Source of the DNA: Alphaproteobacteria bacterium
GTDB taxonomy: Bacteria > Pseudomonadota > Alphaproteobacteria > TMED109
Length of the DNA stretch: 35,875 bases
Direction: 5' to 3'
Assembly (NCBI GenBank): GCA_022819905.1
Contig: JAJEGJ010000105.1
Span: forward strand, 1-35,875
The notes beneath the pieces were generated by a model that had not been told where the DNA came from, did no database searches, and was given only the letters and a program-made list of their open reading frames with translations. A program made the translations under genes and the position numbers. Of this stretch, positions 1-35,875 are shown one piece after another; positions within the stretch are counted from its first letter, which is position 1; every line of letters starts with the position of its first letter.

Positions 1-32
1 CCGGGGGCCGGCGCCGCCGTCCGCGCGAAGCG

Positions 33-60
33 CCGCCGCGCGCTCGCAGGCGCGCGGCGG
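33..60. repeat. perfect GC-rich inverted repeat (hairpin)
   Basis: Positions 33-43 and 50-60 are perfect reverse complements (11 bp, CCGCCGCGCGC / GCGCGCGGCGG) with a 6-base loop. This would form a very stable hairpin in RNA. There is no T-run after it; an AT-rich stretch begins about 20 bases later. It may be the terminator of a gene ending left of the window, but that is inference. Confidence 0.55.
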
Positions 61-686
61 GTCCGCCTCGGGCCGCGCGGATGCGAATAATTCCGGATTT
101 ATCGCCAAATATCACGTAAAAGTCATAAAAGAGGGCCAAAAAATCATTTGGAAGTCATTGTTCTTGCTTAGTGCTCGGCTGTTCCGTGCGCCCGGCTCCG
201 CCGCGGCGCGCCGGTGCATCCGGTGCACGTGCCGGGCGATACCGCGTGCGGTCTGGCGAGGGCAAGGCGATGCGGCTTACGTGTACGAAAGGTGCTTCCT
301 GGGGCTCGTGTAGTTCGGTCGCCGAGCGCGACGGCGCCATGCCGTCAGCGTCTCGTCTGGATCTCTCCTCCCTCCACGGTCGGGGTTGCGGGCCGGGTGG
401 TGCATGCCCGCCCGCAGCTTCGACGACACGCATCAAGAGATTTCCCCAAACCGCCGCTGCGGCGGTCAGGCCGGTCGCGCTCCCGGCGGGAGCGTTGGGG
501 GCTCGTAGCCTCGCGTCCCCGACCCACGCCACCTGCGCAGGTCAGCCCTCGACAGCAGGCGGTGCTGAGGACCGCCGCCGGCGGCGCCAGGAACCCGCCG
601 ACGGGGACGCTTGTCAGCCGCCAGCGCACCCGGGTCGATCCCGACGCCTGGCATTGCCATCAGGACGCGGCACGTTCCCGTCGTGG
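61..686. other. leader region before the large secreted protein
   Basis: No convincing gene. Positions about 82-170 are AT-rich against a GC-rich background and are the likeliest place for a promoter, although I see no clean -35/-10 pair. The remaining roughly 500 bases are open in several frames because of high GC, but the translations are arginine/proline-rich low-complexity strings without family features. The downstream gene is better started at its signal peptide at 687. Confidence 0.5.
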
Positions 687-2177
687 ATGCCCCGATGGAC
701 GACAGTCTTCGCTTCCGCCCTGCTGGCGGCGGCGGTGTTCGCCCTGCCGTCCGTCGCGCTGGCGGACCTGCAGTTCACTACCGTCCCCTCGGATCAGACG
801 TGCCCGTTAGTGGGCACGGGAACCACAACCTGCAAGTTCACGTTGCCCGCAGCGACGGGCGCGACCGGAGGCGTGACCTACTCGTGGGAGTTTTTCAGCG
901 ATTCTGACGATCCGCCACCTACGGATCCAGGCACCGCGTTCGATTTCGATCCGGATCCGGACACGCGAGAGTTTACCGCGAACGGGCGGCCGGCGTACCA
1001 GACGGCGAAGGGCTGGCCCATCCGTTACAAGGCCGAAGATGACAACGAAACCATCACCGCCGAATTCCGCGTGAAGTTCGATGGCAAGCCGCTCATCAAC
1101 ATCCCCACCACCGGCCTGAATCCCACGGTCGGCGAGGCCGTCGATGAGAGGCTCAACGTTTCAGGCAACGGCCCGCTGACAATGAGCGGAACATCGATAG
1201 CTGGATATCATTTACCGAACCCGGGCCTGTCTACGCCCATCGACTTCACATCCGTTCGGGGTATTTCGTTTCGGATCGTCGCCGCCGCACCCACTGCTCC
1301 CCACCGGGCCGGCTTGCGGATTTTCGGCACGCCGGAGCAAGCGGGTTACTATCAAGTCAAGCTGAAGCTCTATGACGACAACGGTCAGTTCACACAGCGG
1401 GTACTGGAGATCTACGTCAACGGCGTGCCCAGTTTCGGCGATGCCGGGGTCCCCAACGCGGTCTTCCCCATCGGCGAGTACGGCGAGCTCGTCCTCCCGC
1501 CAGTCACCCTGGGCAACGGCGATTGGACGCACCACGTGGTCGAGCGGTGCGCGCTGCCCTCGGGGCTGGACTTCAGCGACGGGTACCCGGCGGCCCTGAA
1601 GATTTTCGGCACGGCGACGTCCGGCAACGTGAACGCAACGTTCTGCGACATCACCGTGAAGGACTCCAAGATCGACGGCTATTTCCGCGAGGATCCCGCC
1701 ACGATCCGGGTCTGCTTCAGCGTGGGGGATGGTGCCTCCTGCGAGGTGAGTTTCCGCGAAGACGCCAGCGTCCCCAACCAGGTCTGGCCCGTGGACACCC
1801 CTATCACGCAGCTCGTCCTGCCCAAGGCGTTGCGCTCGACCGGCACGGCGACCTACAGCATCGCCGGTCTGCCGGACGGGATCGTCTTCAACGACGGCAA
1901 CCGGACGCTCTCCGGCACGCCCACGGAAGTCGGCGACTTCACCGCGACCTACACGGCCACCGATAAAGCAGGCGAAGCGGGCACTACGGACACGCTCACC
2001 TTCCTTATCGAGGTGGACGGCGCTCCCAGTTTCCCGGACGCCGGATCGCCAACACCGTCTTCGAGATCGGCAAGAAGGTCACGATCGCCCTCCCCGAAGC
2101 CACGCCGGGCAACGGCACGTGGGACGACGATCACACCCGCACCTGGAGCCCGCCCCTGCCCTTCTCCGAGTGGCTGA
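687..2177 (+). pseudogene. 5' part of a broken secreted Ig-like/Calx-beta autotransporter-like protein
   Basis: This is the N-terminal portion of a large exported protein. The ATG at 687 is chosen because it opens a clear Sec signal peptide (MPRWTTVFASALLAAAVFAL, cleavage after SVALA). The mature part carries all-beta modules: a repeated unit beginning PSF-DAG occurs at about 1429 and again at about 2023, and a putative Ig (He_PIG-type) repeat with LPDGIVFNDGNRTLSGTP lies at about 1869-1922. The frame is lost next to 2044: GGATCGCCAAC should read GG-N-ATC-GCC-AAC by comparison with the parallel GGGGTCCCCAAC near 1446, so one base is missing. The last roughly 44 residues of this frame (to 2177) are out-of-frame arginine/serine/proline-rich sequence. 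Homology continues in the other forward frame to the TAG at 2354 and then into the downstream reading frame. An intact gene would encode about 1,864 residues. Confidence 0.75.
2044..2045 (+). other. inferred one-base deletion (frameshift)
   Basis: Codons before this point read D-A-G in the frame of the 687 start. From 2045 the expected continuation (I-A-N-T-V-F-E-I-G-K-K) is read one frame over and aligns with the earlier unit V-P-N-A-V-F-P-I-G-E-Y. There is no homopolymer here beyond a GG doublet, so slippage-driven phase variation is not obvious. A true mutation and an assembly error are both possible. Confidence 0.7.
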
Positions 2178-2353
2178 CGTTCGACGATTCCAACCCGGCG
2201 GCCATGACGCTCAGCGGCGAGGCGCCGACTAACAGCGAGCTGGCCGGGGATACGTACACACTCACCGTGAGGGACCGGAAGGTCACCGGTCAGCTGCAAG
2301 GGCAGGCCGCGACGCTCGAGCTCTGCTTCAGCGTAGGAGAAGGCGATGCCTGC

Positions 2354-2356
2354 TAG
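2354..2356 (+). other. in-frame TAG nonsense codon
   Basis: The sequence before the stop (CFSVGEGDAC) and after it (VVNFDDDASVPDQVY) aligns continuously with the earlier unit CFSVGDGASCEVSFREDASVP, with TAG in the place of a glutamate codon (GAG in the earlier copy). One substitution would explain it. It is a second lesion, separate from the frameshift about 310 bases upstream. Confidence 0.75.
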
Positions 2357-5300
2357 GTGGTGAACTTCGACGACGACGCCAGCGTGCCCGACCAGGTCTA
2401 CACGATGGGCAAGCGCATCGAGCCGGTGACCTTACCGGTTGCGCGACTCGGCACCGGCACGCTGAGCTACAGCATCGCCGATTTGCCGCCCGGGCTCGTC
2501 TTCGACGACACCAGCCGGACGCTCTACGGCACGCCCACGCAAGCCGCCGAAGGCACAGTGACTTACAAGGTCACGGACGACGAGGAGGCCGAGGCTACCC
2601 TGGAATTCACGATCACGGTGATGGGCCCGCTGACGTTCAGCGAGGCGCCAACCGGGTTCGACTTCACCGTGGGCGAAGACATCGGCACCACCGATCCCCT
2701 GCCTGAGGCGGCCGGTGGCAAGGGCACGCGGCGCTACAGCGCCTCCGGAGTGCCCGCCGGCCTGGCGTTCAACGACACTGACCGGACCCTGTCCGGCACG
2801 CCGTCGACCCCCGGGACCTACCAGCTGCTCCTGGAGGTGACGGACGAGGCCGGCGCCGGCGCGTCGCTGCCGGTCCCGGTGCGCGTGCATCGGGTGCCGT
2901 GGTTTGAGGCGGCGGCTGTGAACGTGAGCTTCCCTGGTCGCGACGTTACGCTGGCCGAGGCACGTGGCGGCTTCGCCCCGTTAACCTATTCGCTTGCCTG
3001 CATCGCCAGGTGCACCTCGCTGCCCTCGGGGCTGGTCTTCGAGGCCGACACGCGGAGGCTGTCGAGCGACTTTGCCACGCCCGGCCGCTACACCCTGAAG
3101 CTGACGGCAACCGACGACAATGATGCGCAGGGCAGCCAGACCATCGAGCTGCTTGTGGCCGACATCGTCATCAAGGCGTACGGGAGCCAGGCGGACCAGG
3201 AAAGCACGACTGAAGTTCCGATCGCGAGCCGGCCGATCGAGATCAAGGTGCCCGAAGCCCCTCCTGCCGGTCTCGATTTTGCGGCTGCCCGCCGCTACAC
3301 GCTCCAACTCTCCGGCGAGCCCAATACGGGCGACTGGGTTGAGATCGAACTCGCCGGGCCGTCCGGCGACCCCGACCTGCAGTACTTTCATGGCACCCGT
3401 CAGACAACGACGCTCGATTTCCGAGGCAACGATTTCAACTCAGCGAAGACCGTAGTGCTGTTGGCGGCAAATGACGCCGACGGTGAGAACGGCCGGGCGA
3501 CGATTCACCACAAGGTGACAAGCAATGATGAGGCCTACCACGGCCTCGAGTTCGACGTGCATCTGGTCGAGGACGACGACGATCCCAGGATCGAACTGTC
3601 GCTGGACCCGGCCACGCTCGCCGAGGGGGCCGGGGAGACCGAAAGGGAGATCACGGTCACGGCCACGGTCAAACCGCCCGCCGGGAGGACGAGCCCGAAC
3701 AGCTTCCCGGATTCCACCGTGATCACGCTTTCGGTGGCCGGCGGCACCGCGAGAGCGGGAGCGGATTACGAGGTCCTGTCGCCCTTCCAGATCACGATCC
3801 CTGCCCGCAGCACGGAGAGCCAAACGGCGACCTTCACGCTGACTCCCGTACAGGACGAAATCTATGAAGGTGACGAGACTGTCATCGTGTCGGACACTGC
3901 GGACCCAGAAGGGCGGACGCCGGCGTCCGCCACGCTGACGATCGCGGACGACGATGATCCCCCGATCTATCTCTCCGCCAGTTGCGAAGACCGGATCGTC
4001 GAGGAGGGCGACGACGGTCAGACGAAACACTTCCTCTGCACCGTCACGCGGCATGACGGCAACAACAATCCCGTGATCAGCAGCGAGGACGTCGATTTCA
4101 ACTACGCCACGGCGGGCGGCACTGCTACCGCCGGGGAAGATTATGTGGAGGTGAAGGAGGGAGATGGGAGTGGGACCATCAAAGCGGGCCAGTCATCTGC
4201 GAACGTGGTCCTCGCCGTGCTTGATGACACCGTGGAAGAGGTCCCGGAGACATTCAACGTTGTATTTTCTGCGAGCCCGCCGTTCGGTACGGTGACCATC
4301 ACGATCCAGGACGACGACGGCGGCCCGGCTGCGCAGCGAATTTCGACAACAGCCGGGGAGGAGCCCACCGACGAGGAGGGTCCAACGGATCCGGACGATG
4401 GCTACCGCGCGACGGCGGCCTTCGGTGCGACGGCCTACTCGGTGACCGAAGGCGGCCCGGCGGCGACCATCGCCGTGACGCTGGACCCGGCGGCGCCGGA
4501 GGCCCGCACCATCGCGATCCCCATTTCTGGGAAAGGCGGCCCGGGCGTGACGCGGGAGGACTGGCGGATCGCCGTCAATTCAGGTGCGCGCGATACCTGG
4601 GACGCTGCCACCGGCACGGCCATCGTGCGCTTCGCCGCGGGCGAGACGGAGCGGACGTTCACCCTTGAGGCGCTCGACGATGACGACTTCGAGGGGAACG
4701 AAAAGCTCACGCTCAGCTTCGACGCCAGCCGTCTGCCCGACGGCGTGACGGCGGATCCGGCCGCCGCTGAGGCCGTGGTGACGCTGGTCGACGACGATCT
4801 CCAGGAGCATCGCGGCCGGGTGCTGAAGCACGTGCTGGCGGCGTTCGGGCGCACGGTGGCGTCGGCCGCGCTGACGCTGCTCACTGGCCGCATGGACGAC
4901 GGCCCGGCGGGCGGGGCCTCCAGCGTCTCGCTGGCCGGGCAGTCGCTCCGCCTCGGCGGCGCCTTGCCGGGTGCGCCGGGCGCTGACGCGCTCGCCGGGG
5001 CGGGCCCGGCCGAGCGGCACGCCGTGGTGCTCGCCGATGCCCACGATCCCTGGACCGTGCCCGGCGCCGCGCGGGAAGCACGGGCGATCACCGTCCGCGA
5101 GCTGCTGACCGGCTCCTCGTTCCGCCACCGCCTTGGCGTGGCCGACGGGCAGGGTCTCGCCGGCGGCGCGTGGACGCTGTGGGGCGAGGGCGGCGCGGCC
5201 CGCTTCGAGGGCCGTCCGGCGACGGACTTCTCGCTTGACGGCGACGTGGCGTCCGGCTGGCTCGGCGTGGACTGGCAGCGGAAGCCCGCGGTGATGGGCA

Positions 5301-6280
5301 TCTCGCTGTCGCACTACCGGGGCGCCGTGGACTACGAGACCACCGGTGCCGCCGCTTCCAAAGGCGACGTCGAGCTCGATCTCACGAGCGTGTTCCCGTA
5401 CGCCCGGTGGTCGCTCGAGAGCACAGAGCTCTGGGGCATCGCGGGTGTCGGCACAGGACGCCTCGAACTCGTGGACACCTTCGGCGGCAACCGCTCGGAC
5501 ATGGCCATGCAGATGGCGGCGGCCGGGGCGCGCCGCACCATCCGGCCGGCCGGCGAGCGGGGCATCAGCCTCGCGGCCAAGGCCGACGGGTTCGTGGTGC
5601 GCATGGAGTCGGAGGCCCGGGGCCTCGACACCCGCGCCGCCGGGGACGACCTTCCCGCGGTGAACGCGCGCGCCGGGCGGCTCCGCGTGGCGCTCGAGGC
5701 GGGCTACCGGCACACGCTGGCCTCCGGCGCGGTGCTGCGGCCGACGGCGGACGTGGGCGCGCGGCTCGACAGCGGCGACGCGGACAGCGGCGCCGGGGTC
5801 GATGTCGCGGGCGGGCTTCGCTACGAGAGCCCGTCGGGCCGGCTGACGCTGGAAGGGCAAGGGCGGGTGCTGTTGGCGCATGCCGCGGACGGGTTCCAGG
5901 AATGGGCCGCCGGCGGGCTGGTGCGCCTGGCGCCCGAGACCGACGGGCGGGGCCTGTTCCTCAGCGTGGCCCCGTCGTGGGGCGTGGCGACCAGCCGCGC
6001 CGGCGCGCTCTGGGACGCGGACCTCCCGGACACCCGGAGCGATCCGGGCGCCCGGATGACGGCGGAGGTCGGCTACGGGCTCCCCGCGTTCAGCGGGGTC
6101 GGCCTGCTGACGCCCTGGGCCGGGACGGAGCTGGCCGAGGGCGAGGGGCGCACCTGGCGCGCGGGGCTCCGCCTCGAGCTCCGCCGCGATCTCGCCCTCA
6201 GCATTGAGGGTTCCCACCGCGACAAGGAAGAAGGCGAGCCGGAGGACGCGGTCGGCCTGCGGCTGTCCGTCCACTTCTAG
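2357..6280 (+). CDS. 3' part of the broken Calx-beta autotransporter-like protein
   Basis: The open frame is 1,307 codons and begins directly after the TAG at 2354. GTG at 2357 is only the first possible start; without the upstream part there is no signal peptide, so the fragment is probably not exported. Domains in order: three putative Ig (He_PIG) repeats in about residues 20-260 (LPPGLVFDDTSRTLYGTP; VPAGLAFNDTDRTLSGTP; LPSGLVFEADTRRL); a further beta module to about 405; three Calx-beta repeats at about 408-530, 534-655 and 686-815, with GGTA-AG-DY and DDD spacer motifs; then a glycine-rich C-terminal barrel of about 480 residues ending VGLRLSVHF, with the terminal phenylalanine typical of outer-membrane barrels. 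In an intact copy the barrel would anchor the calcium-binding-type passenger at the cell surface, with a likely adhesion role (inference). The codon pattern and both domain types remain intact after the lesions, so inactivation is recent or artefactual. Confidence 0.75.
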   Translation: MVNFDDDASVPDQVYTMGKRIEPVTLPVARLGTGTLSYSIADLPPGLVFDDTSRTLYGTPTQAAEGTVTYKVTDDEEAEATLEFTITVMGPLTFSEAPTGFDFTVGEDIGTTDPLPEAAGGKGTRRYSASGVPAGLAFNDTDRTLSGTPSTPGTYQLLLEVTDEAGAGASLPVPVRVHRVPWFEAAAVNVSFPGRDVTLAEARGGFAPLTYSLACIARCTSLPSGLVFEADTRRLSSDFATPGRYTLKLTATDDNDAQGSQTIELLVADIVIKAYGSQADQESTTEVPIASRPIEIKVPEAPPAGLDFAAARRYTLQLSGEPNTGDWVEIELAGPSGDPDLQYFHGTRQTTTLDFRGNDFNSAKTVVLLAANDADGENGRATIHHKVTSNDEAYHGLEFDVHLVEDDDDPRIELSLDPATLAEGAGETEREITVTATVKPPAGRTSPNSFPDSTVITLSVAGGTARAGADYEVLSPFQITIPARSTESQTATFTLTPVQDEIYEGDETVIVSDTADPEGRTPASATLTIADDDDPPIYLSASCEDRIVEEGDDGQTKHFLCTVTRHDGNNNPVISSEDVDFNYATAGGTATAGEDYVEVKEGDGSGTIKAGQSSANVVLAVLDDTVEEVPETFNVVFSASPPFGTVTITIQDDDGGPAAQRISTTAGEEPTDEEGPTDPDDGYRATAAFGATAYSVTEGGPAATIAVTLDPAAPEARTIAIPISGKGGPGVTREDWRIAVNSGARDTWDAATGTAIVRFAAGETERTFTLEALDDDDFEGNEKLTLSFDASRLPDGVTADPAAAEAVVTLVDDDLQEHRGRVLKHVLAAFGRTVASAALTLLTGRMDDGPAGGASSVSLAGQSLRLGGALPGAPGADALAGAGPAERHAVVLADAHDPWTVPGAAREARAITVRELLTGSSFRHRLGVADGQGLAGGAWTLWGEGGAARFEGRPATDFSLDGDVASGWLGVDWQRKPAVMGISLSHYRGAVDYETTGAAASKGDVELDLTSVFPYARWSLESTELWGIAGVGTGRLELVDTFGGNRSDMAMQMAAAGARRTIRPAGERGISLAAKADGFVVRMESEARGLDTRAAGDDLPAVNARAGRLRVALEAGYRHTLASGAVLRPTADVGARLDSGDADSGAGVDVAGGLRYESPSGRLTLEGQGRVLLAHAADGFQEWAAGGLVRLAPETDGRGLFLSVAPSWGVATSRAGALWDADLPDTRSDPGARMTAEVGYGLPAFSGVGLLTPWAGTELAEGEGRTWRAGLRLELRRDLALSIEGSHRDKEEGEPEDAVGLRLSVHF

Positions 6281-6304
6281 CACGCTGACCGGAAGGCCTG
6301 CTGG

Positions 6305-6338
6305 GCAGTCCTGCGCCCTGTATGGGCGTAGCGACTGC
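6305..6338 (+). terminator. two-tier hairpin after the large gene
   Basis: An outer stem GCAGTC (6305-6310) / GACTGC (6333-6338) encloses an inner stem CGCCC (6314-6318) / GGGCG (6324-6328) with a 5-base loop, 25 bases after the stop codon. There is no U-run, so it is terminator-like rather than a textbook intrinsic terminator. A second tight hairpin, CCCCC-GGC-GGGGG, lies at 6361-6373. Confidence 0.45.
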
Positions 6339-6373
6339 CGGCAGGCTTCGCGACAGTCATCCCCCGGCGGGGG

Positions 6374-7118
6374 CGGCGCGCCTTGGGCCGGCAGTGCCGA
6401 CCCACCGCCCGGGCACGCTACATGGTCCAACTCGCCGGACGGGCGATGAGGCTAGGTTGGCGTTGGACGGTGCGTCCGCGCCGCCGGATGCCGATCCGGC
6501 GCGCGGAGCGGAAGGGCGCCGGTGCGGGCGTTCCCCAGGACCGGCAAAGGCTCCGATCATGTTCGCCCCGTCCATCAAGGTTACCGGCCCAAGCATGATC
6601 CGGACCCGATGCCCGCGCCTCCGGACACCGTTGACACGGCGTGGCCTGAGCGGCCTTGTCGCGCTCCAATCTGACACGGGACTTTGATCCAGAAACGGCG
6701 CTACCGAGCACCCGACCCCCGCCGGAGACGACCTGGCCCCCCTGCACCCATGGGCGGGGCAACACGCAACCGCCTGGCGGGGTTGCCGCTGTTGCGGGAC
6801 GGGGGCCGGGTTGATACTCCACGACCGGAAGGGAACTCCGCATCTCCACGAGCCCCGGCGATTCCCGGATCATGTCGGCGCCGCCGGCCTCGAGCCAGGC
6901 GATCCGCAGCCTCACTTCCCGGATGTCAGATCCGAACCACGTTGCCGTGAAACCACATGCGTAGAGTCGGCCCCGACTGCCGCCAACGGGAACGGCCTTC
7001 CAATGCACCCTGACCGCCAGCTTCCAATTCGACGAACGGCAACCGACGATCTGCGCGACGCTCGGGCCGGCCGGTCGGGACGCCCCGCTGCGGAGCAGCC
7101 GCGAAGGGCGGGGACGGG
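6374..7118. other. intergenic region without a recognisable gene
   Basis: About 745 bases. A long minus-strand frame crosses it, but its translation is arginine/proline/serine-rich and starts inside the downstream gene. One internal stretch (minus strand, about 6870-6960, reading SDIREVRLRIAWLEAGG) looks slightly protein-like; I cannot assign it. The promoter of the flavoprotein operon should lie at the right end, but I see no clear consensus. Confidence 0.4.
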
Positions 7119-8624
7119 ATGACCGAGACGCTGACAACCGACGTCGTGGTCGTGGGGGGCGGCAACGCCGCGCTCACGGCGGCGCTCGCGGCGGCCGAGG
7201 CCGGGGCGCGCGTGCACCTGCTGGAGGCCGCGCCGGAGGAGGAGCGGGGCGGCAACAGCGCCTATACCGCCGGCGCGGTGCGCGTGGTCTTCGACGGCGC
7301 GGAGGCGCTGCGCGCCCTGATGCCCGACCTCTCGGATCGCGAGCTGGCGGACACCGACTTCGGCGCCTACCGCGAAGCCAACTACTACGACGACATGGCG
7401 CGGCTCACCCAGTACCGCGCCGACCCGGACCTGGTGGAGCAGGTCGTGACCGGCAGCCATGGCGCACTGTGCTGGCTGCGCGGCAAGGGCGTGCGGTTCC
7501 AGCCGAGCTACGGGCGCCAGGCCTTCAAGCAGGAGGATGGCCGCTTCCGCTTCTGGGGCGGGCTTGCCGTCGAGGCGTGGGGCGGCGGTCCCGGCCTGGT
7601 CGCAGCGCTCTACCAGGCCGCGGAGAAGGCAGGGGTCACCGTCCGGTACCAGGCCCAGGCACGCTCCCTGATCGCGGACGACGCCGGGGTGAATGGCGTG
7701 CGCGCGCGCATCGAGGGGCGCAGCGTCGACGTGCGCGCCCGGGCCGTCGTGCTCGCCTGCGGCGGCTTCGAGGCCAATGCCGCCTGGCGCGCACGCTATC
7801 TCGGCCCCGGCTGGGACCTCGCCAAGGTGCGCGGCACCCGCTTCAACCAGGGCGACGGGATCCGCATGGCGCTGGAGGCTGGCGCCATGCCGGCCGGCAA
7901 CTGGTCGGGCTGCCACGCGGTCGCCTGGGACCGGAACGCGCCGGACTACGGCGACCTCGCCGTGGGTGACGGTTTCCAGAAGCACAGCTACCCCTTCTCC
8001 ATCGTCGTCAATGCGGACGGCCAGCGCTTCGTCGACGAGGGGGCGGACTTCCGCAACTACACCTATGCCGCCTACGGCCGCCGGGTGTTGGAGCAGCCGG
8101 GCCAGGTGGCGTGGCAGGTGTTTGACGCGAAGGTGAGCCACCTACTCCGCGACGAGTACCGGATCCGGCAGGTGACCCGGGCGCAGGCCGACACGCTGGA
8201 GGCCCTCGCGGCGAGGATGGAGGGCATCGACGGCGCGCGGTTCCTGGCGACCGTCCGGACCTACAACGACGCCGTGGCCACCGACGTTCCGTTCGACCCG
8301 ACGGTGAAGGACGGCCGCGGAACCCGCGGGCTCGACCCGCCCAAGTCGAACTGGGCGAACCGGATCGAGACCCCGCCCTTCGAGGCCTATGCGGTGACCT
8401 GCGGCATTACCTTTACCTTCGGCGGCCTCGCGATCGACCCGGAGGCCAGGGTGCAGGCGGTCTCCGGCGACCCGATCCGCGGTCTGTTCGCAGCCGGCGA
8501 ACTGGTCGGCGGGCTCTTCTACGGCAACTATCCGGGCGGCACCGGCCTGGTCTCGGGGGCGGTCTTCGGTCGCCTCGCTGGCACCGGCGCGGCCCGTTTC
8601 GTGCGGGAGGGTGGGGAGACATGA
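7119..8624 (+). CDS. FAD-dependent tricarballylate dehydrogenase-like flavoprotein (TcuA-like)
   Basis: 501 residues, normal length for the fumarate reductase/succinate dehydrogenase flavoprotein-type FAD_binding_2 family. The N-terminal Rossmann dinucleotide-binding motif VVVVGGGNAALTAALAAAEAG is followed by RGGNSAYTAGAVR, where the family contacts FAD. The C-terminal FAD motif GLFAAGELVGGLFYGNYPGG closes the fold. Within this family the GGNAA/GGNSAYT pattern most resembles TcuA, which oxidises tricarballylate to cis-aconitate in Salmonella. That substrate is inference, because the membrane partner TcuB and the transporter TcuC are absent here. The stop overlaps the start of the next gene (ATGA), so the two are translationally coupled. 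It lacks a signal peptide and is probably cytoplasmic. Confidence 0.8.
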   Translation: MTETLTTDVVVVGGGNAALTAALAAAEAGARVHLLEAAPEEERGGNSAYTAGAVRVVFDGAEALRALMPDLSDRELADTDFGAYREANYYDDMARLTQYRADPDLVEQVVTGSHGALCWLRGKGVRFQPSYGRQAFKQEDGRFRFWGGLAVEAWGGGPGLVAALYQAAEKAGVTVRYQAQARSLIADDAGVNGVRARIEGRSVDVRARAVVLACGGFEANAAWRARYLGPGWDLAKVRGTRFNQGDGIRMALEAGAMPAGNWSGCHAVAWDRNAPDYGDLAVGDGFQKHSYPFSIVVNADGQRFVDEGADFRNYTYAAYGRRVLEQPGQVAWQVFDAKVSHLLRDEYRIRQVTRAQADTLEALAARMEGIDGARFLATVRTYNDAVATDVPFDPTVKDGRGTRGLDPPKSNWANRIETPPFEAYAVTCGITFTFGGLAIDPEARVQAVSGDPIRGLFAAGELVGGLFYGNYPGGTGLVSGAVFGRLAGTGAARFVREGGET

Positions 8625-9511
8625 GTGGCGTGCGCATCGGCTTCGTCGGCGTCGGTGTCATGGGCGAGCCCATGTGCCGGAACCTTGTCCGCCGACACGA
8701 CGGGCCGGTGACCTGCTACGACCTCGACCCGGCGCCCCTGGAGCGGCTCGCCGCCGCCGGCGCGCGGGTGGCATCGTCCCTTGCCGAACTCGCCGACTGT
8801 GCCGATCTCGTGTTCCTGTCCCTCCCTTCCGGGCGCGAAGTGCGGTCGGTGTGCCTCGGGGACGGCGGTCTGATCGAGCGGATGGACGCCGGGCGGACCG
8901 TGGTCGACGCCAGCACGGCGCCGCCAGCGCTCGCCCGCGAGCTCGACGATGCCTTCGGCCGTCGCGGCATCGCCTTCTGCGATGCGCCGGTCGCCCGCGC
9001 CCGGCAGGCCGCCATCGACGGCACGCTCAGCATCATGGCGGGCGGCGACGCGGCCCTGGTGGAGCGCCTGCGCCCGGTGCTCGCGCACATCGCCAGCGAC
9101 GTGACCCACTGCGGGCCCGTCGGCAGCGGGCAGGCCGTCAAGATCCTGAACAACATGATCCTCTTCCAGAACGTCCGGGCGATTGCGGAGGGACTCGCGA
9201 TCGCGCGCCGCCAGGGAGTCGCTCCCAAGACCTTTCTGGAAGCGGTGGGCCGGAGTTCGGGCGACAGCTTCGCGCTCCGCAACCACGGCATGAAGGCGAT
9301 TCTCGCGGAGCACTACCCGGAGGGCGCGTTCCCTGTGACCTACGCGATGAAGGACCTGAACTATGCGCTCGAGCTGGCCACGGAGGCCGACGTCAACGCC
9401 GCGGGCGCAGATCTGGTGAAGGCGCTGTTCGACGAAGCCGTCGAGAGCGGGCTCGGCGAGCGCTACCACCCGGTGATCGCCACCCTGGTCGACCGCAAGC
9501 AGTCCACCTGA
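8621..9511 (+). CDS. NAD(P)-dependent beta-hydroxyacid dehydrogenase, 3-hydroxyisobutyrate dehydrogenase family
   Basis: 296 residues, the usual length for the family, which oxidises beta-hydroxyacids (3-hydroxyisobutyrate, tartronate semialdehyde, gamma-hydroxybutyrate) with NAD(P)+. The N-terminal nucleotide-binding motif GFVGVGVMGEPM sits at residues 7-18, and the acidic end of the second strand (YDLD, 33-36) suggests NAD preference. The catalytic lysine is K174 in GSGQAVKILNNM, with N178 following. The substrate-binding signature, usually D-A-P-V-S-G-G, here reads DAPVARARQAAIDGTL (121-136): Ser-Gly-Gly is replaced by Ala-Arg-Ala, which places the protein outside the classical HIBADH/GarR subgroups. 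Its start lies inside the upstream flavoprotein stop (ATGA), so both enzymes are probably made together and may act in sequence on a carboxylic acid. Confidence 0.85.
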   Translation: MSGVRIGFVGVGVMGEPMCRNLVRRHDGPVTCYDLDPAPLERLAAAGARVASSLAELADCADLVFLSLPSGREVRSVCLGDGGLIERMDAGRTVVDASTAPPALARELDDAFGRRGIAFCDAPVARARQAAIDGTLSIMAGGDAALVERLRPVLAHIASDVTHCGPVGSGQAVKILNNMILFQNVRAIAEGLAIARRQGVAPKTFLEAVGRSSGDSFALRNHGMKAILAEHYPEGAFPVTYAMKDLNYALELATEADVNAAGADLVKALFDEAVESGLGERYHPVIATLVDRKQST

Positions 9512-9520
9512 CCGGAGAAG

Positions 9521-9553
9521 GGAGCGCCTGGGGTTCGGTTCCCGGCACGCTCC
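9521..9553 (+). terminator. hairpin after the flavoprotein/dehydrogenase pair
   Basis: GGAGCG (9521-9526) pairs with CGCTCC (9548-9553), and a weaker inner pairing of GGGG with CCCG is possible in the loop. It lies 10 bases after the stop of the dehydrogenase. No U-run follows, so terminator function is tentative. Confidence 0.4.
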
Positions 9554-9910
9554 TCACCGCCGTGCGAGACGAGTTTTCTTACCCAACGGCTCGGCGACGC
9601 GCGCTCCAGCTGTATCCGCCGTCGCGAACACCTGCCGCCTGAGGTCCGGCGGCAGTTGCCCGAATCTGCCTTGAGCCTGTAAATCGGGACCGACAGGGCC
9701 CCGAGGAAGCGTCCCTCGAGCCGGCAGCGCCTTGTTCACGCGGGATTGACGGCACCGACCCGATCATCGCCATTTCTGTGCCATCGGCTGCCGATTCTTG
9801 GAAGCTCCCGCAGGTGTCGGCATTATGGGGTGCGGGATTGCTCTGCAATTCAAGACGGCCCGGACGGGTCGGTATTGACCGACCGTGCAGCGGCCGGGGA
9901 GCGAAGCATC
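9554..9910. other. intergenic region before the Asp-box protein
   Basis: About 360 bases without a supported gene. A forward frame extends upstream from the beta-propeller gene to 9746, but the added N-terminus has no conserved look and the better ribosome-binding site is next to 9911. I see no clear promoter. Confidence 0.4.
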
Positions 9911-10897
9911 ATGGAAGTTTGCGCAGGAACCAGCGAAGGCGTCTTTATCGTGGCGGAGGGGGCTGCCAAGCAGGTGCTTCGGAGCCGCGACGTCCGCGAA
10001 CTCGTTCGGATCGACGAATCATGCTTTGCCGGTACGGACGACGGCCTGTACGTGTCGGGCGATTCCGGTCGGACGTGGGCACCGTCGGGCCTCCAGGGCA
10101 GGGAGGTGTGGCAGGTCCGCACCGACGGTAGCGGGACATTCTACGCGGGGACGGCACCCACCGGGCTGTTCCGGAGCGACGATCACGGGGCCACCTGGAC
10201 GGAGGTCGTGGGCCTCGCGCAATTGGCAGATTCAGGGGGATGGCAGATTCCCCTGAAGCCACCGGTCGCGGCGCGAGCGCGCGCTCTGGTGGTTGACGGC
10301 GCGCGCATCAGGGTCGGCGTCGAAGTGGGCGGCCTCGCCCTGTCCGAGGATGCAGGCGAGACCTGGTCCGCAGTGCTGCCCGCCGACAACCCGGACCTGC
10401 ACATGCTGTTCGCGCACCCGGCGGAGCCGGACACCCTGTACGCATCCACCGGATATGGGCGCCTGGACGGGGTAGCGGAGATGGTGGAAGGCAATGCCGG
10501 GGTATTTCGATCCGACGATGGCGGCCGCACCTGGACCTACGCGTGGAAGGGCATCACGCCCCGTTACTCCCGGCCGATGTGCATCGATCATCGCGCGCCG
10601 TACGGGCTGACCGTCGCGAGCGCGCCCTCAGCATTTTCGAACTGTCGCGAGGAAAACGGTGCGCAGGCCATGCTGTTCCGGTCCGAGGACGGCGGCGAGT
10701 CGTGGCGTTCACTGTGCGACGAGGCCCATTCCCCGAGCGCCGCCAACTTTCATGGTTTGACGGTGGACCCGGAGACGCCGGGAGGCGTGCTGGTCGGCAC
10801 GGATACGGGGGAGGTATGGCGCGTCAGCGACAGGGCCGGGTGGGAGTTGCGCGGCGAGGGCATGCCGACCGTGCTTTCGCTTGCGGCGACGGCCTGA
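9911..10897 (+). CDS. Asp-box (BNR) repeat beta-propeller protein
   Basis: 328 residues from ATG 9911, chosen over an upstream extension because GGGGAG lies about 10 bases before it. Five Asp-box motifs (S-x-D-x-G-x-T-W type) are visible: SGDSGRTW, SDDHGATW, SEDAGETW, SDDGGRTW and SEDGGESW. These mark the beta-hairpin turns of a sialidase/VPS10/photosystem-stability-factor-like beta-propeller. There is no signal peptide and no catalytic sialidase residue set that I can identify, so glycosidase activity should not be assumed. Such cytoplasmic exo-alpha-sialidase-like proteins are common and mostly uncharacterised. It lies 400 bases after the TcuA-like pair on the same strand and is probably a separate transcription unit. 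Confidence 0.7.
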   Translation: MEVCAGTSEGVFIVAEGAAKQVLRSRDVRELVRIDESCFAGTDDGLYVSGDSGRTWAPSGLQGREVWQVRTDGSGTFYAGTAPTGLFRSDDHGATWTEVVGLAQLADSGGWQIPLKPPVAARARALVVDGARIRVGVEVGGLALSEDAGETWSAVLPADNPDLHMLFAHPAEPDTLYASTGYGRLDGVAEMVEGNAGVFRSDDGGRTWTYAWKGITPRYSRPMCIDHRAPYGLTVASAPSAFSNCREENGAQAMLFRSEDGGESWRSLCDEAHSPSAANFHGLTVDPETPGGVLVGTDTGEVWRVSDRAGWELRGEGMPTVLSLAATA

Positions 10898-11091
10898 CAG
10901 TTGTCCTGACTTGGCAAGAACGGAATTGCACGTGAACACAAAAGTTTCGCAATTGTCGGGAAGTTGCTCGGTCATTGCGCGGGTATAGGCGACCGCTCTA
11001 GGGCGACCCGGTTGGTGCTCCATTCGGAAGGCTATGACCCGTATGACCGAGAGCAACGACGAAAAGTGGCTCCCAAGGCGTAGCGCGTTGC

Positions 11092-11436
11092 TCACGATGT
11101 GAAGGGGAGATTGGTCCGCAATTCGTCGCCAGCCTCGCGGAGCGCTCTCACCACGGCCTCGGGGTCCTGGTCGGTGACGGTCAGGAGTACGCGGGCCGCC
11201 TCGTCGGGAACGCGGCGTCCTCGCTCCCACCTCTGAAGAACTCGCACATCGAGACCGAATCAGTCTGCGAAATTCTGCCTACTCAGCCCGAACCGCTTGC
11301 GGAGGGTGACAATCTGGCTTGCCGCCGGATCATCGACGACCCGACAGGGCAACTCCGTGTGGCCACGGACGTGGTCGAGAACCTCGCCAAGCGCCGTTTC
11401 GATGTCCCGTCCGAGCTCGGTGCGCTCCATGCTCAT
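11092..11436 (-). pseudogene. HigA-like XRE-family antitoxin/regulator with an internal stop
   Basis: Read on the minus strand from ATG 11436, the frame gives an N-terminal helical part (MSMERTELGRDIETALGEVL), then a helix-turn-helix region LRKRFGLSRQNFAD, a TGA at 11262-11260, and continuing homology [18 protein letters not shown], ending at TGA 11094-11092. The sequence on both sides belongs to one HTH: the HigA/YiaG-type motif normally runs LS-x-x-x-FA-x-x-FG without a break, so TGA most likely replaces CGA (Arg) by one substitution. An intact protein would be about 114 residues. HigA-type antitoxins normally follow a RelE-like HigB toxin, but no such frame is found upstream (11440-11700). 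The gene is therefore an orphan as well as broken. Its probable operators lie at 11714-11779. Confidence 0.7.
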
Positions 11437-11713
11437 CGTCCAGTTGTTCTCTACTGCAGCGGCTTCTCGATCTTGATCGTCCGACGACCCCACTGACCAA
11501 GGCATTCCCGAGGCAGGCGGTATTTCGTCGAGCGGCAGGAAACCGCGCGCCATTGTGTTCCGGTAACAGGCCAGCATGCGGGCGATCAAGCGGAGCCGCC
11601 CAGCAATTGTGGTTCCGGGTAGTCCAACGTCGCGGGCAACACCGGCCGCTGCACCAATCCGTACATATATCCAACTTCGTTGGTCATGAGGTTTTTTGGT
11701 CGTGAATCATAGT
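11437..11713. other. region upstream of the broken regulator
   Basis: The minus-strand frame of the regulator stays open to about 11589, but the extra N-terminus (MIARMLACYRNT onward) is not recognisable. A short minus-strand frame begins MTNEVGYMYGLVQRP and stops within about 35 codons. No RelE/HigB-like toxin can be read in any frame. Confidence 0.4.
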
Positions 11714-11735
11714 CCATATATTTGGAGGTATATGG
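11714..11735. promoter_or_regulatory. palindromic operator-like site 1
   Basis: CCATATA (11714-11720) and TATATGG (11729-11735) are perfect inverted 7-bp arms separated by 8 bases. The site lies in an AT-rich island between the minus-strand XRE-type gene and the plus-strand hydrolase, where an autoregulatory HTH protein would bind. Operator function is inferred from symmetry and position. Confidence 0.45.
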
Positions 11736-11756
11736 TTTCGCAAATGAGTCATGCAC

Positions 11757-11779
11757 CAAATAAGGTATTCATTTATTTG
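11757..11779. promoter_or_regulatory. palindromic operator-like site 2
   Basis: CAAATAA (11757-11763) and TTATTTG (11773-11779) are perfect inverted 7-bp arms with a 9-base spacer, 21 bases beyond site 1. The half-site sequence differs from site 1, so the two may bind different proteins or one may be a chance feature of the AT-rich tract. Confidence 0.4.
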
Positions 11780-11997
11780 AAAGTTCTCGCTATCGTCGTT
11801 AGGTCGTAGCAACCCACCATTCACGGAGGGCCCTGGTGCGTACGTCGACGGAATTGGTTCGCTGTGTGGCTTTGGCCAATTTCGTCGAATCATCGACAAC
11901 TGCGGCAGTCGCGACGACTACTGCCACGGAAGTCTCGGCCAACTACTGCCCGAACAAAAGCGCACTTTTCTGAGCTCGAGTCGCCGACGGTACGCCG

Positions 11998-13287
11998 ATG
12001 TCGATACTACGGATCTCCTGGCTGCCCGACGGCTTGTACGCGCCAGATCCGGTAGGCAACCTCACGGTCACCAAGCCTTATGACAGACGTAGCCGGAAAG
12101 GGCGGATGGAACATTTTCCGGCGTCGTCGTCGCTGAGCCCCAGGCTGGTCAAGCAGAATGCCGCCCTGGCCCACTACGTGGCTTCGGTGCTGAAGACAGA
12201 AGCGCGCGAGCTACCGGAGGGTGCTTCCGCCAACGCACCCATCTCGATCTTCGTTCATGGCTTCCAGTTCGATCCGACCACGCAGGTATTCGACAGGCCG
12301 CACCATCCCGAGGGCGACAACCCGCACAGTCGCCTATACCACTGGAAACGGTTCCCTGAGCCCACGGAAATTCGTGCCCATTCCACGAGCTGGCCGCTGG
12401 GCTTCGGCTATCGCGAAAAGGATCAAGGCGGGAACGGTCTTTGCGTCGGATTCGCCTGGTTCTCAAGTCCCGATTTTTTCGGCTCCATCTTCGACCATGG
12501 CCGGAACTTCTACGCGCGTGCCTATGACCTCGCCGACGAAGCGGCACTGCACCTGATCGCGGTGATCGAAGTCCTGGCCAGGGCGCTTCCATCCCATCCG
12601 ATCAACCTGATATGCCACTCACTCGGCAGCAGGGTGGTCATTCGTGCGATCGCCAAGATGGCCAAGGACTCCGCCTTGGACGATCCGGTGCCCGGCGACC
12701 AGGATCTCACCAAGCCGGATCCCGAGTACCGTCCCCGTCGACCCGACCTGCTTCAGCGGCTCAACAAGATTCTCCTTCTTGCCGGCGCGGAAAAGGTCAT
12801 GGAAGCGCAACTGATGATGGGGCGCCTCAATAGCTACGACAGTTCGGCTCACCAACCACATTTCTACAATTTCGTGAGTCGCGAAAACGACGTCCTCGAC
12901 AAGCTGGGTGAGAATTTCTCCCCCGATGCGCCTGGCTCAAAGCAGGTCATTGGCCACAACGGCCTCGAGATGATCGATCCGAGATGGGTCGACATCCAGC
13001 TCGACGACCCTGACACTGCGGCCTATTTCGCCGAGCATGGAAAGGTATTTGATCCCCAGAGCAAGCAACTGATTCCGATGCAACTGAACGGAGACAGAAA
13101 GGGTGTGTTCGCGATCGCCGATCACTGGATTCACTACACGTGGCGGCACAACATGGCCCTGTATCGGCAAATCATCCGCGAAGAGACTTCAGAATGGGCA
13201 CTCGCGGAACTGAAGCACGCGTGCTGGGCGGGAAGCGACAAGTTCTTCGATCAACACAAGCTCCTGCGTCGGAATTCGGCCGACTGA
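11998..13287 (+). CDS. uncharacterised alpha/beta-hydrolase-fold protein
   Basis: 429 residues. I do not recognise a named family, but the alpha/beta-hydrolase fold is supported. IFVHGFQ (residues 84-90) fits the strand-turn carrying the oxyanion hole, and LICHSLGSRV (204-213) is the nucleophile elbow with S208 in a C-H-S-L-G variant of G-x-S-x-G. A later aspartate (ENDVLD, about 290-295) and a histidine-rich region (ADHWIHYTWRHN) could supply the remaining catalytic residues. There is no signal peptide or transmembrane segment, so it is cytoplasmic. The start is uncertain: ATG 11998 has no good ribosome-binding site, whereas ATG 12106 follows GGAAAGGGCGG. Lipase or esterase activity is inference. 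It stands alone on the plus strand beyond an AT-rich regulatory island and a dead XRE regulator, in an accessory region. Confidence 0.65.
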   Translation: MSILRISWLPDGLYAPDPVGNLTVTKPYDRRSRKGRMEHFPASSSLSPRLVKQNAALAHYVASVLKTEARELPEGASANAPISIFVHGFQFDPTTQVFDRPHHPEGDNPHSRLYHWKRFPEPTEIRAHSTSWPLGFGYREKDQGGNGLCVGFAWFSSPDFFGSIFDHGRNFYARAYDLADEAALHLIAVIEVLARALPSHPINLICHSLGSRVVIRAIAKMAKDSALDDPVPGDQDLTKPDPEYRPRRPDLLQRLNKILLLAGAEKVMEAQLMMGRLNSYDSSAHQPHFYNFVSRENDVLDKLGENFSPDAPGSKQVIGHNGLEMIDPRWVDIQLDDPDTAAYFAEHGKVFDPQSKQLIPMQLNGDRKGVFAIADHWIHYTWRHNMALYRQIIREETSEWALAELKHACWAGSDKFFDQHKLLRRNSAD

Positions 13288-13567
13288 CCCAGTTGGCGCC
13301 TTGGCGCACAAACGGGTTCGGACATGCTTGGCCCGCTCGTTTTGCCTGGCAGATTGACCGAAGTGCGGAGTGCACTCAGAGATCACTGCTCTGCGGGTGA
13401 CAGAGCTGGTCAGAAGCCAAGTTCGCTGCGTGAACCGAGGCCCACGAGATCAAGAAGCCTTGTATCGGGCTTGCGGTCGTGGACGGACCCTCCAAGCAGG
13501 GTCAGGTTGACTCGCCGGCACTCTCCTGCCATGTCATCGGCAATATTCTTCGAAATATGACGACAAC

Positions 13568-14749
13568 ATGGCTGAAATGAACTTTCCCCGACTGACCCGG
13601 CTGCCCAAGCAGAGCTTTTTTCTCCTTGGCGTTCGCGGGGTGGGCAAGAGCACCTGGGCACGGCTGCAGTTTCCCGACGCCTTGCACATCGATCTCCTCA
13701 ACGAGGCTCGCTACCAGGACTATCTCGCTGATCCGTCCCTCTTCGCGGCGGATCTCCAGCCGGCGCCGCCGGGCAGTTGGGTGGTGGTCGACGAGATCCA
13801 GCGCCTTCCAAACCTTCTCAACGAAGTGCACCGGCACATTGAGGATCGGCGTCTCAATTTCGCCCTGCTCGGATCGAGTGCGAGAAAGCTCAAGGCAGCC
13901 AGCGTCAACCTGCTCGCCGGCCGCGCGCTGCACAAGGCCATGCACCCCCTGACCCCGGTCGAGCTCGGCGACGATTTCAATCTCGATACCGCCCTCGATA
14001 CGGGAACCATCCCGCTGGTCTGGGTTGCGGGCGAGCGGCGCCCGGTACTCGAGAACTATGTCAGGCTCTATCTGCGCGAGGAGGTCCGGGCCGAAGGGCT
14101 GGTCCGAAACCTCCCTGGATTTGCGCGGTTCCTGCCGGTCGCCGCCCTCTACCACGGCCAGGTCGTCAACACTGCCGGCATCGCCCGTGACTGCGGCGTC
14201 GCGCGCACCACGGTGCAAGGCTATCTGGATATTCTCGAGGACACGCTGCTTGCCGTTCGCCTCCCCGCCTTCCAGCCGCGGCTCCGGGTACGCGAGCGCC
14301 GCCATCCCAAGCTCTACTGGGTCGACCCCGGCGTGGTCCGTGCCGTGAAGAAGCTGCACGGGCCGATCGCGCCGGAGGAGCGCGGCGCGCTCCTGGAAGG
14401 CTGGGTCCTGCACCTCCTGCGTGCGCACGGTGAGGAGAATGAGCTGTTCGATGAGCTCCGCTATTGGGCGCCACACCCTGCGAACTTGACGGAAGTCGAC
14501 TTCCTGCTCCGCCGGGGCAATGAGCTGGCGGCGATCGAGGTCAAGTCCCAGCCCCGCTACCACACCGGAATGCTGCCGGGACTGCGCGCGATCGGGGAAC
14601 TCCCGGGACTGGTGCGGCGGGTGCTGGTTTACGGTGGCAGGCGGTCGTTTCGGACCGAGGACGGTATCGACGTGTGGTCGGTCGCGAGACTGCAACACGT
14701 ACTGGCCGGAAACTGCCTGTGGCCCGGAGACACCCAGCTAGGCGCCTAG
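13568..14749 (+). CDS. AAA-type ATPase with C-terminal DUF4143
   Basis: 393 residues, the usual size for the ATP-binding AAA_14/DUF4143 family. Walker A is GVRGVGKST (residues 21-29), Walker B is VVVDEIQ (72-78), and a sensor-like segment LLGSSARKL follows at about 103-111. The C-terminal half carries the DUF4143 region with TEVDFLLRRGNELAAIEVKS, which has the E/D-x-K pattern of a PD-(D/E)XK nuclease-like fold. These proteins are widespread in bacteria and archaea and are often found near toxin-antitoxin genes; their cellular role is not established. ATG 13568 is used, with ATG 13577 as an alternative; neither has a strong ribosome-binding site. It converges with the hipBA operon. Confidence 0.8.
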   Translation: MAEMNFPRLTRLPKQSFFLLGVRGVGKSTWARLQFPDALHIDLLNEARYQDYLADPSLFAADLQPAPPGSWVVVDEIQRLPNLLNEVHRHIEDRRLNFALLGSSARKLKAASVNLLAGRALHKAMHPLTPVELGDDFNLDTALDTGTIPLVWVAGERRPVLENYVRLYLREEVRAEGLVRNLPGFARFLPVAALYHGQVVNTAGIARDCGVARTTVQGYLDILEDTLLAVRLPAFQPRLRVRERRHPKLYWVDPGVVRAVKKLHGPIAPEERGALLEGWVLHLLRAHGEENELFDELRYWAPHPANLTEVDFLLRRGNELAAIEVKSQPRYHTGMLPGLRAIGELPGLVRRVLVYGGRRSFRTEDGIDVWSVARLQHVLAGNCLWPGDTQLGA

Positions 14750-14750
14750 C
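14737..14750. repeat. 14-bp perfect palindrome over the ATPase stop codon
   Basis: GCTAGGCGCCTAGC is its own reverse complement and includes the TAG stop of the AAA/DUF4143 gene. It could be a short terminator stem or a protein-binding site. With no loop and no U-run, it is better as a DNA site than as an RNA hairpin. Confidence 0.4.
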
Positions 14751-15299
14751 CACGGTCAGCTGGGCGCCAGTCTCATCCCAGGCGACACCCGGCGTGAGCG
14801 CGGATCGCATTGGGAGAGAACTCGAGCATCGACGGCTGAAGCTTCCAGGTCGCCCACAGTACGACCCCGACAGACCCCGTCGCGAGGTCGCGGTGATGAC
14901 GGACGAGAGGCGGTGGGCCGCAGGGGATCTTCCGGGATGGGCGGACGTAGCAATCGCAAACACACGGCCGTAGCGCCGGTGGGTTGGGGCCGCAGACGCC
15001 AAAAGCCCTGAGCAAATCCGCCAGTATCGCCGGGTCACATCTTCCACAAACAGCGGAGGTTGCACCGGTTCAGATCAAATTTGTCAGAACATGTCGGTTT
15101 CGGTGGCCGAGCACGCCCGAAGCCAGAGGCACGGTAGCCCAGCCCGTAGATGCCCCGTGTGTGCCTGAGGTAGCCGGGGTTCGCTACCGGGCTCCACGGC
15201 CGCTCGGAAGCTGATCGAGATCGTGTTGTTCGCGTCGACCGTCGTCGGTGCCCACTAGATGCCAGGAACGGCGGAGGCGCCGCCACGGGAGAGTTTCCG
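14751..15299. other. convergent intergenic region with no assigned gene
   Basis: Lies between the 3' ends of the ATPase gene (plus) and hipA (minus). Short minus-strand frames such as one reading NPGYLRHTRGIYGLGYRA (about 15120-15180) look weakly protein-like, but I cannot match them to a family. They may be remnants. No RNA gene or repeat was seen. Confidence 0.4.
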
Positions 15300-16580
15300 T
15301 CACCGCAGGCCCTCCGCCCTGCCTTCGAAGACGAAGTCATTGAGGAAGATGCGTTCGCCGAACAGGTTGCGCTCGACGTCCGTCAATGTGGCTTCCTCGC
15401 AGATCTCGTTCCATCCGTCCCGGATGGTGGCGATCTGCCGGGCGATGATGTCCTTTGCCGCGTTCTCGCTGAGCTGGAAATTGGGCGCGGCCGCAAGGCA
15501 GGTCGCGAGCGTGCTCGCGCGGTTGTCTCCGACGATCAGCATCGCCTGGCTGGCCACATCGCCGGTACGGCTTTGCGGGCAGATGTCGTAGGCAGGAGTC
15601 AGCGTCAGGTGTTCGCCGTCCCAGAAGCCCGCATGGTTGCGGGCGTGATCGTCGGTGTTGCCGCACAGGACGTTGAACACGAGGCGACCGTACAGCTCGT
15701 GCAACGTCGCCTTCGGCGAGATGAAGCGGTGCCGGATGATTTCCGCGAGGTCTTCATAGCTGGCGTAACGCGCCATCATTTCATCGAGACCGAACAGCGT
15801 CAGCGCCGAGACCATTGCCCGGCGCGTCCAGCCGTCGTTCGTCTTGGCACGGTCGAATCGCTCGACCAGCAGCACGTCCTTGCCGGCGGCATGGGCGAGA
15901 CGCACGGGGGCGACGTCGAGCCCTGCCCTGGCCGCAAGGCGCATGGCGACAAATTCCGCCTTTACGACGTTGGAGGTGTCGGTCAAAGACGAGAATTTGG
16001 CGATCATCTTGGTGTCGCCGTCCTGGATCATCGCCTTCGGGCGTGCGCCGCCGAGCGACGTGCCGTGGAACAGCGCCAGATCGAGTTCGGGCGACAGCGG
16101 CGCGCCCTGCTCGACCTTCTCGGCGGCGCTCAGCAGCTCTTCGAGCGTCGCGGCTTGCACGGCGCGCGGTACGTACTCGGAAGGCGAGTGCTGGAAGTCA
16201 AGGGCACCGACGCGGTCGGAGCCGGACGCCAGCAGATAGGTGAGCTCGTCGAGCGCAGCGATATCGACATCCTTGCCCTTGCGTCCGAAGGTTCGGTTCA
16301 GGATGACGCGCCGGCCCCAAGCGTCGGGCGCGGCGTCGCGCAGACATGCGGCCATGCCCAGCCCGGCTTCCGGCGCAATGGCCCCGCTCCGCGACGGCAG
16401 TTCCGGCTCGTAGATCGGGATGCCGTCGTTTCGGTCCAGATAGCTCTGACCGTAGTTGAAGATCAGCCGGTCGCCGTCCCGCGCGATGCGACCGGCGACG
16501 ACCGGGACCGTCGCACCCGGCAGCCATATCCAGACATAGGCCTCCTCCGGTGCGTTCGTGTCGGGTTGATCAGAAGTCAT
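15300..16580 (-). CDS. hipA: HipA-type serine/threonine kinase toxin
   Basis: 426 residues, typical for HipA. HipA of E. coli phosphorylates glutamyl-tRNA synthetase and induces growth arrest and persistence; other HipA-family kinases hit different targets, so the exact substrate here is unknown. An N-terminal HipA_N-like domain (about 10-120) precedes the kinase core. GTSLGGARPKAMI (173-185) corresponds to the glycine/serine ATP-site loop, MIAKF (192-196) carries the ATP lysine, GNTDDHARNH (307-316) is the catalytic loop with the conserved Asp and Asn, and TPAYDICP (328-335) holds the metal-binding Asp. All kinase motifs are intact, so it should be active. It overlaps the end of hipB by 11 bases and follows it on the minus strand, the normal antitoxin-first order. 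Confidence 0.9.
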   Translation of the reverse strand: MTSDQPDTNAPEEAYVWIWLPGATVPVVAGRIARDGDRLIFNYGQSYLDRNDGIPIYEPELPSRSGAIAPEAGLGMAACLRDAAPDAWGRRVILNRTFGRKGKDVDIAALDELTYLLASGSDRVGALDFQHSPSEYVPRAVQAATLEELLSAAEKVEQGAPLSPELDLALFHGTSLGGARPKAMIQDGDTKMIAKFSSLTDTSNVVKAEFVAMRLAARAGLDVAPVRLAHAAGKDVLLVERFDRAKTNDGWTRRAMVSALTLFGLDEMMARYASYEDLAEIIRHRFISPKATLHELYGRLVFNVLCGNTDDHARNHAGFWDGEHLTLTPAYDICPQSRTGDVASQAMLIVGDNRASTLATCLAAAPNFQLSENAAKDIIARQIATIRDGWNEICEEATLTDVERNLFGERIFLNDFVFEGRAEGLR

Positions 16581-16908
16581 CTTTCACCTTGGTCGTTCCC
16601 GTGCGGGCGGATTGCGGCAGCAGCGAGAGCTTGTCGCGTTCCATCGACAGATGGCGCGTCAGCGTCGTCGGTTCAGCTTCGAACAGGCGCAGCCCGACAA
16701 TGACGGCCACCTCGAAGGCGGCACCAACGGAGGAACCCATTTCGCCTTTCTCGATGCGATGCACGAGACCGCGCGACAACCCGGCGCGTTCGGCGACATC
16801 AGCGACTGTGATGCCGCGTTCGATGCGGGCGTTACGGATCATCAGCCCGAGAAGCTCTGCGGCTTGGCGGGCATAGCGGGAATAGCTTCTGTGTGCGGGT
16901 TTCGCCAT
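16570..16908 (-). CDS. hipB: HipB-type XRE-family antitoxin
   Basis: 112 residues. Residues about 18-75 form a classic XRE helix-turn-helix: LGLMIRNARIERGITVADVA, then ERAGLSRGLVHRIEKGEMG. HipB dimers bind operators in their own promoter and hold HipA inactive. The C-terminal tail (SARTGTTKVKDDF) is a flexible extension, which in other HipB proteins is used for contact with the toxin or for degradation. The last 11 bases overlap hipA, so toxin translation is coupled to antitoxin translation. Operator-like repeats lie immediately upstream (16920-17022), supporting autoregulation. Confidence 0.88.
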   Translation of the reverse strand: MAKPAHRSYSRYARQAAELLGLMIRNARIERGITVADVAERAGLSRGLVHRIEKGEMGSSVGAAFEVAVIVGLRLFEAEPTTLTRHLSMERDKLSLLPQSARTGTTKVKDDF

Positions 16909-16919
16909 TGCTCAGGTTA

Positions 16920-17022
16920 TTCCAGAAATAGATCATAATGAGGAGGTATGCCTCATTCATGGACCATTTTAGAGAATTGCAGGCGAATTGGAAAGAGTAT
17001 GTTCCAGAAATCGATCCTGGAA
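16920..17022. repeat. direct repeat TTCCAGAAATnGATC flanking the hipB promoter
   Basis: TTCCAGAAATAGATC at 16920-16934 recurs as TTCCAGAAATCGATC at 17002-17016, 14 of 15 identical and 82 bases apart. The distal copy is extended into an inverted repeat, TTCCAG (17002-17007) with CTGGAA (17017-17022). Paired sites bracketing a hip promoter suggest cooperative binding or looping by the HipBA complex. Confidence 0.5.
16937..16957. promoter_or_regulatory. palindromic HipB operator candidate
   Basis: AATGAGG (16937-16943) and CCTCATT (16951-16957) are perfect 7-bp inverted arms with a 7-base spacer. On the minus strand TATGAT (16937-16932), a good -10 hexamer, abuts this palindrome, about 24 bases before the hipB start. 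Repressor binding would therefore occlude the promoter. Operator function is inferred. Confidence 0.55.
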
Positions 17023-17258
17023 GGAGCTAATAGTCTGCTTATAGAACAGACATGCTAGTGTAAGTCATCAGAGTGGGCTTGTGCGTGGGTTCAAGCCCCA
17101 ACGGGCTGTGCGCAAGACGACTACGAACGAGGTGCCGCTGCGTCGCTCCTATCGCCGCCGCCGGAATCGTCTCCATCGCCCCAACGATGGTGCGAAGCCG
17201 ATGCGCGGATATCCGCGCCCGTACGTAGCCCTTGAGCGGTCGGACGGATGCACATGGG
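17023..17258. other. intergenic region between the hip promoter and the SulP gene end
   Basis: No gene is supported. A small stem AGCCC / GGGCT near 17093-17105 could contribute to termination of the minus-strand SulP transcript, but it is short. Confidence 0.35.
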
Positions 17259-18902
17259 TCATCCTTCGTTGTCTTCCGCAAGGAAGCCGCGGGCCACCTC
17301 GCTTGCCTGTTCCATGGTTTCCACCAGGCACCCTTCGGGCACGCGCTGCGAGACACCGAACGCAAACAGCGTTTCTCCCACCACGTCCGAGAGGCCCGCG
17401 AGAATGAACGCGGTACGCTGCTCCCGGGCGATGTCCAGCAGGTCTCCGATCAGTTTGGCGGCGCTGTCGTCGAGGTAGGTGGTACCGGAGAAATCGAAGA
17501 TCACGACGTCGTGGCCCTTGATGTCCGCGCCGATGACGGCCACGAGCTGCCTGGACGACGCCACGGTGAACCCCCCCTTGAGCCGCACCAGCCCGACCCG
17601 CGCGGAACTGGGGTCGGCGTGCGCCATGGCGGCACGGCCCGCGAAGACGTCCCGGTCGAGTAGCGGGACCGAAATCACGCTTTGCAGTTCGAAGCGCTCG
17701 AGCTGTCGCGCATGGACCATGCCGGCGGCGATCAGTCCCACGGCGCCACCGGTGATGAGGTCGACGAACACGGTCAGGGTCAGGGTCGTCAGGATGACGA
17801 TCAGGTAATCGCGTCGGAGGTGGCGGGCGCGGCCGAGCAGGTCCCAGTCGATGAGGCCCCAGCCGACCCGGATCAGGATGGCCGCCAGCACCGCGTGGGG
17901 AATCGGTGCGACCAGGTGCCCCAATCCCAGCACCATCGCGAGCACGAGCATGGCGCGCAGGGCGCCCGATACCCGCGTGGAGCCGCCTGCCCGAATGTTG
18001 GTCACGGTGCTGACCGACGCGCCCGCGCCCGGCAGTCCGCCGATCAGCCCCGCGACGACGTTGCCGATACCCTGGCCGAACAGTTCGCGGTTCGGATTGT
18101 GCCGCGAGCCGGTGAGCGAGTCCGCGACCATGCCCGCGAGGAGGCTGTCGATCGAACCCAGCAGGGCGAGGATGAGCGCGGGCTGCAATGCGCTGATCAC
18201 GAACGTGAGCGAGGGCACTGCGAGTTGCAGCTGTGGCAGGACCGCGGGGATCGGTCCGATCGTCGGCGCCTCGGTCAGCCACTGAACGCCGAGCAGGGAA
18301 CCCGCGACCAGGGCGGCTAGGGGCGCGGGCAGCCATCGGCCAAATCTTCTGGGCCAGAACACCGTGGTGGCCAAGGCGGCAACGCCGACCACGAGGGCGT
18401 GCGGCTCGAGGTTGCCGACGATGTCCGGCAGCGCCTGCAGCGACGGGATGGCTCCCCCGGGCACGGCGGGGGAGCCGAGGAGCGGCGCAATCTGCACCAG
18501 CAGGATGGTCAGGCCGATCCCCGACAGAACGCCCGAGATGACGACATAGGGGGTGTAGGCGACGAAGCGTCCCAGGCCGGACAGCCCCAGCAGGACCTGC
18601 AGCAGGCCGCCCATGATCACGACGGTGAAGGCTTCCGACAGACTGGTGGAATGCGCCGTCACGATCACCGCCATCGCGACGGTCACCGAAGGCGCGGGAC
18701 CCGAAATCACCGTGCGGGTGCCGCCGAACACGGCCGCGAAGAAGCCGACGGCGATCGAGCCGTACAGTCCGGCAGCCGCCCCCAGGCCCGAGGCGACGCC
18801 GAAGGCGAGCGCAAACGGCAGCGATACTACGGTTGCCGTGACCGCGCCCGACAGATCGCCGCGAAAGGTCTGGAGGTCGTAACGCAAGCGGCCTGACCCC
18901 AC
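17259..18902 (-). CDS. SulP-family anion transporter with STAS domain
   Basis: 547 residues, normal for bacterial SulP (SLC26-like) transporters, which move sulfate, bicarbonate or other anions across the inner membrane. The hydrophobic part (about 20-400) contains the SulP pattern: GVASGLGAAAGLYGSIAVGFFAA near the N-terminus, then TRTVISGPAPSVTVAMAV, and GLPGAGASVSTVTNIRAGG later. The cytoplasmic STAS domain (about 420-540) includes VVIFDFSGTTYLDDSAAKLIG, with the Asp-Asp-Ser of its regulatory loop. The start is GTG at 18902 with AGGGA upstream. It begins 30 bases after the end of the decarboxylase gene on the same strand, so the two are almost certainly one operon. The substrate cannot be read from the sequence; the partner suggests an anion linked to amino-acid decarboxylation. 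Confidence 0.88.
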   Translation of the reverse strand: MGSGRLRYDLQTFRGDLSGAVTATVVSLPFALAFGVASGLGAAAGLYGSIAVGFFAAVFGGTRTVISGPAPSVTVAMAVIVTAHSTSLSEAFTVVIMGGLLQVLLGLSGLGRFVAYTPYVVISGVLSGIGLTILLVQIAPLLGSPAVPGGAIPSLQALPDIVGNLEPHALVVGVAALATTVFWPRRFGRWLPAPLAALVAGSLLGVQWLTEAPTIGPIPAVLPQLQLAVPSLTFVISALQPALILALLGSIDSLLAGMVADSLTGSRHNPNRELFGQGIGNVVAGLIGGLPGAGASVSTVTNIRAGGSTRVSGALRAMLVLAMVLGLGHLVAPIPHAVLAAILIRVGWGLIDWDLLGRARHLRRDYLIVILTTLTLTVFVDLITGGAVGLIAAGMVHARQLERFELQSVISVPLLDRDVFAGRAAMAHADPSSARVGLVRLKGGFTVASSRQLVAVIGADIKGHDVVIFDFSGTTYLDDSAAKLIGDLLDIAREQRTAFILAGLSDVVGETLFAFGVSQRVPEGCLVETMEQASEVARGFLAEDNEG

Positions 18903-18932
18903 GCGTCGCTTCGTCCCTGAAACGGCCGCCCG

Positions 18933-20405
18933 CTATCGCGTCTGCTGCTCCGCGGCTTCCGTACCGAAGCGCTCCACCGCGTCCAGCGTTTCGCGGACGT
19001 CCTCCCAGGTGGTGTCGTGATGCAGGATGCAGAGCCTGAGCGAAAACGTCCCGTCCGGCGCGGCCGAAGAGATCAGTGCCCGATCCTCCCAGAAGATGCG
19101 GGCCAGCACCGCCCGGTTGATCATCTCCAGGGCCTCTTCGTCGAGGGATGCATCGTCGGGCCTGAAGCGGAAGCACACGATCCCCAGCGAGACGGGGGCC
19201 AGCAGTTCCAGCGTCGGCCGCGCGCGGATGTGGCGACCGGCCTCGGCGGCCAGTGCCATCGTGCGTGACACGGCCTGGCGAAACGCATCCATGCCGAAGG
19301 TCTGGATGGACATCCAGACTTTCAGCGCGCGAAACGAACGGCTCAACTGCAGCCCGCGGTCCGCAAAATTGGGGTGATTGGTGCCCCACACGGTGTCCTG
19401 CAGCACGTCGTGCCGCAGCCCAAAGGCGTTCTCGAGCGTCTTGACATCCTTGACCATCAGACAGCCGGCCTCGTACGGCTGGAAGAACCATTTGTGCGCG
19501 TCGAGCCCGATCGAGTCGGCGCGTTCGATCCCGCCCATGAGCGCCCGACCCTCCTCGACGACAACAGCAAAGCCGCCGTAGGCGGCGTCGGCGTGCAGCC
19601 ACAGATCCTGGGCTTCGCAGTAGTCCGCGATCGTCGCCAGTGGGTCGATGGCTCCGGTACTGGCCGTGCCGGCGTTGGCGCACACGGCGAGGGGGTGCAA
19701 ACCCACGGCGCGGTCGCGCGCCACCGCCTCTGCCAGCGCCGCGACATCCATCCGGAAGCAGCTGTCGCTCGGAATCTGGCGGATGTGCTCTTGACGGACA
19801 CCGATGATGCGCGCCGCCCGGGCAATGGCACCGTGGGTCTGATCGCTCATGTACACGCAGGCCCGTTCGGGCGAAGCCCCGGCCGCCTCCCGGGCCGCGA
19901 CCAGCGCGTCGAGAGCCGCGGCCGAGCCACCGCTCGTGAAGAGCCCGCCGGCGCCCTCCGGGTATCCGAGCCAGCGGCGGAACCAGTCGACGACGACCAG
20001 CTCAAGCTGGCTCGGGCCGCTCGCCGCCAGCCAGGTGCAGGCGTTGATGTTGTAGCCCGCGGCCAGAAAGTCGCCGATCACCCCGGGCCAGGTGATGCAC
20101 GACGGCACGAACGCAAAGAAGCGGGGGTGCTGGTGCCGGGCCGCTGTCGGGAGGATCTCGCGGGCGACCTGCTCCAGCACCTCGCCTGCTGGCCGACCGT
20201 GCCGGGGCGGGTCCGCCATCAACTGGTCCTCGAGCGCCTGCTGAAAGTCCCCCTCCCAGGCGTCCTTGCCGGGAAGTTGCGTGTTCCAGTCGACAAGCAG
20301 CTCGGTGGCTCTCTGGGCCAGCTGGAGCATGTCCTCGCGCGGCATCTGCAAGCTTGCGCGCCTGGCCCCGCCGACATCTGGATTCGATAGTTCCCCGTCC
20401 CGCAT
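18933..20405 (-). CDS. PLP-dependent amino-acid decarboxylase, group II (aromatic-L-amino-acid/cysteine-sulfinate type)
   Basis: 490 residues, as expected for group II decarboxylases. The PLP lysine is K305 in [11 protein letters not shown]273 in HADAAYGG binds the pyridine nitrogen, H191 in SDQTHGAI stacks on the ring, and the phosphate loop is [13 protein letters not shown] (156-168). The N-terminal [20 protein letters not shown] is the family's entry segment. Members decarboxylate DOPA, tryptophan, tyrosine, glutamate, aspartate or cysteine sulfinate, or act as aldehyde synthases; the substrate is not evident here. It is the first gene of an operon whose second gene is a SulP transporter. 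The protein is soluble and probably homodimeric. ATG 20405 is used; a second in-frame ATG lies 20 codons on (MPREDML). Confidence 0.85.
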
Positions 20406-21003
20406 GGCTCTTCGTTCTCTCTTGCTTCTGTCCGGTGAACACGAACGTCATATCGACGTTGGCACCCGCAATCGCTTGCCAGCCAGGGACGGGCCCCGTG
20501 GATGCCGTGCCGCGACGAAGTCTAGCGGCGCATCCCGGCATCTGTTTCCGACATCCGGATGCCGCGCTAGGGAGTCTGGCGACGAGCCTGAAGTTGCATA
20601 AGCGGCTAGCGAGCAGGGCGGCTACGGTCCAGCCAGCGGTGTAGCGGGAGGACTGACCACGGTCCTCTCGGTCCCGAAACGCTGCAACGTGGCCCGGCCG
20701 GAGTTACGGTTTGCAGTTGAGGAAACCGATAGCGTGCGCTGGACGACGGACAGGGGCGATAGCCGCTCGAATTTGCGAAAGCATGGTGTCGGCCGCGAGG
20801 CTGCTTAACAAGCATTTGCGGAACCCTTGACAGTGCGACGCCGGACCCGAATCGAGTTGAAGGGCAGCGGCCTGCCGTTGGCCTTGCGGGCAATGGGATT
20901 GTCGCGGTGTGGCACACGTCACCAGTTCCGGGCACCAGTGCTGGCTCTGGGGTGGGGTGGATCGTCACCGCCAGGAACGCCACACTGTGCCAAAGGAGAG
21001 CCT
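20406..21003. other. divergent intergenic region
   Basis: About 600 bases between the decarboxylase start (minus) and the small BrnA-like gene (plus). It must hold both promoters. An upstream in-frame extension of the small gene (from about 20827) is arginine/glycine-rich and not conserved-looking. In particular I find no BrnT-type toxin frame here. Confidence 0.4.
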
Positions 21004-21186
21004 ATGAAGAAGCGGAATTCCGAGACCCGTTCGCCGCAAGGGAACCCCGAACTCGAGGCGCTTGAGGCGCTTCCGAATCAGGGCATCGACACCAGCGACA
21101 TCCCCGAAATTCTCGACTGGTCGGGTGCGCGGCGGGGTGGCCTGTACTCGGGCGGCCGTCCGCGCCGGCCCACAGCGACACCATGA
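21004..21186 (+). CDS. short BrnA-like antitoxin N-terminal homologue
   Basis: 60 residues from ATG 21004, preceded by a good AAGGAG ribosome-binding site. Residues about 15-45 (ELEALEALPNQGIDTSDIPE and ILDWSGARRGGLY) match the linker/N-terminal region of BrnA-type antitoxins, in which this segment is followed by a ribbon-helix-helix DNA-binding domain. Here the sequence diverges at SGGRPRRPTATP and stops, and no RHH segment can be found in any downstream frame. It is therefore truncated, or a member of a family that keeps only the toxin-binding part. No BrnT toxin lies next to it. It converges with the periplasmic binding protein gene. Confidence 0.6.
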   Translation: MKKRNSETRSPQGNPELEALEALPNQGIDTSDIPEILDWSGARRGGLYSGGRPRRPTATP

Positions 21187-21245
21187 ACGACCCGGCATCC
21201 GGCGGCCTCTGCCCGACGTAGCGGTGGCGGTCGCACGCCGAAAAC

Positions 21246-22004
21246 CTAACGGATGCTGAACGGGAAGTAGCGGGCGTTGATCTGTTCGTAGGTGCCGTTC
21301 GCGAGGATGGCCTCGAGGCCGCGGTTCAGGCGTGACAGGAGCGAGGCGTCCTCGTGGCGCACCGCGATGCCAATGCCTTCATCCAGGCTGTATCCCTCGC
21401 CGGCGAATTCGAAGCCGGCGCCCTCCGGGCCCTGAAGCCAGGCGTATGCGCCCAGGCCGTCGCCGAAGACGGCATCCAAGCGGCCGGCGACGAGGTCCCC
21501 GTAGAGCTCCACCTGGCCGGCATAAAGCTTGATCGTTGCCGTATCGGCCAGGTTGGCCGCTAGCCAGTCGGAGGCGATCGTCGCGCGGGCCGCACCGATG
21601 GTCTTGCCCGCCGCATCGGCCGGGTCGAATCCAGCGCCATGGCGCGCCACGAAGCGAACCACGTTGCTGTAGTACCGGTCCGTGAAGCTCACCCGCTGGC
21701 GGCGCTTCTCGGTGATCGACATGCTGGCGGCGATCGCATCGAAGCTGCCAGCGTGCAGTTCCGGGATCAGCCGCTCCCATTCCTCCAGCACGATCTCGCA
21801 CTCGGCGCCGAGTTCCGTGCAGAGCGCAAGAGCGATGTCAACGTCGAAGCCAACGATCGCGCCATCGTGGTCGATATAGGTGAACGGCGGATAATCGCCG
21901 GTCGTGGCGATACGCAGCTTCTCCGCCGCGAGCGCCGGCATTGCCGCCAGCAGCACCAGTGCCGAAGCAGCCGCAAGCAGTCTCATGAGCCTTGTCGCTC
22001 CCAT
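21246..22004 (-). CDS. periplasmic amino-acid-type solute-binding protein (SBP_bac_3)
   Basis: 252 residues, typical for family 3 binding proteins of polar amino-acid ABC importers. A Sec signal peptide (MRLLAAASALVLLAAMPALA) ends just before AEKLRIATTGDYPPFTYID, the characteristic first strand. GFDVDIALALC, then FDAIAASMSITEKRRQRVSF, are the other family signatures, the latter contacting ligand. The start is ATG 22004 or, more compactly, ATG 21986; both keep the signal peptide. There is no permease or ATPase gene nearby, so it is an orphan that either serves a distant transporter or acts as a sensor. A TACAAT -10 and a palindrome lie just upstream. Confidence 0.85.
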   Translation of the reverse strand: MGATRLMRLLAAASALVLLAAMPALAAEKLRIATTGDYPPFTYIDHDGAIVGFDVDIALALCTELGAECEIVLEEWERLIPELHAGSFDAIAASMSITEKRRQRVSFTDRYYSNVVRFVARHGAGFDPADAAGKTIGAARATIASDWLAANLADTATIKLYAGQVELYGDLVAGRLDAVFGDGLGAYAWLQGPEGAGFEFAGEGYSLDEGIGIAVRHEDASLLSRLNRGLEAILANGTYEQINARYFPFSIR

Positions 22005-22019
22005 CCGTCTGGGTAATTG

Positions 22020-22039
22020 CCCATTGAATGGGAATTGTA
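22020..22039 (-). promoter_or_regulatory. putative promoter and operator of the binding-protein gene
   Basis: On the minus strand TACAAT (22039-22034) is a good -10 hexamer, with no clear -35. Directly downstream is the palindrome CCCATT-G-AATGGG (22020-22032), which would cover the transcription start. Repression of the binding-protein gene from this site is inferred. Confidence 0.35.
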
Positions 22040-22470
22040 TGGGACGCGACCCGTGCGAGGCACGAAATGCCGCCCACTCGTGGCGGCCCCGGCTCGACCG
22101 GGGCGGACATCGTCGAGTATCACAGGCGGGAGGCAGCGTGGTGACCCCCTATGGCGCGGTGCGCTTGTTGCCTTCGGCGAAGCCGTGGTTTTCCACGAAC
22201 CGGTGCGGCAGGGCGCCTGCCTATTCGTGGATACGGCGTTGATACCTGCGGTAGGGGCGCACTGCCGCCTGCCGAATTCGCGACCGGATCGATCGGGCGG
22301 GGCTGGTCGGAACAGCCTGCAGCGTAGATCGCCTACCTCATGGTGGGGCTGCCTGGGGGATCCGCTTGCGCACCGGTGCGCGGCCCTGGGCTGGCATTCC
22401 TTCCGAGATTCCCTCACCGACAGATACGCTAGAGTGATGCGGTTTCCTTCGCAGGCAGGTATTCCAGCCC
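22040..22470. other. divergent intergenic region
   Basis: About 430 bases between the binding-protein promoter and the HupE-family gene. Frames on both strands are open, but I recognise nothing in them. A forward stretch FGEAVVFHEPVRQGACLF (about 22170-22225) looks weakly coding and could be a remnant. No riboswitch consensus (cobalamin or nickel) was found. Confidence 0.35.
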
Positions 22471-23616
22471 ATGAACAAGCGCATGCTTCATCCGGCCGCG
22501 ATGCTCGCCTTGCTGGCGCTTCTGTCGCTGTCGGCGACCGCCCGTGCGCACGAGATCAGGCCGGCGACCGCCGATCTGTCCCTCGACAGAGGCGGCGGCT
22601 ACGAGGTCTCGATCGAACTCAACCTGGAAGCCCTGCTCGCCGGCATCGGGCCCGCCCACAGCGACACGTCCGAAGCACCCAGCGCCGCCGAGTACGCGGG
22701 GTTCCGCAGCCTTCCGCCGGGCGACTTGCGCCGCGCATTCGACGGGTTTGTTGAGCAGTTCCTGGGCGGCGTCATGATGAGCGCCGGAGACATGCGGCTG
22801 CAGCCGGCAGTCCTCGATGTGCAAGTGCCTCCGGTGGGGGACACCGGGTTCCCGCGCCTCTCCCGGATCGTGCTCGGCGGCACGCTGCCACCCGGCACGA
22901 CAAGCGTGACCTGGGCCTGGGATGCGGAATTTGGCCCGACCGTGATTCGGGTCCCGGGTCCGAACGAGGGCGATCCTCCGGTCTTCACCGAGTTCCTGCA
23001 GAACGGCGTTGCCAGCGACTCGATCCCCATCGCCGGCCAGGTCCGCCGGAACGTCTACGAGATCTCGCGCGACTACCTGGTGATCGGCTTCACGCACATC
23101 CTGCCGAAGGGCCTTGACCACATCCTGTTCGTGATCGGTCTCTACCTCCTCAGCACGCGCCTCTCGACCCTCGTGTGGCAGGTGACAAGCTTCACGATCG
23201 CGCACACGATCACGCTGGCGCTCGCCATGCTCGGCATTGTCAGCCTGTCGCCGTCGATCGTTGAGCCTTTGATCGCGGCATCCATCGTCTACATCGGCAT
23301 CGAGAACACGGTCACGAACCGGCTGCAGCGCTGGCGGCCCGCGATCGTGTTCGGGTTCGGCCTCCTCCACGGACTCGGCTTTGCCGGTGTCCTGACCGAC
23401 ATTGGGCTGGCGCCTGCGGAGTTCGTGACCGGCCTCGTTGCCTTCAACGTCGGTGTCGAGCTTGGGCAGCTTGCCGTGATCGCCGCCTGCTTCCTGGTTG
23501 CCGGTCTCTGGTTCCGACACAAGGACTGGTACCGGTCCGTCATCACGAACCCGGCGTCGGTCCTGATCGCGGCGATCGGGGCGTGGTGGTTCGTCGAACG
23601 GACGGTGCTCGCCTGA
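22471..23616 (+). CDS. HupE/UreJ-family membrane protein with exported N-terminal domain
   Basis: 381 residues. A signal peptide (about 1-26, ending TARA) precedes a mature N-terminus beginning HEIRP. A periplasmic domain of about 170 residues follows, then a C-terminal membrane domain (about 200-380) of the HupE_UreJ_2 type with six or so hydrophobic helices. Histidine/aspartate motifs in the helices, GFTHILPKGLDHILFV (206-221), FTIAHTI (241-247) and GLLHGLGFAG, are those of the nickel/cobalt permease-like HupE/UreJ family. Metal transport is known for small HupE/UreJ proteins; for this longer form it is plausible but not shown. There are no hydrogenase or urease genes nearby. The ribosome-binding site before ATG 22471 is weak. 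Confidence 0.82.
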   Translation: MNKRMLHPAAMLALLALLSLSATARAHEIRPATADLSLDRGGGYEVSIELNLEALLAGIGPAHSDTSEAPSAAEYAGFRSLPPGDLRRAFDGFVEQFLGGVMMSAGDMRLQPAVLDVQVPPVGDTGFPRLSRIVLGGTLPPGTTSVTWAWDAEFGPTVIRVPGPNEGDPPVFTEFLQNGVASDSIPIAGQVRRNVYEISRDYLVIGFTHILPKGLDHILFVIGLYLLSTRLSTLVWQVTSFTIAHTITLALAMLGIVSLSPSIVEPLIAASIVYIGIENTVTNRLQRWRPAIVFGFGLLHGLGFAGVLTDIGLAPAEFVTGLVAFNVGVELGQLAVIAACFLVAGLWFRHKDWYRSVITNPASVLIAAIGAWWFVERTVLA

Positions 23617-23861
23617 GCACGGCCGCGGGAAATCAGCGACACCGACCTCGGACAGCCCAAGCATGTTGCGGTAGCGGTTCCGCCAGCGCCGGCCTGCAAT
23701 GGCGCCGGCGTTGCCCCGACGATTGCCGACCCGTGACCGATGGGGGGCCGTCGGCAGGCGGGTTGATCGTGTACCGATTCGCAGGACAGGTTGTCAATCC
23801 CTCTCGATGCTGCGGTGTGCATAGTGCACGCCGAATATCTGACGAACGGCGGGAGGCAGCC

Positions 23862-24755
23862 ATGCATCGGATTCGCCGAGGGAGCGCTCTGCCGGCGTTC
23901 CTGCCTGTTCTCGTAGCGGCGGGGATCCTGACCATCCAGGGCTGGACAGGCGCGCCCGCCGAAGCGTCTCAGGCGTCTGCGACCAGCCCGCCCGCGGCCG
24001 GGGTGACCCCGGTCGGGATCGTCCCCTACCTGAGCCTCGGGATGTCCCGGGTGCGTTCGCAGGACACCCGGTTCGTCGATAGCGGGGACGCTGGTCATGC
24101 TGGGCTCTATGGCACCAATGAACGCTTCGATGCCGGAGCGGTCGACGACGGCCTGCAGCTTCGTCTGGCCGCGGGCCTCCGGTTGCCGTATCGGTTGCGC
24201 GCCCAGCTGGAACTCGCCGCCGCCCGAGCCCTCGATTGGCGCGGCAACACGAACTACCGCGCCGCAGGCGAGCATCAGCCGTCCGGGGCACGACTGGACA
24301 CCGAGCAGCTCCTGCTTGCCGGGTTCCATGATTTCCCGGGATGGGAACTCGCTCCGGGCCGCACCGTGCAGCCCTTCCTGGGCGCCGGGCTGGGCGTCAC
24401 CCGCTACCGCCTGGACAGCTACGTGCAACGCTTCCCCGGGCCGGACGATCCGCGGGGCAGCCTGCGCCGGGGTCCTGGCGGCGAGGTTCCCTTCACCGCG
24501 CTTCCCGCCGGAAGCGGGCGGAATCTCACCTGGATGCTGACGGCGGGGATCGCGATACCGATCAGCGGGCGAATCAACCTCGACCTGAGCTACCGGTACG
24601 CGGATGCAGGAGCCATCGGGACCGACGTCGGCGACATCGCCATCGTGCGGTACCGCGAGGACGGCACCCGGAGGGAAATCCCCGTCACGATCGATGAAAC
24701 CTCCGCGGACTACCGGACCCACGCGTGGCTCATGACGCTCCGCGTCGGGTTCTAG
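23862..24755 (+). CDS. outer-membrane beta-barrel protein
   Basis: 297 residues from ATG 23862, chosen because GGGAGG precedes it at 23851 and it opens a signal peptide (hydrophobic FLPVLVAAGILTIQGW, cleavage near APAEASQA). The mature part alternates polar and hydrophobic residues: VPYLSLGMSRV, LQLRLAAGLRLPYRLRAQLEL, PFLGAGLGVTRYRL, INLDLSYRYADAG. It ends HAWLMTLRVGF with the terminal phenylalanine used for barrel insertion. This matches the opacity/OmpA-like 8-stranded barrel class. The specific function is unknown. It lies 245 bases after the HupE-family gene and 133 bases before the amidohydrolase gene on the same strand. Confidence 0.75.
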   Translation: MHRIRRGSALPAFLPVLVAAGILTIQGWTGAPAEASQASATSPPAAGVTPVGIVPYLSLGMSRVRSQDTRFVDSGDAGHAGLYGTNERFDAGAVDDGLQLRLAAGLRLPYRLRAQLELAAARALDWRGNTNYRAAGEHQPSGARLDTEQLLLAGFHDFPGWELAPGRTVQPFLGAGLGVTRYRLDSYVQRFPGPDDPRGSLRRGPGGEVPFTALPAGSGRNLTWMLTAGIAIPISGRINLDLSYRYADAGAIGTDVGDIAIVRYREDGTRREIPVTIDETSADYRTHAWLMTLRVGF

Positions 24756-24888
24756 CCCGCGCCCCAGCCGGGACGTGCGAGTACCGAGCGCAGGTTGACC
24801 ACCGCCACGGAGGAGAAGCGTGGCGCCGGTGCAACGGATGCCTGCGCAATACTCCTCCGTGCCGCCTTCGCCGTGAGGGAAGTTGACG

Positions 24889-26403
24889 ATGCTCCACGCC
24901 GACCGGCCGACCACCGCCCGAACCGCCGGACGCCGGCTGGCGTCGTGCCTCCTCGCCCTGTTCCTGTGCGCAGGCGCCGCACCCGTTCCCGATGCCGCCG
25001 CCGATCCCGGCCCGGCGGCCCATCGGCACTGCGACTTCACGCCGGCGGCAGGTGCCGGCGGGCCGAGTCCGGGACTGATCGTCGGCGCCGAGGTGCTGCT
25101 GCCCGAGGGCCCCGCACCGGGCCATGCCGTGCACATCCACGAGGACGGCAGCATCAGCGCGGTGGCGCCGTTCGGCAGCGTGCGGACCGCCCATCCCGAA
25201 GCCGGGGTTCTCGACTGTCGCGAACGGGCAGTGCTGTCGCCCGGCTTCGTTAACCCCCACGAGCACCCGGCCTACAGCTACGCCTTTCCTGACGCCGATC
25301 TGAAGCCGGGCTATGCCCACCGGGACGAATGGCGCCTCGGCATCAATGGCAAGCAGCGGTTGCCAACACCGCCGCCGATCCGCTTCACGGCCGGCGACCG
25401 ACGGTCAACCGCGATTCTCGTCGCGATGGAGCTTCGACATCTGCTCGGCGGTGCGACCGCGATCGCAGGTTCGGGCGGCGTGCCCGGCGTGATCCGCAAC
25501 GACAATCGCCGCAAGCGACCCGGCGACGCAGCGCTCTACGAGGCGGAGGCGGACGTATCGACCTTCCCGTTCTCGCTCCACGTGGTCGAGGACCTGCGGG
25601 ATGAATGCGCCGGCGGCCCGGCGCATCGATTCCCCCCGGCGCCCGGCCGAAGCCCGGCGTTCATGGCCTACGTCCCGCATGTCGGCGAAGGCCGGCGGTC
25701 GAGCTGCGCGGCTCGGGCCGAGGTGGCGCGCTACCTGGCGCGCGTGCAGCGGCGTGACCGCCGTTACGCCATGGTGCACGGGGTGGCCACGGACCGGGAC
25801 GACTACGCGGTGATGCGGGCGTCGGATGTGACGCTGGTGTGGTCGCCCCGCTCGAATCTCGCGCTCTACGGCGAGACCGTCGACATCGCCGGCGCGCTGG
25901 AAGAGCGCGTGCGGATCGCCCTGTCGACCGACTGGTCGCCGAGCGGATCGTTCAACATGCGCGAGGAAATCAAGTGCGCGAGACGGGTGACGAGGGATGC
26001 CGGCGTGGCGGCATCCGGCGAAGCGCTGTGGCGCATGGCCACCAGCAACGGAGCCTACGCGCTGGGCCTCGAGGACCGCATCGGCGCGATCGGGCCCGGG
26101 TTGCTGGCGGATCTGTTGCTCGTCAGGCACGACGGAGGAGATCCCCACGAGGCGGTGTTGACGGCGACGGACCAGGACATCCTTGCGGCCTGGATCCACG
26201 GCAGGGTGATCCTGCTAGCCGACACGCTGGACGCACGCCTGGGCGACCAGGCGTGCGTCACGCTCGCGGGTATCGCGCCGCAGGTATGCGGCGTGCTCGG
26301 TCCCGCGGGACTGCCGGTGGAGACATTTGCCGACGACATCGAGGACGCCGTACCGCTGACCGACGTGAGCCGGCAGGCGCCCTGCGCGATGCCTTCGCAC
26401 TGA
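24889..26403 (+). CDS. exported metal-dependent amidohydrolase
   Basis: 504 residues. ATG 24889 is preferred over TTG 24883 because GAGGGA sits about 8 bases upstream of it. A signal peptide (RRLASCLLALFLCAGAAPVP) sends it to the periplasm or beyond. Amidohydrolase-fold metal ligands are visible: NPHEHP with H124 and H126, then H264 in VPHVGEG, H297 in YAMVHGVATD, and D348 in LSTDWSPSGSFNM. The final barrel/beta-sandwich part ends with GLLADLLLVRHDG, the usual closing motif. The C-terminus is cysteine-containing and may be disulfide-bonded. The substrate is not known; relatives cleave C-N bonds in hydantoins, imidazolones, N-acyl amino acids or dipeptides. It lies between an outer-membrane barrel and a TonB receptor. 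Confidence 0.82.
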   Translation: MLHADRPTTARTAGRRLASCLLALFLCAGAAPVPDAAADPGPAAHRHCDFTPAAGAGGPSPGLIVGAEVLLPEGPAPGHAVHIHEDGSISAVAPFGSVRTAHPEAGVLDCRERAVLSPGFVNPHEHPAYSYAFPDADLKPGYAHRDEWRLGINGKQRLPTPPPIRFTAGDRRSTAILVAMELRHLLGGATAIAGSGGVPGVIRNDNRRKRPGDAALYEAEADVSTFPFSLHVVEDLRDECAGGPAHRFPPAPGRSPAFMAYVPHVGEGRRSSCAARAEVARYLARVQRRDRRYAMVHGVATDRDDYAVMRASDVTLVWSPRSNLALYGETVDIAGALEERVRIALSTDWSPSGSFNMREEIKCARRVTRDAGVAASGEALWRMATSNGAYALGLEDRIGAIGPGLLADLLLVRHDGGDPHEAVLTATDQDILAAWIHGRVILLADTLDARLGDQACVTLAGIAPQVCGVLGPAGLPVETFADDIEDAVPLTDVSRQAPCAMPSH

Positions 26404-26441
26404 CGCCGGGCGCGATCAAGCCTCGGAGCGTCAGCCCGGCG
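26404..26441 (+). terminator. hairpin after the amidohydrolase gene
   Basis: CGCCGGGC (26404-26411) pairs perfectly with GCCCGGCG (26434-26441) across a 22-base loop, starting at the stop codon. There is no U-run. It probably separates the amidohydrolase transcript from the receptor gene. Confidence 0.45.
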
Positions 26442-26678
26442 CCGACGGTCGGGGGTGTGCCATCGCCACGCGGGACACTCATCGGGAGATGCTGGCCGCA
26501 CCATGGCTCGGTATCTGGCGCCGGCGGGCGAACACCCGCTCCCGAAGATCCGGAGAAGGAGCCTTCGACATGGCTGCCAGCCTCTTGCATCTTGTTCGTG
26601 TCTTGCGTCACACCGTCGACGGGTTGGGGACCTCTCCAGTGAATCGCTCAGGTGGATGTCGTGCCAGCATTGCGACCG

Positions 26679-26880
26679 GGCCAGTCCGACCGGGGCTGCT
26701 CAAGGTGATCAGCAACCGGCTGTCGGTCGGGGCGCGGCACGCGCCTGAGTCGTCGGTTCGGGCAGCGTCGGGCGGGCGACCTGCAGGAGCCCGGTGGAGG
26801 TGCGTGGCGGCAGCATCCGCGCCGAGAGCGACTGGCCCGACGGGGGTACGCGGTGCACATTCACGCTGCCGGCAGCCAGG
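26679..26880 (+). pseudogene. remnant of a sensor histidine kinase ATPase domain
   Basis: Two fragments in different frames resemble one HATPase_c domain. At 26794-26880 the translation VEVRGGSIRAESDWPDGGTR followed by CTFTLPAA is the standard C-terminal end of a histidine kinase (GG-x-I-x-A-E-S, then G-T-x-F-x-F-x-L-P). At about 26679-26760, one frame over, GLLKVISNRLSVGARHAPES resembles the N-box (L-x-Q-V-x-S-N-L-L-S-N-A-x-R-H), with the key second Asn lost. The roughly 60-80 residues normally between them are absent. This is a decayed, internally deleted kinase gene. The C-terminal match is convincing, the N-box match only suggestive. Confidence 0.55.
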
Positions 26881-26902
26881 TGCGCGTGGGGCGTCGCGCG
26901 CG

Positions 26903-29755
26903 GTGCGGGCCGCCTGGTCGGCCATGGCCCTGCTCCTGGCGTCGCCTGGGTTCGCGCAGGAGGGAGAACGCGCGGGTACCGGCCGGCACACGATGGAAGA
27001 CATCGTGGTGGTCGGCTCGCTGATCCGGCAAGCGGGGGTCCATGAGGGCCGTGCGCCGGTGCAGTCGCTTGACGCGTCGACATTGGAGGCGGCGGGCGCC
27101 GCACAGCCGGTGGACATGCTCTCGAGCCTCACCGCCAACACGGGGTCCTTCATCGCGACAGAGCAGACCTACCTGCAGGGGGTCTCGCAGTTCAGCCTGC
27201 GCGGCGTCGGGCTCTCGTCCACCCTGACCCTGGTCAACGGCCGGCGGGCCGGGTTCGCGCCGGTCTCCGACGACGGCGGGCAGAGCTTCTTCGACATCAA
27301 CACGCTGCCCGTGCTCATGATCGACCGGGTCGAGATCCTGCGCGACGGCGCCTCGGCCACCTACGGCTCGCAGGCCGTGGCCGGCGTCGCCAACATCGTC
27401 ACCCGGAGGGGGTTCACGGGACTGGAGATCGCGGGCGGCTACCGGGACGCGAGCAATCGGGCGTACGACGTCGGCTTCGCGTCCGGGTTCGAGTCGGCGA
27501 GGGGCCACGTAAATCTCTACGGGGCGTGGTACGAGCAGGACGAGAACTTCCGCACCGAGTTCGACTGGTTGTTCCCACGGGTGATCGACCCGGACGGCGA
27601 CGGCGACATCGTGGACGGCTCGCTCGATTCCGGGCGGGGCTCGCCGGGCAGTTTCCGGCGTGCCGTCGCCAATCCCGACGGCACCTACTCGCCGTACCAG
27701 GTCGGCGGCCTCGACGCGCCCCGATTTCCGGACCCGGACTGCCGTGCCGGTGGCGGCTACCCCAGCGGCTCGCTGTGCCGGGTGGACTTCTCCGACCAGC
27801 GCACGATGGTTGCCGCCGAGCGGCGGGTGCAGCTGTTCGCCGAGGCCGACGTCCACCTCGGACCGGCGACGCTCTTCACGGAGGTCGGCTACTCGCACAA
27901 CGACGTGACCGACCGGGTCGGCAACATGCTGCTGTTCCAGGGCAACGTCGAGCGGACCAACGAGTTCTTCGTGCCCGCGAACCACCCCTTCAACTTCTGG
28001 ACCGATCCCGACGGCGACGGCCTGCTCACCTACGTCGCGCCGGGCGACTGGATCCCCGGGGTGCACGAGGCGGTTCCGCTCGGCTACTTCGGCCGGCCGC
28101 TCGGCGCCGAAGCGGCCGGCCAGAACTCCGGCGATGAGCTCCGGACGTTCGACAACCTGCGGATGATGGTCGGGTTCGAGGCCGAACTGCCCGGCGGCTG
28201 GACGGGCGAAGGCTATGTGTCCCGCGCCCGTTCCGACCTGTCGGTGAACTCCGAGCGCCACTGGATCGCCGCCGAGTTCGCCCGCGCGGTGGAGGAGGGT
28301 GCCTGGAACCCGTTCGGCACCCGACTCGTTGCGCCGGACCTGGTCACGCCGAAGACGGTGGCGGACGACGGCCTGGCACCAACCCTGATCGGCCGCCGCG
28401 CTGCCAACGATCCGGAGACGCAGGACCGGTTCGAGGGTGTACGGACGGAAAGCCACCGCGGCGTGCAGAACGTCGCGGAGTTCGTCGCCGCGGGCGATGT
28501 CCTCGAGTGGCGCGGCCGGCCGGTCGCGCTGGCCGCCGGCGCCCAGTACCGCGAACTCGAGTACCGCTTTCGGCCGGACCCCCTGAATGCCGCCGGCGAA
28601 GGTCCTCGGCCCATCCGCGATTTCCCGAAGGCGGCGGATCAACGTGTGTGGGCGGTGTTCGCAGAGGGCCTGGCCTATGTCGGTGACCGCGCCGAACTGC
28701 AGGTCGCAGCCCGCCACGAGCGCTACGACCAGGCCGGCAGCTCGACGGATCCGAAGATCGCCGGGCAGTTCTTCGTCAGCGACAGGCTGTCGCTGCGGGC
28801 CTCCTGGGGCACGTCGTTCCAGGCGCCGAGCGTGTTCCACGCGGCGGGCAACACCAGTTCGCGCGGGCTCACGGACCCGTTCCGCTTCGATGGGCAGGGC
28901 GCGGGGCGTTGCACGGTGGACGCCTCCGGCACGATCGTGGACCGCGGCGACAATTTCTTCGTCTCTACCGTGCTGCGCGGTGGCGGGCTGCGCCCGCAGT
29001 CGGCGCGCTCGGCCAACGTCGGCGTACTGCTGAAGCCACTCGACAACGCGGCGCTCAGCCTCGACTACTGGACGCTCGACTACCGCGACGTCATCGCCCA
29101 GGAGCGGAGCTTCCAGGCGATCGTCGACGACGACTGTCGCGACGACGGCCAGCCCAACGACGCCCGGGTGCAGCGCGATTCCTCGGGTCAGCTCAGCGTC
29201 GTCACCACCGACTACGCGAACGTCGGGGCCGTGCGGGCCGGGGGAGTGGACCTCAACGCCTACTACGACCTCGATACCGCCCTCGGCGACGTTCGCGTCA
29301 GCGCCGACGCCACGCTGCTGACGCGCTTCGACGTGAACGCTGGCGGCGCGGGCTTCGTAGACCGGCTCGGCAGCCGAAACGACACAAACGGCTTCGCCCC
29401 GACCCCCGAGCTGCGTCTCAACCTTGGGCTGGCCTGGCGTCGGGGACCGCACGCGGCCGGGGCGACGGTCCGGTACGTGGACTCGTATGTGAACGACGAG
29501 GTCGCGTCACTGCCCAAGATCGCCGCCTGGACGACGCTGGACGCGAACTACAGCTACCGCGTCTCAGACCTGTTCGGCGGTGAGGCCACGCTTCACTTCG
29601 GCGCGCGCAACCTGACCGACCGCGACCCGCCGCCGCTGCCGAGCGGACGGGAGGGCGTGCACCGCCATAACCTGCGGCCGGGCTTCGACGGCTTCGTCCA
29701 TGACATCAAGGGGCGTACGCTCTATGTCCGCTTCCTGTACCGCCCGCGCATCTAG
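26903..29755 (+). CDS. TonB-dependent outer-membrane receptor
   Basis: 950 residues if started at GTG 26903, which gives a signal peptide (VRAAWSAMALLLASPGFAQ). The open frame extends upstream to 26489 but covers kinase-remnant DNA without receptor features; the next ATG, 26924, leaves the signal too short. The start is therefore uncertain. MEDIVVVGSLIR (beginning of the plug, TonB-box region) is followed by the plug signatures LRGVGLSSTLTLVNGRR and VEILRDGASATYGSQAVAGV, then NIVTRRGF. A 22-strand-type barrel makes up the rest, with GTSFQAPSVFH as the receptor barrel motif and a C-terminal LYVRFLYRPRI. Receptors of this class import siderophores, vitamins, peptides or saccharides with TonB energy. 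The ligand is unknown; the secreted amidohydrolase upstream suggests cleaved nitrogenous compounds (inference). Confidence 0.85.
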   Translation: MRAAWSAMALLLASPGFAQEGERAGTGRHTMEDIVVVGSLIRQAGVHEGRAPVQSLDASTLEAAGAAQPVDMLSSLTANTGSFIATEQTYLQGVSQFSLRGVGLSSTLTLVNGRRAGFAPVSDDGGQSFFDINTLPVLMIDRVEILRDGASATYGSQAVAGVANIVTRRGFTGLEIAGGYRDASNRAYDVGFASGFESARGHVNLYGAWYEQDENFRTEFDWLFPRVIDPDGDGDIVDGSLDSGRGSPGSFRRAVANPDGTYSPYQVGGLDAPRFPDPDCRAGGGYPSGSLCRVDFSDQRTMVAAERRVQLFAEADVHLGPATLFTEVGYSHNDVTDRVGNMLLFQGNVERTNEFFVPANHPFNFWTDPDGDGLLTYVAPGDWIPGVHEAVPLGYFGRPLGAEAAGQNSGDELRTFDNLRMMVGFEAELPGGWTGEGYVSRARSDLSVNSERHWIAAEFARAVEEGAWNPFGTRLVAPDLVTPKTVADDGLAPTLIGRRAANDPETQDRFEGVRTESHRGVQNVAEFVAAGDVLEWRGRPVALAAGAQYRELEYRFRPDPLNAAGEGPRPIRDFPKAADQRVWAVFAEGLAYVGDRAELQVAARHERYDQAGSSTDPKIAGQFFVSDRLSLRASWGTSFQAPSVFHAAGNTSSRGLTDPFRFDGQGAGRCTVDASGTIVDRGDNFFVSTVLRGGGLRPQSARSANVGVLLKPLDNAALSLDYWTLDYRDVIAQERSFQAIVDDDCRDDGQPNDARVQRDSSGQLSVVTTDYANVGAVRAGGVDLNAYYDLDTALGDVRVSADATLLTRFDVNAGGAGFVDRLGSRNDTNGFAPTPELRLNLGLAWRRGPHAAGATVRYVDSYVNDEVASLPKIAAWTTLDANYSYRVSDLFGGEATLHFGARNLTDRDPPPLPSGREGVHRHNLRPGFDGFVHDIKGRTLYVRFLYRPRI

Positions 29756-29892
29756 GAGCCCTGTGCACTGATGGGGTTAACGTTGGTGTGACTGGCTGAT
29801 TCGATGGCCGTGAGCAGCATTTTGGGTTCCCAGCGCAGACGGTACGAATACGCCGCCCGGCGGCTCTCTTTTTGAGCGAGATGCCGCTGGTT
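29752..29892 (-). pseudogene. short coding-like remnant, family unknown
   Basis: A minus-strand frame of 46 codons without a start gives a protein-like translation (AAYSYRLRWEPKMLLTAIES, then SHTNVNPISAQGS) ending at a TAG that overlaps the receptor stop codon. Composition is less GC-rich and less arginine-biased than random frames here. It looks like the C-terminal scrap of a real gene, but I cannot name the family. Low confidence. Confidence 0.3.
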
Positions 29893-30086
29893 TCACGCTA
29901 GGTGCGGTAATCACCCGCCTCGGTGGAGCCGCCACCTGTCCAAATATGCGTGATCACCTCAGTGCGCGGGCACCGGATTTTTTCGCTCCGCGCTTGCGGA
30001 TGCCACCGACTAACCAGCTCGGGAGGACGGCGCACGTGCCTACTATGACGCGCTGGCTTGGGGAGCCTTGGAGGATTAGAGACCAA
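29893..30086. other. intergenic region, nothing further seen
   Basis: Convergent region between the TonB receptor and the PIN toxin gene. It contains a short T-run (GGATTTTTTCGC near 29975) but no convincing stem or gene. Confidence 0.35.
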
Positions 30087-30656
30087 TTAGATTTGGTCAG
30101 AAAACCGAGCCAATTCGGCGGCGGTGGCGACGAGTCCCAGCCCTGAAAGCGTGGCGAGAAATTCTTGAACGAAGATGGGTGGCGCCACAAGCCGTGCTCG
30201 TATCTTGTGCACGGTGTCGCAGAAGGGGCCCGGCATCAGGTCAAGCTGATTGGTCAGAAATTCGGCGGGGTGTAGGACTTCGAGTCCATAGGGCTTGACC
30301 GCGTCTTCTGGGAAGTCGCGAAGGTTGCAGGTGACGATCATGTTGCAGCGGCCGATTATGGCCGCGGCAAGAACATGGCGGTCGTCGAGATCGGGAAGTT
30401 CGACTGTGGGGATGAGTGCTTCGTATCCGGTGACCAGGCAATCCCGTGTCGCCTGATCCATCCGATCGCGGGTGCACTCGAGAGTTGCTCGACTACGGTG
30501 CGGTTCGTTGCCGAGCAGGGCAGTGATCCATTCCCGACGGATGTCGGCGGTCCACTTCGCGCGGAAAAGATCGTCAACCGTCAATTGCAGAAAAATGTCC
30601 CGCAGAGGTGCGGGATAGAGAATGTTGGCGTCGAGAAGTGCGGTAAAGCCCGTCAC
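30087..30656 (-). CDS. PIN-domain toxin (putative endoribonuclease)
   Basis: 189 residues. The PIN acidic residues are visible: D9 in ALLDANILYP, E42 in RREW, D92 in LPDLDDRHVLAAAI, and D114 in TCNLRDFP. These coordinate Mg or Mn in PIN nucleases, which as toxins cut tRNA or other RNA. It is longer than VapC (about 130), with a C-terminal extension of about 60 residues (QLDLMPGPFCDTV onward), as in the larger putative PIN toxin family. Its start overlaps the last 4 bases of the upstream antitoxin gene, a classic toxin-antitoxin arrangement with coupled translation. Confidence 0.85.
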   Translation of the reverse strand: MTGFTALLDANILYPAPLRDIFLQLTVDDLFRAKWTADIRREWITALLGNEPHRSRATLECTRDRMDQATRDCLVTGYEALIPTVELPDLDDRHVLAAAIIGRCNMIVTCNLRDFPEDAVKPYGLEVLHPAEFLTNQLDLMPGPFCDTVHKIRARLVAPPIFVQEFLATLSGLGLVATAAELARFSDQI

Positions 30657-31117
30657 CGGGCTCCATATCCCATGTCATGTGCCTGCGCTTCCCGGGTTAG
30701 TTGTTCAAGCACCTCCTCGCGTTCGCGGTCAATGGCATTCTTGTAGGCCATGACATCCTCCATGCGAATGCGGCGGTGCTTGCCGACCTTCCGATGCGGG
30801 ATGGCCTTCTGGTCAAGGAGCTTGATGAGGAACGGACGGGAGACGTTCAACACGTCGGCCGCCTGAACCGTGGTGAGCTCGGCGCTTTCCGGTATCAGTG
30901 TCACGCCCTGGCCCGCGGCCATGGCTTCCAGGACATGCATGAGCAGGTCGACCGCGCCAGCCGGGAGATCAATCGGTTGTTCCTGTTCGCTGTCTCTGAC
31001 GCGCAGCTTCAAGGGCCGGTCCATCCCGCCGTAGGGAGACAGAGCTTCGCGAGTGCTTTGTGCGATCGCAGCGTCCCGAGGCGTGGGCGGAAGCTGTCGA
31101 TGAGCGAACGTGTACAT
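30653..31117 (-). CDS. excisionase-type HTH antitoxin of the PIN pair
   Basis: 154 residues. Residues about 82-130 form an excisionase/MerR-type winged helix-turn-helix (ELTTVQAADVLNVSRPFLIK, then KAIPHRKVGKHRRIRMEDVM), and the C-terminal tail (EREEVLEQLTREAQAHDMGY) is helical and would bind the toxin. The N-terminal 80 residues are less defined. The antitoxin comes first and overlaps the PIN gene by 4 bases. It should repress its own promoter; the DNA just upstream (31155-31195) is strikingly AT-rich and is the likely promoter region. Confidence 0.82.
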   Translation of the reverse strand: MYTFAHRQLPPTPRDAAIAQSTREALSPYGGMDRPLKLRVRDSEQEQPIDLPAGAVDLLMHVLEAMAAGQGVTLIPESAELTTVQAADVLNVSRPFLIKLLDQKAIPHRKVGKHRRIRMEDVMAYKNAIDREREEVLEQLTREAQAHDMGYGAR

Positions 31118-31834
31118 GCGTGCCTCTCTGGAAGGCGTGACCCCATCGGGCCAGGATGCTTAAAAGAAATATATGAAGCAATTAAAACAAGTGCGATAGC
31201 GGCTGGACGTTGACGCGTAGATTCGCGCGTTGAACGGGTTCACGAGGAAAGCGATGATCCTCCAGGAACAGTCCTAGTGGCATGGAACCCGCTGGCCGAG
31301 CCTGTCGTGGTTCGCACCAAAGCTCGGGAGACGGCCGATGTGCGCCGGTGAATGCGGGGCACCGGGCGCCCAAGGTATCCAGCATCCCCTGAGCATGCCT
31401 GCGCGGACGGCCGCTTTCTCGTAGGCGCCCCGTAGGGCCATTCCAGTCCGACGGAATGGAGACGGCAAATCCCCGTATTGCACGGAGGTCGGTCGCCGGG
31501 GCGCCGAACGCAGCGGCGGGCAGTTAGTTCGACGATCCAACGTATGTGTTCGGTCAGCGGGTGATGGAGCAGAACCGTACGGTCGCCGATGTGGCGGAAG
31601 CACTGAGCCAATTGGGCTCATTCAGGATGCTGATCGCCATCAACTCCGATTCCCACCCGGTGAACGAACGAAGACGATCCGACGGAACGGTTGCAGCCAA
31701 GTGGCGAAATTTATCGCCAGAAGGCCACCGAGTTTGCCGTTCAAGTGCTTCCCAATAGCTTCCCAACTGCCTTATCGCGTCAACTTACAGGTTATCACAA
31801 ACTCCCCTAATTCGTTGTTATTCAGTCTGTTATT
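31118..31834. other. intergenic region between the toxin-antitoxin pair and tRNA-Lys
   Basis: About 717 bases without an assigned gene. The left end (31155-31195) is AT-rich and probably holds the antitoxin promoter. A plus-strand frame at 31546-31758 (MFGQRVMEQNRTVADVAEAL onward) and minus-strand frames over the same bases are possible but not recognisable. Near 31745-31765 the 8-mer GCTTCCCA occurs twice in tandem. Confidence 0.4.
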
Positions 31835-31910
<76 letters not shown>

Positions 31911-32307
31911 TCATGTGTGTTGACGATACGCCCGCCGCCAGGGGTCGGCAACTGGGATGAGCCTGAAACAGATCGGTGTCCACGGTTCCAGCTCGAGACG
32001 CTGGGTTACCCGATTGATGTTGAGAACAGGTCGTTCTTGTGCATCACACGTCTTCGCGTCGCCTGCTGGCCCCAGAGCCGGCGCCTTTCGTGAGTCATTG
32101 GTGAATCTCCGTCAAACCTCGTCGAAGAGTTTCGTGCTCAGGATGGTCGTGCGTTCGTAATCACCGGCAGGCTGAAGTTCGCCCGGACACGGGTGACCGG
32201 CGGTCTCGGATTCGGACGACCCAGGGGATCATGTGAAGATCCCAGCATCGCTTCTGGCCGTCGCGAGTGGTTCGTCGACGGAGCAAATTGTCGGCCTCGC
32301 AGGAACG
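31911..32307. other. intergenic region between tRNA-Lys and the epoxide hydrolase
   Basis: About 400 bases. It should contain the tRNA promoter on the minus strand. I see no gene; the small frames present have no recognisable features. Confidence 0.4.
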
Positions 32308-33486
32308 CTAGCCACCTCCGCGAAGAGGGCGCAAGAATTGCAGGATGTCATGGGCCAGAGCGTCCGGTTGCTCCATGGCGGCAAAGTGGCCGCCTTTTTC
32401 CATCTGCGTCCACTGGCGGATGTCGGTGTAGGTCCTGGCGGCCAGGGATTGCGGTGGCCGCAGGATCTCTCTCGGGAATGCGGCGTACCCGACGGGCACG
32501 TCAATCGTTCTGCCGATCGGGATGGGCCACGGGCCCTGCAGGCGGGCGACATAGGGCCAGAAAGACGAACCGATTGCGCCGGTAAACCAGTAGAGGCTCA
32601 CATTGGCGAGCAGGTCGTCCTTTGAAATCACCGAGAACAGGTCACCGTCGCTATCGGTCCAGATTGCGAATTTCTCTCCGATCCATGCGGCAAGGCCGGC
32701 CGGTGAGTCGGTCAAGCCGTAGGCCAGCGTCTGGGGACGCGTACCCTGAATCCACTGGTAGCCGGTCTCTACCTTGAGAAATGCCTCGAGTTCCTCCCGC
32801 CATGTGCGCTCTTCGGGTGTCGCGTCAGTCAGGGCCGACGGGTCCCGGGGGAGCGGCATCATGTTGACGTGCAGCCCCACGACACGCTTCGGCACTTCCA
32901 GCGCGATACGAGATGAAATGAACGAACCCCAATCGCCGCCTTGCACGGCGTACCGTTCGTAGCCCAGCACATCGGTCATGAGCGTCGAGAAGCACTTGGC
33001 CATCTCCGCCACGGAGAACCGCTTCTGTTCGGGCCTGAATGACAGGCCGTAGCCGGGAAGGGAGGGAGCGACCACTGTCACCGCGTCAGAGGCGCTGCCG
33101 CCGAAACGTGCCGGATCGGTGAGGCGCGGGATGAACTCGAGAAACTCGAAGACCGAACCCGGCCAGCCGTGTGAAAGCAGCAACGGCATCGGATCCGGCC
33201 CCCGCCCCGTTACGTGCAGGAAATGGACGTCGATTCCCGACACCGGAACGGTGTATTGCGGATATGCATTGAGACGTGCTTCGGCGGCGCGCCAGTCGAA
33301 CTCGCTATGCCAATAGGCCACCAATTCCTTCAGCCACGAGACTTCGGTGCCGAATGCCCAGGGCGCCCCGGGTGTTTGATCGGGGAAACGCGTCTTGGCC
33401 AGTCGCTCCCGCAGATCTTCTATGTCCTCGTCGGGGACCGAGAGTGCGAAGGGTTCCGGTCGTTGCGTCAACTGACATTTCTCCAA
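32308..33486 (-). CDS. epoxide hydrolase (EHN plus alpha/beta-hydrolase fold)
   Basis: 392 residues, the usual size of microsomal-type epoxide hydrolases. The N-terminal EHN region (about 10-115: SVPDEDIEDLRERLAKTRFP, then WLKELVAYWHSEFDWRAAEA) is diagnostic. The oxyanion-hole motif HGWPG is at 106-110, the nucleophile is D185 in GGDWGS, and the catalytic base is H367 in EKGGHFAAME. The enzyme opens epoxides to vicinal diols through an alkyl-enzyme ester. No signal peptide is seen, so it is cytoplasmic. It is on the same strand as the TRAP binding protein but separated by about 165 bases and lies downstream of it, so co-transcription is possible but not shown. Confidence 0.88.
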   Translation of the reverse strand: MEKCQLTQRPEPFALSVPDEDIEDLRERLAKTRFPDQTPGAPWAFGTEVSWLKELVAYWHSEFDWRAAEARLNAYPQYTVPVSGIDVHFLHVTGRGPDPMPLLLSHGWPGSVFEFLEFIPRLTDPARFGGSASDAVTVVAPSLPGYGLSFRPEQKRFSVAEMAKCFSTLMTDVLGYERYAVQGGDWGSFISSRIALEVPKRVVGLHVNMMPLPRDPSALTDATPEERTWREELEAFLKVETGYQWIQGTRPQTLAYGLTDSPAGLAAWIGEKFAIWTDSDGDLFSVISKDDLLANVSLYWFTGAIGSSFWPYVARLQGPWPIPIGRTIDVPVGYAAFPREILRPPQSLAARTYTDIRQWTQMEKGGHFAAMEQPDALAHDILQFLRPLRGGG

Positions 33487-33650
33487 GGGGCCTGGCCGTT
33501 GTCTGGTTTTGCCACGGCGGTGCGTTCACCTAAGGCGCGCTAGTCGCCGGCTGATCTGACACACGTCGTGGCTGGCAGGACACGTCAGCGGCAGTTGGTC
33601 GCGCGATAAGGTGCCCCGACTTGCACAGGATTTCTTGCAACGAGCACGGG

Positions 33651-34832
33651 CTAGCCGCGGAGCTGCAGGTAACCCTGTTCCGCGTACGGATTGCGCGCGC
33701 GAGCCTCGGTTCGGAAACGCTCCCAGCTTTCAAAGATGCGTCTCGCGAGGTCCCCTTCCTGAGCCGTCTCCCGTACCACGTCGTCGCTGTGGCGCATCAT
33801 TTCCTTGAAGACGTCCGCCGGGAACGGACGCAGGACAACGCCATGCTCTTCGGTCAACACGCGCTGCGACTGGATGTTGGCAGCCGTGAACTCGGCAAGC
33901 ATGCGCACGGTGGTTGCGGCTGCAGCGTCGGCCACAACCGCCTGGAGATCCGCCTCAAGGTCTTCCCAGGCCGTCCGGTTGACCACCAGTTCGATGGCCG
34001 AACCGGGCTCATGGAATCCAGGCCCGTAGTAGTTCCTCGTGATCTTGTAGAAGCCGAATGCCAGATCGTTCCATGGGCCGACCCATTCGGTGGCGTCAAT
34101 CACGCCCGACTGGAGGGCGGGCATGATCTCGCCACCCGGCAGGTTGACGGCGGTGCCGCCTAGCCGGTTGATCACCTCCGCACCCAGACCGGGAATGCGC
34201 ATCTTGAGGCCCTTGAAGTCGTCGATGGAGTTGATTTCCTTCTGGAACCAGCCGCCCATTTGGGTCCCGGTGTTGCCGGCCAGGAACGCTTTCAGGCCGA
34301 ATTCCGCGTAGAGCTCGTCCCAGAGTTCCTGCCCGCCGCCGTGGTAGATCCACGCATTCTGTTCCTGCGCGACCAGGCCACCAGGCACGGATGCGAAGAA
34401 CGGGGCGGAGCGATGCTTGCTGATCCAATAGTTCGGCGCCGAATGGCTCAAGTGCACCTTGCCTTCCCGCACCGCATCGAAGCTTTCGAAGGCCGGCACC
34501 AGTTCGCCGGCGGCGAACAGCTTGACGGAAAGTCGCCCCTCGGACGCCACGGTAATGTTGTCGGCGAGGCGCTGTGCGCCGGTCCCCAGGCCGGGAAAGT
34601 TCTTTGGCCATGTTGTGACCAGACGCCATTCGCGCACCCCGCGAATGGCGCTGGCAGCCTGACCAGGCTGGTCGGGCGTACCGGCATCCAGGGTCTGTTG
34701 CTGTGCCTGATCCTCTTCCGGGCCACAAGCGGCCAATGCAGCCGAGGAGCTGACGGCGGCGGCAGTGAAAAGAAACGACCTTCGGTCCAACGTTGTCACC
34801 TCTCGATTGGCTTGCAGAACATTGCGAAACAC
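33651..34832 (-). CDS. TRAP transporter DctP-type solute-binding lipoprotein
   Basis: 393 residues from GTG 34832; an internal GTG at 34799, giving VTTLDRRSFLF, is an equally good start. LDRRSFLFTAAAVSSSAALA is a twin-arginine signal ending in the lipobox LAAC, so it is exported folded and lipid-anchored. The mature domain is DctP-type: EWRLVTTWPKNFPGLGTGAQ, then FESFDAVREGKVHLSHSAP, then GLKMRIPGLGAEV with the conserved arginine that binds the ligand carboxylate, and GVIDATEWVGPWND. The WPKNFP and GPWND patterns are those of the subgroup binding alpha-keto acids such as pyruvate (TakP-like). The membrane components DctQ and DctM are not in the window, so the transporter is incomplete here. 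Confidence 0.85.
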   Translation of the reverse strand: MFRNVLQANREVTTLDRRSFLFTAAAVSSSAALAACGPEEDQAQQQTLDAGTPDQPGQAASAIRGVREWRLVTTWPKNFPGLGTGAQRLADNITVASEGRLSVKLFAAGELVPAFESFDAVREGKVHLSHSAPNYWISKHRSAPFFASVPGGLVAQEQNAWIYHGGGQELWDELYAEFGLKAFLAGNTGTQMGGWFQKEINSIDDFKGLKMRIPGLGAEVINRLGGTAVNLPGGEIMPALQSGVIDATEWVGPWNDLAFGFYKITRNYYGPGFHEPGSAIELVVNRTAWEDLEADLQAVVADAAAATTVRMLAEFTAANIQSQRVLTEEHGVVLRPFPADVFKEMMRHSDDVVRETAQEGDLARRIFESWERFRTEARARNPYAEQGYLQLRG

Positions 34833-35560
34833 GCCCCATGTTCTCGCAAGTGGAAACGCCGTGTTGGTGGATGATCCACCCGCCTCACCTAGCGCGGTGA
34901 GCTATCAGCGGGCGATTGCGAACCGCACTTTAACCTTGCATGCGTGGAAACCAAGCGTTGGCACCAATTTCCGGCGCTTGTCGTGGATCAACGGCCAACT
35001 CGGCGCCCAGATGCTGCAATTTCGTCCGTCTGAACCCGGACAACGTTCGTGGTCCGGTTGAACTGCCCTCGCCCGATGGCCCGGCACGCCCGTCCCTGGG
35101 CCGACCAGCCAAGAGTTCCCGAACCGATCGGTCCAGCTTTGTCGGCAGGCAAACTCGCTTGATTGGCCGCTTGCATGGGTTCGACATTGGCGGGCCGAAC
35201 CGACGCTGGATTGACGTGCGGCCCGGCCCAAGCGGTTGGCCTCAGTCCTTTCTGCATGCCGGAGAGGCTGCGACCGGCGGAGGAGTCGGGCATCGGTGTG
35301 GAGTTCCAGGCGCACGAGTTCCGGCCTGGCGGCAGCCACGTGCTCGCGCATCGGGTAGCGGTGCCGGCTGGGTGCCGAACATGTGCTGCGTAGTGGGCCT
35401 GGACACCCGTGGTCACTTGGGGCGGAAGTGTCAATTCCCCGCGTACAGCGTCCCTCGCCCCAATTGTTCGTAGTCCCCCGGGAAACGGATTCCCTGGGCG
35501 CCCTTGTCCTGCGTAACGCAAATCGGCTGCAGCCCCGGAACCTGTTCGTTTCGTAGTTGC
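34833..35560. other. long intergenic region without a supported gene
   Basis: About 730 bases. Overlapping frames exist on both strands (for example a minus-strand frame of 229 codons starting inside the csp leader), but their translations are arginine/proline/glycine-rich and show no family motifs. Short stretches such as minus-strand GIRFPGDYEQLGRGTLYAGN (about 35434-35493) look protein-like; I cannot assign them. Confidence 0.4.
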
Positions 35561-35588
35561 TTGCGCGCTTGTCGTTCGCAAGTATGAT
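35561..35588 (+). promoter_or_regulatory. candidate promoter of the cold-shock gene
   Basis: TTGCGC (35561-35566) and TATGAT (35583-35588) are spaced 16 bases apart, a fair sigma-70 match. Starting here, the mRNA would have a leader of roughly 135 bases, consistent with the long regulatory 5' UTRs of cspA-type genes. A second -10-like TATAGT at 35687-35692 with a poor -35 is an alternative that would give a short leader. Confidence 0.35.
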
Positions 35589-35730
35589 TCAGTGGCGTTG
35601 CTAAAGCGCTGTTGCGTACGTGATTGCCCGGGTAACCGAGCGGCAAATTCCTTCCCCGACAGTGTGAACGTTTTCAATGAGCGCCGTATAGTGCGGCGTT
35701 GCGACCGAATTGTCGTGAAAGGAAGCTGTC

Positions 35731-35875
35731 ATGGCTACTGGTGTTGTCAAATGGTTTAACCCTGACAAGGGGTATGGGTTCATTCAGCCCGAGGATGGCT
35801 CGGAGGACGCGTTCGTTCACATCAGCGCCGTCCAAAGAGCCAATCTTGCCACGTTGAACGAAGGGCAGAGAGTGT
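35731..35875 (+). CDS. CspA-family cold-shock protein (partial, runs off the window)
   Basis: 48 codons are visible from ATG 35731, preceded by a strong GAAAGGAAG ribosome-binding site; the rest (about 20 residues expected) lies beyond the edge. The sequence [20 protein letters not shown] contains RNP1 (KGYGFI), and DAFVHISAV is RNP2. These aromatic residues bind single-stranded RNA or DNA in the five-strand OB fold. Cold-shock proteins act as RNA chaperones and melt mRNA structure at low temperature. The [17 protein letters not shown] pattern is typical of alphaproteobacterial homologues. The long upstream leader suggests post-transcriptional control. Confidence 0.93.

Follow-up and report, generated by a model that had tools for sequence, protein, structure and literature searches.

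Near one end of a contig of an uncultured alphaproteobacterium lies the gene of a giant autotransporter whose reading frame is interrupted twice. This raises the question whether a surface protein has recently been lost, whether it is still made by programmed recoding or phase variation, or whether the interruptions are a fault of the assembly. All three possibilities had been named in the original prediction, which was made from the letters of the window, i.e. the whole stretch of 35,875 nucleotides that was analysed (contig JAJEGJ010000105.1). Probably the gene has only recently become a pseudogene; its product would have been a giant surface protein of the autotransporter (type V) class.

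Architecture and coding state of the gene

The coding region comprises positions 687-6280 of the window, starts 686 bases from the contig end and would encode about 1,864 residues if it were whole; it is now spread over two frames (Table 1). According to the ORF analysis, frame 0 begins with the start at 687 and is closed by a TGA at 2175-2177. Frame 2 has two open stretches: one begins at 1967 and ends with the TAG at 2354-2356, the other extends from 2357 up to a TAG at 6278-6280. The resulting pieces have 452, 103 and 1,307 residues, the first of which appears to begin with a signal peptide. In Pfam searches, He_PIG units were found on both sides of the lesions and all three Calx-beta stretches in the last piece; the He_PIG match of the middle piece (E 0.0068) is below the curated cut-off.

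Table 1 Position of the broken autotransporter gene, its parts and its surroundings in the window
Feature	Position	Strand	Evidence or remarks
Conserved non-coding leader of the autotransporter gene	63-430	+	putative AT-rich promoter-like stretch and putative 5' untranslated region
Stretch that the syntenic site of G002 lacks (leader followed there by the downstream flank)	277-6783	+	blastn
N-terminal piece	687-2042	+	452 residues; signal-peptide-like start and Ig-like repeats; He_PIG E 1.9e-13
Lesion 1, one-base frame change (frame 0 to frame 2)	2030-2045	+	frame scan and orthologue comparison
Middle piece, second copy of an Ig-like unit in the shifted frame	2045-2353	+	54% identity to L033 residues 632-730
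Lesion 2, in-frame TAG stop	2354-2356	+	orthologue without a stop there
C-terminal piece	2357-6280	+	three He_PIG and three Calx-beta stretches, barrel, terminal Phe, TAG stop
Outer-membrane translocator barrel with N-terminal helix	4796-6277	+	AlphaFold2 model
Flanking FAD_binding_2 and NAD_binding_2 dehydrogenase genes, which fix the synteny	7119-9511	+	

From base composition alone, an open frame of 1,307 codons has a chance of about 7e-13. The GC content by codon position is 0.59/0.52/0.82, 0.59/0.52/0.88 and 0.65/0.51/0.83 in the three passenger pieces and 0.78/0.58/0.93 in the barrel, which resembles the three neighbouring genes measured alongside. Open frames, normal codon-position GC and the match to an orthologue thus bear out the original description of a gene in good coding shape on either side of the lesions, including the terminal Phe.

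An intact orthologue at the same locus

A single scan of a genome collection gave two relatives, and only one intact orthologue was found in it. This orthologue, L033 (VXPO01000075.1, Gammaproteobacteria bacterium SB0662_bin_58; the bin is presumably of sponge origin), covers query residues 2-1307. Its frame (L033:5263-11361) has 2,032 codons and runs unbroken through both lesion places. The three pieces of the window align to it in order and with short gaps only, at residues 174-630, 632-730 and 733-2032 and with identities of 44%, 54% and 60%; over 1,818 aligned codons the identity is 58%. In the window as well as in L033 the FAD-binding and NAD-binding dehydrogenase genes follow, and then a gene with BNR repeats, which in L033 is preceded by about 3 kb of other genes. 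Because of these common downstream genes the L033 gene represents the same locus. The comparison with an intact homologue in a relative, which had been proposed as a check, therefore yields a gene that is whole, syntenic and free of either lesion.

The FAD proteins of the present genome (G000) and L033 are 90% identical, with dS 0.31 and dN 0.057. For the autotransporter, the passenger has an identity of 46-57% and an NG86 dS of 0.66-0.74, the barrel an identity of 73% and a dS of 0.44; dN/dS lies between 0.38 and 0.65 (ratios calculated by hand). To judge from these values the passenger may either diverge unusually fast or have been exchanged between alleles.

The two lesions

Both lesions that had been predicted, a one-base deletion and a TAG at 2354, were recovered; the exact site given for the first, about 2044, could not be upheld. 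Homology fits both frames between about 2030 and 2045, which limits its placement to about 15 bases, and the upstream end of this interval is slightly favoured by the orthologue codons and by the second repeat, whose match begins at 2030. Two random lesions in this gene would fall this close together by chance in about 11% of cases, so their closeness is uninformative.

Signal peptide and passenger are not in the open frame of the barrel here, with two lesions lying between them; in L033 they would be, to the extent that its frame is continuous. Because the lesions separate these parts, the gene as read from its sequence is a broken and not a working member of the autotransporter (type V) class. 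Inactivating lesions relative to an intact orthologue, the mark of a pseudogene, are present in comparison with L033. In the whole protein, the signal peptide would direct export and the C-terminal barrel would be inserted into the outer membrane. The long passenger, made up of Ig-like and Calx-beta units, would be exposed at the cell surface and, if its domains are a guide, would probably serve as an adhesin. Either lesion alone would cut the exported passenger from the barrel, so that no displayed protein is expected and the function is presumably lost; a restart at the GTG at 2357 would give a barrel without signal peptide.

The lesions are probably recent, because the remaining frame still looks fully coding. 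About 2.3% of the single substitutions in this frame create a stop, and indels occur very roughly at one per ten substitutions. By estimate, a neutral divergence of less than one percent would account for two lesions; the synonymous divergence of the FAD gene from its nearest relative in the genus, G002, is 0.26.

Recoding and phase variation

Some full-length protein could still be made if ribosomes slipped at the heptamer TTTCCCG (2030-2036) and read through the TAG. Indeed this X XXY YYZ heptamer lies in the right phase, at a place where the homology can switch frame. However, an estimated 70 or so in-frame positions are open to such a heptamer, so that one by chance is unremarkable, and there is no stable RNA structure in the 60 bases that follow it (2037-2096), which fold worse than most shuffles (z +1.59). 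Moreover, two events would be required, the L033 orthologue needs none, and TAG is an ordinary stop here. Programmed recoding is accordingly considered highly improbable. A reading of TAG as a sense codon was rejected as well: it ends 8 of the 19 window ORFs listed, including this gene, and also the orthologue.

Surface proteins are often phase-variable, which speaks for a switch by slipped-strand mispairing. Nevertheless, neither lesion lies at a repeat tract. No homopolymer of five or more was found within 1729-2807, and 1901-2500 contains just two tracts of three or more units, ACACAC at 2256 and CGACGACGA at 2368, both away from the lesions. Slippage would furthermore leave the stop codon unexplained, and phase variation has hardly any likelihood. 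Hence, with no tract and no stable fold, nothing beyond one heptamer speaks for the recoding or phase variation that the original prediction had allowed for, and the locus gives no sign of exotic decoding.

The barrel and its relatives

The AlphaFold2 model of the barrel (mean pLDDT 71.3, moderate confidence) has a helix at residues 2-34 followed by barrel strands. About 18 strands can be counted in it, with only moderate confidence toward the end; autotransporter barrels usually have 12. The best rows of a VIA-align 2 comparison are the autotransporters NalP (Z 19.0), EspP (18.9), EstA (17.7) and AIDA-I (17.6); the non-autotransporter barrel CymA reaches 17.1, and CymA and porins together range from Z 14 to 17. 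With Foldseek the first match is the autotransporter BrkA, followed by many TonB-dependent receptors. The last residue of the barrel is Phe. Barrel, N-terminal helix and aromatic end together thus suggest, at moderate confidence and as far as the model goes, an autotransporter.

Among sequence profiles, PF03797 matches 7 of 18 aligned barrels at E 0.01 and not the present one, and a search of PDB sequences with the barrel profile gave no match at E values up to 1. A relative in the same genome, on contig C7, scores above the PF03797 cut-off. On viral contigs, none of six pattern stretches encodes a relative. A second autotransporter of the genome (L035, on the 3,359-base contig C30) is also broken and changes frame at least twice; it is the only row with internal stops among the 50 match rows of the relatives search, whose query starts 3' of the two lesions of the present gene. 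By a hand count among loci L001-L032, 22 carry a barrel, and in 12 of these the nearest contig end is no more than 5 kb away.

Control genes and the quality of the assembly

As a control, 285 ORFs were picked from about 436 kb of G002 and sought in about 367 kb of the present assembly, with more than 70% identity and more than 70% coverage required of an orthologue. None of the 127 genes thus compared (48,613 residues) had changed frame. A second frame must contribute 12 residues to be scored by the script, which can therefore overlook lesions close to the ends of genes. Eight of them were flagged for an in-frame stop. In five, the stops are within the first 51 residues, and in a sixth the stop is at residue 122 with the homology beginning at 110; these six early stops are as expected from starts set too early. 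The remaining two (stop at 92 of 329, and at 69 of 654 plus residue 3) are overlapped by a long ORF on the opposite strand and are candidate lesions only. In the reverse direction the flagged G002 genes number 11 of 132. Two of these match in more than one frame, and most of the others have early stops or overlap an ORF on the opposite strand. Within the window, 13 of 31 G002 ORFs were matched, one in two parts of one frame and two in part; an unnamed G002 ORF of 102 residues, which may be no gene, matches the window in two frames.

A generally error-rich assembly is unlikely, because neither a frame change nor a clear mid-gene stop was found in the 127 control genes. The chance that general error put two or more lesions into the gene is about 0.006 (from the 95% upper bound of a zero rate), or about 0.025 by hand calculation if the two candidate control stops count as lesions. 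That two lesions argue against one sequencing error, as had been reasoned beforehand, is a fair point; the control genes provide the stronger argument.

The assembly fault that had been considered originally thus survives in its local form, in which the gene of the species is whole and low coverage or strain mixing at a variable locus added one or both lesions. The gene adjoins a contig end, the other broken copy sits on a very short contig, and apparent frame breaks also occur in the sister assembly (the two in G002). In addition, the many barrel loci close to contig ends may be hard to assemble or come from mixed strains, and the control genes are not of this kind. On the other hand, the controls show no frame change, neither lesion lies at a homopolymer of five or more, and lesion 2 is a substitution to a stop, which is not a usual assembly error. 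On balance a local fault is possible and rather improbable.

The site in other genomes of the genus

The FAD gene was found in five of the six other genomes of the genus with 89-95% identity; in G005 it gave a weak match only, so that the site was not located there. The nearest by this gene is G002 (95%). At its scar locus (L044, G002:C32:152170-152383), blastn aligns window 63-276 with L044:4171-4384 and window 6784-9676 with L044:4386-7300, and a single base separates the two matches. Consequently, the autotransporter gene is deleted in G002 and a leader scar is left. In G003, G004, G001 and G006 the homology to the window starts only at 6875-6957, and no gene or leader is present upstream of the FAD gene in the 4.9 to 12 kb fetched. 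An unrooted tree of the FAD gene places G000 and G002 together and then G003. L033 lies between this group and G004, G001 and G006, to which it is closer by identity. Either the gene is old and was lost several times, or more than one gain or transfer took place; at least one loss is implied by the G002 scar.

A syntenic comparison with G002 also covered the stretch farther downstream. About 1 kb (window 14305-15276) is missing in G002, where the AAA_14/DUF4143 counterpart is shortened, and a HipA-like kinase gene (15300-16580) is kept. At the syntenic site G002 also lacks a stretch (17226-20958) with genes of a sulfate permease family protein and a PLP-dependent decarboxylase; over 174 residues this decarboxylase matches G005 at 97%.

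The leader is 87% identical in DNA to L033 (window 6-427) and 88% identical to the G002 scar (63-276). A second copy with 77-78% identity is present in the same genome (C7:73373-73824, L045). This copy lies near the contig end, just before a signal-peptide-like stretch. As a DNA pattern the leader core occurs at three places in two of the seven genomes of the genus. The leader had no match in Rfam at the gathering threshold, and a known RNA was ruled out on this ground. A coding N-terminal extension was rejected too, as the substitutions show no excess at third codon positions.

Probable loss of a surface protein and comparison with known systems

Altogether, the locus is whole in L033, broken here, deleted down to the leader in G002 and absent in four other congeners. 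The recent loss of a surface protein, the first of the originally proposed explanations, is corroborated by the intact syntenic L033 gene, the leader scar in G002, the second broken autotransporter and the absence of frame changes in the controls. The best reading is that of a young pseudogene within a surface-protein family which diverges fast and is patchily distributed. Beyond this it may be speculated, with little confidence, that giant surface proteins are turned over at this site. Fast-diverging passengers would stand under a strongly conserved, shared leader; alleles would be broken or deleted repeatedly and the leader kept as a place for a new passenger, perhaps tuned by the way in which an animal host recognizes the bacterium. 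If this were true, such loci would mark surface proteins under changing selection in this genus. As it stands, related genomes show one locus in its whole, broken and deleted forms, which makes it a clear, if small, example of the loss of a surface protein in an uncultured lineage.

With the Calx-beta and He_PIG repeat proteins the broken gene shares both Pfam domains, each above its curated cut-off; it differs from them in that the repeats are fused to an autotransporter-type barrel that has no Pfam assignment in this member. No paper on this locus was among the literature matches listed. Comparable decay has been described elsewhere. In Campylobacter, capC and capD are intact in certain lineages, and premature stops and frameshifts have inactivated them elsewhere (PMC7168839); for bmaA, bmaB and bmaC of Brucella, pseudogenes linked to lineage are reported (PMC8111173). 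The likeness consists in surface autotransporters that are whole or inactive by lineage. In contrast to both, the present gene has a very large Ig/Calx-beta passenger and belongs to an uncultured bacterium; the record of its intact relative bears the title of a gammaproteobacterium, and a deletion in one sister genome has left nothing but the leader. Measured against those accounts, it is a new instance of an already described decay of autotransporters, for which such loss is ordinary.
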